From Prochlorococcus marinus str. MIT 0919 (GTDB taxonomy: Bacteria > Cyanobacteriota > Cyanobacteriia > PCC-6307 > Cyanobiaceae): a DNA stretch of 64,000 nucleotides. The notes below the pieces were generated by a model. It was not told where the DNA came from. It saw nothing but the letters and a program-made list of their open reading frames with translations, and did no database searches. Location: positions 248,001-312,000 of the forward strand of contig NZ_CP114779.1 of the NCBI RefSeq assembly GCF_027359375.1, in the 5' to 3' direction. Position 1 is the first letter of the stretch, and each line of letters begins with the position of its first letter. Shown here in pieces: positions 1-64,000 of the stretch. Made by a program: the position numbers and the translations under genes.

Positions 1-402
1 ATAGAACAACAGGCTAGTTTGGTCTCTGGCAAATCTATAGAGCTTCAATTTACCCCTCATTTAGTGCCTATGGTTAGGGGCATTTTATCAACTATTTATT
101 CAAGGCTTAGAGACCCAGGCTTAACGGCAGAGGATTGTCGGACAGTCCTAGATGCATTTTATCGAAATTACAATACAGTAGATATCCTTCCAGTAGGAAT
201 GTACCCTTCTACTAAATGGGTTAGGTATACAAACAAGGCTTTAATTTCACTGCAGGTTGACAAAAGAAATGGTCGTTTGATAATCCTTTCAGCTATTGAC
301 AACCTTATGAAAGGTCAGGCAGGACAGGCAATACAAATCCTTAATATTATGTCAGGCTATAATCATGACTTGGGGTTACCTTTAACTACTTATTATCCTT
401 AG
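1..402 (+). CDS. argC: N-acetyl-gamma-glutamyl-phosphate reductase, C-terminal part (cut by window edge)
   Basis: This is the C-terminal part of ArgC, which reduces N-acetylglutamyl phosphate to the semialdehyde in arginine synthesis. The frame is open from base 1, so the gene starts outside the window. Visible family features are FTPHLVPMVRGILSTIY, the YPSTKWVRYTNKA region, and the C-terminal NLMKGQAGQAIQ motif of the NADP-dependent reductase fold. The TTG at 19 is not the true start. The last 17 bases overlap the end of the convergent purN gene. The identification is firm; only the missing N-terminus (NADP-binding and active-site Cys region) is unseen. Confidence 0.93.
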   Translation: MEQQASLVSGKSIELQFTPHLVPMVRGILSTIYSRLRDPGLTAEDCRTVLDAFYRNYNTVDILPVGMYPSTKWVRYTNKALISLQVDKRNGRLIILSAIDNLMKGQAGQAIQILNIMSGYNHDLGLPLTTYYP

Positions 403-1045
403 CAATATTTCTCCATTTAATAGCCGCTAAAGCAATACCTGTAGATAGTATTTTGTGCTCTTCTTCTTGTATTTTTTTTAGGAGAGAATTTTCATTATCT
501 TTTTTATGTATTGGTATTGCAGATTGAATTAAGATGGGACCGGCGTCTACTTCTTCTTTGACAATATGAACAGTACAACCAGTAATAGTTACACCATGAT
601 CTAATGCTTGCGTTAAGGCATCTTTACCTTTAAAACTCGGAAGGAGCGAAGGGTGTATATTAATTATTCTTTCTGGATACTTATTTATTAGTACAGAGGA
701 AACGATCCTCATCCAGCCAGCCATTACTATTCCTTCAACATCATAAATCTGTAATAATCTAATGATTTCATTATCTAGATCTTCTCGATATTTGAAACTA
801 GAGTGATCTAAATAATGAAAAGGTATTTTATAATGTTTGGCCTTTTCAATTGCACCACAATTCTTTTTATTAACTATTAGACATTGGATATTTGCATCTA
901 GTTTTTTATCTAGTGTTGATTTTACTATGGCTTCAAAATTACTTCCTTTTCCAGAAGCTAAAACTCCTAATCTTAATTTTGGTTTAAAACTTGGGAGTTT
1001 ATCGATCTTAGGGAATATTAAGCTTTTACCTGAATCTATATTCAT
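386..1045 (-). CDS. purN: Phosphoribosylglycinamide formyltransferase (GAR transformylase)
   Basis: PurN transfers a formyl group from 10-formyl-tetrahydrofolate to GAR in purine synthesis, in the cytosol. Seen in the sequence: LGVLASGKGSNFEAI near the N-terminus (phosphate-binding loop), IHPSLLPSFKG carrying the catalytic His, and GCTVHIVKEEVDAGPIL with the conserved Asp. At 219 aa it is normal for the family, with about 25 extra N-terminal residues before the fold begins. The ATG at 1045 is the first plausible start. Its 3' end overlaps argC by 17 bp. It shares the formyl-transferase fold with fmt (24235-25251), but has the shorter PurN architecture. Confidence 0.95.
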   Translation of the reverse strand: MNIDSGKSLIFPKIDKLPSFKPKLRLGVLASGKGSNFEAIVKSTLDKKLDANIQCLIVNKKNCGAIEKAKHYKIPFHYLDHSSFKYREDLDNEIIRLLQIYDVEGIVMAGWMRIVSSVLINKYPERIINIHPSLLPSFKGKDALTQALDHGVTITGCTVHIVKEEVDAGPILIQSAIPIHKKDNENSLLKKIQEEEHKILSTGIALAAIKWRNIAKDNK

Positions 1046-1225
1046 TATATATTAACTTATTTCTGTGATAATCCTTGATTTTCTTATAATATAGCACATT
1101 TATATTTTAATGTATCTTGCTAATGTTTTTATTTACTGTGTTTTGTTGATGAAGCAAGTAATTTATCCTGGGATATATCATACTGTATCTGATACTGACT
1201 TGGCTTTTTAATTTATCGTTCAAAT

Positions 1226-2824
1226 ATGAACCTACCTGACTTTAACCCTACTAATAGCCAAGATCAATGGAATCGCTTTAAAGAGCTTTTATGGCATGAT
1301 GAGCAGCTTGGTTTTTGGCTAGATATAAGCAGAATGAAAATTAATAAGAACCATCTTGAAGAGCTAGAACCAAAATTTATAAAAGCCTTTGAGGCACTTT
1401 CTTCTTTAGAAAATGGATCAATAGCGAATCAAGATGAAAAAAGAATGGTTGGTCACTATTGGCTTAGATGTCCAGAACTTGCTCCAACTTTAGATATAAC
1501 TAAATTAATAAGTGAAGAAATCGATCAAATTATTGATTTTTCAAAGGGAATATTATCTTCTTTGATTAAAACAGAAGAAGGTGAATCATTTACAGATGTT
1601 CTTTGGATTGGAATAGGAGGTAGTGGTCTTGGACCACTTTTAATCACTCAATCACTCCAAGAATTAAATCAAGGACTTAATTTTCATTTCTTAGATAATG
1701 TTGACCCTATAGGTTTGGAAAAGACACTTAATTCTTTAGGTGAGAATATTTCAAAAACATTATTTGTTGTAGTTAGTAAATCTGGAGGCACACCAGAACC
1801 TCAAATTGCAATGGATCAAGCTCGAAATTATGTCAAAAATAAAAATCTACAATGGTCTTCCCGAGCAGTTGCTGTAACCATGCAAGGAAGTCGTCTTTAC
1901 AATTTAGCAACTTCTGAAGGATGGCTAAAGTCATTTGATTTGCCAGATTGGGTAGGAGGTCGAACAAGTATTACTGGAGCTGTAGGCTTGTTGCCACTAG
2001 GTCTTATCAATTCTGATATTAAATCTTTTCTTTTAGGAGCTTCCAAAATGGATTTAATTACTAGAAATACAATCGTTTCTGAGAATCCATCTGCACTGTT
2101 GGCTTCAGCTTGGTATTCATCTGGAAAAGCTAGAGGTTTAAAAGATATGGTTGTTTTACCTTATCGAGATTCTTTAGAAGTTTTCAGCAGATATCTTCAA
2201 CAACTCGTTATGGAATCTTTAGGTAAGAAGTTGGACAGAAATTCTAAAGAGGTCTGCCAAGGGCTTGCTGTTTATGGGAATAAAGGGTCAACAGATCAGC
2301 ATGCATATGTTCAGCAGTTACGTGATGGACTTGATAACTTCTTCGTAACCTTCATAGAAGTTTTGACTGACAATAATCTACCTCTTATTCAAGGTAAATC
2401 CCCTGGAGATTTTTTATCAGGCTTCTTTCAAGGGACTCGTTTAGCATTAAGTCAAAATAACCGGGAAAGTATTACTATTTCAATTAAAAAATTTGACCCT
2501 TGTTCGTTAGGTGCGTTAATTGCTCTTTTCGAAAGAGCAGTTGGCTTATATGCCGAACTAATTAACATAAATGCATATCATCAACCTGGTGTAGAAGCAG
2601 GTAAGAAAGCTGCAGCTGATGTATTATTTTTGCAGAGTAAAGTCGAACAACTATTACTAGACGGAAAAACATATTCTATCGAAGAATTATCTACTGAAAT
2701 TGAAGAATCATCACCTGAATCTATTTTCTTGATTTTGAGGCATTTAACTTCTAACAGTCAAACTTATGCTGTCAATGGTTTATGGAGTAAACCTGGTGAA
2801 ATTACTATCACTAGAACTACCTAA
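1226..2824 (+). CDS. pgi: Glucose-6-phosphate isomerase
   Basis: Pgi interconverts glucose-6-phosphate and fructose-6-phosphate in glycolysis, gluconeogenesis and the oxidative pentose phosphate route. Seen: the sugar-phosphate loop WIGIGGSGLGP at about residues 127-137, SKSGGTPEP, the signature GGRTSITGAVGLLPL, KGSTDQHAYVQQLRDG with the catalytic His, and HQPGVEAGKKAA near the C-terminus. The 532-aa length fits cyanobacterial Pgi. It is divergent from purN (180-bp gap) and its last four bases overlap the stop of leuS on the other strand. Confidence 0.97.
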   Translation: MNLPDFNPTNSQDQWNRFKELLWHDEQLGFWLDISRMKINKNHLEELEPKFIKAFEALSSLENGSIANQDEKRMVGHYWLRCPELAPTLDITKLISEEIDQIIDFSKGILSSLIKTEEGESFTDVLWIGIGGSGLGPLLITQSLQELNQGLNFHFLDNVDPIGLEKTLNSLGENISKTLFVVVSKSGGTPEPQIAMDQARNYVKNKNLQWSSRAVAVTMQGSRLYNLATSEGWLKSFDLPDWVGGRTSITGAVGLLPLGLINSDIKSFLLGASKMDLITRNTIVSENPSALLASAWYSSGKARGLKDMVVLPYRDSLEVFSRYLQQLVMESLGKKLDRNSKEVCQGLAVYGNKGSTDQHAYVQQLRDGLDNFFVTFIEVLTDNNLPLIQGKSPGDFLSGFFQGTRLALSQNNRESITISIKKFDPCSLGALIALFERAVGLYAELININAYHQPGVEAGKKAAADVLFLQSKVEQLLLDGKTYSIEELSTEIEESSPESIFLILRHLTSNSQTYAVNGLWSKPGEITITRTT

Positions 2825-5436
2825 CAAACTATATTAATTAATTTATTAGGTATAACAATAATTCTTTTGTAAGTTTTACCTTGTAACCATTTACGTGAAA
2901 TATCACTCTCTAAGGCTAAATTTTCAAGCTCTTCTTTACTTGCTGAAGAATTAACTATTATTTTACCCCTAAGCTTTCCATTTATTTGTATAACAAGTTC
3001 ATAACTATCTTTTACAAGAGCTAATTCATCATAGCTTGGCCAGCTCTGTTTGTGGATACTGTCTTTTCCCTTTAATTTTTTCCATAATTCTTCTGAAATA
3101 TGAGGCGCAAAAGGAGATAGTAACTTTAACAATATACTTAGTGATTCATTTATTATAGGGTTATTGCATTTTTTAAAGAGGTCATTCATGCCATTGCTCA
3201 ATTTCATTATTTCGGCAATAGCAGTATTAAATTGTTGGTTTTCATTTAAATCTATTGATACCTCTTTTATTGCTAGGTTAGTAATTCGTCTAAGTTTGAC
3301 TTCGCTCTCATTAAGTTCTTCTATGTTGTATGAATAATCCATGCTTAGGTTTATATTATTTAATTGATTACATTCACTCGCTAGTTTCCAGATCCTTTGT
3401 AGGAATCTATATTGGCCCTCAACATCAGCATCTTCCCATTCTAGATCTTTTTCAGGTGGAGCCTTGAAAAGTATGAACATTCTGGCTGTATCTGCACCAT
3501 ATTTATCTATAACTACAGATGGTTCAATTCCATTATATTTTGATTTTGACATTTTTTCATATATTTTCTGTAGTGGCTCACCTGTAACTGGATCTTTAGG
3601 TTTTATTGTGTCTGTAATATCGGATGTTTTTATATATTTATTAGTCTTGATATTCTTAAATGTAATTCCTTGTACCATGCCTTGAGTTAATAACTTTACA
3701 AAAGGTTCCTTAACAGATATTAAGTTCCTCTTACTCAATGCTTTAGTTAAAAACCTAGAATATAACAAATGCAGAATTGCATGTTCTATGCCGCCAACAT
3801 ATTGATTTACAGGCATCCATTTGTTAACCAGTTCTTTGTCAAATGGTTTATCTTTATTTTTAGGATCTAGATACCTTAGGAAATACCACGAAGAGCAAAT
3901 AAAAGTATCCATAGTATCGGATTCTCTTGTAGCTTTTCTTTTACAATTTGGACAATTAGTATTTATCCATTCGGAAGTTAATAAAGGCGATTTACCTTTC
4001 CCAGATAATTTGATTTCGAGAGGTAGTTCAACTGGTAGATCTGACTTTTTTACCGGAACAACACCACAATGTGAACAATAAATAATTGGGATTGGACAGC
4101 CCCAATATCGTTGCCTAGAGATTAACCAATCTCTTAGCTTGTAGGTTGTTGTTTTTTGTGCCCAGTTTAACTCTATTCCTCTTTTTGTAATAAGTGTTTT
4201 GGCATCTGTAGATTTTAAATCATTAAATTCATTGGAATTAATCATTATTCCAGGCTGAGTATATGCAGCTTGCTTGTTATTTAAGCCTTCTTTTAAGGGT
4301 TTTATTACATACTTTATAGGAAGTGAATATATATGTGCAAATTCATAATCCCTTTCATCATGACCAGGTACTCCCATTACTGATCCAGTCCCATAACTAG
4401 CTAATACATAATTTGCAATCCAGACTGGTATACATGAATTATTAATAGGGTTTATAGCTTTTATGCCAAGGTCCATGCCAAGTTTACTTTTATTACCTAC
4501 AGTCCTTTCACTATCAGTTAGACTAGCTATATTTTGCTTAAATATTTTTAATTTGTCTTTTAAATCTTTGGCAATTATTTTATCTACCAAAGGATGCTCT
4601 GGGGACATAACAATATAAGTACAACCAAATAGTGTATCTGGCCTGGTTGTAAATATACTTATAATTTCTTTGCTTTGATCTTCTACTTTAAAATCTATTT
4701 TTGTACCATTAGACTTGCCAATCCAATTCTGTTGCATTGTTTTAACTTTCTCTGGCCAATCATCTAAATTTTCTAAATCTCTTAGCAAATTATCAGCGTA
4801 TTCTGTAATTTTAAGGAACCATTGCTTTAATTCTTTTTTCTCAACTATGGCACCTGATCTCCAGGATTTACCTTCAGCATCGACTTGTTCATTTGCAAGG
4901 ACTGTTTTGTCAATTGGGTCCCAATTAACATTTGCAGACTTCTGATAAGCAAGACCAGCTTGATATAGTTCAAGAAATATAAATTGGCTCCATTTGTAGT
5001 ATTCGCTCTCAGAAGTATTTATCTCCTTATCCCAATCTATAGATAACCCAAGTTTATTAAGTTCTATACGCATCTGGGAGATATTTTTCTTTGTCCACAA
5101 ATCAGGCCTTACCCCCCTTTCTATAGCAGCATTCTCTGCAGGTAAGCCAAAAGCATCCCATCCCATAGGATGCAGTACAGCATCTCCTTTCATTCTTTGT
5201 AGCCTTGCAATGACATCCGTTATTACATAATTTCTCACATGGCCCATATGAAGATTCCCAGAAGGATATGGGAACATCGACAGAGCGTAAAAACTTTTTT
5301 GCTTATCAACCGGCTCTTGTGTTTTATATAGCCCTTGCAAATTCCACTCTTTCTGCCATTTACCCTCAATACTATGAGGGTTATAGCTCTCTTGTGAGAA
5401 ATTAGAGTCTGGTTTTATTGTTGTTGAACCTGTCAC
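2821..5436 (-). CDS. leuS: Leucyl-tRNA synthetase
   Basis: LeuRS charges tRNA-Leu with leucine. It is a class Ia enzyme. Seen: the HIGH-type motif PYPSGNLHMGHVRNY at about residue 57, an editing (CP1) domain with the threonine-rich TTRPDTLFGCTYIV stretch, a Cys-pair zinc-like insert (CSHCG ... CPNC), the EKMSKSKYNG motif near residue 600, and an anticodon-binding C-terminus ending in the small ubiquitin-like domain. The 871-aa length is usual. Upstream, 126 bp separates it from the divergent dapF. Confidence 0.98.
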   Translation of the reverse strand: MTGSTTIKPDSNFSQESYNPHSIEGKWQKEWNLQGLYKTQEPVDKQKSFYALSMFPYPSGNLHMGHVRNYVITDVIARLQRMKGDAVLHPMGWDAFGLPAENAAIERGVRPDLWTKKNISQMRIELNKLGLSIDWDKEINTSESEYYKWSQFIFLELYQAGLAYQKSANVNWDPIDKTVLANEQVDAEGKSWRSGAIVEKKELKQWFLKITEYADNLLRDLENLDDWPEKVKTMQQNWIGKSNGTKIDFKVEDQSKEIISIFTTRPDTLFGCTYIVMSPEHPLVDKIIAKDLKDKLKIFKQNIASLTDSERTVGNKSKLGMDLGIKAINPINNSCIPVWIANYVLASYGTGSVMGVPGHDERDYEFAHIYSLPIKYVIKPLKEGLNNKQAAYTQPGIMINSNEFNDLKSTDAKTLITKRGIELNWAQKTTTYKLRDWLISRQRYWGCPIPIIYCSHCGVVPVKKSDLPVELPLEIKLSGKGKSPLLTSEWINTNCPNCKRKATRESDTMDTFICSSWYFLRYLDPKNKDKPFDKELVNKWMPVNQYVGGIEHAILHLLYSRFLTKALSKRNLISVKEPFVKLLTQGMVQGITFKNIKTNKYIKTSDITDTIKPKDPVTGEPLQKIYEKMSKSKYNGIEPSVVIDKYGADTARMFILFKAPPEKDLEWEDADVEGQYRFLQRIWKLASECNQLNNINLSMDYSYNIEELNESEVKLRRITNLAIKEVSIDLNENQQFNTAIAEIMKLSNGMNDLFKKCNNPIINESLSILLKLLSPFAPHISEELWKKLKGKDSIHKQSWPSYDELALVKDSYELVIQINGKLRGKIIVNSSASKEELENLALESDISRKWLQGKTYKRIIVIPNKLINIVC

Positions 5437-5574
5437 TTAATTTGATTAAAATGATACTTAAGACTTTTACAGGTTAATATTACCCTTGGTTGGGCCATCT
5501 AGGGGGTATTTTACAAACAAAGAACTAGAACCTTAACTTACTATTTTTGCTAACTTGTTTTATTGAGAATCAGA

Positions 5575-6438
5575 ATGGAACCTATTAACTTTCAAAAATA
5601 TCATGGAATAGGTAATGACTTTATAATTATAGATGGGCAAGATAGTAATCTACCTTATAATATTACTTCCCCTAAAAAGGATTTTGTTAAAAAAATCACT
5701 AATAGAAATTTTGGCATTGGTGCTGATGGTATAATATTAATTTTACCCTCTAATACTAATAATTGTAATGTTAAAATGAAAATATTTAATTCAGACGGTA
5801 CAGAACCGGAAATGTGCGGCAATGGAATTAGATGTTTGGTTAAATATATTTTGGATAATACACCTGAAAAACTCCTTGATGATTTTAAGGTTGAAACTTT
5901 AGCGGGAGATATTCCTATAAAATTAGATATTAATAATAATATTGTAGTAGATATGGGAGTTCCAATCCTTACCCCTCCTGAAATCCCAACATTTTTAAAA
6001 ATTGGTAAAAATGGAATACCTCAAGATTGGTTAACCATCGGAGAGAAAAGCTTATTTGTTTCTGCAATAAGTATGGGAAATCCACATGCAGTAGTAGAAG
6101 TAGATCAGCTTTATGATTGTGATATCAATCTTCTTGGTCCAGAATTAGAAATACATCCAAAATTTCCCAAACATACTAATGTTCACTTTATTAAAATAAT
6201 TAGAGAAAATTATATAGAAGCCTTAGTTTGGGAGAGGGGATGTGGAACTACTCTTGCTTGTGGAACAGGGGCATGTGCAATAGTGGCTATTCTTTCCAAG
6301 CTAGGTAAATGTAGTCAAAATTCAGTTGTTAAATTACCAGGCGGTGAACTTAGTATTCATTGGCCTCAATTTGGAGAGTCTATATATATGTCTGGCTCAG
6401 CAGAATATGTCTATAAAGGCCAACTAACAATTTCCTAA
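5575..6438 (+). CDS. dapF: Diaminopimelate epimerase
   Basis: DapF converts LL- to meso-diaminopimelate for lysine and peptidoglycan. Seen: FQKYHGIGNDFIIIDG at the N-terminus, EPEMCGNGIRCLVKY with the first catalytic Cys, and ERGCGTTLACGTGACAI with the second. I start it at the ATG at 5575; an in-frame TTG lies four codons earlier (5563) but has no advantage. The stop codon shares one base with the start of the downstream cysteine desulfurase (TAATG), so the two are probably translated in a coupled way. Confidence 0.96.
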   Translation: MEPINFQKYHGIGNDFIIIDGQDSNLPYNITSPKKDFVKKITNRNFGIGADGIILILPSNTNNCNVKMKIFNSDGTEPEMCGNGIRCLVKYILDNTPEKLLDDFKVETLAGDIPIKLDINNNIVVDMGVPILTPPEIPTFLKIGKNGIPQDWLTIGEKSLFVSAISMGNPHAVVEVDQLYDCDINLLGPELEIHPKFPKHTNVHFIKIIRENYIEALVWERGCGTTLACGTGACAIVAILSKLGKCSQNSVVKLPGGELSIHWPQFGESIYMSGSAEYVYKGQLTIS

Positions 6439-7622
6439 TGAAAAGTAATACCCATTTATATCTAGATGCGTGTGCTAGTACTCCACCGTTAAAATCAGTA
6501 GTAAGAGAGGTCTCTAGAATTCAAAGCCTTTTTTGGGGAAATCCATTAAGTCTTCATAATTATGGATTAAGATCCTCAGAAATTATAGAAAGGTCTAGAA
6601 ACAAGATAGCTACCCTGATGAATATTAGATCAGAACAAGTGGTTTTCACTTCTGGAGCGACTGAATCTATAAAGTTAGCCTTAAATAATAATTACCAGAA
6701 TTTAACGCCTGGACGTATTGTCATAAGTGCCGTAGAACATCCTTCTGTATACTTAGCAGCAAATTACTTGAAAAGTATTGGATGGGATGTTGCAATTTGG
6801 CCTGTAGATAATAAAGGTATATTAAAACTAAATTGCCTAGAAGAACTTTTATCACACCCAACTAAAATTGTTTCAATAATATGGGCTCAAAGTGAAATTG
6901 GTAGTATCCAGCCCGTAAGTATTATTTCTAGAGAATGTATGGAAAGAGGTATTACCTTTCATTCTGATGCAACTCAATTGATTTCTCAAGGACTTTTACC
7001 TTTGGATCAACTTGATTTTGATTACATCTCTCTTTCTGCTCATAAACTTCAAGGACCTTTAGGAATAGGTATGTTGATATTAGGTCCAAAAATAACAGAT
7101 AAATTTTCTATTTATAGCGGAGATAATGAATTTGCCATTGCTTTTAAATCCGGAACGCCTGCAGTTCCTCTTATTGCCGGAATGGCAAAGGCTTTATCTT
7201 GTATGAGTTCTAAAATCAAATTAATTAACGATGAGACAATTATAGAAGAGAGCACTACTTCAAAACTAACCAAAGAACTTAGAAATTTGCTAAGGGATTT
7301 CGATTTTCTTAGATTTACTGGACATCCTGAAAAACGCCTACCTCACCATCTTTCCTATATAGTAACCAATGATTCTTGTAAACCAATTTTAGGTAGAGAT
7401 CTTGTACGTGAACTATCTAAAAGAAGGGTTTATGTCAGTAGTGGCACTGCATGTAAGTCTGGTACTACTCTTGACAGCAATGTTTTGGAAGCAATATCCG
7501 TAAATAAACCCTTTCGCCAGTCTGGCTTAAGAATAAGCCTTGGCCCATGGATTTCTAATGATGATATTAATTTAGTACCTTCAATCCTTAAAGATGCCAT
7601 ACAATCTTTAAGGAATTTATAG
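6438..7622 (+). CDS. Cysteine desulfurase (NifS/IscS-type class V aminotransferase)
   Basis: This PLP enzyme takes sulfur from cysteine for Fe-S clusters, thiamine or tRNA thiolation. Seen: the substrate-binding start LYLDACASTPP, FTSGATESIKLAL, EIGSIQPV, the PLP-lysine region LSAHKLQGPLGIGML, and the persulfide-Cys loop SSGTACKSGT. The 394-aa length is usual. The loop is short, like group I enzymes of the IscS/NifS type, and not like SufS. It starts on the last base of the dapF stop. The fold is certain. The precise physiological acceptor cannot be read from the sequence. Confidence 0.93.
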   Translation: MKSNTHLYLDACASTPPLKSVVREVSRIQSLFWGNPLSLHNYGLRSSEIIERSRNKIATLMNIRSEQVVFTSGATESIKLALNNNYQNLTPGRIVISAVEHPSVYLAANYLKSIGWDVAIWPVDNKGILKLNCLEELLSHPTKIVSIIWAQSEIGSIQPVSIISRECMERGITFHSDATQLISQGLLPLDQLDFDYISLSAHKLQGPLGIGMLILGPKITDKFSIYSGDNEFAIAFKSGTPAVPLIAGMAKALSCMSSKIKLINDETIIEESTTSKLTKELRNLLRDFDFLRFTGHPEKRLPHHLSYIVTNDSCKPILGRDLVRELSKRRVYVSSGTACKSGTTLDSNVLEAISVNKPFRQSGLRISLGPWISNDDINLVPSILKDAIQSLRNL

Positions 7623-7641
7623 GCTAAATATCTTACTCTTT

Positions 7642-8283
7642 ATGAATCTCATACTACCCCAAGATCTTAAGCAAGCAGAAACTCAGTTATATCAGTCAAC
7701 CTTAACTTATTTGCAAAAGTATCCCCGGACTAAATTTTCAGCCAACTTATTCTTTGAGGGATTAAAGCTTACACCTATTGTCATAAGACTAGCTAATACT
7801 CTCTTATCTCATGATATAAAGCCATTATTATTGTTTCCTGATTTTGGCTCATCAGCTTTGGCTCAACGCGATTTTCCAACATTCAAGTCTAATATTATAA
7901 CTTTCAAGGACTATTTATCAAATAAGAACTTATATCAAGATACTAATATATTAATTGCTGTATCTCCTCAGCCGTACGATTTCGAGGAGTTTTCACAGCT
8001 TTGTAATAGTATTGATATTTCAATCTTAATGTTTAATGGACGCTTACAAGATACAGCTGTAGGTATAGGTAGTGTTGGAAGAGATAGGAAATCTGGCTTT
8101 GTCGCTTCTTGGGCCCCTAGCTATTTTCTAAAACCTCTTAATATGGGAGCGCTTATGTATATGTATCCATATAAATGGACATTGTTTTATAGATCTAATG
8201 CAGGCTATCAATATGTCAATTCATTTGATAAAAAGCCAAATGATGAAGAAATTGACACTTCTTTTAATCAATTCCTAATTTAA
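7642..8283 (+). CDS. DUF1995 family protein
   Basis: A 213-aa protein of the DUF1995 type found in cyanobacteria and plastids. Visible: ILPQDLKQAETQLYQSTL at the N-terminus, a mixed alpha/beta central part (KPLLLFPDFGSSALAQRDF), and a C-terminus rich in aromatic residues (MGALMYMYPYKWTLFYRS), as seen in this family. No catalytic motif is recognisable and no signal peptide is present, so it is probably soluble. It follows the desulfurase by 19 bp and precedes dacB by 10 bp, so all three may be cotranscribed with dapF. Function unknown. Confidence 0.8.
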   Translation: MNLILPQDLKQAETQLYQSTLTYLQKYPRTKFSANLFFEGLKLTPIVIRLANTLLSHDIKPLLLFPDFGSSALAQRDFPTFKSNIITFKDYLSNKNLYQDTNILIAVSPQPYDFEEFSQLCNSIDISILMFNGRLQDTAVGIGSVGRDRKSGFVASWAPSYFLKPLNMGALMYMYPYKWTLFYRSNAGYQYVNSFDKKPNDEEIDTSFNQFLI

Positions 8284-8293
8284 ATATAATATC

Positions 8294-9547
8294 ATGTTTA
8301 CTAACCTCTACAAGAAATCATTATTTCTCCTAACTTTCATAATTATCTTTCAGCTACTTACTCAAATACCCTTTCTAAGATTTAACTTTAGAAGATTATT
8401 ATTACTAATAAAGCCTTTCAAGGAATCTATTGAAATATGTCCCTCACTTCAGAATAAATTGGAGTCAATTATTTCTTTAAATAGAGATAATTGGAGTATA
8501 ACAACTATTAACTCTGATGGAAATGTTACTTCCCATATTAATGGAGATGTAAAGAGGATTCCAGCATCAAATCAAAAATTATTAACTACAGCATTTGCTT
8601 TGGATAAGTTAGGTCCAACACATATCTTAGAAACAGCTCTATATGCATCCAAAAATGGTAATTATATCTTTACAGGTCAAGGGGATCCTGATTTAAGCTT
8701 TTCTAGTGTTAAGCAATTTACAAAATCAATCAAAGAACACTCCGTAAAGCATGGACTTAATCAACTCAATATCCTGATTAAAGAAGAACCGCGTTCAACC
8801 TGGTGGCCTAATACTTGGGCTTATGCAGATAGATACGAGTCATATGGAGCCCCTATTACAAGATTAGCTTTAACAAGTAATTCCGGTCAATATTCCTTTA
8901 TGTACCCTCTAGACAGGTTTAAGAATACTGTTCGCTCCTTTTTAGATTATCCAATTAGGTTCTCAACAATTGAATCTAATAATAATCAATTATTCAATCG
9001 TTCTAAGTCTTTTTCGTTAATTAATAAAATTGAATCTGCGCCCCTCTTTTCATTGTTAGCATTATCAAATTCTGAGAGTCATAACTTCACCTCAGAGGTT
9101 TTGTTAAAAACTACTTCTAATACCTGGGATACCTCAAAGGCAGCATTAATACTTGAAAAATGGATTAGAAGTTTGCCAATACCTTCTGAAAGTTTTTCTG
9201 TTTCTGATGGAAGCGGTCTTTCCAGGGATAACCTTGCTACTACAAATGGAATTTCTCACCTCCTTTATTTTATGGATAAGCATAGATATAGTCCTTATTA
9301 TATTTCTTCTCTTTCCATATTAGGAACTAGAGGTACTTTAAAGTACTTTCCAGATTCTGTTAATTTACACGGTATTTTTTATGGTAAAACTGGTACTTTA
9401 AATGGTGTAAGATCAGTTTCTGGGTATCTCTTTCGAGATAATATTATAAATTATATAAGTATTATTTCTAATGGATTAAGTGAAGTTGACCCAGTAATCG
9501 CAGAGATATTAAACACAATTAATACTGATTCTATTTGCTTTCAGTAA
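8294..9547 (+). CDS. dacB: D-alanyl-D-alanine carboxypeptidase, PBP4/DacB type (peptidase S13)
   Basis: This is a periplasmic low-molecular-weight penicillin-binding protein that trims or cleaves peptidoglycan crosslinks. Seen: a hydrophobic N-terminal segment (about residues 9-28) serving as signal or anchor, the SxxK motif in [17 protein letters not shown], the S13 second motif [12 protein letters not shown], and the KTG box in [16 protein letters not shown]. The length of 417 aa is on the short side for PBP4, which suggests that the insert domains are reduced. Its last 17 bases overlap the end of convergent coaD. Confidence 0.92.
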
Positions 9548-10025
9548 TCTTTGCTTTATAAATATTATCTAGATCAACAGCAACTATACTTGGCACCATA
9601 TGTTTTATTTCCCCTCCAAACATAGCAACTTCTTTAACTACAGAGCTACTTAAAAAACTATGATGTGCTTCTGTTGCCATGAAAAGTGTTTCTATTGAAG
9701 AATCTAGAGAACTATTTGTATGGGCAATTTGTAATTCATACTCAAAGTCACTCATTGCCCTTAACCCCCTTAAGATTAAATCTGCTTGTCTTTGCTTTGC
9801 GCATTGAACTGTTAACCCTTTAAAACTGCAGACTTTTGCACCTGGGATATCTTTTATTGCCTCATTAATTTGCTCCATTCGTCTCTGCAAACTAAATGTT
9901 GGTGTCTTCGTTGGATTCTCTAGTACTGCTACCACTACTTCACCAAATAGTTTGCAGCCTCTTTTGATAAGGTCAAGGTGCCCTAATGTAAGTGGATCAA
10001 AACTTCCAGGATATAGGGCTTTCAT
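9531..10025 (-). CDS. coaD: Phosphopantetheine adenylyltransferase
   Basis: CoaD makes dephospho-CoA from ATP and 4'-phosphopantetheine, the fourth step of CoA synthesis. Seen: the nucleotidyl-transferase motif [16 protein letters not shown] (TLGH is the (T/H)xGH signature) and the second motif [14 protein letters not shown]. The 164-aa length is standard. It overlaps dacB by 17 bp at the 3' ends and is divergent from the flavin reductase gene (69-bp gap). Confidence 0.97.
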
Positions 10026-10094
10026 AGAATAGTTTTATCTAATTTGATCTTATTCCTTGATAATGACTAAAGTTGATTTATTGATCGAAAGCTT

Positions 10095-10577
10095 ATGACT
10101 CTTGACCTAGAAGCAAAAAAGGTTCTTCTTAGAAAGATACCGCATGGGATTTTTATTTGTACAGTTCGAGAAGGTGATGAAATTAATGGGTTTACAGCTA
10201 GCTGGGTTACCCAAGGCTCTTTCACTCCTCCTCTAGTTGTTATGGCTGTTAGATCCGAAGGCTCAAGTCATGGAATAATCCAAAGGACAAAGCTTTTTGC
10301 TCTTAATGTTCTACGTTCTGATCAAAAGGATTTAGCAGCTGTTTTCTTTAAACCTCAAAAGGGTTTAGGGGGGAGATTCGAATCCACTAGTTACAAGGAT
10401 GGAGAATTCGATCTTCCTCTTTTAGAAAATGCTATCGGTGGAATCGAATGTAAGGTAGTTGGAGAGGTAGCACATGGTGACCATACAGTTTTTGTGGCAG
10501 AAGTTCTTTCAGCTAATCTAAATAAGGATGGAGAAGCTTTAAACCTTTCTTCAACTGGATGGTCTTATGGAGGCTAG
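10095..10577 (+). CDS. Flavin reductase-like FMN-binding protein
   Basis: A 160-aa flavin-reductase-domain protein. The N-terminal half (IPHGIFICTVREGDEINGFTA, then SWVTQGSFTPPLVVMAV) and the later DHTVFVAEVLS stretch match the FMN-binding split-barrel fold of flavin reductases and flavodiiron C-terminal domains. It stands alone here, so it is not fused to a flavodiiron core. The electron acceptor is unknown. It precedes uvrC by only 7 bp, so the two are likely cotranscribed, but I see no functional link. Confidence 0.87.
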   Translation: MTLDLEAKKVLLRKIPHGIFICTVREGDEINGFTASWVTQGSFTPPLVVMAVRSEGSSHGIIQRTKLFALNVLRSDQKDLAAVFFKPQKGLGGRFESTSYKDGEFDLPLLENAIGGIECKVVGEVAHGDHTVFVAEVLSANLNKDGEALNLSSTGWSYGG

Positions 10578-10584
10578 ATAAACC

Positions 10585-12507
10585 TTGGCCACAAGTCTGT
10601 CATTTAAATCATTAATTATTGATAAAGAAAGGTGCAAAAGGGTTTTAGCAAATATTCCTCAATCGCCAGGTTGCTACTTAATGAGAGATAAAGAAGATAA
10701 TTTGCTTTATATAGGAAAATCTAAAAAATTGAAATCACGCGTTAGGTCTTATTTTAATTCGAATGCAGAATTGACACCCCGTATATCGTTAATGGTAAGG
10801 CAGGTTTTTGACATAGAATTTATAGTCACAGATACTGAAATAGAAGCACTTACTTTAGAGTCTAATTTAATTAAGTCTCATCAACCCTATTTTAATGTGC
10901 TTTTAAAAGACGATAAAAAATATCCATATCTTTGCATTACATGGAGTGAGGAATACCCTAGAATATTTATCACTCGCAAAAGAAGAAAGAGAAATCTTAA
11001 AGACAGATTCTACGGACCTTTTGTAGATGTCACAAGTTTACGCCAAACGTTATTTTTAGTTAAAAAAGTTTTTCCTTTAAGACAGAGGCCTAGGCCTCTA
11101 TATAAAGATAGGACATGCCTTAACTATTCTATTAATAGATGTCCTGGAGTCTGTCAGAAATTAATTAGTTCTTCTGATTATCATCAGATAATTAAAAAGA
11201 TAGCAATGATATTTGATGGAAGAACAGAAGAACTTAAACAGATTCTTCTAAAACAAATGAAAATATATTCTGATCAATTAAATTTTGAACATGCAGCTTC
11301 AATTAGAGATCAACTTAGAAGTTTAGCTCAAGTTAGTCAGTCACAGAAAGTCACTCTGCCAGACTCGACTATTAGCCGAGATGTTGTGGCTTTTGCCTCC
11401 AGCAAATCAATATGTTGTATACAGTTATTTCAAATGCGTGCTGGTAAATTAGTTGGACGCATTGGCTACATTTATGATTCAATAAATCTAAATTCAGACG
11501 TTATCATTAGGAAATGTTTAGAAGAACATTATAGTTATGTTGATTCCGTCGAAATACCTCCAGAGATACTTATTCAAATAGATATACCTCAACTTGAATA
11601 TTTCCAAGAATGGCTTTCAGAGTTGGGAGGTAAAAAAATAAAAATACATAAACCCAAGCGCAGTGAAAAAAAAGATTTAATTGAGCTTGTTAGAAAAAAT
11701 GCCTTTTTAGAACTCAATAGAATATCTGAGGGGCAATCAAGGCAGAATGAAGCTATTGAGGATTTGGCTCAGGCTTTAGAATTGAATCAACTGCCAAGAA
11801 GAATAGAGGGATATGATATAAGTCACCTTCAAGGTTCAAATGCAGTAGGTTCTCAGGTGGTTTTTGTAGAGGGTATACCTGCTAAACAACATTATAGAAA
11901 ATATTCTATAAAAAGCTCTTCAATAAGTAGTGGACATAGCGATGATTATATGGCATTAGCTGAAGTTATACGTAGGAGATTTAGGAGATGGTCGAGGTTT
12001 AAATCAGAAGGCTTAGATTTAAGTAATATAAAAAATCTCAAAAAAAGCAAACTTGATCCTTTGCTTATTACCGACTGGCCAGATTTAATAATGATTGATG
12101 GAGGGAAAGGTCAGTTAAAGGCTGTTGTTGAAGCTTTAAGAGAGTTAAATCTTGAATCTGATATCAATGTTTGTTCATTAGCTAAGAAAAACGAGGTCGT
12201 TTATGTACCAGGCGAAAAAAATTTCTTAGATACAGACAAAGATCAGATAGGTATACAGCTTTTGCGAAGAGTTAGAGATGAAGCACATAGGTTTGCTTTA
12301 AGTTACCATAGACAAAAGAGGTCGTTATCTTTAAAGAGATCAGAGTTAATTGATATCCCTGGCTTAGGCCCCAAAAAAATACGTTTGTTGTTATCACACT
12401 TTCATTCTGTTAACGCTATACAATTGGCAACTATTGATGAGATATCTTCTATATCAGGATTTGGGAATGACACAGCATTATCTATTTGGAAGTATTTCCA
12501 TCCTTAA
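10585..12507 (+). CDS. uvrC: Excinuclease ABC subunit C
   Basis: UvrC makes the dual incisions in nucleotide excision repair after UvrA/UvrB. Seen in order: the GIY-YIG-type nuclease domain (NIPQSPGCYLMRDKEDNLLYIG, here described by positions of residues 23-45), ESNLIKSHQPYFNVLLKDDK, a UVR motif (LNFEHAASIRDQLRSL), the RNase H-like C-terminal nuclease (EGYDISHLQGSNAVGS and MIDGGKGQL), and helix-hairpin-helix repeats (IDIPGLGPKKIRLLL). The start is a TTG at 10585 with a GGAGG-like run about 12 bp upstream. The first in-frame ATG lies inside the nuclease domain, so a non-ATG start is needed. Confidence 0.96.
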   Translation: MATSLSFKSLIIDKERCKRVLANIPQSPGCYLMRDKEDNLLYIGKSKKLKSRVRSYFNSNAELTPRISLMVRQVFDIEFIVTDTEIEALTLESNLIKSHQPYFNVLLKDDKKYPYLCITWSEEYPRIFITRKRRKRNLKDRFYGPFVDVTSLRQTLFLVKKVFPLRQRPRPLYKDRTCLNYSINRCPGVCQKLISSSDYHQIIKKIAMIFDGRTEELKQILLKQMKIYSDQLNFEHAASIRDQLRSLAQVSQSQKVTLPDSTISRDVVAFASSKSICCIQLFQMRAGKLVGRIGYIYDSINLNSDVIIRKCLEEHYSYVDSVEIPPEILIQIDIPQLEYFQEWLSELGGKKIKIHKPKRSEKKDLIELVRKNAFLELNRISEGQSRQNEAIEDLAQALELNQLPRRIEGYDISHLQGSNAVGSQVVFVEGIPAKQHYRKYSIKSSSISSGHSDDYMALAEVIRRRFRRWSRFKSEGLDLSNIKNLKKSKLDPLLITDWPDLIMIDGGKGQLKAVVEALRELNLESDINVCSLAKKNEVVYVPGEKNFLDTDKDQIGIQLLRRVRDEAHRFALSYHRQKRSLSLKRSELIDIPGLGPKKIRLLLSHFHSVNAIQLATIDEISSISGFGNDTALSIWKYFHP

Positions 12508-12598
12508 TAAATATTCTGTATTAGCTAGCATTTGATAACTATTGTTTAATAAGCTATGTATATAAATTTAGCTACTTCTATCTTAATTTAATATAATT

Positions 12599-13180
12599 AT
12601 GTATATATTTAATTTTAGCATGAACCTGCCTCCAGAGGCTTACTTATGGTTTAAAGCTCTCCATATAATTGGTGTTGTTGTTTGGTTCGCAGGTTTGTTT
12701 TATCTTGTTAGGCTTTTCATTTATCATACAGAAGCTAAGGAATTATCACCAGACATAAAAGAAGCATTTGATAAACAGTATTCCTTAATGGAACTTAGGC
12801 TCGCCAATATTATTACTACGCCTGGAATGATTCTAACTGTAACTATGGCGGCAGGTCTTTTGTATATGCAACCAGCATGGCTCAATCAATTGTGGATGCA
12901 AGCTAAGTTGTTATTCGTTTTAGCCTTGCTTTTGTATCACTTTTTCTGTTATCGTATTATGAATAAACTCCAGAAGAATGATTGCGGATGGTCAGGTAAG
13001 CAATTAAGAGTTCTGAATGAATTACCTACTTTGTTATTGGTTAGTGTTGTTATGCTTGTTGTGTTTAAAAATAATTTTCCAACTGGAGCCGCTACTTGGT
13101 TTATCGTAGCACTAATAATATTTATGGCTTTATCTATCCAATTCTATGCTAGATATAGACGTTTATTACAAGAAAAATAA
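12599..13180 (+). CDS. hemJ: Protoporphyrinogen IX oxidase HemJ
   Basis: HemJ oxidises protoporphyrinogen IX to protoporphyrin IX, the step before the heme/chlorophyll branch, in the membrane. Seen: about five transmembrane helices; the first carries the conserved His in WFKALHIIGVVVWFAGLFYL; a conserved stretch LRLANIITTPGM; and the second His-rich helix LLLYHFFCYRIM. At 193 aa it is usual. An internal ATG at 12620 (MNLPPEAYLW) could also be the start and matches family N-termini well. Downstream is a PHP gene 9 bp away. Confidence 0.9.
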   Translation: MYIFNFSMNLPPEAYLWFKALHIIGVVVWFAGLFYLVRLFIYHTEAKELSPDIKEAFDKQYSLMELRLANIITTPGMILTVTMAAGLLYMQPAWLNQLWMQAKLLFVLALLLYHFFCYRIMNKLQKNDCGWSGKQLRVLNELPTLLLVSVVMLVVFKNNFPTGAATWFIVALIIFMALSIQFYARYRRLLQEK

Positions 13181-13189
13181 TTCATTAAT

Positions 13190-13843
13190 ATGAAAAATGA
13201 TGTCTCAACATTAAGAAATCTACTACTACAAGTTAATCCACAAAGTTGTCCTAACGATATTAATTTTCATTGCCATACAATATATAGTGATGGCAGCATG
13301 AGACCCGAGGAGTTAATTCATCAAGCATGTTTAAATAATGTTCGCAACATAGCAGTAACAGATCATCACTCCATTCACTCTTTCCCATTAATTACTAATT
13401 GGTTATTTCAGCATAATTCTATTTACAATTCAATTAATTTTTGGAGTGGTATTGAGATCAGTTGTTTATTGAAAGGATGCCTGGTTCATGTATTAGGTTT
13501 AGGTTTTGATCCAACTTCATCCTATTTAAAGCCATACACAACAGGAGATGCACCTCAAGGAGTTCATCTTCATGCCTCCAATGTTATCAGCTCTATTCGC
13601 AACGCTTCAGGCCTTTCTATTTTGGCTCATCCAGCTCGATATAGACTTAACTACAAGGAACTAATACTAGAAGCACATTCTCTTGGTATAGATGGAGTGG
13701 AAACTTGGTATGATTATGATATGTCTGCTCAATGGAAGCCAACAATGTATTTGTGTAGTTCTATTGACAAACTTGTCAAATCATTAGATTTGTTATCTTC
13801 TTGTGGCACTGATTCTCACGGTTATTCTTTATTTTCTAGGTAA
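13190..13843 (+). CDS. PHP-domain metal-dependent phosphoesterase
   Basis: A 217-aa protein with the PHP fold. Metal-ligand motifs are clear: NFHCHTIYSDGSMRPEEL (HxH), AVTDHHSIHSF (DHH), a Glu in WSGIEISCLLKGCLVHVLGL, LAHPARYR, and a terminal GTDSHGYS. It resembles stand-alone PHP phosphoesterases (YciV/TrpH-like) that act on nucleotide phosphates. It ends soon after the last motif, as in short members. The stop lies 4 bp from the stop of convergent cobN. Substrate unknown. Confidence 0.88.
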   Translation: MKNDVSTLRNLLLQVNPQSCPNDINFHCHTIYSDGSMRPEELIHQACLNNVRNIAVTDHHSIHSFPLITNWLFQHNSIYNSINFWSGIEISCLLKGCLVHVLGLGFDPTSSYLKPYTTGDAPQGVHLHASNVISSIRNASGLSILAHPARYRLNYKELILEAHSLGIDGVETWYDYDMSAQWKPTMYLCSSIDKLVKSLDLLSSCGTDSHGYSLFSR

Positions 13844-13847
13844 TACT

Positions 13848-16800
13848 CTAGCTTTGATATCTTTCTAGTTCGATAATCTTCTCTGATTGATTTATTATCC
13901 TCTTGAGATTATCTAAATCTTCATCAGAAGCAGACTTCCAAAGTTTTCTGTTATGAGATTCTAATAACCTTTCAGCCATATCTCTCAAGACCCAAGGATT
14001 CTCTTTGGACAGAAATTCGCTTACTTTCTCATTGATTAACCAATGCTTATAAATACCCTTATAGCACCAATCAGGAACACATTCAGAAGTTGCATCGTAT
14101 GCAAACAAATAATCTAAACTAGCAGACATTTCAAATGCTCCTTTATATCCATGACTCATAATTCCATTTATCCACTTAGGGTTTAGTAATCTAGTTCTTA
14201 CTACTTTATCAATTTCTTTTTCTATTCTGTGAACCTTTGGCTTGCTAAAGTTTGCATTATCTGAAAAATATATATTAGTTTTACTCTTAGTTACTCTTTC
14301 TACGGCACTTGCTAATCCTCCATGGAACTGATAATAATCATCTGAATCTAAAATATCATGCTCTCTATTGTCTTGGCTATGTAACACTACCTGAACTCTT
14401 TTCAAGCAATTCTCCAATTCTATTTTTGATGGCTTTTGTGTCTCTGAATCTTTATAGATATATTTACTCCATTCTAAATACGTATCAGCCAGATCATTCT
14501 TATTATTCCAATTCCCTAGGTTTATTAGTTCTTGAAGACCAGCGCCATATGTTTCTGGAGCACAACCAAATACTCTTTCATGAGAACCTCCTTCTTTAAC
14601 AATTTTTGCTAGTGGGTTAATTTCTGAACTTTCATCTAGTGATGCAATAACCTTTTGAGCCTCGCAAACTAAATTTATAAGGTTCGGGAAGGCATCTCTA
14701 AATAAGCCAGAGATTCTAAGTGTTACATCTACTCTAGGCCTTTCTAGAACTGAATAAGGGATTGCCTCTACTCCTATTACTCTTCTAGTTGATGAGTCCC
14801 AAATAGGTTTAACTCCCATTAATGAGAACATCTGCGCAATCTCTTCACCTCCATTTCTCATAGTAGATGTTGCCCATACAGACATAGCTAAATTCGATAA
14901 ATTCTCACCGTTTTCTAGGCGGTATAAATCAATTATTTTTTGCGCACTTCTTTTACCAAGATCCCATGCTGATTCTGTTGGTAAACCTCTGAGATCTACA
15001 CTATAAAAATTACGTCCAGTAGGTAATACTTCTGCCTTGCCACGTGATGGAGCACCTGAAGGCCCACTTTTAATTCTATGACCTTTTAAGCAGGATAATA
15101 ATGCTTCTTTCTCTTTATTAGGAGATATTTTTAATTTCTTGATAATTTTATCACTTATATATTGAACAATCTCTGAATTTTCAGAGTCATCAATAAATTT
15201 ATTTGCTATATAAGTTTGTTTTGTGTGCCTACTCCGTTTTTTATTACTATCTTCTTGACCATTTATCCTACTTACTAATAATTCTATTATCTTTAGGGAA
15301 ATATCATTAATAATTGTAGTCCCATCTCCTATAATTCTTGGTTTTTTAATCGAATAATTAGATAGACTCTCAATATCGTTCTTTAGTAATAATTCCCCTT
15401 CTTTGTCAGACCAAGGGTCGAATTCCAGACCAATGTATTCAGATAATGATTGAGAAAGACCTTTATGGAATAATCTAGGTGCGAGAGAAATACATAATGA
15501 CATTTCACACAGTTTAGAGTACTCAAGGTCTTTACCAAATATGTGGAGACCTGTCCTGATTTGAGATTCTTTTAATTCACAAAGATATGTTTCTATATTT
15601 TCTAGAAGTGATTCAAATTCGATAGTTGGTGATTTGTTTAACTTGTCAAACAACTTACTGTTTGATAGGTTGTTGCTCTTAATTAATGAAATTAGTTTAT
15701 TTCTTATCTCCTCTATTCGATTAGAAGAAACAAGAATTGCCTCTTGGTATTCATCTATAAGCGTCTCTATTAAAATTAGATCTCCGTATAATTTTGCCAT
15801 TCCTATAGGAGGGGTCAAATGATCTATTATTACCGCTTGAGTACGTCTCTTTGCTTGGGATCCCTCTCCTGGATCATTAACAATGAAAGGATATAGATGT
15901 GGAATATTTGGCAAGGCAACTTCTGGAAAGCATTCCTTACTTAAACCAACACTTTTGCCAGGGAGCCATTCCACGGTACCATGTTTCCCAAAGTGAATTA
16001 TACAATCCGAATTGAATACTTTATCAATCCATATATATTGAGCTAAATAATTATGGTTTGGAGGTAGATCTGGAGAATGTATATCCTTTAGATTATCTTG
16101 CTCATACCCCCTAGATTGCTGGATTAATATGCATACATTGCCAAATCTAATACCATGGATAGGATAACCCTTTTCTTCAAGTTGCAAATTATTGTTTGGT
16201 TCACCCCATTTTTTTACTATTTTTAACTTAGTAATATTATCATTAAAATTCCATTCATTCATATATTCATCTAAGGTTAAATAATCAAGTGGTTTCCTGT
16301 TAAAAGATTCTGGAGAGTTTGTTCTTTTTGATAATATTAGTTTCATTAATTCTTTTCCATTATCTGGGATTACCTTTTCTCCTAAATAATAACCATCCTC
16401 TTTCAACCAGCTTAATACTTTTACTAGGCTTTGAGGTGTATCTAGACCTACACCATTTGCGATCCTTCCATCCTTTATAGGGTAATTAGCCAGTATTAAA
16501 GATATTTTTTTCTCTGAATTCTCCTTTTCAGATAAGCAAAGCCATGATTTAATATGTTTTACAATCCATTTTATACCGAAGTCACTTACTTTATAATTCT
16601 CTATAGTTATTGACAAGCTATCATTTTTAGTTAACTTTTCTCTAAAAGCTCCGATTCTAGTAGTTATTCTTCCATCGAGTTCTGGTAATACGATTTGCAG
16701 TGAAAAGTCTATTGGAGTTAAACCTCTATGTGAACTTAACCATTGTTTCTTATTCCTATTTGATATGAGTAATTGAAATATAGGCTTGTTTAATTCGTCC

Positions 16801-17624
16801 CATATTAATCCTTCTGAATATATCTCCTCTGAATTAACAGTAGCAAATGACGTGGTACTAATTACACAATTAACTTTTTCTACTTGAAATAATTCAAGGA
16901 CTTTTTTCTGTATTTCTTTGTCTTTTAAACTACTTACCCAAAGTGCCCTAGGAACAAGACCATTATTTCTTAATTCTTTATTTAACCTTTCTATAAGTTC
17001 TACATTCCCTGCCTGCAAGTATGAAGTATATAAAATGATACCTACCCTATTTCCTTTTTCTTCTTTCCAATCCCATATTTGAGGATCATCTACTTGTGTA
17101 ATATTTATTGTTGAAGTTGAAATGCTTTTATCAAGCAGTATTTGTTCTATTACTCTTAAGAATTCTTCTAAATTCATTAATCCCCCTATTCTGATTAATC
17201 TTCCAAGTATTAGGCTTAGTTTCAAAGGTATATTGCTTATTCCATTTAGTTCTATTTCATGATCTTTTGTTCCTGATAGAACAATTAATTTTCTAGTACT
17301 ATCTTCTCTACTCCATTGTTTAAGTTTTTCTAGTCCATACGACCAATGCCCTTTTCCTCCTAAAATTCTGACAATAATTATCTTTGCATATAATGCTGTT
17401 GTGGAAACATAGTGATCGATTTGAGCCTTATGTGTTAGATATTCCAGTGGCAATGCCCTTAATCGATTGCCCCAGTGCTCATTTTGTTCTTTATTGAGAA
17501 CTTTCGCTAATGTGGAGATGTCAGTCCTGGCACTTGTAAGTAGAAGTACCGGAGCTGAAGGCTGTTCTACAAGTGCTAAATTCTCAGAGGAGTCTTCACC
17601 TGGGAGACTGGCTATGCGGTGCAT
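13848..17624 (-). CDS. cobN: Cobaltochelatase large subunit CobN
   Basis: CobN inserts cobalt into the corrin ring in the late-insertion cobalamin route. Seen: the very long (1258 aa) chelatase architecture with CIIHFGKHGTVEWLPGK, VNDPGEGSQAKRRTQAVI, GLPTESAWDLGKRSAQ, SVWATSTMRNGGEEIAQM and the C-terminal HGYKGAFEMSASLDYLF block, all typical of CobN/ChlH-family proteins. It is CobN rather than ChlH by overall motif pattern. No cobS or cobT lies nearby; in cyanobacteria a ChlI/ChlD-type AAA partner is usually assumed. It is divergent from ilvE, with a 78-bp gap. Confidence 0.93.
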   Translation of the reverse strand: MHRIASLPGEDSSENLALVEQPSAPVLLLTSARTDISTLAKVLNKEQNEHWGNRLRALPLEYLTHKAQIDHYVSTTALYAKIIIVRILGGKGHWSYGLEKLKQWSREDSTRKLIVLSGTKDHEIELNGISNIPLKLSLILGRLIRIGGLMNLEEFLRVIEQILLDKSISTSTINITQVDDPQIWDWKEEKGNRVGIILYTSYLQAGNVELIERLNKELRNNGLVPRALWVSSLKDKEIQKKVLELFQVEKVNCVISTTSFATVNSEEIYSEGLIWDELNKPIFQLLISNRNKKQWLSSHRGLTPIDFSLQIVLPELDGRITTRIGAFREKLTKNDSLSITIENYKVSDFGIKWIVKHIKSWLCLSEKENSEKKISLILANYPIKDGRIANGVGLDTPQSLVKVLSWLKEDGYYLGEKVIPDNGKELMKLILSKRTNSPESFNRKPLDYLTLDEYMNEWNFNDNITKLKIVKKWGEPNNNLQLEEKGYPIHGIRFGNVCILIQQSRGYEQDNLKDIHSPDLPPNHNYLAQYIWIDKVFNSDCIIHFGKHGTVEWLPGKSVGLSKECFPEVALPNIPHLYPFIVNDPGEGSQAKRRTQAVIIDHLTPPIGMAKLYGDLILIETLIDEYQEAILVSSNRIEEIRNKLISLIKSNNLSNSKLFDKLNKSPTIEFESLLENIETYLCELKESQIRTGLHIFGKDLEYSKLCEMSLCISLAPRLFHKGLSQSLSEYIGLEFDPWSDKEGELLLKNDIESLSNYSIKKPRIIGDGTTIINDISLKIIELLVSRINGQEDSNKKRSRHTKQTYIANKFIDDSENSEIVQYISDKIIKKLKISPNKEKEALLSCLKGHRIKSGPSGAPSRGKAEVLPTGRNFYSVDLRGLPTESAWDLGKRSAQKIIDLYRLENGENLSNLAMSVWATSTMRNGGEEIAQMFSLMGVKPIWDSSTRRVIGVEAIPYSVLERPRVDVTLRISGLFRDAFPNLINLVCEAQKVIASLDESSEINPLAKIVKEGGSHERVFGCAPETYGAGLQELINLGNWNNKNDLADTYLEWSKYIYKDSETQKPSKIELENCLKRVQVVLHSQDNREHDILDSDDYYQFHGGLASAVERVTKSKTNIYFSDNANFSKPKVHRIEKEIDKVVRTRLLNPKWINGIMSHGYKGAFEMSASLDYLFAYDATSECVPDWCYKGIYKHWLINEKVSEFLSKENPWVLRDMAERLLESHNRKLWKSASDEDLDNLKRIINQSEKIIELERYQS

Positions 17625-17702
17625 TAGATCATTTACCTCAATCCTTTCTTATGCGAAAAAGTGGAAAGTGCAAAAATTCTATTTTGGCGGTACTGAACAG
17701 TG

Positions 17703-18617
17703 ATGCATGATTTTTTGCCTTTTGCTTGGTTTAGGGGTGAATGTATACCCTTTGATAATGCAAAGGTTTCTATAGCAACTCATGCTCTTCATTATGGTAC
17801 TGCTGCGTTTGGAGGTATGCGAGCTATACCTGATCCAAAATCCCCAGGGGTTTTTCTTTTTTTTAGAGTTGATAAACATATCAAGAGGTTGTGCCAGAGT
17901 GCAAAATTACTCTTAACTGAGCTTGATGAGGAAGAAGTACTTAGAAGTCTTACTTTGTTCCTCAGAGCCAATAAACCTAATAAACCTATATATATAAGAC
18001 CTTTCGTATATACAAGTGACTTGGGAATAGCCCCTAGACTGCACAATATTGAAACAGATTTCTTCATATATGGCTTAGAACTTGGAGACTATTTGTCTCC
18101 TGAAGGAGTTACCTGCAGAATAAGCAGTTGGACGAGACAGCAGGATTGTTCATTACCTTTGAGAGGGAAAATAAGTGGAGCTTATATCACGAGCTCATTA
18201 GCCAAAACAGAAGCAACGTTAACAGGCTTCGATGAAGCTTTGCTTTTAAATTCACAAGGTAAAGTTAGCGAGGCTAGTGGTATGAATTTATTTATAGTTC
18301 GAGATTCTAACCTAATTACGCCCGGAGTAGATCAAGATATTTTAGAAGGTATTACAAGAGCTAGTGTTATTGAGTTAGCTAAAGATATGGGTATTAAGGT
18401 TATAGAAAGACCTGTAGATAAGACAGAGTTATTTATTTCAGATGAAGTATTCCTAACTGGTACAGCAGCAAAGATAACACCAATAAAAAGAATCGAATCA
18501 ACAGTATTAAATAGCCAACGCCCTATAATGTCAAAAATACGTAATAGACTTATTTCTATAACTGAGGGTAATTCAGATAAATTTGATTCATGGGCTAATA
18601 GAATAAAAGTTGACTAA
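17703..18617 (+). CDS. ilvE: Branched-chain amino acid aminotransferase
   Basis: IlvE performs the last transamination in leucine, isoleucine and valine synthesis, using PLP (fold type IV). Seen: FAWFRGECIPFDNAKVSIAT, THALHYGTAAFGGMRA, the PLP-lysine region SGAYITSSLAKTEA, and EASGMNLFIVRD followed by DEVFLTGTAAKITP. I use the ATG at 17703 (304 aa); an in-frame GTG sits directly before it at 17700. It is divergent from cobN and lies 73 bp upstream of metH on the same strand. Confidence 0.95.
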   Translation: MHDFLPFAWFRGECIPFDNAKVSIATHALHYGTAAFGGMRAIPDPKSPGVFLFFRVDKHIKRLCQSAKLLLTELDEEEVLRSLTLFLRANKPNKPIYIRPFVYTSDLGIAPRLHNIETDFFIYGLELGDYLSPEGVTCRISSWTRQQDCSLPLRGKISGAYITSSLAKTEATLTGFDEALLLNSQGKVSEASGMNLFIVRDSNLITPGVDQDILEGITRASVIELAKDMGIKVIERPVDKTELFISDEVFLTGTAAKITPIKRIESTVLNSQRPIMSKIRNRLISITEGNSDKFDSWANRIKVD

Positions 18618-18690
18618 AATGATCACATTCAATAACTTTATATTGCTAAACTATTTGCACATATATATTACGTAGTTACTACATATAAAT

Positions 18691-21600
18691 ATGGACTTTC
18701 GTTCTCATCTTTCAAAAAATAATACAGTATTAGTCTTTGACGGTGCAATGGGAACTGCACTCCAACAGCAAGAATTAACAGCAAAGCAATTTGGTGGCAA
18801 TAATCTTGAAGGCTGTAATGAGGCTCTTATTCTAAATTGCCCTTCAGCAGTAGAAAAAGTTCATCGCGATTATCTTCATGCTGGATGTGATGTTATCGAA
18901 ACTAATACTTTTGGAGCAACTTCAGTTGTACTTTCAGAGTATGGTTTAGAGAGTCAAGCTTATAATATAAATCTTTTAAATGCCAAGTTAGCAAAATCAA
19001 TCGCAGCAGAATTCTCTACTGTAGAAAAACCAAGATTCGTTGCTGGTTCAATAGGTCCTACTACTAAGTTGCCTAGTTTAGGTCATATAACCTTCGATGA
19101 AATGACATTAAGTTATAAAGAGCAGATAGAGTCTTTATTAGAAGGTGGTGTTGACTTATTAATTGTTGAGACTTGTCAGGACGTATTGCAAATTAAATCA
19201 GCTCTAAAAGCAATTTACTCTGTTCAAAAAACTCACGGTATAAATATACCTAAGATGGTCTCTATAACAATGGAGACTACAGGTACTATGTTAATTGGTA
19301 CCGAGATATCAGCAGCTCTTACAATTCTTGAGCCATTTGATATTGATATACTAGGATTAAATTGTGCAACAGGCCCTGAACAAATGAAGGTACATATTAA
19401 GTACCTTTCTAAACACTCTCCTTTTATAACTAGTTGTATTCCTAATGCAGGATTACCTGAAAATGTTGGAGGAAAAGCTCACTATAGATTAAAACCTTTA
19501 GAATTAAAAATGCAACTTATGCATTTTATAAATGATTTAGGAGTTAGAGTTGTAGGAGGTTGCTGTGGTACTACACCTGAACATATTAGATCTCTATGTG
19601 AACTAGTTGATGAAGTAAAGATTTTAAATACTTTAGAGTCTAAATCTTCAAGGATTATTGAACCATCTGCTTCATCCATTTATGAGAAAACTAATTTTAA
19701 ACAGGACAACTCATTTTTAATAATAGGAGAACGTTTAAATGCAAGTGGATCTAAAAAAGTAAGAGAACTTCTTAATAATGATGATTGGGATGGTTTGGTT
19801 TCAATAGCAAAAAACCAGTTGAAAGAGAATGCACATATATTAGACGTCAATGTCGACTATGTAGGCAGAGACGGAGTCTCTGATATGCATAATCTTGTTT
19901 CAAAACTAGTTACTAATATCAACCTCCCATTAATGCTTGATTCGACTGATTCAGAAAAGATGGAGAGTGGTTTAAAGATAGCAGGAGGTAAATGTATTCT
20001 TAACTCTACGAATTTTGAAGATGGTCCCACTAGATTTCTTAATATATTAGACCTAGCTAAAACTCATGGTTCATCAGTAGTTATTGGTACTATTGATGAA
20101 GACGGAATGGCCAGAACTTCTCAAAAGAAATTTACTATTACACAGAGGTCATATGAAGCAGCAATAAATTATGGTATTAAACCATCAGATCTATTTTTTG
20201 ATCCCTTAGTTCTCCCAATTACTACTGGAATAGAGGAAGATAGAAGTAATGCTAAGGAAACTATTACAGCTATACAACAGATTAAGTCAAAGTTTTCTGA
20301 TGTAAATATTGTTTTAGGAATTTCTAATGTTAGTTTTGGATTAACCCCACCAGCTAGAGCTACTCTAAATTCAGTATTTCTGTCTGAATGTATTAAAGCA
20401 GGTTTAGATTCAGCGATAATTTCACCATCAAAGATAATTCCTTTAAATAAAATTAAGAAGGAGAATTTAAAAATATGCCTCGATCTAATTTATGACAAGA
20501 GAGTATTTAAAGATACTATCTGTACATATGACCCATTGACAGCATTAACTACTGCTTTTGATGGGGTTACAAATAAGTCACTCTCTTCTACAAAAGATCT
20601 TAATTTATTGCCTATAGATGAAAGACTAAAAACACATATTATTGAAGGGGAAAAACAGGACCTTAAAGAAAATTTATTTGAAGCACTTCGTGATTACAAA
20701 CCGCTAGAGATAGTTAATACCTTTCTTTTGGATGGAATGAAAGTAGTTGGTGAATTGTTTGGTTCAGGACAAATGCAACTACCTTTTGTTTTACAATCAG
20801 CCGAGACAATGAAATATGCTGTATCGATACTTGAACCTTATATGGAGAAAACAGAAGACCTTAACTCTTCAAAGGGAAAATTTCTTATAGCAACTGTTAA
20901 AGGAGATGTTCATGATATAGGTAAAAATCTAGTAGATATAATTTTAAGTAATAATGGCTATGAAGTGATTAATTTGGGTATAAAACAGGACATTTCTTTA
21001 ATTATAGAAGCTCAAAAGAAATTTAATGCTGATTGTATAGCAATGAGTGGCCTGCTAGTTAAATCTACTGCTTTCATGAAGGATAATTTACAAGCCCTAA
21101 ATAAAGCGGATATATCTGTACCTGTTATTTTAGGAGGAGCAGCACTTACCCCTAAATTTGTTAATCAAGATTGTAATTCTGTATATAATGGTGTTGTGAT
21201 CTATGGCAAGGATGCATTTACAGACTTAAGGTTCATGGATTTATATATGTCAGCAAAATCTAATTCAAAATGGGATAATCTTCAAGGATTCTTAGAATCA
21301 TGTGATGAACATAATGATATTCTTCCTAAGGCTAGTACAACTTCTTCCTCTAATAATAATAATAATAAACAGGCTTCTAAAAAATTTAATATGAAGACCA
21401 CTTTTCATCGATCTTCTTTTATTAATATAGAGCCATCAATTTCTCCTCCTTTTACAGGTTCCAAAGTTATTCAATCTGACAATCTGCCTATTGATTTATT
21501 TTCATCTTATTTAGACCTTAATGCTCTTTTCTCTAGTCAATGGCAATTAAAGAGAACAAAAAATCAATCAAAATCAGAATATCAGGATTTTCTCAGTTCA

Positions 21601-22239
21601 AAAGCTGTCCCAATATTAAATAAATGGCTATTAAAAATACAAGAAGAAAAACTTGTTAACCCATCACTTGTATATGGCTATTTCCCATGCGGTAGATTTC
21701 AAAATTCTTTAAAGGTATTTGATGAACAAGCTAGTGAATATTTAGGAGAATTCCAATTTCCTAGACAAAAATCTGGAAATAGACTGTGTATTTCTGATTT
21801 CTTTTCTGATCTTAGAAATGACAAACCTATAGACTTTCTACCCATGCAGGCAGTTACTATGGGCCATAAGGCTAGTGAATTTGCTGAACAACTATTTAGA
21901 GAAAATAAGTATACGGACTATTTATATTTTCATGGTCTTATTGTCCAACTAGCAGAAGCACTAGCGGAATATAATCACTCTTTGATTAGAAAGGAATGTG
22001 GGTTCTCTAAATTTGAACCCGCTGAACTTAAAGCGATTTTAGCTCAGAAATATAGAGGTTGTAGATATTCATTTGGCTATCCAGCATGTCCAACAGTTAG
22101 TGATTCAAGCCTGCAACTTAAATGGCTTGAAGCTTCCCGTATAGGCCTAAGTATTGACGAGACAGACCAGTTACATCCTGAACAGAGTACAACAGCAATA
22201 ATTGCTTTACATAGTCAGGCCAAGTATTTTAGTGCTTGA
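18691..22239 (+). CDS. metH: Cobalamin-dependent methionine synthase
   Basis: MetH moves the methyl group of 5-methyl-tetrahydrofolate to homocysteine through methylcobalamin. All four modules are visible: homocysteine domain (start [14 protein letters not shown]; zinc-binding GLNCATGP and [12 protein letters not shown]) to about residue 330; pterin domain ([28 protein letters not shown]); B12 domain with cap ([15 protein letters not shown]) and the cobalt-ligand motif [16 protein letters not shown]; and a C-terminal activation domain ([14 protein letters not shown]). At 1182 aa it is full length. A Ser/Asn-rich linker at about residues 880-900 separates the B12 and activation domains. With cobN and cobU it is one of three B12-linked genes here. 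Confidence 0.97.
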
Positions 22240-22254
22240 AATTTTTAATTTAAG

Positions 22255-22485
22255 TCAATCATTGCAGAGTTTCTCTAAAGTTTCAATAACTTCTTGCTGA
22301 AAATCGTCCATTACATCAGAGTCGCTGAGGTCTATTCCTTCCCCAGCGGCATTTTGAGTAAGTTCTTGAAAATGGAAGGCACCCTCTCCATTTGCTAAGA
22401 ACTCCATCGCTGAGGTTTCCCCGCTTTCGCGAAATGCATCGCATAAAGCTAAGAAAGCAGCGTCTTCAGAAAACTCCCACTCCAT
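22255..22485 (-). CDS. Small acidic conserved-type protein, function unknown
   Basis: A 76-aa, strongly acidic protein (start MEWEFSEDAAFLALCDAF, end IETLEKLCND) with no membrane segment or signal peptide. It has a clean ATG start and its codons look normal, though its bases are visibly richer in G and C than the flanking metH. I think it is a real gene of the picocyanobacterial small-protein type, but I do not recognise a named family. It converges on metH, leaving 15 bp between the stops. Confidence 0.72.
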   Translation of the reverse strand: MEWEFSEDAAFLALCDAFRESGETSAMEFLANGEGAFHFQELTQNAAGEGIDLSDSDVMDDFQQEVIETLEKLCND

Positions 22486-22605
22486 TTAAGAGATATTACT
22501 GTTTGATCTTTAAACCTTTACCCCCCGCACTCGTCAACCTTATTTCAGCAGAATGTGTCACTATTTTGTAATTTCAAAGTCATATTCTGGTCATGCTAAT
22601 TGTCT

Positions 22606-22640
22606 AATCCCTTTCCCTGAAAGGGATTTTCACTTTTTTG
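22606..22640 (+). terminator. Hairpin with T-rich tail, likely Rho-independent terminator
   Basis: A perfect 10-bp stem AATCCCTTTC / GAAAGGGATT closes a 3-base loop (22606-22628) and is followed on the plus strand by TTCACTTTTTTG. The T-rich side faces the plus direction only; the minus-strand 3' flank has no T run. No plus-strand coding gene ends just upstream (metH ends 366 bp earlier with an opposing gene between), so it may terminate a small RNA starting in 22486-22600. Confidence 0.6.
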
Positions 22641-22668
22641 CCTAATTAGGCGAATTTGCAATTTTTAA

Positions 22669-22887
22669 ATGGAGAATATTTCTAGTTTTCATTCTTTAGG
22701 TCTATGTTTTGATCAGTTCCAAAACAATCTACAAAAGGTCTTCTCATATCATTTGCTTAAACCCATCTGGAATGAGATAGGCAGGCCTCCCATTTGCCTC
22801 GCTATTCGTTTAGAGGGATTAAGAAGACATTTTGAGCCCATCTGTATCCAACATCAACTATTAAAGCTCTTAAGGATGGCTTTGTGA
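22669..22887 (+). CDS. Doubtful small frame, 72 codons
   Basis: A plus-strand frame beginning MENISSFHSLGLCFDQF and ending LLKLLRMAL. The composition is protein-like (IWNEIGRPPICLAIRLEG) and slightly richer in G and C than the flanks. I see no clear ribosome binding site, no family signature and no domain. It starts about 40 bp after the hairpin at 22606-22628. I keep it as a possible gene only. Confidence 0.3.
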   Translation: MENISSFHSLGLCFDQFQNNLQKVFSYHLLKPIWNEIGRPPICLAIRLEGLRRHFEPICIQHQLLKLLRMAL

Positions 22888-23091
22888 TCGAGTAAAGCTT
22901 TTAGTTAAGGCTCAGTCGTTAGTCATTTTGAGCGATATAAATCTTAGAGATTCGCCATTTTAAAATTTGTTAAATCGCACTAATTTATTTGATTTCATTT
23001 AAATATGATAGAAATCTCATTAATCTTGCTCTATTAATCATTATATTTTGCTATAAGCAAAAGGTTTTCCTTTCCCGATTTAAATAGGCAA

Positions 23092-23946
23092 GTGACACAT
23101 GAATTATTCTGGAATAAAGCATTAGAGTTAACGAAAACAGCAATTGCTGTCAAATCCTTAATACCTTTAGAAACTTTAACTAGATATTTTCCTAATACAA
23201 GAGAAGAAATATTCGAAATACGTACCCTTGTCTCTAGTTATACTCCTAACACGCTTAATTATGGACCTCATCACAATCCTTTTCATCCTTGGGATACTAA
23301 TTTAGAAATATCTAATATATTAGACAAGCATGTATTAATTTTGAATAAGTATCCTGTTCAGCCAGGTCATATGTTGTTAATTACAAAAAATTGGGAGCCA
23401 CAGGATGGATGGCTAACTCTTAATGATTGGAGTGCTCTATCCAAAGTCAATGAAGATACCAAAGGTTTATGGTTTTTTAATAGTGGTCCGTTAGCTGGCG
23501 CGAGTCAACCTCACAGGCATTTGCAACTTCTTAGAAGAACAACAGAATCACCTGCTTGCCCCAGAGATAATTGGTTTACTAATCTGTTAAATTCATCAAC
23601 AATTTCTGATTCAATACTTTCTAGAAGTTGTGATGTTAGATTAATTAGCCACACTAATCTTTTACATAATGGTGACTACCTTTATGAAAACTATCTAGGA
23701 ATGTGCAAAAAAATGGATATCGGAAGTCCAGAAAAAGATTTAAAGCCAAAATATCCTTACAATTTATTGATTACTTCTAATTGGATGGCATTAATCAGAA
23801 GGTCAAAAGAATGTGCATATGGCTTTAGTATTAATGCTTTAGGATTTGCAGGTTATTTACTTTGCCGTGATAATTCTAATTTAGACTGGCTTGAAAAAAA
23901 TGGACCTGTCAGTCTGTTGGAAAATGTTGTATTTCCTATTATATAA
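23092..23946 (+). CDS. ATP adenylyltransferase (Ap4A phosphorylase)-like protein
   Basis: A 284-aa HIT-superfamily protein of the Ap4A phosphorylase type (yeast Apa1/Apa2-like), which splits diadenosine tetraphosphate. Seen: an N-terminal region ending in YGPHHNPFHPWD, LDKHVLILNKYPVQPGHML, the nucleotidyl-His motif ASQPHRHLQLL (HxHxQ form, not HxHxH), and a C-terminal domain with YPYNLLITSNWMALIRRS. Start is a GTG at 23092; no ATG lies nearby upstream in frame. It stands alone, followed by a 59-codon gene on the other strand. Confidence 0.88.
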   Translation: MTHELFWNKALELTKTAIAVKSLIPLETLTRYFPNTREEIFEIRTLVSSYTPNTLNYGPHHNPFHPWDTNLEISNILDKHVLILNKYPVQPGHMLLITKNWEPQDGWLTLNDWSALSKVNEDTKGLWFFNSGPLAGASQPHRHLQLLRRTTESPACPRDNWFTNLLNSSTISDSILSRSCDVRLISHTNLLHNGDYLYENYLGMCKKMDIGSPEKDLKPKYPYNLLITSNWMALIRRSKECAYGFSINALGFAGYLLCRDNSNLDWLEKNGPVSLLENVVFPII

Positions 23947-23958
23947 CTATAAGCAAAT

Positions 23959-24138
23959 TTACTGAACTTCTTTATCCCTACTTATTTGCATTTGTAGCGT
24001 CTCTATTGATGCATTTAGTGCAGCAATCCTTCGCTCAAGTGAATCTCTGTAATAAATAAGAATTTCCAGTTTACGTTCATGAAGAAAAAGCCTCCTTTTC
24101 TGTTTGGTATCGTTTGCAGAACAAAATTCAGTGATCAT
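23959..24138 (-). CDS. Small charged helical protein, 59 aa, unknown function
   Basis: A 59-codon frame on the minus strand that fills most of the gap between the Ap4A-phosphorylase-like gene and fmt. It starts ATG ATC ACT GAA (MITEFCSANDTKQKRRLFL) with an AAGAAG purine run immediately before it, and ends ISRDKEVQ. The middle is rich in Leu, Arg and Glu with heptad-like spacing (YYRDSLERRIAALNASIETL), which suggests a helix or short coiled coil. No family is recognised. I judge it real from its start context and its fit to the gap. Confidence 0.62.
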   Translation of the reverse strand: MITEFCSANDTKQKRRLFLHERKLEILIYYRDSLERRIAALNASIETLQMQISRDKEVQ

Positions 24139-24234
24139 CTTCTTAATTTTTCTAATATGTATATGTTAATAGGTTATTGCTGCATCTGTGACTTTTCAAC
24201 TCTAAAAATAGAATTTTTTACGATTTAACTAGAA

Positions 24235-25251
24235 CTATGAAAACTCTTCTCCGACTGAAAAAGACAGTTGTTGTATAAGTACATCTGATGAAACCAACCT
24301 TTTACCTTCTACTTGTCCATTTTGAACAATAATCGCAGAGGACTTAGTTTTGACTATTATACCTATACCTTTTTCAATACCTATAATTTCTCCTGGCCTG
24401 CCATTCTTAACACTATATTTTTCGATAAGATCAATGTAATTTTTCAATACAGGCTTTAAGTTATATTCTAAAGGAACAGTACTACTTATTTTTATCCTTT
24501 TCGCTTTATAAAAGGTAAAAACACTAGGAGAAAAACCCATTACTTTTCTATGAATGTCTATCGATTTTTCATTCCAATTGATTGCCAATTCTGATTTGTT
24601 TATCATTTTTGCATAGCATAAATTTCTATTCAATAAGCTTTGTGATGTTAATTTCAGTTTACTTTCTAGGTTTAATTCTTTGTTAATACCACTTGACTCA
24701 ATAATTTCAAGAGCTTCTTTTAATGCTATACATGATATATCTTGTAAATCCTTAGTAACTCTCTGTAGATTACTAAGAATTCCTATATCTATTTTTTTTT
24801 CTAACAATATTGGACCAGTATCTAATTCCTCTTCCATAAGCATTATTCCTACACCAGTTTCTTTATCTCCATTTAATATAGATCTTTGAATAGGTGCCGC
24901 TCCTCTCCATTTAGGAAGTAGAGAAGCATGAATATTCCAACATCCTAAACTAGGCTTCCTCAATATTTCTTTAGGGAGTATCTGACCAAAGGCTACAACA
25001 ATAAATATATCTGCATTAGTAAATTCTATTTCTGACAGTATATCTTTTTCTGATTTTATATTTTTTGGAGTTATTACTTTTATAGAATTTTTATTTGCTA
25101 ATTCCTTAACAGGTGAACTATTTAGCTTGGACCCTCTATTTCTTCTTTTATCTGGCTGGGTTACAACTGCAATTACTTCATGTTTAGAGTCTAACAATGA
25201 TTGAAGAATTGGAACTGCAAAGTTAGGCGTGCCCCAAAAAACAATTTTCAC
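24235..25251 (-). CDS. fmt: Methionyl-tRNA formyltransferase
   Basis: Fmt formylates initiator Met-tRNA using 10-formyl-tetrahydrofolate. Seen: KIVFWGTPNFAVPILQSLL, VTQPDKRRNRGSKLN, the catalytic NIHASLLPKWRGAAPIQRSI with Asn and His, and VGIMLMEEELDTGPILL, followed by the C-terminal OB-like domain. I start it at the GTG at 25251: it has AGGAGAAAA just upstream and gives the canonical N-terminus, while the longer in-frame start at 25284 adds residues foreign to the family. It overlaps the tldE stop by 4 bases (GTGA), showing coupled translation. Confidence 0.95.
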   Translation of the reverse strand: MKIVFWGTPNFAVPILQSLLDSKHEVIAVVTQPDKRRNRGSKLNSSPVKELANKNSIKVITPKNIKSEKDILSEIEFTNADIFIVVAFGQILPKEILRKPSLGCWNIHASLLPKWRGAAPIQRSILNGDKETGVGIMLMEEELDTGPILLEKKIDIGILSNLQRVTKDLQDISCIALKEALEIIESSGINKELNLESKLKLTSQSLLNRNLCYAKMINKSELAINWNEKSIDIHRKVMGFSPSVFTFYKAKRIKISSTVPLEYNLKPVLKNYIDLIEKYSVKNGRPGEIIGIEKGIGIIVKTKSSAIIVQNGQVEGKRLVSSDVLIQQLSFSVGEEFS

Positions 25252-26624
25252 TTTTCTCCTGTAACTGATAACCCCTCTACCCATACATGGGGTGAAATAC
25301 CAGAATGTGTGTTTTTTATTTCTTCCTCTATTTGAACTATGTTATTTAACAATGATTTTATATCCCCGGCAATTGTTGCTGACTCTATTGATTTTTTTAC
25401 TCCTTCTCTTACTAGCCACCCATCGAATGGCAATGAGAAGCTTCCTTGAGTTGCCTTAATCCCAGCATGTAATGCTTGTAGGTTCTCAATAAGTATGAAT
25501 TCGATTTTTGTCTTCTTATGATTTAGGGTATTAGCAACTTTATAATCTTTTGTTCTACTAACTATTAACCAGTCTGGTGATACTGAAACTTTTGATCCAA
25601 TTCCCGCATGTCCGGTTGGTTCTACATCATATAATTTTGCAGTTGATTCTGAATGCAATAGATTTGTAAGTATCCCATTTTCAACTAATGATATGTTTCG
25701 TACGGGTGTTCCTTCTCCATCGAAATTAAAACCACCGATATTTGATGGATGTAATCCATTATCATTAATATTAAGTAGCGGTGAAGCTATTTGCTGACCA
25801 AGTGTTTCTCTTGTAGATAAGCTTGTTCCATCTATTATAGATCTAGCATTGAATATATTACTAAAAGAAGACACTAATTCTAAGAATGCTTCTGGAGAAA
25901 AGCAAATAAGGTATTTTCCAGTCTCTATAGGTTCATAGTCTAAGTGGCTTATTGTTTTTTCAGCTGCTTCATTAATGCATTCTTGTACATCAATATCAGA
26001 ACAACCATGACCTATTCTTATTGATCCACCTGTTCTTGGTTTCCTTCCATCCTGGTGCGCCTTTGCATATAAATAAATGCTTGCGTGAGTATTCCTTAAG
26101 CTTCTTAAAGCTCCATCACTGTTTAAATAGACTCTCTCATAATCACATTCTGCAAATCCATTATATGGAATAGAACTTATTAACCTATGTTTTGCTAGTA
26201 ATAATCGTTCAGCATCTCTTAGCCTATTAAATAATTCCGTAACACCAACAGATTTATGTAATGGTCTTTCAAAAGATTCTAGAACTGTTCTCGCCATTGG
26301 AGAGAAGTCAGGTATTTCTTTCTTATTACCATAATTACTAGCTTCATAAGCTGTTTTAAGAGCAAGTTCTAGACCATTTCTTGATAAGTCTGAAGTGCTA
26401 GTTATTCCTACAAGATTATTTTTATTCCATACTCTTAATGTTATTGCACTTCTTTGAGATGCTTTTAGTTGCTTAGCTTCTCCTTTGAAAACCTGAGCAG
26501 ATATATCTTTACTAGAAGACGCACTTAGATCCCATTTTTTTATTGAAAGCCTATTAGCCAGATAATCTATACTTTCTCTAATTAATTTAGGATCTAAGAC
26601 AGTTGTTTGTGTGTTTTCTGGCAT
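25248..26624 (-). CDS. tldE: TldE/PmbA-like subunit of the TldD/TldE metalloprotease
   Basis: The partner subunit of the TldD/E peptidase (family U62), which degrades or matures small peptides and was named PmbA for microcin and CcdA processing. Seen: TLRVWNKNNLVGITSTSDL, GFNFDGEGTPVRNISLVENG and the C-terminal FSLPFDGWLVREG. It has no HExxxH, as expected for TldE. The start is the ATG at 26624, which shares one base with the tldD stop (TAATG) and gives 458 aa. A longer reading frame up to 26708 lies wholly inside tldD. Confidence 0.92.
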   Translation of the reverse strand: MPENTQTTVLDPKLIRESIDYLANRLSIKKWDLSASSSKDISAQVFKGEAKQLKASQRSAITLRVWNKNNLVGITSTSDLSRNGLELALKTAYEASNYGNKKEIPDFSPMARTVLESFERPLHKSVGVTELFNRLRDAERLLLAKHRLISSIPYNGFAECDYERVYLNSDGALRSLRNTHASIYLYAKAHQDGRKPRTGGSIRIGHGCSDIDVQECINEAAEKTISHLDYEPIETGKYLICFSPEAFLELVSSFSNIFNARSIIDGTSLSTRETLGQQIASPLLNINDNGLHPSNIGGFNFDGEGTPVRNISLVENGILTNLLHSESTAKLYDVEPTGHAGIGSKVSVSPDWLIVSRTKDYKVANTLNHKKTKIEFILIENLQALHAGIKATQGSFSLPFDGWLVREGVKKSIESATIAGDIKSLLNNIVQIEEEIKNTHSGISPHVWVEGLSVTGEK

Positions 26625-28066
26625 TATCTTCCTCCTACAGTAATGGAATCTACTTTGATATGAGGTTGTCCTACAGTTACATTTATATTTCCACTTACTG
26701 AACCACAATAACCTGCAGCAAGATCCAGATCATTAGCACACATAGATATCCTTGGTAATATTTCTTTTGCTTCTCCTATTAATGTTGCCCCTTTTACAGG
26801 AGTTGTTAATTTTCCTTTCTCAATTAAATAACCTTCTTCGACTGAAAAATTAAATTGACCTGTTGCTCCAACACTTCCACCTCCCATTGATTTACAATAT
26901 ATTCCTTTGTCTACACTTGCTATTAATTGATCAGGTGAATATTGACCTGATGATATATAAGTATTTCTCATTCTACTAGCAGCTGGAAATGCATAACTTT
27001 GTCTTCGTCCGCTGCCTGTCCTTTTAAATCCAGTCCTCATTTCACCAGCCCTATCACTTATAAATCTTTTTAATATTCCTTTCTCTATAAGTACATTCCT
27101 TTGAGATTCCATTCCTTCATCGTCCATTGAGATTGACCCAAATGCCCCTTCTGATATCCCTTCATCCACAGCTGTAACAGATTCATTTGCAATTTGTTTA
27201 TCAATTTGATTTATAAATGGTGTTGTACCTCGCTCTATTTGGGTTGTTTCTAGTAGGTGCCCGCAAGCTTCATGGAATATTACCCCTCCAAAACGATTAG
27301 CCAATACAGCAGGCATTTGTCCTGCTTCAACATATTTTGCATAAAGCATATTCTTGAGACTTTCGCATATTTCTTGAGCTGACTGGTCTATATCCCAGTT
27401 ATGTATTTGATTTGGATCCCCTGTAGAACCATATCTTCTCCCAATACTCGATCTATATTCTTTATCAGATGCTAATGCATTTAGACCTACTGATTGATAA
27501 AGTCTTAAATCTCTTCCAAAAGTTCCGTCACTTGCAGCTACAACAACTTCCTGAATTGTTCTTGAATAAGTTCCCCTTCTAACTTGTATATGACTTCCAT
27601 ATTTTTGTAAAAGACTTGTCCCTTCAAGAATTCTTCGTGTGGAATCTTCCAACTTCGGACAATCTTTTGATAGATCTCCTTTGTACAATCCGTAATTTGA
27701 TACTTTTTTCAGGCCATTGAAATTCGTTGTCTTTTTTATATTTATTTCCAATCCAAGCATTGCTAGAGCCTGATTAAGCGCGAGTATTAATCCTGCTCTT
27801 GAGAGATCATTAGTTGAGACAAAACCATCTTTTCTATTAGAGAATACTCTTATTCCAACTCCTTTCCCAATAGATGGACTAACGCTGGTAATAATGTCTT
27901 GCTCAGCTAATATTCCTGTGTTATCAACATGCTCTAGAAATATTTCTACTAAATCAGCTCCTGCTGATACGCCATAATTTAATAGCTCCTCAAGATTTAC
28001 CTTTAGATTCCCTTCCAAGGATTCTATATCAAGAAAATCTGGGGATGAAGTATTTGAGGTAGTCAA
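26624..28066 (-). CDS. tldD: TldD metalloprotease subunit
   Basis: The catalytic subunit of the TldD/E peptidase. Seen: the zinc motif FHEACGHLLETTQIERG (HExxxH), MDDEGMESQRNVLIEKG, RMRNTYISSG, and VGATGQFNFSVEEGYLIEKG, all conserved in the family. The 480-aa length is typical. Gene order is tldD, tldE, fmt with 1- and 4-base overlaps, so they are one translationally coupled operon. The link of a peptidase to fmt is positional only. Confidence 0.95.
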   Translation of the reverse strand: MTTSNTSSPDFLDIESLEGNLKVNLEELLNYGVSAGADLVEIFLEHVDNTGILAEQDIITSVSPSIGKGVGIRVFSNRKDGFVSTNDLSRAGLILALNQALAMLGLEINIKKTTNFNGLKKVSNYGLYKGDLSKDCPKLEDSTRRILEGTSLLQKYGSHIQVRRGTYSRTIQEVVVAASDGTFGRDLRLYQSVGLNALASDKEYRSSIGRRYGSTGDPNQIHNWDIDQSAQEICESLKNMLYAKYVEAGQMPAVLANRFGGVIFHEACGHLLETTQIERGTTPFINQIDKQIANESVTAVDEGISEGAFGSISMDDEGMESQRNVLIEKGILKRFISDRAGEMRTGFKRTGSGRRQSYAFPAASRMRNTYISSGQYSPDQLIASVDKGIYCKSMGGGSVGATGQFNFSVEEGYLIEKGKLTTPVKGATLIGEAKEILPRISMCANDLDLAAGYCGSVSGNINVTVGQPHIKVDSITVGGR

Positions 28067-28197
28067 AAAAGTATTACTTAGATAAATATTTTACGTAATC
28101 ATGAGCAAAAATGACCTTATAAAAAACAAATTTATTTAAACACCCTTATTTTTAGGTCTTCGATCTAGGATTAACTAAGCCAAGTATTGACTATTTC

Positions 28198-28527
28198 ATG
28201 AATGAATTCAATTTATATGCATTAGTTGCTCCAGCTGGCCAATTAACTGGCAATGGACAATTGCGAGAAACTGTTTCAGAAAGAAGGAACAGGAAAGGCG
28301 CAGATGTTCCTTTTTGGTATTTATCACCCGAATTGGTAGCCAAATATAAAATTTCAGAATCTAGCTCAGAAGCAGTTGTAGCTGAAGATCCAACCGCAAT
28401 AGATTGGTTGAGACTAAGGTTTGGTGGAGAAATTAAGCCATTAAATATGGAAAAGTCTGAATTACTTCAAAATGCGATGGAACTTCCACCCGCGGCTGAA
28501 ATTAGAGATATTAGTATGCTTAATTAA
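28198..28527 (+). CDS. Conserved-type hypothetical protein upstream of ferredoxin
   Basis: A 109-aa soluble protein (start MNEFNLYALVAPAGQLTGNG, end AAEIRDISMLN). No metal-binding or catalytic motif is visible. Segments such as RRNRKGADVPFWYLSPELV and AIDWLRLRFGGEIKP look well structured. It lies 25 bp upstream of a 2Fe-2S ferredoxin gene on the same strand, so the two are probably cotranscribed and it may assist or regulate that ferredoxin. I do not recognise a named family. Confidence 0.78.
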   Translation: MNEFNLYALVAPAGQLTGNGQLRETVSERRNRKGADVPFWYLSPELVAKYKISESSSEAVVAEDPTAIDWLRLRFGGEIKPLNMEKSELLQNAMELPPAAEIRDISMLN

Positions 28528-28552
28528 GTATTTAAACTAAATACATAAGATC

Positions 28553-28915
28553 ATGGAATATCACAAGATTACCGTCCACAACAGGCAGCTTAAGAAAACA
28601 ATAACTTTAGATGTACCAGATGGTGAATACATTCTACGTTTTTTTGAATCTCAAGGGGAAAATCTTCCCTTCTCTTGCAGGAATGGATGCTGTACAACTT
28701 GCGCAGTTAAGATTATTTCAGGAACTTTAGATCAGTCACTAGGTATTGGCCTTTCCAAGCAAATGCAAGATTATGGATACGCTTTACTTTGCATAGCTAG
28801 AGCGAATGGACCTCTTGAAGTTGAAACTCAGCAAGAAGACGAAGTTTACGAAATTCAATTTGGTAAATTTCTTGAGAACATAAACAAAGAAGCCGGCAAC
28901 CCCTTTGATATGTAG
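28553..28915 (+). CDS. 2Fe-2S plant-type ferredoxin
   Basis: A 120-aa ferredoxin with the four cluster ligands in FSCRNGCCTTCAVKI and YALLCIARANG. It keeps the CxxxxCxxC...C pattern of plant-type ferredoxins, though the first motif is CRNGCCTTC rather than the CRAGACSSC of PetF. It is about 20 residues longer than the main photosynthetic ferredoxin, with a C-terminal extension (EIQFGKFLENINKEAG). It is therefore more likely a secondary ferredoxin than the major PSI acceptor. It forms a probable two-gene unit with the gene just upstream. Confidence 0.9.
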   Translation: MEYHKITVHNRQLKKTITLDVPDGEYILRFFESQGENLPFSCRNGCCTTCAVKIISGTLDQSLGIGLSKQMQDYGYALLCIARANGPLEVETQQEDEVYEIQFGKFLENINKEAGNPFDM

Positions 28916-28970
28916 TATTAAATTGATAATTATAATGCTAACTTTTTTAATATATCAATAATAACTTACT

Positions 28971-30020
28971 TTATCCGTATCTGACAGCTTCCGTCTTTTC
29001 CATTGGTAAAGCAAATTGTTTTAAAATTAGAGTGGCAAATTTTATAAATTTGATTGGCTTAGATAATGTTTGGCTTGTTCTCCAATCTTTAAAAGCATTT
29101 AGAATTTGTACTCTCATCTCTAAGAATTTGCCATCATCAAAGTTGTATACCCATGGGAAAGCATTTTTAGAAGTATTATTTGTTTGAATAATTACTTCTT
29201 CATCGAATTTTATAGGATCAATTGCAAGTAATTTGTAGAAATCACCTCGCTCACAAACAGTTAGTGTGTGAGTTAGGAATACTGACCAAAGGAAAAACCT
29301 GCTTAAAAGCTTACCCCTTAATCCTTTTGTCATTCCTGGCCAACATCTCATCATCATATTTATACAGTCACCATGCCTATTTTCGTCTTGACACCATGGC
29401 TCAAAGAAATCAAATAAAGGTGCACAAGCTTTTTCAGGATTAGACTCTAGATGTCTATTTATAAGAATGTACCTCCAATAACCTATCTTTTCGGATAAAT
29501 ATAAAGAGTAGAGTACCCAGCTAAGAGGGAAGAATGTTGCAGCTCTTTTCTTTGGAAGGTTTGGGAGATCAATATTAATTCCTTCGGCTTTTAGTGCTCT
29601 CCCAAGAAAACCTGCATGACGTGCTTCATCTCTTGCTAAGAATTGAAAAAACTGACCAAGTTCTGGCCTGTTTGCTTTTTTAAATCTATTAGAGATCTCC
29701 TTAAACAAAAGGAAGCCAGAGAATTCAGATACTACTGATCTCACTAAATAGCTTTCATATACTGACTTATCTTCTGGGGACAACTCATTTAATCTTTCAA
29801 GAGATGCTTTCCTATCAAAGTGTTTTAGATTGTAGTCGGCTTCCATTTCGTTGAACATAGCCTGAAAATCTCTTCTGGCTATGTCAAGATCTGTTTTAGC
29901 AGCCTTCTCAAATTCAGTAGTGTAAAACCTTGGGGTTAAAAGGTTCTCGTCAAGATGAGGTGGAAGTTCATTCCTTCCTAAGGAATCTGTTGAACTTCCC
30001 GCTGAAACTGTTGCAGTCAT
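28971..30020 (-). CDS. acsF: Mg-protoporphyrin IX monomethyl ester (oxidative) cyclase, aerobic AcsF
   Basis: AcsF forms the fifth ring of chlorophyll using O2 and a diiron centre. Seen: diiron ligands in FQFLARDEARHAGFLGRALK (ExxRH-type) and later CQDENRHGDCINMMMR, with the family lead-in NLKHFDRKASLERL. The 349-aa length is standard. A 136-bp gap with the divergent-looking AT-rich sequence precedes it, and it converges on the ferredoxin gene, which could supply electrons, although the two are on opposite strands. Confidence 0.96.
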   Translation of the reverse strand: MTATVSAGSSTDSLGRNELPPHLDENLLTPRFYTTEFEKAAKTDLDIARRDFQAMFNEMEADYNLKHFDRKASLERLNELSPEDKSVYESYLVRSVVSEFSGFLLFKEISNRFKKANRPELGQFFQFLARDEARHAGFLGRALKAEGINIDLPNLPKKRAATFFPLSWVLYSLYLSEKIGYWRYILINRHLESNPEKACAPLFDFFEPWCQDENRHGDCINMMMRCWPGMTKGLRGKLLSRFFLWSVFLTHTLTVCERGDFYKLLAIDPIKFDEEVIIQTNNTSKNAFPWVYNFDDGKFLEMRVQILNAFKDWRTSQTLSKPIKFIKFATLILKQFALPMEKTEAVRYG

Positions 30021-30156
30021 TATCTGCTCTTGATTTGATAAGTGATTTTAGTGCTATAAACGGAAATTTTTTGAAAAAATTACTTAATTGATTAACTTTG
30101 TCGTGACAAGCTCATGTGAGTTGATTTTGTCATATAGCATAAATCCTAATGAGAGA

Positions 30157-30612
30157 CTAGTTTTTGCCGAGCCACTTCTGACCATTTAATCTTTGTAGAG
30201 TTCGTGAGATCAGTAGTGGGAGTGTGATTTTCCTTTCGTCAATGAGGAAGGATTCAAGGAGGCTTGGCTGATTTCCTGATTCTGCAAGTGAAAAATACTT
30301 TTGAGCTGAAAGTTTATTGCTAGAGAAACAAACCCAAAATTTTCTACCTTGAGGAAGGCTAGCTTCAACTTGCCAGCAAGTGCCTCCTGTTACAGGTCTT
30401 TCTCCCTCTTTTAAGACAATAGTTGAGTTGTCTAAGCCATGTTTCTTCAAAGATGACTGGAGCCCAGGAATAAAATCATCCTTAATAAAATCCTCGAATG
30501 GCTTGTCTTCAAGCTTAGGGGGCTTTATTTTTTTCTCGTCAGGAGAGATGTTAATATCTTTACCTTGTGGGACATTGTTATTGATTAATTCGTTGCCTTT
30601 GCTTTCTTCCAA
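30157..30612 (-). CDS. DUF2996 family protein
   Basis: A 151-aa cyanobacterial protein of the DUF2996 type. The first 40 residues are charged and low in complexity (KDINISPDEKKIKPPKLEDK), followed by a conserved core: DFIPGLQSSLKKHGL, GERPVTGGTCWQVEASLPQG, RKFWVCFSS and a C-terminal LPLLISRTLQRLNGQKWLG. It has no membrane segment. Function unknown. It lies between acsF and a small membrane protein on the same strand. Confidence 0.8.
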   Translation of the reverse strand: MEESKGNELINNNVPQGKDINISPDEKKIKPPKLEDKPFEDFIKDDFIPGLQSSLKKHGLDNSTIVLKEGERPVTGGTCWQVEASLPQGRKFWVCFSSNKLSAQKYFSLAESGNQPSLLESFLIDERKITLPLLISRTLQRLNGQKWLGKN

Positions 30613-30676
30613 GGTAAATCTTTTTGCTAGTTAGATTATAGGCTGTAAATCTCTATTTTACAATGTAAACAATAAG

Positions 30677-31225
30677 TCACCAATTGTTATCGAGTTCATT
30701 ATTCCAATCGTTATCTGAACTATTTGTTGAATCTGAATAATTACAGGGTTGAGCTGATTTAAGTTTTGATTCCTCTTCATATAGACTTGAAGAACTACTA
30801 ACATCTTTAGCATTTTGTTTGCTAGGTTGATTTAGCACTCGATATGAAACAGATACAGTTGGCAAAGGGTCTCTGACATCCCTTTCTATATAATTAATTT
30901 CGTTTTCATTTACATTATGCAAGTCTGTCTTTTCCTCTATATCATCACTTTCATAAACCTGACTTGAGTAAATATCCTTTTGTGTAAGTTTTACTTTTCT
31001 CCGTTTTTTTATTTTTGGATCAATCAAAAGTAAGTAAGGTAGTATCCCTACGATAAAACTCAAAGAACTTGTAATTGCTATTGACGTACCAATTGATATC
31101 TCTGGAGTAGTCCATATTAGTATTCTAAGTTTAGATTTTTTTTCTAAATTAATTCCAGACACTATCAAAAGAAATATTAATGGCAATAGAGTTATTGTTA
31201 ATGTAATTTGTTTTAAATTACTCAT
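30677..31225 (-). CDS. Small two-helix membrane protein (LapA-like topology)
   Basis: A 182-aa protein with two N-terminal transmembrane segments (about residues 7-25 and 45-68, TSIAITSSLSFIVGILPYLL) and a long acidic, Ser/Asn-rich, probably disordered C-terminal tail. The helix layout, a basic KKRRK after the second helix, resembles LapA/DUF1049 proteins; this is an inference from topology alone. Its start overlaps the end of ubiX by 8 bases, so translation is probably coupled to it. Confidence 0.7.
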   Translation of the reverse strand: MSNLKQITLTITLLPLIFLLIVSGINLEKKSKLRILIWTTPEISIGTSIAITSSLSFIVGILPYLLLIDPKIKKRRKVKLTQKDIYSSQVYESDDIEEKTDLHNVNENEINYIERDVRDPLPTVSVSYRVLNQPSKQNAKDVSSSSSLYEEESKLKSAQPCNYSDSTNSSDNDWNNELDNNW

Positions 31226-31829
31226 AATTTGAATCCTTCCATCTTGTTATTGGTTTCAGATTTAAATTAAAGCTATCAAATAATCTAACTACCATAAAAT
31301 CAACCATATCTTCGAGTGATGTAGGCTTTCCATACCATGCTGGTATACAAGGAACTATATCTGCTCCTGCTTCTGCTAATGAAAGCATATTTCTTAAATG
31401 GATTATGTTAAAAGGACTTTCTCTGGGTGAAATTACGAGTTTTCGTCTCTCTTTTAGATGAACATCAGCACATCTTTCTATTAAATTTAATGAGAAGCAA
31501 TTAGTTATCCTTCCAATAGTACCCATTGTACAAGGAAGAATCACCATACCATCAGTTTTTACACTTCCACTTGCTATTGAAGCTGCATTATCATTCCATT
31601 TATAACAAGTTAAACTACCTTTGTTAGTATTTATTCTTTTACGAAAAAATTCAGCTTGCTTGATTGGATCTATAGGCAATGTTACTTTTAGTTCTGAACT
31701 CCATACTTCATAGGCACCTTTACTAATAATTAGATGTAAATCTATGTTATTATTTAATAATAGCTCTAAAGCTCTTTCAGCTAAAGGTTGAGCAGAAGCA
31801 CCTGTAATTGCAAAAACTAATTTATACAT
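31218..31829 (-). CDS. ubiX: Flavin prenyltransferase UbiX
   Basis: UbiX makes prenylated FMN, the cofactor of the UbiD decarboxylases. Seen: the FMN-binding GASAQPLAERALELL, the SGSVKTDGMVILPCTMGTIG region, LVISPRESPFNIIHLRNM with the conserved Arg-Glu, and VPCIPAWYGKPTSLEDMVDF. The 203-aa length is standard. The family usually reads GASG in the first loop; here it is GASA. The gene lies between an RNB-family gene and a membrane protein gene on the same strand. Confidence 0.93.
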   Translation of the reverse strand: MYKLVFAITGASAQPLAERALELLLNNNIDLHLIISKGAYEVWSSELKVTLPIDPIKQAEFFRKRINTNKGSLTCYKWNDNAASIASGSVKTDGMVILPCTMGTIGRITNCFSLNLIERCADVHLKERRKLVISPRESPFNIIHLRNMLSLAEAGADIVPCIPAWYGKPTSLEDMVDFMVVRLFDSFNLNLKPITRWKDSNYE

Positions 31830-31853
31830 TAACTTAATATCATAACGCTAGAT

Positions 31854-34124
31854 TTATTTTTTAGTGAGATCTAATTGATTAGAATATTTGAGATCAACAT
31901 CTAAATCTATTTGATTTTTTAGAAGATCAACACTGAGAACTTTTATTTTTACTTTATCTCCAATTTGATATGTCTTTTTACTTTTTCTGCCTATTAACAT
32001 GTTTTGCCTAGACCTATATTCATACCAGTCATCATCTAGAGAGCTAACATGTACTAAACCTTCAATCTGGTAAGAATCAATTTCTACGAAGAAGCCATAA
32101 CTTTGAACCCCAGTTACCAGTCCATCTAATGTTACCCCTATTTTACTTTCTATAGATCTTGTTTCTATCATTGAAAGTAAATCTATAAAAAATGAGTTTG
32201 ACCTTTTAGCCGAAGAATTTAGAATTCTTACTGTTCTATTGTTTAATAGTTTATTAAAGGATGTTATTTGTATTTGGCTAAAAAACTCCCAATCTATGGA
32301 TTGATGAACTCCTTTCTGACCAAAGAGGGTCTTTTCTTTTGTTCTGGGTTTTGATTTAGCCTCTGATAGTAAACTAAAAATTACATGTTGGTTAACAATA
32401 TCACTATATGACATAAATGGCGAAGACCATGGTGACTCTTCCAATGGATCATTACTTGAATTAGATGATTTGTTTATAGTACTAGAGCTTATGGGCTCAT
32501 ATAAATAAAACTGTTTTAATGGTAGAGAGCTTTTGAGTGCCTTTTCAATAATACTTCTATTTTCTATAGTAGAAATTGATTCAACAAAGTCAGGAAGACT
32601 AGTTATACCTTCTTCATTTAACTCGACTTTTGCATTCAATATTATTGCAGATTTTACTATTTCATTAAGTTGATTAGTATCTATATTTTTGCTTGAGAGA
32701 GAAATACCTGGCAGATTAAGTGAAGTGTGATGCCTATTCCAAATTATATTAGCTATACGAGTAAAAACATTAACTATTGAATTTGCTTGTGACAGATCTA
32801 ATTTAGGTGTCCATGCTTTATATGATATGCCTGGATTGATATATAGATTATCCTTTAATTTTTCGTGATTGATATTACTGGATTCTATACTTATAGATCC
32901 TATACTATAAAGTTTTGTATTTAATATTTTACTGGTAAAAGCTGTCGTCTCTACTTGATTTATGAAAGCCTTGATAGGTTTAAGTTTTAAAGGTGTAGTT
33001 CTAGAGGATGGCTTTCTTTTTGAAATTAATTCGAGTTGTTCATCATTAATAATTGCTTTTGGTTGAATTTTCGAAAGGTGGAATTGCCATTCTAGGAAGT
33101 TACCATCTTTATCTATATGTAATTCTAGTGTTATTGCTTCGTTACTTTTTTCTGTAGTAAAACCTGATACTTTTTGTAAGTCCTCAGTAAGCAGGTTCAC
33201 CCAACTATCCCCAAGAAAAAGAGTTTCCGCTTTCGATTCAAGTATTTTATGTAATTTACTGTTAGCACCAATTCTTTCCGCAATTGTAGGAACATGGATA
33301 TATATTTTAGATCCTCCATTAAATGGCTCTGTATATATACATAATAAGCTTGGGCTTTTCTTAGAGACCCAACTTGTATATATTAAACAGTCTTGGTCGG
33401 TGAAGTCTTTTCTATTTTTAGTTGATGGGGATTTTATTGATATTTTAGTATGATCCTGATCTATAGGTATATTATTTTTTGCTTTTATTATCTCAATATC
33501 ACCTTGGTAACCAGATTCAAGACTTAATGTTTTAACTATTGATCCACTGGCTTTATATTGTCCGATTGGATATTTATTTATCTTAACTTCATATATATTA
33601 TTTGTTTCTAATATTTCTTTTTTAAGTTCACTGTTTGGTGTAAGAGAAATTTTGGCTAGTATTCTTTCATCCAAGGGATTTGCTATTAGTTCATTATCAA
33701 TTAATTCAATTGTTGAAAGTACAGATTGATTATATCTTTCTAGTACACATATAACAGAGCCTTCAGGAGATCTTCTCTTTATTGCTTCACGTAATACTTT
33801 CACTAATACTTTATCTCCATGCCATGCATGATTTAAATATTGTTCTCTAATGTATATGTCGTCTTGACCATCGTCTCTTACAAGAAAACAATAACCTTTG
33901 CTACTACATCTAATAAAGCCTGATATTGCATTCTCTACTATTCCGGTTCTTATTGAGTTGTCAGCTTCTTTTTCGATAAGTCCTATTTTAGCTAAAGCAT
34001 TCAGACCTATCTCTAACTGATGCTTTTCAGTTTTTTTGGAAAGCTTGAGCATTTTCTCAAGCTTATTGACCTCTATACCCCGTTCATTGGGTAGCAGTTC
34101 TAGAATTTTGGCTACCGAAAGCAT
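31854..34124 (-). CDS. RNB-family (RNase II/R, Zam-like) protein with a degenerate catalytic site
   Basis: A 756-aa protein with RNase R-like layout: a winged-helix-like N-terminus (LSVAKILELLPNERGIEV), OB/cold-shock domains (GFIRCSSKGYCFLVRDDGQD, YLNHAWHGDKVLVKV), an RNB core (IYIHVPTIAERIGANSKLHK), and a C-terminal S1 domain (GLVTGVQSYGFFVEID to VKIKVLSVD). The catalytic TIDxxxxxDxDDA block is replaced by SIKSPSTKNRKDFTDQDCL, and the ATSPxRRYxD block by SSPFMSYSDIVNQ. The usual aspartates and arginines are thus mostly lost. Cyanobacterial relatives are often called Zam (acetazolamide resistance). It may bind RNA without cutting it. The start is the ATG at 34124; a TTG lies two codons before it. 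Confidence 0.85.
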   Translation of the reverse strand: MLSVAKILELLPNERGIEVNKLEKMLKLSKKTEKHQLEIGLNALAKIGLIEKEADNSIRTGIVENAISGFIRCSSKGYCFLVRDDGQDDIYIREQYLNHAWHGDKVLVKVLREAIKRRSPEGSVICVLERYNQSVLSTIELIDNELIANPLDERILAKISLTPNSELKKEILETNNIYEVKINKYPIGQYKASGSIVKTLSLESGYQGDIEIIKAKNNIPIDQDHTKISIKSPSTKNRKDFTDQDCLIYTSWVSKKSPSLLCIYTEPFNGGSKIYIHVPTIAERIGANSKLHKILESKAETLFLGDSWVNLLTEDLQKVSGFTTEKSNEAITLELHIDKDGNFLEWQFHLSKIQPKAIINDEQLELISKRKPSSRTTPLKLKPIKAFINQVETTAFTSKILNTKLYSIGSISIESSNINHEKLKDNLYINPGISYKAWTPKLDLSQANSIVNVFTRIANIIWNRHHTSLNLPGISLSSKNIDTNQLNEIVKSAIILNAKVELNEEGITSLPDFVESISTIENRSIIEKALKSSLPLKQFYLYEPISSSTINKSSNSSNDPLEESPWSSPFMSYSDIVNQHVIFSLLSEAKSKPRTKEKTLFGQKGVHQSIDWEFFSQIQITSFNKLLNNRTVRILNSSAKRSNSFFIDLLSMIETRSIESKIGVTLDGLVTGVQSYGFFVEIDSYQIEGLVHVSSLDDDWYEYRSRQNMLIGRKSKKTYQIGDKVKIKVLSVDLLKNQIDLDVDLKYSNQLDLTKK

Positions 34125-34246
34125 GATCAATTAAGAGTGGTGGTAACTTATATGTAATCTATAGTGAAAATTATATTTCAAAATGCACATAAAATATAGA
34201 TACATTGAGTAGCTATAAAGTGATGTGATTCTTGGTACTCATAAAA

Positions 34247-34540
34247 TTATTCGTTTACTTGCTTTGTTGAACTAATCACCAAAATTACTCCAATATATAA
34301 AAACCCTACTGCTGCAAGGGCTTTTAACAGAACTGTAGGAATGAAATTTGAGATGGAACCCCCGGCTAGTGTTCCTAGTAGGCATGCTAGAACTAGCGCG
34401 GTGGATGAACCTATGAATACAGCTAAAGGCTTATTACTTTTTCCACTCATGGCAACTGTCGCAATTTGAGTCTTGTCTCCCAACTCAGCCAGCAAAATAG
34501 TAGTAAATGTTGAGAGTAGTATGGGATCTATAATTTTCAT
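34247..34540 (-). CDS. UPF0016/GDT1-family half-size cation transporter (second of pair)
   Basis: A 97-aa membrane protein with one copy of the family motif LLAELGDKTQIATVAMSG and about three transmembrane helices. Full-length UPF0016/GDT1 (Mnx in Synechocystis) has two such halves; here the second half is a separate gene, overlapping the first by 4 bases (34537-34540). They probably form a heterodimer that exports Mn2+ (or exchanges Ca2+/H+), in the thylakoid or plasma membrane. Function is inferred from the family. Confidence 0.9.
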   Translation of the reverse strand: MKIIDPILLSTFTTILLAELGDKTQIATVAMSGKSNKPLAVFIGSSTALVLACLLGTLAGGSISNFIPTVLLKALAAVGFLYIGVILVISSTKQVNE

Positions 34541-34884
34541 AGAAGATCAAAAGGTGAGCTTTTAAAGAGAAAAGTATCTATTAATAACCAAAAACCTATT
34601 AATATCATCAGCGTACCAGATAACAGTTCAAATACATTACTTGGTATCCTATTAGAAATGTATTTGCCAAGAAGTACACCCAATAAACTGGATATAATTA
34701 GTGCTAAAGCAGCTCCAATAAAGACAATTAATGGATGCCCAGATTCTGCTGATAATAATAAAGTTGCAACCTGTGTTTTGTCTCCTAGTTCAGCAATGAA
34801 TACAGTTGAGAATGTAGTAATGAGTGTTATGGCAAACTTTTCATCTTGCTTTTTTTCATTTTTATTAGCATTAAGAGTATTCAT
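34537..34884 (-). CDS. UPF0016/GDT1-family half-size cation transporter (first of pair)
   Basis: A 115-aa membrane protein with the motif FIAELGDKTQVATLLLSAES and three predicted helices. It begins with a short hydrophilic N-terminus (MNTLNANKNEKKQDEKF). Its end overlaps the next gene by 4 bases, so the two half-transporters are made in a coupled way, which suits a heterodimer. A TerC-family gene, also linked with manganese export, lies at 53898-54611. Confidence 0.9.
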   Translation of the reverse strand: MNTLNANKNEKKQDEKFAITLITTFSTVFIAELGDKTQVATLLLSAESGHPLIVFIGAALALIISSLLGVLLGKYISNRIPSNVFELLSGTLMILIGFWLLIDTFLFKSSPFDLL

Positions 34885-34889
34885 GATGT

Positions 34890-35255
34890 TTATTTATTTG
34901 TTTTATCTAGGTTCCTCTGGAACCGTTTAAGTACTGTACTTTTTCCTCCATAGATTGAACGTATATTCTCTTTACATGATTTTATTGCTAGATAATCGGT
35001 TGTATATTGATTTAATTCGAAGAACTTTGAGAAATTTTCTACTTTACAGAAACTGGGTCGTTCATCATAAATAGTACATTTTCTATTTGCCTTATCGTAA
35101 TGACGGCACCAGCCATCATTACCAACCATTCTGAAATATTCTTCTTCTTCAGCAGTAGAAAGTGCTTGTACTGCTTCACTTCGTTCCTCGGGAGCCAGTC
35201 TGCAACATGCGCCACAATTTGCAATGCACGACCATTTATGAGCTTTTGGTTTCAT
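34890..35255 (-). CDS. YkgJ-type cysteine-cluster (zinc/iron-chelating) protein
   Basis: A 121-aa soluble protein with the UPF0153/YkgJ cysteine pattern: WSCIANCGACCRLAPEERSE, then NDGWCRHYDKANRKCTIYDERPSFCKVE, and a late KSCKEN. The spaced cysteines are thought to bind a metal ion or Fe-S cluster. Function is not settled. It ends 5 bp before the start of the UPF0016 pair on the same strand, so a shared transcript and a role in metal handling are possible. Confidence 0.85.
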   Translation of the reverse strand: MKPKAHKWSCIANCGACCRLAPEERSEAVQALSTAEEEEYFRMVGNDGWCRHYDKANRKCTIYDERPSFCKVENFSKFFELNQYTTDYLAIKSCKENIRSIYGGKSTVLKRFQRNLDKTNK

Positions 35256-35379
35256 TCTCTATCTCCGAGAACTCAGTATTCGTGGGGATTTCATGATGAA
35301 ATTACAAAAAATATAATTCATCTTCAGCCATCCCTTCAGTCGTATATAATTTTATTATAAATTCAATCCTTATACAAAA

Positions 35380-35457
35380 ATGGGAAATTTACTTCCTTTT
35401 GTTGCTGTAGCTCTTTCAGGACCAGCTATCATCGCTCTAATTTTTTACAGAAGATAG
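35380..35457 (+). CDS. psb30: Photosystem II small subunit Psb30 (Ycf12)
   Basis: A 25-codon frame, MGNLLPFVAVALSGPAIIA then LIFYRR. It is one hydrophobic helix ending in the typical FYRR, and it carries the SGPAII (AGPAVI) segment of Ycf12/Psb30, a peripheral single-helix subunit of photosystem II. Its N-terminus is shorter than in other cyanobacteria. It sits in the 287-bp gap between the cysteine-cluster gene and recJ; a TATTATAA element lies about 25 bp upstream and could act as a -10 box. Confidence 0.85.
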   Translation: MGNLLPFVAVALSGPAIIALIFYRR

Positions 35458-35542
35458 GGCTAATTGATTTAAAATTCAAATAAGTTTTAAAAAGGCCACT
35501 AATATCAGGTACTCTTTTTATAATAAATAATTGCTTTATATA

Positions 35543-37405
35543 CTACAAACCTAGTATAGATATAGATGTATAAACTAAACTCTTAATATAGCTATTGTCT
35601 ATTTCATTATAATTACACCTATTTGTAAAGGTAAGCTCTTCTCCTTTTTCATTCTCAATCAATAATCCACCCTCGTTGGTTTTACTACATTTATACCTCC
35701 TATTGTTTATATTAAAGGATTCTATATTTTTGTATTCTTTTATTCCGCACAATGTTATTTGCAATTTGTCCTCTTCTATTAACTTATCATAATCAATGTA
35801 AAAAGCTATATCAATTTTTTTAGGCAAATTAACTGCTAAACTATTATTCCAATTTATTGCTTCAAATATAGTTTTTCCTTGCTCTATCTCTATCTTTTGA
35901 CATCCACCGTATAGGTATTGATTTCTTAGTACATTGCAGCCCCTAGTCCAGAAAATTGGCTTCGAATTGCCTTGTCCAAATGGCTCAAGTTCTTGTATTT
36001 TTATGCAAAAATCTTTTGTTATTTCACAGAGTTTTATATATGAATCTGGTTTAATTACTCTTTTTGTGTTTGATATGAGCCAACTTTCAGCGTGACTATT
36101 CAGATCTTTCTCTAAATTAGATATATTTTCGGCTTTTACCGTGAAACCTCCAGCTGCGGCATGACCGCCATATTTTTCTAGATAAAGTTTGCATTTATCT
36201 AGAGCTTCAAACACATTAAAACCTTTGGGAGCCCTTACAGAAGCTCTTAAGGTTCCATTACTATCACTAGTAAGGATTGCAGTCGGCCGATTATACCTTT
36301 CCATTATTCTTGCGGCTACTATACCTATTACCCCTTGATGCCAATGTGATTGAGCAAGAAGTATAAATGAATTTAACTTCAAATTATCTTTCTCTAGAAT
36401 ATCAATTGCTTCATTGGCTGTAGTTTTGCATAGTAATTTTCGCTCTTTATTAATTTTCTCCACTTCAGTTGCGAGTTTATCCGCCTTTTCCTTCTTGGAT
36501 TCAAGAAATAATTCCAGGATTAAACTTGGTTCACTTATCCTACCTACTGAATTTATTCTTGGTGCTAGTTGAAAAGCTATATCTTCTGAAGTAATTATCT
36601 TATTTTTTAATTTTGATTTGCCTATTAGCCCTTGTAAACCATACGAATCAGTATTTTTTAAATGTTTCATCCATTTCTTTAACCAGTATCTATTCGCTCC
36701 TTTTAATGTTGCCATATCAGCTATTGTTCCAATACAAAAAAGATCTCTGGCAAATCCAAGTTGGTATTCTGTTGATGTCTTCTGTGCTATTGATTCAGCT
36801 AATAAATATGCTAAGCCAACTCCCGCAAGAAATTTATATGGAGACTCGTCAGGTGTTTTGCTTGGATGAATTAAGGAAAATATAGATGGAAGATCTTCCT
36901 TTATTATATGATGATCTGTGACAATAACATCTATCTCATTCTCTTTAGCTAGTAGTAATGCTCCAGATGCTGAAACTCCATTATCTACTGTAATTACTAA
37001 TTTTATATTAGATTGATTTATACGATTTATTATTGACTCATTTATCCCATAGCCATCATCTTTACGTGATGGGATTATTGGTGTAACATTAATATCTATC
37101 TTTCTAAAATAATCTACTAATAATGCTGTACTTGTCATGCCATCTGCATCATAATCTCCGCATATTGCAATTTTCTCTTTATTTTGACGAGCATTTATTA
37201 TCCGTTTAGTTGCCTTCTCAAGGTCTTTAAAATGCTTATTTGGATTTGGTAGTTTAGCAGGTTCGATATATTGTTTAAAATCTTCTAAGTCCGATATACC
37301 TCTTCTAATAAGGACTTCCTGAATTTGCCTTGGGAATTCATAAGGTATTGTAAAAGTAGATTCAATTTCTGTTGGTGTTTGCCAGTTAAATTCTTGTCTT
37401 TTCAA
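35543..37405 (-). CDS. recJ: Single-stranded-DNA-specific exonuclease RecJ
   Basis: RecJ digests single-stranded DNA 5' to 3' in recombination and mismatch repair. Seen: motif I IAICGDYDADGMTSTALLV, motif III VIVTDHHIIKEDLP (DHH), APRINSVGR, HWHQGVIGIVAARI, and GGHAAAGGFTV of the DHHA1 domain. The C-terminal third is a Lys/Asn-rich OB-like region. The 620-aa length is somewhat shorter than many RecJ proteins. It is divergent from the HAD-family gene (56 bp). Confidence 0.95.
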   Translation of the reverse strand: MKRQEFNWQTPTEIESTFTIPYEFPRQIQEVLIRRGISDLEDFKQYIEPAKLPNPNKHFKDLEKATKRIINARQNKEKIAICGDYDADGMTSTALLVDYFRKIDINVTPIIPSRKDDGYGINESIINRINQSNIKLVITVDNGVSASGALLLAKENEIDVIVTDHHIIKEDLPSIFSLIHPSKTPDESPYKFLAGVGLAYLLAESIAQKTSTEYQLGFARDLFCIGTIADMATLKGANRYWLKKWMKHLKNTDSYGLQGLIGKSKLKNKIITSEDIAFQLAPRINSVGRISEPSLILELFLESKKEKADKLATEVEKINKERKLLCKTTANEAIDILEKDNLKLNSFILLAQSHWHQGVIGIVAARIMERYNRPTAILTSDSNGTLRASVRAPKGFNVFEALDKCKLYLEKYGGHAAAGGFTVKAENISNLEKDLNSHAESWLISNTKRVIKPDSYIKLCEITKDFCIKIQELEPFGQGNSKPIFWTRGCNVLRNQYLYGGCQKIEIEQGKTIFEAINWNNSLAVNLPKKIDIAFYIDYDKLIEEDKLQITLCGIKEYKNIESFNINNRRYKCSKTNEGGLLIENEKGEELTFTNRCNYNEIDNSYIKSLVYTSISILGL

Positions 37406-37461
37406 TTGTCTTGAGATAAGTTAACTATATATTTAAGTAATATTGTTTCATTATAGAATTA

Positions 37462-38208
37462 ATGATGAACAAATTAGAAACTGTTTTCTGGGATTTAGAT
37501 GGTACTATAGCAGATACGGAGCTATTTGGACATAGAATAGCTTTTAATAAAGCATTTAGCTCTCATTCTTTAGATTGGCATTGGAGTAAAAAGGAATATA
37601 TAGATTTGTTGGTTTATCCTGGTGGTAAGAATAGAATAAGTCAATATTCTCGAATAAAGGGATTAGATTTATCCAAAAGTCTTATAAACGAAATTCATTC
37701 TACAAAAACAAATTATTATAAAGAATTGGTTATATCAGGTTCTATTCAAAATCGTACAGGAGTAAATCGTCTAATTAATGAACTTATGGATAAAAGAATT
37801 CAACAATATATAGTTACTAGTAGTAGCCATAAATCTGCTGAAACCCTTATAAATTCTTCCTTTGATAGTCATCGATATCCATTTGATGGTTTGATAAGCT
37901 CTGACATTGTTAATACCGTAAAACCAGATCCTGAAAGTTATTTAAAAGCTATTGAATTATCCGGTTCACTCCCAAAAAATTGTTTAGCTATTGAGGATTC
38001 ATTAGAAGGATTGACAGCAGCCAAGTCAGCTGGCTTAAGATGCCTTGTTTCACTCTCTCCATGGATCAAGGAACCTTCAAGTAGTTTTTTTAGTGCCGAA
38101 CTAGTGGTTGACCATTTAGGAGACTATAATAAACCGAACAAATTCTTTTCTGGTTCATATAAAGCAAGCACTATTAATTTTCAATTATTATCTTCTTTGC
38201 TTAATTAA
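37462..38208 (+). CDS. HAD-superfamily phosphatase, CbbY/beta-phosphoglucomutase type
   Basis: A 248-aa HAD protein with motif I VFWDLDGTIADTELFG (DxDGT), motif II YIVTSSSHKSAETLI (Thr/Ser), and motifs III/IV KPDPESYLKAI and LAIEDSLEGLTAAKSAG. The cap insertion lies after motif I, as in subfamily I enzymes such as CbbY and phosphoglycolate phosphatase. Substrate is unknown. Two ATG codons are adjacent (37462 and 37465). It lies 4 bp upstream of the ycf20-like gene. Confidence 0.9.
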   Translation: MMNKLETVFWDLDGTIADTELFGHRIAFNKAFSSHSLDWHWSKKEYIDLLVYPGGKNRISQYSRIKGLDLSKSLINEIHSTKTNYYKELVISGSIQNRTGVNRLINELMDKRIQQYIVTSSSHKSAETLINSSFDSHRYPFDGLISSDIVNTVKPDPESYLKAIELSGSLPKNCLAIEDSLEGLTAAKSAGLRCLVSLSPWIKEPSSSFFSAELVVDHLGDYNKPNKFFSGSYKASTINFQLLSSLLN

Positions 38209-38212
38209 GATC

Positions 38213-38545
38213 ATGGTTAAACACAATACAAATTATAATGAATTATCATCAGGTATTCGCAGTTTTGCTTTTAACTATTTTCTAGGTCCCTGGAAAATAA
38301 GAGCTCTTAGCTTGCTAAGTTTATTAATAGGTTTCTACATTGCTAGTAGTCTTGCACCATATTACCTGCAGGAATCCGGCCAAAGAATTTTTGTTGTTGC
38401 TATTCTGGTTTTATTTATTGAAATTCTTATTCGTTTGAAATCACGATTTAGTAAGAGTAGCTCAATATTTTTGATTTCACTTGATAATTTTCGTATAGGT
38501 ATCACTTATGCGATTGTGCTAGAAGCCTTTAAATTGGGATCGTGA
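38213..38545 (+). CDS. ycf20: DUF565 (Ycf20-like) membrane protein
   Basis: A 110-aa protein with three hydrophobic stretches (residues about 30-50, 56-72 and 85-105). The block GPWKIRALSLLSLLIGFYI, then APYYLQESGQRIFVVAILVLF, is that of Ycf20/DUF565, conserved in cyanobacteria and plastids. In algae and plants Ycf20 relatives affect thermal dissipation of light energy; that role is only an analogy here. It starts 4 bp after the HAD gene, so the two are likely cotranscribed. Confidence 0.85.
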   Translation: MVKHNTNYNELSSGIRSFAFNYFLGPWKIRALSLLSLLIGFYIASSLAPYYLQESGQRIFVVAILVLFIEILIRLKSRFSKSSSIFLISLDNFRIGITYAIVLEAFKLGS

Positions 38546-38568
38546 CTCTATTTGCCAAGTTTTTTATT

Positions 38569-38745
38569 CTATTCATCTTCATCTTCTTTCTCATCCATCG
38601 GATATACAAATCCTTGAGCCCTGCCAGTTAGAACAGATTTTCCTAGAGATAATGCTTTTTGTGCGGCTAACCCAGCCTTTGATTTCCAAACGGCATGACG
38701 TTGGTTCCTTTTGCCTTTAGATTTTTTCTTTTTTGGAACTGCCAT
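38569..38745 (-). CDS. rpmF: 50S ribosomal protein bL32
   Basis: A 58-codon gene on the minus strand. It begins [20 protein letters not shown] and continues through the conserved Lys/Arg-rich core to [16 protein letters not shown]. This is the cyanobacterial/plastid type of bL32, with an acidic C-terminus and no zinc cysteines. It is too short to show up in a plain search for long frames. A 190-bp gap with no gene separates it from the ftsH-like gene. Confidence 0.95.
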
Positions 38746-38935
38746 AGCTTTGTACTTTGTACCAATCTTCTATAATCCATTGCAATTAGCCATTTAGTCA
38801 ATACCTTATCTTGTTTGTAATGTATTTTGTGGCTTATCTCTAATTCTTTGTTTGTTTAGCTAATTATAAGATTAGATATATAATAGAATTATTAGAGTTC
38901 AATCATTCTTTAAATCGATGTAAGTCACATCTGCA

Positions 38936-40669
38936 ATGTCAAGCTACAGCAACCTTTTAAAAGATATCTCCTCAGGTAATATAGAATCTCTTGTGTATAT
39001 ACCTGCTCGAAGAGAGGTAGTAGTAACTTACAACGATGGTTCAAGCGCCAAAGTTTCTGTTTTGCCAAATGACCAAAGGATATTACGACTAGCTCAAGAA
39101 AATAATACTATTTTAACAGTCAAGGATCTAAGGCAGGAACAAGCTTTAGCCTCCTTATTTGGAAGCTTAAGTATTTTTTTTATCTTTTTTATCGCAATAA
39201 CTTTATTAATTCGCAGATCTTCTAATATTGCCAATAAAACTTTCGGATTCCTAAATTCAAAGGACTCAATAGATGAACCTAATCATTTAAATACACGATT
39301 CCATGATGTTGCTGGAATATCAGAGGCACTAATTGAAATAAAAGAAATTGTTAGCTTCCTAAAATCTCCTGAGGTTTTTGAGAAAATTGGGGCAAAATTG
39401 CCTAAAGGTTTTTTATTAGTAGGCCCACCTGGTACAGGGAAAACCTTACTAGCTAGAGCTATCGCTGGAGAAGCAAATGTACCTTTCTTTTCCATTTCAG
39501 CATCTGAATTTGTTGAATTATTTGTTGGAGTAGGAGCAAGTAGAGTAAGAGGTTTATTTAAAAAAGCTTTAGCTAATTCTCCGTCCATTATTTTCATAGA
39601 TGAAATAGATGCAATTGGCAGACAACGTGGAGAAGGGATAGGAGGAGGCAATGATGAAAGAGAACAGACATTAAATCAATTGCTTACTGAAATTGATGGT
39701 TTTGCTGATAATTCAGGAGTCATTATTATCGCTGCAACTAATAGACCTGACGTATTGGATACTGCCTTGACAAGGCCAGGACGCTTTGATCGAACTATAG
39801 ATATTCCTTTGCCAGATAGGCAAGGACGACTAGATATACTTTCTGTACATGCAAGAACTAAACCGTTAGAACCTGATATTACCTTAGCTCCACTGGCCCT
39901 TAAAACCTCTGGTTTCTCAGGTGCCGACTTAAGTAATCTTTTGAACGAAGCAGCAATATTAGCAGCTAGAAAAAACAAAAATAGAATTAGCAATAATGAA
40001 CTCAATGAAGCCCTAGACAAATTGTCATTGGGACCAATGAAATCTCCATTAAGTGATTCAAAAAATAAAATTGTACTTGCCTATCATGAGGCTGGAAGAG
40101 CTTTAGTAGCTTATTCTTTACCTTCTACGGAAAAGATTGATAAAATTTCCATACTGCCTAATGCACGAGGTATATCTGGTTTTACTAGATTCACTCCAGA
40201 CGAGGAAATTATAGATAGCGGACTAATTACAAAAGGTTATCTTTTGTCAAGGTTAATTAGAGCATTAGGGGGTAGAGCAGCTGAACTTATAGTTTTCGGT
40301 AAGAATGAGATCACTCAAGTTTCAATAAATGATATTCAAGAAGCAACATTATTAGCAAGAGAGATGGTCACAAAATATGGTTTTTCTACTTTAGGACCCG
40401 TTTCATTAGATTTAAATGAAAGATCAACATTTTTATCTGGCGCCTTAGTCCGATCATCTAAGCCTATAGCTCAAAAAACTATACATGCTATAGATAAAGA
40501 GATTGTTTCACTAATCAATACTGCCATGAGTAAAGCAATTGAACTTCTAAAACCATTAATGAATAAAATGGATCTATTAGCCGAGGAACTCCTAGAAGTT
40601 GAGACCCTAAGTTATGATAAATTTATTCACATTGTTGATATAGATCGTAAGCAAACTCCCTCTAAGTAA
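38936..40669 (+). CDS. FtsH-like AAA+ protein with broken protease motif
   Basis: A 577-aa FtsH-family protein. The AAA+ part is intact: Walker A GPPGTGKT at about residues 163-170, pore loop ELFVGVGASRVRG, Walker B IIFIDEIDAIGRQR, and SRH ATNRPDVLD to RPGRFDR. The peptidase part has YHEAGRALVAY (residues 383-393) where active FtsH has HEAGH, so one zinc-binding His is Arg. The remaining acidic ligand region SINDIQEATLLARE is kept. Only one transmembrane helix is seen (residues 71-92); the first of the usual two is missing, and an in-frame stop just upstream excludes an extension. It may be an unfoldase or a regulatory subunit mixed with active FtsH, like plastid FtsHi. Confidence 0.9.
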   Translation: MSSYSNLLKDISSGNIESLVYIPARREVVVTYNDGSSAKVSVLPNDQRILRLAQENNTILTVKDLRQEQALASLFGSLSIFFIFFIAITLLIRRSSNIANKTFGFLNSKDSIDEPNHLNTRFHDVAGISEALIEIKEIVSFLKSPEVFEKIGAKLPKGFLLVGPPGTGKTLLARAIAGEANVPFFSISASEFVELFVGVGASRVRGLFKKALANSPSIIFIDEIDAIGRQRGEGIGGGNDEREQTLNQLLTEIDGFADNSGVIIIAATNRPDVLDTALTRPGRFDRTIDIPLPDRQGRLDILSVHARTKPLEPDITLAPLALKTSGFSGADLSNLLNEAAILAARKNKNRISNNELNEALDKLSLGPMKSPLSDSKNKIVLAYHEAGRALVAYSLPSTEKIDKISILPNARGISGFTRFTPDEEIIDSGLITKGYLLSRLIRALGGRAAELIVFGKNEITQVSINDIQEATLLAREMVTKYGFSTLGPVSLDLNERSTFLSGALVRSSKPIAQKTIHAIDKEIVSLINTAMSKAIELLKPLMNKMDLLAEELLEVETLSYDKFIHIVDIDRKQTPSK

Positions 40670-40677
40670 ATATTTAT

Positions 40678-41484
40678 ATGTTCCTCAGGTTTATTAGTTC
40701 AGAATATAACTATCCGTATCTATTGCTTACTTGCTTTGTCTTAGGTTTATCTACATCTGAAACTATTAAACTATCTCATAATATAGCAAATTCATTTCAT
40801 CAATATCATTTATTATCATTTGCCATCACGCTTTTTTTTATATTATTAACATCATTATATTTGTATAAATGGAATTTAGATTGGAATGTTCTTTTAAACA
40901 ACAAAATCAATAACAAACCTACTAAAAAGTTGATAAGTAGCAACTCATTTAACATATTATTAATATCTTTGTCTTTATCTATTTATCTATCATTTTCATA
41001 TTTGTTTAACTTATTAATTTTTTCATTTTCAGATTACACATTAAATAATAGTATCAATATACCCTTTTTAAACTATTACTCCTTAAGCATTTTAGTTCAT
41101 TTTATTTTATTTATTATTCTTTTTATATTTAGTATATTCAAGAGGCTTTCGAACATACCTTTAATTCTTTCTTATATTATTTTTATTATTACTTATATGA
41201 GATTTTGGACTGTAAATACAAATTTTCACATCTTAGCTCATCAAAACTCTATAGAAAGTTTAAATATATCGTTCTTAATTCAACCTATTTGTACATTTAC
41301 GGCTTTTTTTACATTTAATTTAATCTATGCAATATATAGGTACTTTATTAACTTTGACTCAATATCTGATTGGTATTGCATTAAACTTCAAAGGGTATAT
41401 TTAAATCATTTTTTTAAAGGCTTGGTTTTACTGCCAGCTATTTTTATGTATTATTTTGGACTAATGGGAACTAAAGGCTTATAA
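40678..41484 (+). CDS. Polytopic membrane protein, unknown function
   Basis: A 268-aa very hydrophobic protein with about six or seven helices (for example [45 protein letters not shown], and the terminal [14 protein letters not shown]). It is rich in Ile, Phe, Ser, Asn and Tyr and even more AT-rich than its neighbours. No family or motif is recognised. It follows the FtsH-like gene by 8 bp, so the two are probably cotranscribed; the membrane protein could be a partner or substrate. Its end overlaps convergent peroxiredoxin by 6 bases. Confidence 0.7.
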
Positions 41485-42072
41485 GCTTGAAAAATATTCT
41501 TTGCTTCCTTCTGGGTCTTCAAGCATTGTTTTGTCACCTGGAGTCCAGTTGGCAGGACATACCTCGTCAGGATTAGAAGCAACATATTGATAGCCTTGGA
41601 GAGTGCGTAATGTTTCATCTACATTTCTTCCTACCGGAGCCTTATTAATAGTGCAATGCATAATAATTCCTTCAGGGTTTATAAGGTATAGGCCTCTATC
41701 AGCTTCACCATCTTCATTTAAGACATTGTATGCAGAGCAAATTTCTCTTTTCAAGTCTGAGACTAGCGGGTAGTTTATATCTCCGATACCTCCCTGATTC
41801 CTAGGTGTTTGGATCCAAGCTAGATGACTGAATTTGCTATCGACTGAAACGCCTAGTATCTCCGTATTTTTAGAAGAGAAATCAGAATACCTGTCACTAA
41901 AGGCTGTTATCTCAGTTGGGCAAACAAAAGTAAAATCAAGAGGGTAAAAGAAAAGTACTACCCACTTCCCTTTGTAGTCAGTTAGTTTAATGTCTTTAAA
42001 CTCTTGGTCAATTACTGCAGTAGCTGAGAAATCTGGGGCTTTCTGACCAACTTGGATACATTCGTTAGACAT
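41479..42072 (-). CDS. 2-Cys peroxiredoxin (thioredoxin peroxidase)
   Basis: A 197-aa thiol peroxidase that reduces H2O2 and organic peroxides with electrons from thioredoxin. Seen: the peroxidatic Cys in [17 protein letters not shown], the catalytic Arg region, and the resolving Cys in [15 protein letters not shown] near the C-terminus, as in typical AhpC/Prx1 enzymes. The active-site Thr (PTEI) is present. It overlaps the membrane-protein gene end by 6 bases. Confidence 0.96.
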
Positions 42073-42220
42073 AATGTTTTAAACGTGTGATTTGTTGTAG
42101 GTTAAACCAGAGGTTTTCAGTCCAAGGTTATAGGACTAGTTGTCTTTCATCATACAACTAGACAATGTCCTTATGAAATACCTTATGCTTTAAAATCTTT
42201 ATATCATAAAAAACAAAGTG

Positions 42221-42640
42221 ATGCCAAATTCTTTTTGGGACAATTCTATTTTAAGAAAATATAATTCACTATCTCATTTTAGGCTTTTATCTCAATTAAA
42301 GTCAGAATTAAAAGCTTACCCTATAAAAAGGTCAAATCATAAGGATAACAAGCAGCAAACGAATTATAAATCTAAAGAAAAGCAGTCTATCATAAACAAT
42401 AAAAGTCATTTAACAGCTAATGAAAAATCATATACTACTCTTTATAATAACAATATAGAAAGTAGTAATAGTAGAACTACTTCTGAAGATAAGCCAGAAA
42501 AAAAAGATTCACATTCTACTTACCGTTGTAACTTGAATAATATAGATCAATATCAGAATCAAGATGATCAAATATTACTGGGAGAAAAGGAAATAAATAA
42601 AACCTTTATAGAAAGGCTTAATGATATAGATCTTAGGTAA
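42221..42640 (+). CDS. Polar low-complexity protein with conserved-looking ends
   Basis: A 139-aa soluble protein. The first 30 residues (FWDNSILRKYNSLSHFRLL, then SQLKSEL) and the last ones (TFIERLNDIDLR) look structured, while the centre (about residues 37-115) is Lys/Asn/Ser-rich and probably disordered. I take the ATG at 42221; a GTG lies directly before it at 42218. Proteins of this plan occur in marine picocyanobacteria in my reading, but I cannot name a family. Confidence 0.6.
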   Translation: MPNSFWDNSILRKYNSLSHFRLLSQLKSELKAYPIKRSNHKDNKQQTNYKSKEKQSIINNKSHLTANEKSYTTLYNNNIESSNSRTTSEDKPEKKDSHSTYRCNLNNIDQYQNQDDQILLGEKEINKTFIERLNDIDLR

Positions 42641-43263
42641 GCTAAATATACTCTGAAAAGTATACAAAAATAGTTAATATATAAGAGCCTTATAGTAGAT
42701 TTACAGGTATAGATACTAAATATATTATAGCTATCTTCTACTAAGAGAAGAAGAGTAGAGAAAAGACTTCATTTGAGTTAAGATGGCTTTAATAAATAAT
42801 TCTTGATCATATTTAATTTTCTTCTAAACCTAGCTTTGGAATAAACTCATTCCTTATCAAGGAAATTAAAAGTATGAATAAAGTGTCAGTGGGGAGACTT
42901 GAACTCCCGACCTCAGCGTTATGAATGCTGTGCTCTAACCAGCTGAGCTACACTGACAGAAGGAATCTCATGGATTTGAGTCCCCGTAATACTACAAAGC
43001 TTACAGGTGATTTTTATCGATGAATGTTCCTACTATATTCTAATCACTACCCGGTGCATCACCAAGCATTTTGTACTCATGCAAATTATCGCAATCTCAT
43101 AAGACATTGTTCAATCCCTATTATGCTGAATTACCTTTAGTAGCTTCTGCCCTTCCTTCTTTTGTATTTTTTGAAAACAGTATGATTTAATTTATTTATT
43201 AAATTTTTTGAATGGTTATAGAAGAAAATTCTGAATCAACTATTTTTTTTAATTCAATCAAAA
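42641..43263. other. 623-bp non-coding interval holding one tRNA
   Basis: Apart from the tRNA-Met gene (42884-42957) I see no gene here. A pair of short hairpins (GGAAT/ATTCC and TTCCTT/AAGGAA) lies at about 42838-42868, just downstream of the tRNA on its strand, but without a T run. The 300 bp from 42958 to 43263 carry no convincing frame on either strand. Confidence 0.6.
42884..42957 (-). tRNA. tRNA-Met (anticodon CAT), probably elongator
   Basis: A 74-nt cloverleaf read on the minus strand. The acceptor is GTCAGTG/CACTGAC with discriminator A, the D arm is GCTC-AGCTGGTTA-GAGC, the anticodon loop is TTCATAA, and the T arm is GGGAG-TTCAAGT-CTCCC. The first acceptor pair is G-C, not the unpaired C of initiator tRNAs, so it is an elongator Met tRNA or possibly the Ile tRNA whose CAT is lysidine-modified. 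The last anticodon-stem pair is an A-C mismatch. CCA is not encoded. Confidence 0.95.
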
Positions 43264-43749
43264 TTAAAGGGTCTTACCTTTAATCGCAAATAAGGCTGAA
43301 TACGCGCCAATAGCACAAGCTGATGAAAGGTTTAGACTTCTTACTCCATTTTTCCCTTCACTGTTAGCTTCACCAGGCATAGGTATAGAGGTTAGTACGT
43401 CACAATGACTTCTAACGTTATTTGGCAGTCCTATATCCTCTCTTCCAAAAAGGAGTACATCATTTTGAACAAATAACAGCTTTTGAAGTTTAGTTTCTCC
43501 AGTCTTGCTGAATCCTATTAACCTTCTTCCTGGGATTGATTTATAAAATGTTTTAAAATCTTTATGAATATTAAGATCTATATAATCCCAATAATCTAAT
43601 CCAGCTCTTTTAAGATACCTACTATCAAGTGAAAAACCAAGTGGACATATTAGGTCTAATGGTATTTTAAAAGCAGCACATGTTCTGCCAATGTTACCAG
43701 TATTCTGAGGTATCCTTGGCTCATAAAGTGCTATACGAATACTACTCAT
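43264..43749 (-). CDS. trmL: tRNA (cytidine/uridine-34-2'-O)-methyltransferase TrmL
   Basis: A 161-aa SPOUT methyltransferase that methylates the wobble ribose of leucine tRNAs. Seen: the start RIALYEPRIPQNTGNIGRTC, the knot motif LLFGREDIGLP, and IPMPGEANSEGKNGVRSLNL, SSACAIGAY. These are the TrmL/YibK motifs 1-3. The start overlaps cobU by 4 bases (ATGA-type), so it is coupled to it. Confidence 0.93.
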   Translation of the reverse strand: MSSIRIALYEPRIPQNTGNIGRTCAAFKIPLDLICPLGFSLDSRYLKRAGLDYWDYIDLNIHKDFKTFYKSIPGRRLIGFSKTGETKLQKLLFVQNDVLLFGREDIGLPNNVRSHCDVLTSIPMPGEANSEGKNGVRSLNLSSACAIGAYSALFAIKGKTL

Positions 43750-44294
43750 TCTATTTTAATACTATACTCATTAAGATTTAATGCCCTTCCGTTAACAACT
43801 AGCCAATTGTCTTCAGCCTTCGATGAAATACTTTCAGATAATGAACCTAATCTATCTCTAAACAAATTACCTTCTTTACTTGGAGGTGAGATACCCCAGC
43901 CTACTTGCTCACTGACTATTATTATTAATTTTTGATATGAAAAAATTAACTCCATGAATTGACATGTAATTTTTTCCCAGTATTTTGCATCTCTATCTAG
44001 ACAGCTAAAAACTATGCCACCAAGTGAATCAATTAGGAAATTATATTGCCCGTTTTCATTGAGTAAAATATCATTGATATCATTGTAGTTTTCAAATAGT
44101 AGCCAATCCTTTGGCCTACGTTTTTTATGTTTTTCTATACGTAATTTCCACTCGATATCATCTTCTATTTTTGGATATGTTGCTATATAAGCTACTTTGT
44201 CTAAGTTTTTAAGAAAATTTTCTGCAAATCTACTCTTTCCACTCCTAGCAGGCCCTGTGACATGAACTACACCTTTCTTGTATAGGTATTTCAA
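43746..44294 (-). CDS. cobU: Adenosylcobinamide kinase / adenosylcobinamide-phosphate guanylyltransferase
   Basis: CobU phosphorylates adenosylcobinamide and attaches GMP in lower-ligand assembly of cobalamin. Seen: P-loop VTGPARSGKSRFAENFL near the N-terminus, IATYPKIEDDIEWKLRIEKHKKRRP with the conserved guanylylated-His region, FLIDSLGGIVFS, and VSEQVGWGISPP. The 182-aa length is standard. It overlaps trmL by 4 bases. Together with cobN and metH it fits a B12-producing lineage; Prochlorococcus is known to make pseudocobalamin. Confidence 0.93.
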   Translation of the reverse strand: MKYLYKKGVVHVTGPARSGKSRFAENFLKNLDKVAYIATYPKIEDDIEWKLRIEKHKKRRPKDWLLFENYNDINDILLNENGQYNFLIDSLGGIVFSCLDRDAKYWEKITCQFMELIFSYQKLIIIVSEQVGWGISPPSKEGNLFRDRLGSLSESISSKAEDNWLVVNGRALNLNEYSIKIE

Positions 44295-44306
44295 ATTACT
44301 ATGTAG

Positions 44307-44618
44307 TTAATTAGAGAAATACCACCAGGTAACTAATGGAGCCAATACAGCTATAAGTAGTATTCCTCCTACTAATATAACGGCTTGTCCTTTATTCATA
44401 TCTTTATTTCTTAGCGTATTAAAATTTGGATCTAGTATTGGATTTTCTAATGAAGTGTTTTCCTTTGCCTCATACTTAAGTGATGCTAAGAGAGTATTAT
44501 TAGGTAGTGGCGAAGAGAAAGATAGGTCGTTTGCTATTGAAATTGTAGGATTCATCATGATAATGAATCCCACTAAACATATTGATAGAATTTGTAAAAG
44601 TAGTTTTTGATTAATCAC
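44307..44618 (-). CDS. Small protein with signal-like N-terminus and C-terminal helix
   Basis: A 103-aa protein with an N-terminal hydrophobic stretch (QILSICLVGFIIMMNP) resembling a signal peptide or anchor and a second hydrophobic segment at the end (AVILVGGILLIAVLAPLVTW). The part between is polar and probably lumenal or periplasmic (residues about 30-75). I do not recognise a family. It is 12 bp upstream of cobU on the same strand. Confidence 0.65.
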   Translation of the reverse strand: MINQKLLLQILSICLVGFIIMMNPTISIANDLSFSSPLPNNTLLASLKYEAKENTSLENPILDPNFNTLRNKDMNKGQAVILVGGILLIAVLAPLVTWWYFSN

Positions 44619-44762
44619 AGAGCTATAGGTCGATTACCCCTATTTTCGCATTAACAGGCAATTTTGTCTATAAAATTAAGATTGTACTAACCTACCACGA
44701 AGGATTTGTTATAATTAATTCACAAGAATACTAGGCATCGATATTTATTTAATTAATAAACT

Positions 44763-45377
44763 ATGAGTAGAAACATTATTATTAGTCTAGGCATTATCTT
44801 TTCTCTCCTTAATATTGCCAATTTTTTTTCTATCTCTAGGATAACCCCATCACTTCAAAGATCAGAAGTCTTATCCGCCCTTGCTTCAGTAATAATCCTC
44901 TTAATTGGAATAACGTGGTCTGAAATTAACCCCAAGAAAATTACGAGGGAGGATTTACAAGGGGTAGAGGGCTTTTTCCTTGAAAAAGATCTCACGACAT
45001 CTCAGAAGCTCGAGTTAGCCTGGGGCAGTCAAATGCTTTTAACAGCAACGGCTGCATCTACTATTTTGATTTATTGGGAAGGAGATACAATATTACGAAG
45101 AGGCTTGATTTCACATATTAAATTTGTCCCAAAGGATATATGTCTTAGAGCCCAAAGGGAACAATTATTAGTTTCACTAGTAAATACAAGGTTTTACCCA
45201 GGAAGTTCAGAATTTGATCCTGTATTACCAAACCTACCCTCAGTTTTAATTTATCCCTTAGCACAGAATGGGTTTCTTATTATTGGTGGTTGGAAGGCAA
45301 GGTGTTTTACTAAATCAGATGAAAAATGGATAGAAGGATGGTCTCAGAAACTTATAGCAAATGTGATGAATGATTGA
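44763..45377 (+). CDS. Cytochrome b6f heme c(i)-assembly factor, CCB2/CCB4 type
   Basis: A 204-aa protein of the cofactor-assembly-of-complex-C subunit B family. Seen: two N-terminal transmembrane helices (IIISLGIIFSLLNIANFFSI and LASVIILLIGITW) separated by RITPSLQRSEVLSA, followed by a soluble domain (ELAWGSQMLLTATAASTILI, LIYPLAQNGFLIIGGWKAR). In plastids CCB2 and CCB4 help attach heme c(i) to cytochrome b6; the same role is likely here. It converges on lptC with a 2-bp gap. Confidence 0.85.
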   Translation: MSRNIIISLGIIFSLLNIANFFSISRITPSLQRSEVLSALASVIILLIGITWSEINPKKITREDLQGVEGFFLEKDLTTSQKLELAWGSQMLLTATAASTILIYWEGDTILRRGLISHIKFVPKDICLRAQREQLLVSLVNTRFYPGSSEFDPVLPNLPSVLIYPLAQNGFLIIGGWKARCFTKSDEKWIEGWSQKLIANVMND

Positions 45378-45379
45378 TA

Positions 45380-46039
45380 TTAATTTTTTATTAATACCTT
45401 ACTGTTTATTGATTCTCCATTATTTAAAAACTCAAAAATACCTGAATTTCCGTCCCATAATGCTTTTTTCGCTTCTACCTTGAAATATTTTCTCTTACGT
45501 TCTTGATCAATAACGAAGAAGTCAGTTAAATCCTCAAAGTGTAATTCTTGTTTATCTAAATAATAATTTGCTTCTTTTGATTTTATTGTACTATTTTTAA
45601 ATTCTCCAGTAACATTACCAGAAAACTTTATAAATGATGTTTCGGAGTACCAATCTACTTGATCTGCTGTAACTCTTATCTTCTGTTGCTTCAGTTTTTT
45701 CATAACAACATTACCATTAAGTATTATATGATCTCCTTTCATTTTAATTTTCGATTTGTCAGCGTCTATTTTATAGGTAGGTTGATCTAGTTCGAATAAA
45801 GTAATATCAGTTTTATTTGTATTTATTATTTTATCAACATTATCAATAAATGCTTTAGGACTTTTAAGGTTAAACAACTTTTCCCCTTTATCACTAGTTT
45901 GATCTAATGTAAAACTCTTCATTTCATATAGTGTATTGTCTTTAACAAGGTCTTTAGTCCTACAGCTATAACTAGGAAATACTAATATAATCACTAATGG
46001 TATTTGGATAAGTTTATTAAGTGAACTAAGTCTATCCAT
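45380..46039 (-). CDS. lptC: LptC-like lipopolysaccharide-transport protein (lipoprotein-like)
   Basis: A 219-aa protein with an N-terminal lipobox-like signal (LVIILVFPSYSC) and then beta-strand-rich sequence with alternating hydrophobic residues: IKMKGDHIILNGNVVM, IRVTADQVDWYSETSFIKFS, GNVTGEFKNSTIKS. This is the LptC/OstA-type beta-jellyroll fold that hands lipopolysaccharide across the periplasm. It is about 2 bp from the stop of metG and convergent with the CCB gene. LptC is the best fit to this layout. Confidence 0.8.
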   Translation of the reverse strand: MDRLSSLNKLIQIPLVIILVFPSYSCRTKDLVKDNTLYEMKSFTLDQTSDKGEKLFNLKSPKAFIDNVDKIINTNKTDITLFELDQPTYKIDADKSKIKMKGDHIILNGNVVMKKLKQQKIRVTADQVDWYSETSFIKFSGNVTGEFKNSTIKSKEANYYLDKQELHFEDLTDFFVIDQERKRKYFKVEAKKALWDGNSGIFEFLNNGESINSKVLIKN

Positions 46040-46041
46040 TG

Positions 46042-47568
46042 TTAAAAATCGATTTTATTGATAATAGGTTTAGGTATCGGTAGTTCCTTCCCTTTAACTA
46101 ATAATCCCCAAACTAGTTCTTTAGTCCAAATACTTGGTACTTCTGAATAACCTAATTGCTTAAGAATACTCTCACTCGTTTCAGGGATAACCGGCTGTAG
46201 TAGTAATCCTATTATCCTACATGTTTCAAGAACAGCGTATATTTGAGTAGCTACTATATCTCTTTTAAGTGGGTCCTTTATTGATTTCCATGGTTGCTCT
46301 TCACTCAAATACAAGTTTGCTTCATTAGCTAATTGTAAAATACTCTCACATGCATATTTGAAATCCAATTTTTCATAGGCTTCTATTGTTTTACTAATCG
46401 CTTGAGAGGATAGGTTCTGTAGATTAGACTTATCGTTATAATATAAAGTGGGTGTAGTATTATCAAACCATTTTCTAGACATACTAGATGTTCTATTTAA
46501 TAAGTTGCCAATAACATTAGCAAGATCATTATTAACTAAGTCCATAAACCTTTGCTTTTGAAAATCTCCGTCTTGTCCAAATTTAAAATCACTTAATAAA
46601 TACCACCTAATAGGATCTTTTCCATATTGTTCAAGAAGTAAGTGTGGGTCTAGAACATTCCCTAGACTTTTACCCATTTTTTGTCCTTCCCTAGTGAGAA
46701 ATCCATGGCCAAATATTTTTTTTGGTATATCTAAACCGGCTGACATAAGCATCGCTGGCCAATATACTGCGTGAAATCTCAGAATATCCTTACCAATTAC
46801 ATGGATATTTGCTGGCCAGCCTAATTCATTAAGGCTAGCAATATCTATTTCCGTTTCTGTAGTAACCAATGAGCTCAAATAGCCTAAAAGGGCATCAAAC
46901 CAAACGTAGAAAGTATGGCCTTTATAGCCAGGTACCGGTATGCCCCACTTAACATTTGTGCGTGAGATTGAAAAGTCTCTGAGACCCTGAGATACAAAAT
47001 TAATTATCTCATTTCTTCGAGAATCTGGCTGTACAAAATCTGGTTTGCTGACTAAAGACTCAACTTTACTCTGGTAATTTGAGAGCTTAAAGAATAAATT
47101 CTCCTCATCTCTCCATTCAAGTTCTTTCAAGTGCAATGGACAGATTGGTTTTATACTTTGCTGGGGTTCGTCTTTATATTCCTCACAACCAATGCAATAC
47201 CAACCTCTTTGATTCCCAAGGACTATATCCCCAGAATCCTTCACTCTTTCAAAGAATTGATTGACAAGAAGACTATGTCTTGATGATGTTGTCCGAATAA
47301 ACCTGTTGTTACTTATATCCCACTCTTTCCATAAATCAATATATAAATTAGCAACTTTATTACAGTGATCCAAAGGACTTATTTTATTTGATTCAGCTGT
47401 AAGTTGAATCTTTTGACCATGCTCATCGAGCCCCGTTACAAAATTGACTTCATTACCTTGCAAGCGTTGAAATCTTGCCAACGCATCACAAGCAATAGTT
47501 GTGTATGTACTTCCTAAATGAGGTTTATCATTTACATAATATAGTGGTGTAGTAACAGTAAAATTCAT
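46042..47568 (-). CDS. metG: Methionyl-tRNA synthetase
   Basis: MetRS charges elongator and initiator tRNA-Met. Seen: the HIGH-type motif LYYVNDKPHLGSTYTTIA, the zinc-like region YCIGCEEYKDEP and CPLH, FVWFDALLGYLSSL, the KMSKS-type motif GQKMGKSLGN, and the anticodon-binding helical C-terminus (EEQPWKSIKDPL). The 508-aa length is the short type without the C-terminal dimerisation domain. It is followed 2 bp later by lptC. Confidence 0.97.
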   Translation of the reverse strand: MNFTVTTPLYYVNDKPHLGSTYTTIACDALARFQRLQGNEVNFVTGLDEHGQKIQLTAESNKISPLDHCNKVANLYIDLWKEWDISNNRFIRTTSSRHSLLVNQFFERVKDSGDIVLGNQRGWYCIGCEEYKDEPQQSIKPICPLHLKELEWRDEENLFFKLSNYQSKVESLVSKPDFVQPDSRRNEIINFVSQGLRDFSISRTNVKWGIPVPGYKGHTFYVWFDALLGYLSSLVTTETEIDIASLNELGWPANIHVIGKDILRFHAVYWPAMLMSAGLDIPKKIFGHGFLTREGQKMGKSLGNVLDPHLLLEQYGKDPIRWYLLSDFKFGQDGDFQKQRFMDLVNNDLANVIGNLLNRTSSMSRKWFDNTTPTLYYNDKSNLQNLSSQAISKTIEAYEKLDFKYACESILQLANEANLYLSEEQPWKSIKDPLKRDIVATQIYAVLETCRIIGLLLQPVIPETSESILKQLGYSEVPSIWTKELVWGLLVKGKELPIPKPIINKIDF

Positions 47569-47628
47569 ATAACTGATTGCTTAGAGGAATTATTCATTTT
47601 ATTATGATAATTAGTACAATCATTATAA

Positions 47629-48951
47629 TCATCCTAATACCTTAAGAGCCTCAAAGCTGATTTTGTCACTCTTTAGTTCTGAACTTGAACATTTTAGTTC
47701 TAGTTTTGTGCCTAATACAGCATTTTGACAGCCATCTAGTTTACAAGCGATATCAATTTCCAATTCACTAAAGTAGATAAGGGCAATATTTAATGGTTTA
47801 TGAAGCCATCTTAAAAATATTGCTGCCCAACAAATTTTATTATTATTCAGAAACCATTTGTTTGCAATGGTTCTATTATTATCCCTTACACGCTGAATTA
47901 TCTGTCTATTTTTTACTGTATAATTATTAATTTTATTATTTATAATATCTTGGTTCATCAATTTTGTAGACTTTAAGTCATTTATTAATTGAAAGTGTAC
48001 TATAATATCTATATATCTTCTTAAAGGTGAAGTTGCTTGTACATATTCGTCAAGACCTAAAGAATGATGCTTTTCAGCAATTGAAGATATATAAGATTTA
48101 GAAAGTGTTTGCTTTGTAATAAAGTTTATTACATGCTTATTATTCCCAGTATAATAGGAATCGTTATTTTTATTTATACCTCCTTGTACTCTAAAGGGAA
48201 TACTAATGTTATTTGATCTACAATATTTAGCGATTATTGTACCAAATAAAATCATAGACTCACTTATAAGCTTCCTAGACTCTGTAGGCTCGATAATTTC
48301 GTGTGTTATCTTCTCACCTTCTAATATAAATTTTCCTTGTGGCTCTTCAATAATTATAGCTCCATTTCTTAATCTCCAGTTTCGTCTTCTCTTTAGAATT
48401 TCCTTAAATTTGACTAGGGCTAATTCTTCTTTTGGTTGTATATCTAGTATTTCATCTGCGTCATCATAACTTAGTTTAAGGCTTGGCTTTATTATAGTTC
48501 TAAAGATTCCACTATTATTAATGCTGCCATCACTATTTAAATCAGCAAATACGCTAATAGCATAAGAGATTCTATCTTTTTTTAGAGATAACAAATCACT
48601 TATTATTTCATATGGCATCATGTAAATGGTTTCTGTTGCCAAATAAGTACTTGCAGCTCTTTCCTCTGCATATACATCTAATTGACTTGCTATATCGAAA
48701 TATTCACAGGGACTTGTTATATGAACCCATAACCTATAACTATTGTCTAAATATTCTAACGAAATAGCATCATCAATTTCTTTGCTTCTTATATCATCAA
48801 TAGTGTATGTTTTTAAACTTGTTAGGTCTTTCAGGCTATAATCAATCTGTTCTAGACTCTTATTCTTTATATCCTTAATTTGTTCTACTAGAGATTCATT
48901 AGAGTTCTTCTGTTTCATTGCAACAGGACTATCTGTAACTTGTAATTTCAA
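47629..48951 (-). CDS. Compact RNB-family exoribonuclease (intact catalytic site)
   Basis: A 440-aa RNase II-type enzyme with the catalytic block TIDDIRSKEIDDAISLEYL (Asp near residues 52, 60 and 61) and the later ATSPLRRYIDIIVHFQLI (residues 306-322), both canonical. The N-terminal cold-shock domains are absent and the C-terminus is short, without a recognisable S1 domain. The start is a TTG at 48951 in the gap after rpsR; an ATG at 48918 is an alternative that would still keep the catalytic block. It lies 16 bp downstream of rpsR on the same strand. Another RNB gene with a broken site lies at 31854-34124. Confidence 0.88.
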   Translation of the reverse strand: MKLQVTDSPVAMKQKNSNESLVEQIKDIKNKSLEQIDYSLKDLTSLKTYTIDDIRSKEIDDAISLEYLDNSYRLWVHITSPCEYFDIASQLDVYAEERAASTYLATETIYMMPYEIISDLLSLKKDRISYAISVFADLNSDGSINNSGIFRTIIKPSLKLSYDDADEILDIQPKEELALVKFKEILKRRRNWRLRNGAIIIEEPQGKFILEGEKITHEIIEPTESRKLISESMILFGTIIAKYCRSNNISIPFRVQGGINKNNDSYYTGNNKHVINFITKQTLSKSYISSIAEKHHSLGLDEYVQATSPLRRYIDIIVHFQLINDLKSTKLMNQDIINNKINNYTVKNRQIIQRVRDNNRTIANKWFLNNNKICWAAIFLRWLHKPLNIALIYFSELEIDIACKLDGCQNAVLGTKLELKCSSSELKSDKISFEALKVLG

Positions 48952-48967
48952 AAATTAAAAGTTCATA

Positions 48968-49189
48968 TCAGCCTTCTGGGTTAACAAAAGGTAGTAATGC
49001 GACTATCCTAGCCCTCTTAACGGCGAGTGTTAAATCACGTTGTTGCTTTGAGGTGAGACCTGTCATTCGTCTAGGGAGAATCTTTCCACGTTCCGTTATG
49101 AATTTTTTCAAGGTTTCTACGTCCTTATAATCTATTGGATCCCCTGGCTTGATTGGAGAAAGTTTCTTTTTAAAGACTGAATTAGGCAT
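48968..49189 (-). CDS. rpsR: 30S ribosomal protein bS18
   Basis: A 73-aa ribosomal protein with the S18 core [37 protein letters not shown] and [14 protein letters not shown]. It is standard in length and lies upstream of the compact RNB gene. An apparent rpmG relic lies directly upstream (49228-49406), where rpmG is commonly found in related genomes. Confidence 0.97.
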
Positions 49190-49227
49190 AATTAATGTTT
49201 TTCAAGTTTTTAGCTTTACAAACAAGC

Positions 49228-49406
49228 CTAAAGTGAAGTGGTTTGTTTGAAATCTGGAAAGAACTTTTTGAACAACTTGTCAGCTGCAATAGTCCTGTTC
49301 TTTAGTTTGGCGTAGAATGGTACACCTCATGAACGTTTAGATCTATTCTAACGCCTTTCGATGCACTCTTTGTTAATGGATGCCGATGGACCTTATTTGC
49401 GGTCAT
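49228..49406 (-). pseudogene. rpmG: Decayed rpmG (50S ribosomal protein bL33)
   Basis: Directly upstream of rpsR, the minus strand carries L33-like sequence in two frames. Frame one (49406-49302) starts at ATG 49406 and includes SKGVRIDLNVHE, which matches the KGVRIVITLE start of L33. The second frame (49326-49228) reads GVPFYAKLKNRTIAADKL then FKKFFPDFKQ, which lines up with GVSRYTTxKNRRNTTxRL then KKFCPHLNK of L33, with G, V, Y, K, N, R at matching spacing. A frameshift and an internal deletion of about 14 codons separate them. No intact L33 is seen in the window. It is judged a pseudogene from the match and its position. Confidence 0.65.
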
Positions 49407-49520
49407 GCGAATTTAAGGTCGCTTTAGATATAAGCTAACAAGCCATGACTTTACAAGCTATTTGTAATTTCAAAAAAATTACTGCTTAAAAGTAGGATCT
49501 ATGCCATACATATCTAGACA

Positions 49521-52016
49521 ATGAAGGTATCTCTCTCCTGGTTAAAAGAACTTGTTAGTACCGATTTTAATGTCGAGCAAATAGCAGAATCGCTTTCTAT
49601 AGCTGGGTTTGAAGTCGAAGATATAACAGATTTAGCACAAGGTTTTGAACATATTGTTATAGGCCGAATTGAAGAAATTAGCAACCACCCGAACGCTAAT
49701 AAACTTAAGGTTTGCAAAGTACTTGTAGCTGGAGAACAAATTCTTCAAATCGTCTGTGGCGCTTCAAATGTTAGAGAGGGAATACATGTATTAGTAGCTA
49801 GAGAAGGTGCGTTCCTTCCTAAGCTTGGAATTAAAATAAAGTCAAGTGAACTTAGAGGAATACAAAGTGAAGGGATGATTTGTTCCTTGGACGAATTAGG
49901 TCTTCAATCTAAATGTGATGGGATTGCGATAATTGAGGAAATCTTATCTGAGACTCCTCTTTTAACTGATGACCCTTCTAAGTTGCTTGGTTTAAATGAC
50001 GTTGTACTCGACTTCGCTATTACAGCTAATAGACCAGATGGAATGTCTATGCTTGGTATAGCAAGAGAATTATCTGCTATCACAGGTTCTTCCTTGCAAT
50101 GTCCCCATATAAAAGATCAGGGCGAACTCAAGTTATTCAAGCCAGATGTTATTGACCAAAGGATTATTTCCTCTAATGAGATATACACAATAAATTATAT
50201 TGAAGGAGTAAATGGTAGACTTTCATCTCCTAGTTGGTTGAAAGATAGATTAAAAAATGCTGGAATAAATAGCATTAATGCTGTCATAGATATAACTAAC
50301 TACGTTATGGTCGAGTATGGTCAGCCATTGCATGCCTTTGATGCTGATTTGTTGAATAAACTATTAGGAAGAAAAGCTATAAGTTCAGACTTTGGTATCA
50401 GAATGGCCAAAAATAACGAAGAATTTTTAACATTAGACGGCAACAAGCATTTGTTATCAGATAAGTCTCCTGTTATAACTTGCGGGGGAATACCTATCGC
50501 AATAGCTGGAATTAGTGGAGGATTGAATAGTGGCGTTAACCTAAACACAAAAAATATTTGGTTAGAGGCAGCAGTTTTTACTTCGCCCTCTATTAGGATT
50601 TCATCTAGAGATATAGGTATTCGAACAGAATCTAGTAGCCGTTATGAAAAGGGAATTTCACCCTTGTTAACAATTGAAGCTAGTAATAGAGCTATAGATT
50701 TGTTAGATAAGGTTTTTAAATGTAAACTTTGCAGTAGGTGGACTACAAATGAATTTACATCAAAAATAAAAAGTATTAAATTACGTCGGAATCGATTACA
50801 GGAACTATTAGGTCTGATTAAAGATAAACCACAATCTAAAAGTAATTCTGATAACAATGATCAATCTTTACTAATTTACAATTCTAAAAGGAAACTTCAT
50901 GATCATGAAATAACTGATTCATTAAAGCTATTAGGATGTATTGTTTCTACAAATGAAGATGGTTGGGATGTAAAAGTTCCTCCTAATAGATGTTTTGATT
51001 TAACCCGAGAAATTGATTTAGTTGAAGAGGTCGCAAGACTTGTTGGTTATGACAAATTTGATGTCAACCTTCCAGAACCACTATTACCTGGTGGCTTAAC
51101 AGCTAATCAGAAAGTTTTAAGACTGATTTCCAATAGCTTATCCAACCTTGGCTTTTATGAAGTAGTCACATATTCACTGGTTGGAGCTAAAAAGAATGAG
51201 ACTCTTATTCCTATATCAAATCCATTGTTAGCAGAAACAAGTCACTTACGATTAAATTTATGGGAAGAGCACTTACTTATATCTAAAAGAAATATCCATG
51301 CAGGAAGAGACTCTTGTTGGATATATGAAATAGCTAAAATATATATTGAAGAGGATTCTATGATTGTAGAAAAGGATATTTTGAGCGGCCTCTTGACCGG
51401 AGATCAAACTTTAGAGAAATGGTCAAGTGGAGGAAAGCAAAAAGAACTAGGGTATTACAAAGCAAGAGGGAAATTATCGCAACTGCTTGAAGGACTCAAG
51501 CTTTCTATAACGGATATTCCCCTAATAAACGATGATAGGCTTCATCCAGGACGTGCCTCTACATTAATTTTGGAAGGTCGCAATCTTGGATGTTTTGGAC
51601 AAATACATCCAAAACTAAGTAAGAAATTAAGCCTGAATAGCAATACTTTTATATTTGATATTGATTTGAAAAAGTTATTGCAAGCGGCAACAAGAAAGAA
51701 TAAATTAAATGTAAGCTTTAAGGAATACCCAACTGTTCCATACATGCAACGCGATATAGCGTGCATAGTCTCTAAAGATTGTGTGTCTTCTAAAATTACG
51801 AAGCACATTCAAAAATTAGGCTCTCCCTTACTCGAGAATGCTGAATTGATAGATAGGTTTGAAAGCGACATCATTGGGGAAGGAAAGGTTAGTTTGGCTT
51901 TTAGGCTTACTTATAGAGATAAAAAGGATACTCTCAAAGAAAAGGATATAAATCCACTACATACAAAAATACAGAATGCATTAACTGATATGTTTGATGC
52001 CGAAATAAGGAAATAG
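49521..52016 (+). CDS. pheT: Phenylalanyl-tRNA synthetase beta subunit
   Basis: PheT is the large subunit of the alpha2beta2 PheRS. Seen: the N-terminal tRNA-binding (EMAP-like) domain with IVIGRIEEISNHPNANKLKV, the B3/4 editing domain, VMVEYGQPLHAFDADLL, the B5 domain, class II core IDLVEEVARLVGYDK, and a C-terminal FDX-ACB domain (YPTVPYMQRDIACIV). The 831-aa length is usual. It is divergent from the rpmG relic; no pheS is in the window. Confidence 0.97.
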   Translation: MKVSLSWLKELVSTDFNVEQIAESLSIAGFEVEDITDLAQGFEHIVIGRIEEISNHPNANKLKVCKVLVAGEQILQIVCGASNVREGIHVLVAREGAFLPKLGIKIKSSELRGIQSEGMICSLDELGLQSKCDGIAIIEEILSETPLLTDDPSKLLGLNDVVLDFAITANRPDGMSMLGIARELSAITGSSLQCPHIKDQGELKLFKPDVIDQRIISSNEIYTINYIEGVNGRLSSPSWLKDRLKNAGINSINAVIDITNYVMVEYGQPLHAFDADLLNKLLGRKAISSDFGIRMAKNNEEFLTLDGNKHLLSDKSPVITCGGIPIAIAGISGGLNSGVNLNTKNIWLEAAVFTSPSIRISSRDIGIRTESSSRYEKGISPLLTIEASNRAIDLLDKVFKCKLCSRWTTNEFTSKIKSIKLRRNRLQELLGLIKDKPQSKSNSDNNDQSLLIYNSKRKLHDHEITDSLKLLGCIVSTNEDGWDVKVPPNRCFDLTREIDLVEEVARLVGYDKFDVNLPEPLLPGGLTANQKVLRLISNSLSNLGFYEVVTYSLVGAKKNETLIPISNPLLAETSHLRLNLWEEHLLISKRNIHAGRDSCWIYEIAKIYIEEDSMIVEKDILSGLLTGDQTLEKWSSGGKQKELGYYKARGKLSQLLEGLKLSITDIPLINDDRLHPGRASTLILEGRNLGCFGQIHPKLSKKLSLNSNTFIFDIDLKKLLQAATRKNKLNVSFKEYPTVPYMQRDIACIVSKDCVSSKITKHIQKLGSPLLENAELIDRFESDIIGEGKVSLAFRLTYRDKKDTLKEKDINPLHTKIQNALTDMFDAEIRK

Positions 52017-52091
52017 ATGTTTCACTATTCTCACAAGAGACCCATATTTGGTCTTGAACTGGGTCTAGTCTGAGCCTAGGGAGAGAAATAA

Positions 52092-52166
52092 ATGCATCAT
52101 ATAGAAAGTAATTTATCTGAACTAATTGCGGAACAATTTATTTGCTTGAATGAATTGCTGAGCTAA
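52092..52166 (+). CDS. Very small frame with good ribosome site, 24 aa (doubtful)
   Basis: A 24-codon frame (start MHHIESNLSELIAEQ, end CLNELLS). A GGGAGAG run lies 6 bp before the ATG, which is unusually good for this genome. The peptide is helix-like and amphipathic. It sits inside the repeat-bearing non-coding tract, and no family is recognised. It may be chance. Confidence 0.22.
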   Translation: MHHIESNLSELIAEQFICLNELLS

Positions 52167-52279
52167 ATATAAAATCTACTTGATACCAAACGGTACTCAT
52201 AGCGAGACCAATATATAGACCAGGCTGAGACTAGAGAGGAATTTCTGCAGATAATCCTTTCTATGAATACTAGTTGGGA

Positions 52280-52302
52280 GTAACTGTTATTATAACAGTT
52301 AC
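52280..52302. promoter_or_regulatory. 23-bp palindrome, possible operator or stem-loop
   Basis: Two exact 11-base arms, GTAACTGTTAT and ATAACAGTTAC, flank a single T. The arms are perfect inverses, so this could bind a dimeric regulator or form a hairpin. It lies about 265 bp downstream of pheT and does not match a known cyanobacterial NtcA or LexA box. Confidence 0.45.
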
Positions 52303-52756
52303 GCAACCCTATAAATCATTGCAATACGGTCAATTAGAGGAGTTAGATTTTCTGTGGACAAAAAGTGGACTTTGGGTGGCAATCCTTTTTTATTTGTATT
52401 GACCTACCTTATGTATATTTGTACATTTAATTTTATATGGTTTTTGGAATTAATATCTTAACCACGAATAAAAAAGTTGAGCGATTTCAGCCAACCAGCC
52501 TTGAAGATTTAATCCATCCTTAACAATCTATTATTAGACCAGATTCTAGACTCATAATAAGTCTATCCTGATATCAGTGATATTGAATGCAGGATATTAA
52601 TCCCAAGCTTTTATTGTATATAAGGTATTGAGAGAGAGATGAATGTATTTCGTCAATCCTGCCATGGGATAAGCATTGCTCACAATCCTATCTTACGGTT
52701 CTAGAATTGGTCTTATCTCTAGTCTTACTCTGGGACTAGACTGAGATGATTGTAGT

Positions 52757-53800
52757 TTATTTTTTTCTATAAAGTTCTTTAAGCAATTGGTAGGCTTCGT
52801 TTACCTTGCGCATCATCTCTGTTGATCCTCCTGAATCTGGATGATTGGTTACAGCCTTAGATTTATATGCCTCTCTTATAGTTGCTAGGGACAACGACGC
52901 TCCTGCAGTGGTTGGCAAATCTAATAATTTTAATGCCCCATGAATTGTCATTGTTGACTCTAGTGTTTGAAAAGAGGTCACATTTTGTCGTCTCTTAAAG
53001 CTATTTACGAAACGTCTTACTAATGTTGGAATTCTATTTTTTAGAGTATCCGTTGCAAACGGGTCTTCTAATACTCCAGCAATAACGATAATGCGATCAA
53101 ATTTCGGTTCTAGGTTTGCCCAGCCAGTACAGAACTTTTCCATTTCTGATGTAGCGGCCTTCCATGTAAAAGGTAGATTTTCTGTCCCTTCCAAATGTGA
53201 CCAAATATCTCTTGCTAACCAAATCATTGCTGCCTCTACAACGTTTTCTTTTGGTTTGCTTCCATATAATGAAATCCAATGGTTCATAGTCTCTTTAAGA
53301 CAATTGTCCACATAGTCTTTCTTTACGTTATGAAGGATAGGCTCATTATTTATAACTTTAGTAGTGTTTTTACCTAGACTAGTTCTAAGACCTTCTGTTT
53401 TCTTTCTTACAAAGCCTGGTAGATTAATTCCACTATTTACGCTTCCATATTTTTTTAGAGGTTGTTCATTTTCTGGTTGAATTGAGTTCTTAATTTCTCC
53501 TTCACTATATTCTATTTCCGATGAAGTTATAAGAACAATTGCATTTTCTTCGTTGTACTCCTCTGATTGAACTATGCCTGAATAACTTTGTAAATTACTT
53601 TTATTATCTAGATAATTATTATCCTGCTTTCCCTGCTCTATATCATTATCATCCCCTAATACAACTTCAAGTAGTCTTTCTAGCACTGCTCCTCTTCTTC
53701 GTAAGCCCCATTGTACTTTCAGCTCGTCAAAGCGCTCTATTAAATTATTTGGGAGGTCAACGGATATTCGACGAGAACCTTCGTTCCCAGAATCTGTCAC
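52757..53800 (-). CDS. Protein with RHH-like N-terminus and C-terminal J-domain
   Basis: A 347-aa protein starting at GTG 53800. The N-terminus (SRRISVDLPNNLIERFDELK, with RRRGAVLERLLEVVLG) looks like a ribbon-helix-helix DNA-binding unit. An acidic linker (residues about 50-160) leads to a helical middle (160-295, for example MIWLARDIWSHLEG). The C-terminus (about 300-347) is a J-domain: LATIREAYKSKAV, the HPD motif NHPDSGGS at residues 319-326, and MRKVNEAYQLLKELY. J-domains stimulate Hsp70 ATPase, so this could recruit DnaK to DNA-bound protein. The RHH call is an inference. Confidence 0.75.
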   Translation of the reverse strand: MTDSGNEGSRRISVDLPNNLIERFDELKVQWGLRRRGAVLERLLEVVLGDDNDIEQGKQDNNYLDNKSNLQSYSGIVQSEEYNEENAIVLITSSEIEYSEGEIKNSIQPENEQPLKKYGSVNSGINLPGFVRKKTEGLRTSLGKNTTKVINNEPILHNVKKDYVDNCLKETMNHWISLYGSKPKENVVEAAMIWLARDIWSHLEGTENLPFTWKAATSEMEKFCTGWANLEPKFDRIIVIAGVLEDPFATDTLKNRIPTLVRRFVNSFKRRQNVTSFQTLESTMTIHGALKLLDLPTTAGASLSLATIREAYKSKAVTNHPDSGGSTEMMRKVNEAYQLLKELYRKK

Positions 53801-53897
53801 TGAGATAGATCAACTTTATAAAGCCTAGTTCGCATTTACTGCTTCGCAGAATTCTATATTTTCTTTTTACATATTGAAGGCTACTTATAAGAGATTA

Positions 53898-54611
53898 TTA
53901 AGATGTCTCTTTTTTCGTATAGAATCCCCAAATAAAAATAATAATGAGTATGAAATAAAAGCTATAATCTGTAATATCATTTGTTCTAAATACAGTTTCA
54001 ATAATTAATTTCACTGCAACTAGTCCTACAGCCAAATACCCAGCAGATTCTAAATTAACGTATATTTCCAACCATTTAACAAAAAAGTCTGCTGTAAACC
54101 TTAAAGCAATTACACCTACTAAGGTACCAATGATAACTACCAGAATTTGATCACTAATAGCTACAGCTGTAGTAATACTATCTATCGAGAATGCAAGATC
54201 TGTAATAGATAGAAGGAGTATTGTTGAAATAAGTGTATTATGATTATCATCTTCTGTAGTTACGTTTTTGTCACTAATACTTTGGTCTTTCTTTTGAACA
54301 AAGTAGTATATGACCAAGTAAAATAGATATATAGATGCTATTACTCTGATAATTGTATACTTTATCACTATATTGGCTGTTAATAACAATATTATTCGTA
54401 GAATTAGAGATATAGATATACCTATATTCAAAGCCTTTCTTTGAAGACTGATATTTCGTAATTTTCTTGATATTGAAGCTAGAGCAACTGCATTATCAGC
54501 AGAAAGTATTAATTCTAATACTACTATCACTGGTAAAAGGGGAGCCAGTTGGGCCCATCGATCTATACCATCTAATACAGGTGTAAATAAATTTAATGAC
54601 GCAGAGTCCAT
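53898..54611 (-). CDS. TerC-family membrane protein (probable metal exporter)
   Basis: A 237-aa protein with about seven helices and both TerC motifs: VVLELILSADNAVALASISR in the N-terminal half and LSITDLAFSIDSITTAVAIS in the C-terminal half. In other bacteria TerC proteins export Mn2+ or aid metalation of secreted enzymes. A Lys-rich loop separates the halves (about residues 106-125). It is upstream of no obvious partner; the divergent gene at 54695 starts 83 bp away. Confidence 0.9.
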   Translation of the reverse strand: MDSASLNLFTPVLDGIDRWAQLAPLLPVIVVLELILSADNAVALASISRKLRNISLQRKALNIGISISLILRIILLLTANIVIKYTIIRVIASIYLFYLVIYYFVQKKDQSISDKNVTTEDDNHNTLISTILLLSITDLAFSIDSITTAVAISDQILVVIIGTLVGVIALRFTADFFVKWLEIYVNLESAGYLAVGLVAVKLIIETVFRTNDITDYSFYFILIIIFIWGFYTKKETS

Positions 54612-54694
54612 AAATTAGAAAATACAGTCTTAGTATGAGGTAAAATAATGTTTGAATTTAACCAGACTTTAGGTTAGATAAATTTAGTAAAAAC

Positions 54695-55375
54695 ATGGGA
54701 TATGATTCGGAACTAGTTCATATTATTGAAGATTTGATAATTGTGAAGGTGGTGAGCATAGATGACAATGGTCATAGAGAAAGTGCTCTGGGACAGGGCA
54801 CAACCGTATATGAAGCTGAGGATAACGCTATAAAAAGACTTACAGAAAGGTTTAAATCAAATCCTGAGACACCTTTATCTAGGGCTAAACTTAAGGATCC
54901 AACCTCTCTATATAAGAAAGTTGCTAAATCAGGTGATCAGACTAGTCTCCCCCAGCATAATTCAGGAAATCCAGTTGCCCAGAATGATGTTCCTGTTGAA
55001 GACTGGAGCAAAGAATTAGATCAATTAGATACTATTGTCAAACGCCTTGGCTGGGATCGCGAGTCGGAAAATATATTTTTAAGCAAAATCCTAGGCGTAA
55101 GAAGCAGAAATAGAATTACTGATCATTATGAGATGCTATTGGCTATAGAAATGTTGTCAAAACTTAATGAAGGTGCTAATCCAGAAGATATTAATAGATA
55201 TATTGAGAGGGATTATGTAATTAATTCCTCTAACAACTTATTATCTAGTTTAGATTGGAATACTGAAAAAGCAAGGACCTTTCTTTTTGAAAAATTCAAC
55301 GTAAATAGTAGATCTGAATTGGATATTAAACAGTTATTATTATTCAATTTAATGTTAAGCAGACATTCTAACTAA
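54695..55375 (+). CDS. Soluble protein upstream of mfd, unknown function
   Basis: A 226-aa soluble protein. Residues 1-55 (ELVHIIEDLIIVKVVSIDD, ALGQGTTVYEAEDNAIKRL) look like a small alpha/beta domain; a polar linker (about 60-105) follows, then a helical C-terminus (WSKELDQLDTIVKRLGWD, FLSKILGVRSRNRI). The layout recalls RNA/DNA-binding modules but no motif is decisive. It lies 33 bp upstream of mfd on the same strand, so it may be cotranscribed and act in the same repair context. Family not recognised. Confidence 0.7.
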   Translation: MGYDSELVHIIEDLIIVKVVSIDDNGHRESALGQGTTVYEAEDNAIKRLTERFKSNPETPLSRAKLKDPTSLYKKVAKSGDQTSLPQHNSGNPVAQNDVPVEDWSKELDQLDTIVKRLGWDRESENIFLSKILGVRSRNRITDHYEMLLAIEMLSKLNEGANPEDINRYIERDYVINSSNNLLSSLDWNTEKARTFLFEKFNVNSRSELDIKQLLLFNLMLSRHSN

Positions 55376-55408
55376 TTAGAAACTTTTTACTTTTATTTAT
55401 ATATAAAA

Positions 55409-58400
55409 ATGTCTCTCTTACCAATTATTGAAAACTTATCTAATTCCCTGATTACAAAGGAGTTGATAAATAGAATGTCGAGAGATCAAAGGTTAACATT
55501 AAGTGGTGGAGGCATGTCAGCTAAGATTTTTTTAGCTAGTTCAATATCATTACATCAACAAAATCCTTTGCTAATAGTAGTCTCTACTTTAGAAGAAGCA
55601 TCTAGATGGAATGCTCTCTTCCAAGGAATAGGTTGTCAAACTGTACATCTATATCCTACATCTGAGATTTCCCCTTATGAACAGAATGACCCAACATCAG
55701 AGATACTTTGGGGCCAAATACAAGTTATAACAGACTTAATTAACCCCCGAGATCGCAATTTTGTAATCATAACTACCGAAAGAGCCTTGCAACCACATTT
55801 GCCTCCTAAATCAGAATTTGTTAAACAATGTATTCTTCTAGAAAAAGGAATTGAAATTAATAGTTCGACTATTTCAACTCAACTTACTTCTATAGGTTAT
55901 AAAAAGACAAACACAACTGATCAGGAAGGTCATTGGAGTAGAAGAGGGGATATTATTGATATTTACCCTGTCAGCAATGAGTTCCCTATACGGATTGAGT
56001 TGTATGGGGATGAAATTGATAAAATAAGAGAGTTTGACCCTGTTTCTCAAAGATCTCTTGATACTATTAATAAGATATGTATTCCTCCAACTAACCTTAG
56101 TTATCTAATAAGGAACAAGCTAAGAGATACAGATAATGTAGAATCTGACAGATTTTTTTCTCAAGCATATAAAGACTCACTTTCACTAGATAATTTACCT
56201 AAATATATTCGTATTTTACTTGGATTTGCCTGGGAGAAACCTTCATGCCTTTTAGACTATTTACCTGAAAATACTATTGTTTTAGTTGATGAAAGGAATC
56301 ATTGTTTTACTCATTCCCAAGTTTGGGTAGAACATGTGAATGATACTTATAATAGCCTTATCGCCCCTGTTGAAAGCAATCTTCAATTAGATATTTCGAA
56401 TATAAATAATAATCTTCAAAGGTCAGCAGCATTAAACTTTGCTTCTTTAGATACATATATTGGTTATGAAACAACTAATTTTATTAATGAATATTCTTCT
56501 AATAATAAATTTGAGATTGCTGCTAAAAAAATTGAAGTTATGGCGAATCAATTTGGTAGGATTGCTCAGTTTATAAATACCTTCTTAACTCAAAAATATT
56601 CAATATACATACTATCAGCACAACCTTCTAGAACTATAGCATTACTGGAAGAACATGATTGTCATGTATTTCAGTTTAATAAAACTAAAGACATAAATGC
56701 TTCGTTTGATAATCATAAATTACTTGCCCCAACAGTTATTAAGTGTCCTTCTAGCTTAGAGTTGGAAGGTATTAACTTTGCTCCCTGGAAAATACTAATT
56801 CTTACAGATAAGGAAATTTTCGGCCAACAATTTCTTGGTTATAGTGGTTACGTTCGTAGACGTAAAAGTGCTGTAAGTAAGTCAATAAAGGCTAGTAGAC
56901 TTACAAAAGGAGATTTTGTTGTTCATAGAAATCATGGTATCGGTAAATTTATTAAAATTGAAAAATTTGCTATGAATAATGTTAGTAGAGATTATTTAGT
57001 TGTAGAATATCAAGATGGCACTTTAAGAGTTGCAGCAGATCAACTTGGATCCTTAAGTAGATACAGAGCTTCTACAGACAAATCACCTAAGGTTAATAAG
57101 TTGGGAGGTAGTAGTTGGAATTCTATTACCCAAAAAGCTAGAAAAGCTATTAGTAAAGTAGCAGTAGATCTCGTAAAACTGTATGCAGAGAGAGAAAAGG
57201 TCAAGGGATATAAATTTCCTTCTGATGGACCATGGCAAGGCGAACTAGAAGATTCTTTTCAATATGAACCTACACCCGATCAAATCAAAGCAGTTAGCGA
57301 CGTTAAAACCGATATGGAACGTCCCAAGCCTATGGATAGACTTATTTGTGGAGATGTTGGATATGGCAAGACTGAAGTTGCCATTAGAGCTGCATTCAAA
57401 GCAATTATTGCTGGAAAGCAAGTTGCTTTATTAGCCCCTACAACAATATTGTCTCAACAGCATTGGAGAACAATTACAGAAAGATTTGCTCCTTATCCTA
57501 TTAAAATTGGACTATTAAATAGATTTAAAACTAATAATGAAAGAAAAAATATCATTAAAGAACTTGAATGTGGTCAATTAGATGCAATAGTTGGTACCCA
57601 TCAATTATTAGGTAAAACTGTTAAATTTAAGGATTTAGGTCTTTTAATTATAGATGAGGAGCAACGATTTGGGGTTCGTCAGAAAGAACGTATTAAGGAA
57701 CTTAAAACGAATGTAGATGTTCTAACTCTTACAGCAACACCAATACCACGAACCTTATATATGAGCCTTTCTGGGGTTAGAGAAATTAGTCTAATTACAA
57801 CCCCTCCACCATTAAGGCGAGCTATTAAAACTCATCTAATACCATATGAGAAAGAAGCAATAAGAAGTGCAATTTGCCAGGAAATTGACAGAGGTGGTCA
57901 AATCTTTTATGTCGTACCGAGAGTCGAAGGTATACAAGATATTGTGAAAGAATTAAAATCAATGGTCCCGAATATTAATTTACTAATTGCTCATGGTCAA
58001 ATGGATGAAGGAGATTTAGAGAATTCAATGATTGCCTTTAATAATGGAGAAGCTGATTTAATGTTGTGTACAACCATTATAGAAAGTGGCTTAGATATTC
58101 CTCGAGTAAATACTATAATCATTGAAGACTCTCATTCTTTTGGACTCTCACAGCTATATCAATTAAGAGGACGGGTAGGTAGAAGTGGTGTTCAGGCACA
58201 TGCTTGGCTGCTTTACCCAAAAGAGGTCTTAATTAATCAAAAAGCTATACGTAGATTAAAAGCGATTCAAGAGTTTAGTGAATTAGGTAGCGGTTATCAG
58301 CTTGCCATGAGAGACATGGAAATAAGAGGAGTTGGTAATTTGATAGGTATGCAGCAAAGTGGTCAAATGGAGGCAATAGGTTTTGAAATGTATATGGAGA

Positions 58401-58918
58401 TTTTACATGAAGCAATTTCAGATATACAAGGACAAACAATACCTAAAGTCGATGAAACTAAAATAGATTTACAAGTAACAGCATTTATCCCAAATAGTTG
58501 GATTTCTGACAGTGAAGAAAAGATTATAGCCTACAAAGCTGTAACAGACTGCGAAACTTCTAACAAACTTATAGAATTGAGTCTTAATTGGTCAGATAAA
58601 TATGGCTCTTTACCAGCACCTGTAATCACTTTAATTGAAGTAATGCAATTAAAGTTGTTAGCAAAGTCGTGCGGGATAAGTTGTATCAAGCTTGTAAAAC
58701 CAAATATTCTTCTCGAAACTAAAATGGAGAAATCTGCCTTTAAGTTACTTCTTAATGGTATCCCTAGCAATTTGCATACTAGATTTATTTATAAAAAGGG
58801 GTCAAATATTAATGAAGTAGTAGTTAGAGGTTTGGGCTTACAAGCAACAGAAAAGCAGATAAGTGAATTAAAGGATTGGTTTATGAAGATGAAAAATGAA
58901 ATAGGAAAGTTTGATTAG
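55409..58918 (+). CDS. mfd: Transcription-repair coupling factor
   Basis: Mfd removes stalled RNA polymerase and recruits UvrA. Seen: a UvrB-like N-terminal region (LHQQNPLLIVVSTLEEAS; YPTSEISPYEQNDPTSEIL), the RNA-polymerase interaction domain (GDFVVHRNHGIGKFIKIEK), helicase Walker A LICGDVGYGKTEVAIRAAF, DEEQRFGVRQKERI, LTATPIPRTLYMSLSG, GRVGRSGVQAHAWLL, and the C-terminal inhibitory domain. The 1169-aa length is usual. With uvrC and recJ it is one of three repair genes here. Its stop abuts the stop of the thioredoxin-like gene. Confidence 0.97.
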   Translation: MSLLPIIENLSNSLITKELINRMSRDQRLTLSGGGMSAKIFLASSISLHQQNPLLIVVSTLEEASRWNALFQGIGCQTVHLYPTSEISPYEQNDPTSEILWGQIQVITDLINPRDRNFVIITTERALQPHLPPKSEFVKQCILLEKGIEINSSTISTQLTSIGYKKTNTTDQEGHWSRRGDIIDIYPVSNEFPIRIELYGDEIDKIREFDPVSQRSLDTINKICIPPTNLSYLIRNKLRDTDNVESDRFFSQAYKDSLSLDNLPKYIRILLGFAWEKPSCLLDYLPENTIVLVDERNHCFTHSQVWVEHVNDTYNSLIAPVESNLQLDISNINNNLQRSAALNFASLDTYIGYETTNFINEYSSNNKFEIAAKKIEVMANQFGRIAQFINTFLTQKYSIYILSAQPSRTIALLEEHDCHVFQFNKTKDINASFDNHKLLAPTVIKCPSSLELEGINFAPWKILILTDKEIFGQQFLGYSGYVRRRKSAVSKSIKASRLTKGDFVVHRNHGIGKFIKIEKFAMNNVSRDYLVVEYQDGTLRVAADQLGSLSRYRASTDKSPKVNKLGGSSWNSITQKARKAISKVAVDLVKLYAEREKVKGYKFPSDGPWQGELEDSFQYEPTPDQIKAVSDVKTDMERPKPMDRLICGDVGYGKTEVAIRAAFKAIIAGKQVALLAPTTILSQQHWRTITERFAPYPIKIGLLNRFKTNNERKNIIKELECGQLDAIVGTHQLLGKTVKFKDLGLLIIDEEQRFGVRQKERIKELKTNVDVLTLTATPIPRTLYMSLSGVREISLITTPPPLRRAIKTHLIPYEKEAIRSAICQEIDRGGQIFYVVPRVEGIQDIVKELKSMVPNINLLIAHGQMDEGDLENSMIAFNNGEADLMLCTTIIESGLDIPRVNTIIIEDSHSFGLSQLYQLRGRVGRSGVQAHAWLLYPKEVLINQKAIRRLKAIQEFSELGSGYQLAMRDMEIRGVGNLIGMQQSGQMEAIGFEMYMEILHEAISDIQGQTIPKVDETKIDLQVTAFIPNSWISDSEEKIIAYKAVTDCETSNKLIELSLNWSDKYGSLPAPVITLIEVMQLKLLAKSCGISCIKLVKPNILLETKMEKSAFKLLLNGIPSNLHTRFIYKKGSNINEVVVRGLGLQATEKQISELKDWFMKMKNEIGKFD

Positions 58919-59233
58919 TTAATTTTTTTGTTTTAAGAGGTTTGTCAACTTTGACCGAAAATCTGCTTTTTGCATACCTCCTTTAATTTCACCGAGAATT
59001 TCAAAATCATCGTTAATGTTATTAACTAACAAATAGGTGGGCCATCCCATTCCTTCCTTGCTTGGGTATTGAGCTAGAAGGATTTTACGGTATTTTCTAT
59101 ATACATTCGTATCCTGCAACATGACATTGATAAAGTCACAACCTAGCTCCTTAGTCACAGAAGAGTCGTAATGTCCCATTCTATGGCAAGTTCCACAATC
59201 ATCAGAGCTAAACTTTATTAATGTGTAAGTCAT
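58919..59233 (-). CDS. Thioredoxin-fold protein with CGTC motif
   Basis: A 104-aa protein with FSSDDCGTCHRMGHYDSSV near the N-terminus, a CxxC like thioredoxin, and the cis-Pro segment GMGWPTYLLVNN. The CGTC (not CGPC) and the HRMGHYDSS that follows differ from classic thioredoxin. It has no signal peptide, so it is probably cytosolic. Its stop directly abuts that of mfd on the other strand. The partner protein is unknown. Confidence 0.82.
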   Translation of the reverse strand: MTYTLIKFSSDDCGTCHRMGHYDSSVTKELGCDFINVMLQDTNVYRKYRKILLAQYPSKEGMGWPTYLLVNNINDDFEILGEIKGGMQKADFRSKLTNLLKQKN

Positions 59234-59313
59234 TAGTTCTGCTTAATATTCTTTAAATTAAGTCATTTTTGATAGTACTACAATTAAATATTAAGAAATT
59301 TTCATAACAATTA

Positions 59314-59730
59314 CTACTTTAATTTTGTTAACAGACCAATAGTAGAACCTAGGAATAGAAGAGGAATTATAATAAGGAGAGGATACAATGTTGATATATG
59401 TGAAATATTAAATAATATATATATATCAAATAGAAATGAAACAGATGATATTAGCAATATTGAAAGAGAAATAATAAATATAAATTTAGTCAGGATAGCT
59501 GGTAATCCAAGTTGATATCTTATCTTTTTAGTATCTAATTTATCAGTTGTGAAAAGTGCAAATACCAAAATAAGAGCAATTCCTATAACTACCCATAAAA
59601 CGGATTGGGTTAAAAATAATTTAACTAGTTTACATATAGAAAAGAAAAAACTTATAAAAAAAGTTAAATCTGAAAAAGCATAATTTACATCTACATGGTT
59701 AGATATATTTTTGTCGTATTTGTTCTGCAT
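59314..59730 (-). CDS. Small polytopic membrane protein, unknown function
   Basis: A 138-aa hydrophobic protein with about four helices (SDLTFFISFFFSICKLVKLF, LWVVIGIALILVFALFTT, KFIFIISLSILLISSVSFLF, LLIIIPLLFLGSTIGLLTK). The stretch DKLDTKKIRYQLGLPAILTK lies between helices 2 and 3. No family is recognised. It belongs to the minus-strand set of small membrane proteins that runs to the DUF4335 and DUF3038 genes. Confidence 0.62.
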   Translation of the reverse strand: MQNKYDKNISNHVDVNYAFSDLTFFISFFFSICKLVKLFLTQSVLWVVIGIALILVFALFTTDKLDTKKIRYQLGLPAILTKFIFIISLSILLISSVSFLFDIYILFNISHISTLYPLLIIIPLLFLGSTIGLLTKLK

Positions 59731-59758
59731 TACAAGTTCGATACAAGGAAATCAATTG

Positions 59759-60139
59759 TCACACCTTATCTTTTGGCTTTGACTTCTGTTTTTGTATAAG
59801 AAGTAGGATTCTAAGTAACCTTATAGTCCCTCCAACTATCAGAAATAAGCTACTTATAAGAAGGATAAAAACAATGACTGCGCCACTTATTTTTGCTAAG
59901 GAACTTATTAATTGATTAAGGCTTTCGAAGACATTAAGCCATATTTCAGCGAAAAATATGTTGAAATCAAAAACTCCTGGCACTTGATTTAAAAAAAGTA
60001 CAAGGTTTATTCCAATTAAAAGCATTAGTGAAGCTTCAATTATTTGTCTTAATTGCTTCTTAGGCTTTCTTTTCGACTTTCCTCTGAAAATGTAGTGAGG
60101 GTTATCTTTCTTTTTTGTTCTCTTTCCATTTAAATTCAT
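59759..60139 (-). CDS. Small basic membrane protein, unknown function
   Basis: A 126-aa protein with a very basic N-terminus (RTKKKDNPHYIFRGKSKRKP), two hydrophobic helices (SLMLLIGINLVLFLN and AVIVFILLISSLFLIVGGTI), and a basic tail (QKQKSKPKDKV). No named family is recognised. Its place next to DUF4335 and DUF3038 genes suggests a shared conserved cyanobacterial block. Confidence 0.65.
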   Translation of the reverse strand: MNLNGKRTKKKDNPHYIFRGKSKRKPKKQLRQIIEASLMLLIGINLVLFLNQVPGVFDFNIFFAEIWLNVFESLNQLISSLAKISGAVIVFILLISSLFLIVGGTIRLLRILLLIQKQKSKPKDKV

Positions 60140-60204
60140 GATTATCTTTTAATGGAAATCGACAATTAGTTCAATTTTGACAAGTAAATCTAAATAGTCA
60201 ACGC

Positions 60205-60810
60205 CTAGAGTTTAGTTGGTAAATTTTGTACTTTGTGGTTTTGGTCCTCTGTAGGAACTTCATATGAAGTATTAGGTATTAATAAGAATAGAAAGGAGGT
60301 GAGGGTAATTGAAAGTAGTCCTATTACAGGTGAAAGTAATCTTTTAGAAAATCTCCCGAGGTTAAATAACTCAATAATTCCCAATCGCCTATCCTCGTTT
60401 ACACCCCATTTGATATGAACTCTTGGATCATTCCGAAGAAAGTCAAAACACCTTGTTAAGTCAGCTAGTTCTGCATCATCTAGCAATATGCTCATGGGCT
60501 CTACATTGTTTTGGCCACTTCGTAATAGAAGCTTATGCAGAGGCTGATCTGGACTAATAGTTACAAAATCGGTATCAGAACCAAATGACTTTTTAAGTCC
60601 GGAGAGTCTATATCTTGAGTATTGAAGGACCACATTCATAAAACATTGGATATGTTCCTTTTTACCTTCCAGTTGAGGTCTACCTATTATATTTAGTTTC
60701 CAATTGAATAAAATACCTATAGAGTCTTCATTCTGACCGAGAGATGAATCCGCTATGCCTTCTACCTCGAGTCTTGTTGCACCTTTGTCATAACGAAATA
60801 CTTGCTTCAT
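60205..60810 (-). CDS. DUF4335 family protein
   Basis: A 201-aa protein of the DUF4335 type. Seen: the start FRYDKGATRLEVEGIADSSL, then LFNWKLNIIGRPQLEGKKEH, RLSGLKKSF, the DDAELADLTRCFDFL region, and a C-terminal transmembrane helix (VIGLLSITLTSFLFLLIP). Its start overlaps the DUF3038 gene end by 4 bases; the two genes are neighbours in many cyanobacteria, so they probably form a complex. Function unknown. Confidence 0.85.
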   Translation of the reverse strand: MKQVFRYDKGATRLEVEGIADSSLGQNEDSIGILFNWKLNIIGRPQLEGKKEHIQCFMNVVLQYSRYRLSGLKKSFGSDTDFVTISPDQPLHKLLLRSGQNNVEPMSILLDDAELADLTRCFDFLRNDPRVHIKWGVNEDRRLGIIELFNLGRFSKRLLSPVIGLLSITLTSFLFLLIPNTSYEVPTEDQNHKVQNLPTKL

Positions 60811-61400
60811 TTATAATTGTCCATTAATGACGCTCTTAAGCGGTTCATGCCTCCTGGCCCTGAAGATAAGGCTAGTGAAAAGATAATCTCTTTGTAAAAT
60901 TCGTTATTATTAGGTTTTAGATAGGACTTAACTGCCTCTCTACTTATATTCATTCTTTCCTCTATTAATTCATTTAGTCTGGTTTTAAATGATGTCCATC
61001 TCTTTTCATTTTCTAATGTTGATTCTTTGGTTGATAATAATTGTCGTAGACGTGGGTAGAAATGATCTGATAGAAATGACAAGAGTAGTAATATTGAATC
61101 TTCTGAATCCCTTGAGGCTTTTACTCGGATAGAAGCCTTTCTCATAGGATTATTACAACGGAATTTCCACAATTCAACAGTATTTGGGAAGGCTTTAACT
61201 AAATCAAGTTGCCTAATAGCAGTGACTATTATTTGCGGAGCATTTACATCAATAGACTCAATAGCTAGTAATAATAAATCAAGTCTTTGAAAACCACTTC
61301 TAGAAATGCGGGCTCTAGATGGAGTTCGTGGTGGTTTCTTAAAGTTGATATCCTCTTGCATTAAATAATAAATGTCCTTAATGCTCATCATAGCAAGCAT
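60807..61400 (-). CDS. DUF3038 family protein
   Basis: A 197-aa soluble protein of the DUF3038 type: SRSGFQRLDLLLLAIESID, ALSSGPGGMNRLRASLMDNY at the C-terminus. It is rich in Leu and Arg with predicted helices. It is translated just before DUF4335 with a 4-base overlap. Several ATG codons lie near the start (61400, 61388, 61385); MSIKDIYYLM from 61385 is also plausible. Confidence 0.85.
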   Translation of the reverse strand: MLAMMSIKDIYYLMQEDINFKKPPRTPSRARISRSGFQRLDLLLLAIESIDVNAPQIIVTAIRQLDLVKAFPNTVELWKFRCNNPMRKASIRVKASRDSEDSILLLLSFLSDHFYPRLRQLLSTKESTLENEKRWTSFKTRLNELIEERMNISREAVKSYLKPNNNEFYKEIIFSLALSSGPGGMNRLRASLMDNYK

Positions 61401-61503
61401 TGTAGAATTAGTTGCAAAGGACTAACTAAATATCAATCCCCTAACTTAAAATAAGAGGTTTAAGATTTACTATTTCCATAAACGAATCATGGAGTAGTTG
61501 TAT

Positions 61504-61713
61504 TCAATTTTGGTTAATCCAATCCAGGAGGGTCTGATATTGGGATACAGTAATCAATCCGTAAGACCAGAGAATAATTGAAAGTGGGGCATTTTCTTCT
61601 ATGGATTTTTTGATTCCTAACTCAATTGCTTTGTCAGTAAGAGCAAATTTTCTCTTAAGGTAGAGACATAGCTCATCACTTGGCATCCCTGGTGGCTGAC
61701 TTGAATGTACCAA
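61504..61713 (-). CDS. DUF2949 family small protein
   Basis: A 69-aa soluble helical protein matching the DUF2949 pattern: PSDELCLYLKRKFALTDKAI, ELGIKKSIEENAPLSIILW and SYGLITVSQYQTLLDWI. It occurs in cyanobacteria with no known role. It precedes the DUF3038 gene by 103 bp on the same strand. Confidence 0.82.
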   Translation of the reverse strand: MVHSSQPPGMPSDELCLYLKRKFALTDKAIELGIKKSIEENAPLSIILWSYGLITVSQYQTLLDWINQN

Positions 61714-61744
61714 ATCTATTTATACGTTTATGTAATTAATACTA

Positions 61745-62899
61745 TCAATTAAACTTAAGAAAGCCATATGTCATTTGGGATAATATAAGTTTTTTAATTA
61801 ACCTAGACTTGCGAATCAACTTCATGACTAATTTTCTAAAATAAATAAATATTAGGTAATCATTTGAGAAAAACTTAAGCAATGAATGTGTTGAAAAAGC
61901 TACAGAAATGATATCTGGCAGTCTATATAATTGATATTTGAAGGAAACATTATTATAAGTAAGGTTTTTTGAACGTAAATTCCTTATTATATGGTACAAG
62001 TCTGATATATCCCTAATAGATAGATTTAGCCCTTGCCCGCCGACTGGATGAACACAGTGAAAAGATTCTCCTATTAAAAGCTGCCTTTTTTTATTTATAA
62101 AGAGTGTAATTGATAAAGCTGTATTGAATATTTTAGGAGAATTTACTATGTAATCAGCTTCTACCCCGCCAGGTAGGAACCTTGCTAACTCATCTAATAA
62201 TTGGGAATACCTATATTGAATACGTTTATGACATATTGCATGGGATGAGGTCCAAATTATTTGGTAGAAATTCTTGCCTAATGGAAGTATGGCTAATGGT
62301 CCATCCTTACAGAATATTTCCATTGCTGTAGTGTCGTTAATTCCTCTAAGTAATACTTTAAAAGAAATACATGCTTGGTCGTAAACATTAGAAAATGATA
62401 ACCCAGAACATAACTTCTTGGCTTTTGAATTAAAACCATCTGCGGATATACACAAATCAAATTCGTCTAATTCATTGATTCCTTCGACTGATTGTATAAA
62501 TTGAATATTTTTTTGGTTATGTATACGATTAGCTATGCATTCCATTAGCTTTGTATGCTCTATTATCCAACCTAGAGCTTGACAATCTTTATTATCTTTA
62601 TATATATCCTTTATATTAAAGTTTATTTCTTCATTAATAATATTGTCCCTTACTATAAGTTTATTGAATTCCTGGAGGGAAGAGACTAATTCACTCCAAA
62701 TATTAATTTCTTTAAAGAAATTGTATGAAGATTGTGTAATAGCATATGTTTTATCTTTATTAACTATATTTTTATAAGGTTCTTTATCATATAAATAAAT
62801 TTTTATATTTAAGTTGGCAAGGGCTAAGGCCAATAGTGATCCTGTAGGACCTGCACCAACTATTTTAATCTTTTTATACGGGAGAATGTAATTCATCAA
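61745..62899 (-). CDS. FAD-dependent monooxygenase, UbiH/Coq6 type
   Basis: A 384-aa flavoprotein hydroxylase of the UbiH/VisC group. Seen: the Rossmann dinucleotide motif KIVGAGPTGSLLALALANLN, the DG-type motif DLCISADGFNSKAKKL, and GESFHCVHPVGGQGLNLSIRD (GD-type FAD motif). The family hydroxylates aromatic rings in quinone synthesis; in cyanobacteria the substrate may be a plastoquinone or related phenol. The start overlaps the preceding membrane-protein gene by 4 bases. Confidence 0.88.
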   Translation of the reverse strand: MMNYILPYKKIKIVGAGPTGSLLALALANLNIKIYLYDKEPYKNIVNKDKTYAITQSSYNFFKEINIWSELVSSLQEFNKLIVRDNIINEEINFNIKDIYKDNKDCQALGWIIEHTKLMECIANRIHNQKNIQFIQSVEGINELDEFDLCISADGFNSKAKKLCSGLSFSNVYDQACISFKVLLRGINDTTAMEIFCKDGPLAILPLGKNFYQIIWTSSHAICHKRIQYRYSQLLDELARFLPGGVEADYIVNSPKIFNTALSITLFINKKRQLLIGESFHCVHPVGGQGLNLSIRDISDLYHIIRNLRSKNLTYNNVSFKYQLYRLPDIISVAFSTHSLLKFFSNDYLIFIYFRKLVMKLIRKSRLIKKLILSQMTYGFLKFN

Positions 62900-63552
62900 T
62901 AACTTTCTTCGTTAATTCTGTAAAAGCATAATTCTTCAAATGCAGGCCTTAATAAATAAGGGTATTCACCAACCCATAGTTTCTGCTTGGGTAGCCATGC
63001 GTCGCTAGTAACTATTTGATTTTCATAGGTATTATTAATGGAAAAGATAAGACATCTAATCTTGGAACCAACTCTAATATTTTGATGTTTATCTTCTAAG
63101 GGAAATTTTAAATCTACTAAATAACCATCTTCATCACTAAGTTCAAGAACCATCCATGTCCTCCTATTTTCAATTAATTCTAGTTCACCTAGTTTATTAG
63201 CCTGCTCATGACGATTGATAATTTTTTCCTTAGTGTATATACTCGTTATCTCTCCCTGGAATAATGCTGCCTTATTATATTTTCTTAATTCTGAATTCTT
63301 CAAACTAGCTTCTAAAATAGGCCCCCATAATATATAAAGTAAACAACTTACACCTAATATAAGCCAAAATGGATATAGTTGGCTTGTAACTTGACTTTGA
63401 CTAATTAATAGAATTAATACTCCTCCTATAGATGAGATCATGAATCTTTGTAGGATTTTTTGAGGATCTCCTGAAGAGGAATTGAATTGTTTGCCTGTTG
63501 CCACAGCAGGAATCAATTTCTGTAGTTCACCTGGTTTTAGTTTTATTATCAT
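62896..63552 (-). CDS. Conserved-type membrane protein with two helices
   Basis: A 218-aa protein with two transmembrane segments (about residues 36-55 and 58-78) and a soluble C-terminal part with beta-like pattern (WMVLELSDEDGYLVDLKFPL, IRVGSKIRCLIFSIN). No motif points to a function. It lies between dapB and the monooxygenase, overlapping each by 1 and 4 bases, so all three are coupled. Confidence 0.75.
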   Translation of the reverse strand: MIIKLKPGELQKLIPAVATGKQFNSSSGDPQKILQRFMISSIGGVLILLISQSQVTSQLYPFWLILGVSCLLYILWGPILEASLKNSELRKYNKAALFQGEITSIYTKEKIINRHEQANKLGELELIENRRTWMVLELSDEDGYLVDLKFPLEDKHQNIRVGSKIRCLIFSINNTYENQIVTSDAWLPKQKLWVGEYPYLLRPAFEELCFYRINEESY

Positions 63553-64000
63553 TAAATTAACTTTTCTAATCCGTATACGAGATTACTAAGATCCCTCACT
63601 TTTTTAGCAGCAATCTTTACACCCGGCATATAAGCTTTCCTATCAATTGTGTTGTGAGTTAAAACATATGTTTCACCAATTGATCCAAAAATGACTTCTT
63701 GATGTGCTACTAAGCCTGGTAATCGAATCGAATGGATATTCAAACCACTCTGTCTCTTCCCTCCTCTTGATCCTGTTAGAGATTCCTCCTCCTCTTGAGA
63801 GACGTTGTTAAAGAATTTTTGAGACTCCTCAATTAACTCTGCTGTTTTAATGCAAGTTCCGCTAGGTGCATCCTTTTTCTGGTTATGGTGCGATTCTATT
63901 AATTCTGCATGATCATAAAAATAACTTGCTGCTGAGGCGGCTTGCTGAAGAAGTACCATGCCAATTGAGAAATTTGGAATAATTGCTGTACCTATAGATG
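63552..64000 (-). CDS. dapB: 4-hydroxy-tetrahydrodipicolinate reductase, C-terminal part (cut by window edge)
   Basis: DapB reduces the dihydrodipicolinate intermediate in lysine and diaminopimelate synthesis. The frame continues open beyond 63959 to the window edge ([13 protein letters not shown] precedes the internal Met), so the gene starts outside. Seen: [11 protein letters not shown] of the family, [18 protein letters not shown] with the catalytic HH and lysine, and [20 protein letters not shown]. It shares one base with the start of the next gene (TAATG). Together with dapF at 5575 it serves the same pathway. Confidence 0.93.

Follow-up and report, generated by a model that had tools for sequence, protein, structure and literature searches.

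Decay of an rpmG gene upstream of rpsR in Prochlorococcus marinus MIT 0919 and its likely displacement by an ectopic C- bL33 gene

Ribosomal proteins are known to switch between zinc and non-zinc forms, and in streamlined genomes core ribosomal genes are usually taken to be vertically inherited and fixed in place. Makarova, Ponomarev and Koonin reportedly described in 2001 a system of C+ and C- ribosomal protein paralogues marked by recurrent disruption, duplication, loss and transfer, and a study of ribosomal protein S4 is said, going by its title, to concern horizontal transfer of zinc and non-zinc forms.

Zinc-independent ribosomal proteins termed AltRPs, including L33-2, are placed under Zur control and replace the zinc forms in the excerpted text of one source (PMC5912738), while tycheposons and tRNA-flanked flexible islands are described in the excerpted text of another (PMC10872708). 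A literature search that covered few subscription papers returned no report of bL33 displacement in picocyanobacteria, and two Prochlorococcus papers in its listing mention rpmG, in the parts available, only as an expressed gene. Here we describe a window of 64,000 nucleotides (G000:C1:248001-312000) from the MIT 0919 genome (G000; 1,716,770 bases, one contig), together with the genomes of relatives.

A broken rpmG between pheT and rpsR

The minus strand of the window carries a broken rpmG between pheT and rpsR, within a spacer of 331 nt:

49216 to 49406, minus strand: decayed in-place rpmG (bL33, probably of the C+ type), from protein search, translation and spacer alignments; the outer limits 49216 and 49406 are drawn from a MAFFT alignment with C+ genes
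48968 to 49189, minus strand: rpsR (bS18), 73 aa, intact, from the ORF list
49521 to 52016, plus strand: a gene that we take to be pheT, the divergent neighbour that fixes the synteny, from the ORF list
47629 to 48951 (longest ORF), minus strand: presumably an RNB-type exoribonuclease gene, downstream of rpsR, from the ORF list
49449 to 49459, minus strand: promoter-like AGCTTGTAAAG box upstream of the dead rpmG, putative in function, from a spacer alignment by eye
49219 to 49249, minus strand: possible hairpin CAAACAA..TTGTTTG at the 3' end of the dead rpmG, 60 nt before rpsR, weak in a hairpin scan (p about 0.1 for the G000 sequence alone)

All 27 rpsR loci compared have the start of pheT upstream, and rpsR was matched in 347 of 400 family genomes among the matches listed. 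A TTGTAGGAT-like box occupies a promoter-like position upstream of rpmG in other loci, as judged by eye in the spacer alignment.

A genome-wide search with a C+ bL33 query places the broken gene at G000:C1:297237-297392 (window 49392-49237, minus strand; E 5e-5), where the match spans bL33 residues 6-58 and is interrupted in frame by one TGA and one TAG, confirming the decayed rpmG upstream of rpsR that a preliminary description of this DNA had proposed. Translated in one frame with a single missing codon, the remnant reads GPSASINKECIERR*NRSKRS*GVPFYAKLKNRTIAADKLFKKFFPDFKQTT and is colinear with bL33, ECIERR*NRSKRS*GV aligning to ECTECRSNPAKRSPGV and the second part, KNRTIAADKL-FKKFFPDFKQTT, to a 23-residue bL33 stretch. 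The preliminary description had instead read two partial frames parted by a frameshift and a deletion of about 14 codons. The frameshift survives, near the start of the remnant, where the ATG at 49406 does not share the phase of the frame that matches, but residues 6-58 lie in one frame and the deletion was a misalignment for which one missing codon suffices. A Lys-Gly-Val-Arg-Ile segment (49358-49344) read as the start of the protein falls on residues ~17-22, and we take the likeness as a coincidence.

No Pfam match to PF00471 was reported at the in-place remnant, which holds no open frame and is matched by protein queries only. As the gene is short and E-values from default tblastn are weak (0.006 to 0.94, the remnant still being the top match), a sequencing error or chance similarity has to be weighed. 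With sensitive settings the remnant is the top match in the window for seven of seven bL33 queries (E 2e-5 to 0.005), the next best window matches have E 0.42 or worse, and none of 200 dinucleotide shuffles reached the best score of the spacer DNA. Against an error or chance stand also the lesions within about 160 nt (two stops, one missing codon and a shifted start) and the broken copies that other genomes carry at this position, and we consider this the least probable of all the explanations weighed here.

The C+ form of bL33, a zinc-ribbon protein (...LECTECRSNPA--KRSPGV...), stands in place before rpsR in Synechococcus- and Cyanobium-like genomes and in several low-light Prochlorococcus. 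The C- form, which in G000 reads ...RSVPSSEKRSPGV...KKFCPELNKMT..., has two extra middle residues and lacks the second CxxC; the types in our locus comparison table were assigned by eye. A third type stands in place in WH7803 and TMED19 (L233 and L289; FCPHDN and FCPYDN), its last cysteine lost by another route. Among the matches listed, bL33 was matched in 358 of 400 family genomes and in 243 of the 251 with completeness of 90% or more and contamination of 5% or less.

By protein score the remnant lies closer to the C+ form (28.9-31.7 bits for three C+ queries vs 24.9-26.6 for four C- queries), and each of the four C- queries requires an extra 2-codon gap against it. At the DNA level the best C+ score is 58 and the best C- score 59 (means 44.7 and 38.2), which does not separate the types. 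Assignment of the remnant to the C+ type is therefore supported but not decisive.

Intact bL33 genes away from rpsR

A whole-genome search recovered a sole intact bL33 in G000, a gene of 65 aa at G000:C1:1247577-1247774 that matches PF00471 with 72.1 bits against a cut-off of 25 (E 4.7e-20). The preliminary description had taken the lineage to be losing L33 unless a second rpmG copy existed elsewhere; the exception applies, and the claim of loss was wrong because the genome keeps this copy. The nearest gene by protein in our set, that of G057, shares 97% of its protein sequence and 84% of its DNA sequence, and the ectopic gene therefore appears constrained, as expected under purifying selection. 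Thus, dead as the in-place gene is, true loss of bL33 from this lineage is very improbable beside an intact, constrained copy. In the ectopic protein the second cysteine pair has changed from CPHC to CPEL and the first from CTEC to CTES, residues by which it classes as a C- paralogue with its zinc-ligand cysteines lost, and the protein is probably zinc-free.

The ectopic gene lies in the order gatB-coaE-argJ-(rpmG + 211-aa gene)-ABC-ssrA-rlmL, in which the names gatB and coaE are our assumption and the 211-aa gene has no Pfam match. In the sister genome G001 the site is empty, argJ lying about 40 nt from the ABC gene with neither inserted gene between them, followed by ssrA-rlmL; the order in G002 is argJ-ssrA-rlmL. 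The tmRNA gene lies 3.0 kb from the ectopic rpmG, which is on its 3' side. No integrase was found near this site (the only integrase match of the genome is at C1:1679680) and the final 12 nt of the tmRNA do not recur in the 11.7 kb downstream, so that the integrase and end repeat by which we would recognise a tRNA-targeting integrative element or tycheposon are both missing here.

Our preferred reading, to which we assign a probability of roughly 0.88, is that the C+ rpmG decayed in place after displacement by an ectopic C- copy. An ancestral zinc-ribbon rpmG would have stood at its ancestral place before rpsR, and the window would contain its corpse. In the G000 lineage a second bL33, of the C- kind, would have entered the genome at another site, near the tmRNA gene and flanked by argJ and the ABC transporter gene. 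With the C- protein serving the ribosome, the C+ gene would have become redundant and free to decay, so that arrival of the C- gene would have come before decay of the C+ gene. The preliminary description was correct about the in-place decay; at this position G001 carries an intact rpmG, although one of the C- kind.

Intact C- rpmG genes away from rpsR were found at 22 or more loci (G000, G018, G094, G066, G093, G043, G014, G041, G059, G027, G061, G040, G017, G023, G042, G088, G128, G200 and G056, and the single-cell records AG-439-M18, AG-409-N21 and AG-432-D11); the contig scan of relatives covered 80 of at least 554. The earlier statement that rpmG usually sits beside rpsR holds for most loci read, with these 22 ectopic loci set against it. 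Both an ectopic C- gene and the rpsR locus were read for 13 genomes, and all 13 have a broken in-place copy (G000, G018, G094, G066, G093, G043, G014, G041, G059, G088, G027, G042 and G128), a count that leaves out G061, G040, G017, G023, G200, G056 and the three single-cell records, whose rpsR locus is absent from the data. Damage ranges in kind: the in-place copy of G128 is frameshifted, while that of G042 is open for 61 codons, scores above the Pfam cut-off and has only its start shifted. No Prochlorococcus-like genome with both forms fully intact was found among the genomes compared. The C- form stands in place in G001, G012, G005, G057, G095, G115, G177, G189 and G150, and an intact C+ form in G003, G013, G053, G033, G054, G015, G028, G004, G074, G134, G085, G108 and G144.

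To the 13 broken spacers we added those of G030 and G029, which have a broken C+ gene in place and no other bL33 found (the genomes are 77% and 64% complete). The best C+ DNA score was reached by none of 200 shuffles in 14 of these 15 spacers; the exception is the remnant of G041, hardly above chance, whose best C+ score was reached by 6 of 200. These comparisons bear on a different account, in which the native gene simply moved, the remnant being an old duplicate of that same C- gene. The near-equal best scores in G000, within one point of each other, and the C- gene in place in the sister G001 would suit it, but the remnant is missing the two codons by which C- genes are longer and is matched better by C+ proteins, and the best C+ DNA score exceeds the best C- score in 13 of the 15 spacers (the exceptions being G000 and G043, the latter slightly higher with C-). 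In the bL33 tree, moreover, the ectopic gene of G000 groups with G057 and not with G001. A simple move is accordingly quite improbable.

Other low-light Prochlorococcus-like genomes show the same displacement of C+ by C-, with the tRNA-Ser(CGA) island as its commonest site (12 of 22 loci). In a species tree built from pheT, rnb, metG and rpsR (rows of more than 500 aligned residues, passed by 44 of 44), the placed genomes with ectopic C- genes group with Prochlorococcus; the one exception, G027, is positioned next to Synechococcus WH7803 with weak support (0.46). In the bL33 tree, which is based on about 65 codons and has low support in places, the C- genes that stand in place in Prochlorococcus lie nested among the ectopic ones. 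The ectopic loci are not independent because they share ancestry, and much of the pattern would follow from vertical descent after an old insertion at tRNA-Ser.

Fourteen of the 22 ectopic loci have rpmG on the 3' side of a tRNA gene or of the tmRNA gene: tRNA-Ser(CGA) in twelve (G018, G094, G066, G093, G043, G014, G059, G061, G017, G128, AG-439-M18 and AG-409-N21; 0.4 to 12.4 kb from rpmG), tRNA-Asn in one (G041; 0.7 kb) and tmRNA in one. At the other eight (G040, G027, G023, G042, G088, G200, G056 and AG-432-D11) no tRNA was found in the available DNA. Downstream, five of the 14 loci repeat the final 12 nt of tRNA-Ser exactly (G043, G014, G059 with two copies, G017 and G128), where base composition predicts 0.0003 or fewer copies in each and 1259 other 12-mers from the same genes gave no copies. 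The position beside tRNA and tmRNA genes suggests tRNA-targeting islands, and we link the loci to tycheposons because of this position, the tRNA-end repeats and the portion of the published description seen (PMC10872708); delivery of the C- rpmG by tRNA-targeting elements would then be plausible. In all five loci rpmG lies beyond the tRNA-end copies and is therefore not inside the element that those copies mark, as if younger inserts had pushed it outward. G017 has the tRNA, a 437-aa tyrosine recombinase frame between tRNA-Ser and rpmG, and the tRNA-end repeat, with rpmG beyond the repeat; it is the one genome of the 16 ectopic genomes searched with an integrase match near the ectopic copy, none being near in the other 15. 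In G066, the frame beside the ectopic rpmG (L120:8241-9248) encodes an integrase arm domain fused to a DUF218 domain. A phage origin of bL33 was considered and dropped: 50,697 phage records gave no match at E<=0.01, and no candidate was confirmed in viral contigs searched with six peptide patterns.

Other arrangements occur in marine Synechococcus, as which we took genus g5 (32 genomes) on the basis of named records that have the same protein. Six of the 32 (G006, G062, G173, G215, G248 and G278) carry a C+ gene in place together with an intact ectopic C- gene of another branch; no tRNA was found in the available DNA of these six ectopic loci. Two genomes, G233 and G206, present the mirror image, with C- in place and a damaged ectopic copy, which has two stops in G233 and in G206 has no internal stop but has lost its recognisable start, the first residues no longer matching. 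The close sisters G115 (C-) and G134 (C+), so placed by the species tree, have spacers closely alike up to the start codon, after which the reading frames differ in type, a pattern that fits recombination at or near rpmG. The Synechococcus ectopic C- genes (L293-L298) are preceded by a common block that contains the repeat GATGAC..GTCATC and the motif TCAGTCCAG. By eye, several ectopic copies (L116, L118-L121, L128 and others) share a TTGTAAGAT-like box ~60 nt upstream, and their leader, which contains a short hairpin and often GCGGAA, is unlike that of the rpsR locus. It looks as if the ectopic gene and its leader had travelled together.

A conserved element at the start of C+ rpmG

An element conserved at the nucleotide level, ACGTCCTT(T)ATGGCNAARAACAAGGGCGTCCGGATCGTNNTCACTCTNGAGTGCACNGAATGCCGGTCC, covers the start of picocyanobacterial C+ rpmG (L065:1444-1551 and the starts of other C+ genes in place); its synonymous sites are far better conserved than the remainder of the gene. 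Codons 4-24, a block picked after looking, are nearly fixed in nucleotides, with a top-codon fraction of 0.90 vs 0.69 for codons 25-64 in 58 distinct in-place C+ genes (complete genes of 192 nt only), a value that shuffled codon positions reach with P 2e-5, uncorrected for relatedness or block choice. The rpsR gene has no such block (0.63 vs 0.61, 50 loci). Hairpins can form in the element around the start codon and beyond it; with the sequence nearly invariant, the structure in alignment A2 shows next to no covariation. By eye, it is present in two family loci and absent from 28 other cyanobacterial loci, and it is kept in Synechococcus in-place C- genes. Autoregulation of the rpmG-rpsR message would be a guess at its function. 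Rfam gave no match in window 48900-49560 at E<=5 or in eight loci at E<=1. A leader shared with another gene was rejected, as RNA model R1 fell below E 0.03 only at rpmG copies (21 genomes, best 150 or fewer candidates each).

A further reading is that the dead rpmG has been retained because its RNA works as a 5' leader of rpsR. Spacers keep their length in 13 broken loci compared (319-395 nt vs 311-355 in intact ones), and hairpins are in excess in 12 decayed spacers, both from -80 to -20 before rpsR (Fisher P 0.0027, one of 15 tests) and around the former start codon (P 0.004); this decayed set omits G042 and G030, whose C+ genes are nearly intact, and includes G067, where rpsR but no bL33 was found (70% complete). 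A hairpin about 53-62 nt before rpsR recurs in several decayed copies, formed from differing sequences. The RNA model matches the dead copies of G066, G094, G027, G093 and G059 with 49.5-67.5 bits and that of G018 with 19.5, and it also matches C- genes weakly through shared coding sequence (16.3 bits for the ectopic gene of G000). Selective retention is weak, however: pooled over 11 genomes, identity of the dead genes to the C+ consensus is 0.557 in the conserved element vs 0.515 in the rest, and we rejected retention of the RNA element on this ground. The element is not recognisable in window 49216-49406, the dead copy of G000 is not matched by the RNA model at E<=5, and Rfam offers no match. 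The 7-bp hairpin near the old start in G000, tried as a compensated helix, was likewise rejected, its 5' arm aligning with a different segment. We consider a retained leader unlikely, though somewhat less so than a simple move of the native gene.

Proposed displacement and known systems

Under the displacement reading, loss of the zinc site would be the benefit of the C- form, and that low ocean zinc favours this form is a guess. More tentatively, and with considerable doubt, we hypothesize that picocyanobacterial islands carry C- bL33 as cargo and that the resident C+ gene then decays, leaving the island with the only copy so that it cannot be lost. Such addiction by core-gene capture might have occurred in several lineages and been reversed by recombination of the C- gene into the rpsR locus.

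Repeated swapping between zinc-ribbon and C- forms, with visible corpses, offers natural replicates for weighing low oceanic zinc, island biology or chance as the driver of ribosomal zinc-site loss. It also cautions that a dead in-place copy does not equal loss of the protein, and that bL33 in concatenated trees needs care.

The case resembles the C+/C- system ascribed to Makarova and colleagues in that C- bL33 replaces C+, with gene loss and probably transfer. It differs in that both steps are visible in close relatives, with a dead C+ gene in place and a C- gene at a new site, and in that in-place swaps and a mirror image occur as well. With the S4 case, as its title has it, the exchange of zinc and non-zinc forms is shared and the protein differs. 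Like the AltRPs, insofar as the excerpted source describes them (PMC5912738), the C- gene encodes a probably zinc-independent bL33 paralogue that would be able to stand in for the zinc form, but the G000 copy is the only intact bL33 and not a conditional spare. The ectopic loci share with tycheposons, in the described portion (PMC10872708), cargo beside tRNA genes, tRNA-end repeats and, in G017, a tyrosine recombinase; unlike them, the G000 ectopic rpmG has no element found around it, and the cargo is a core ribosomal protein gene.
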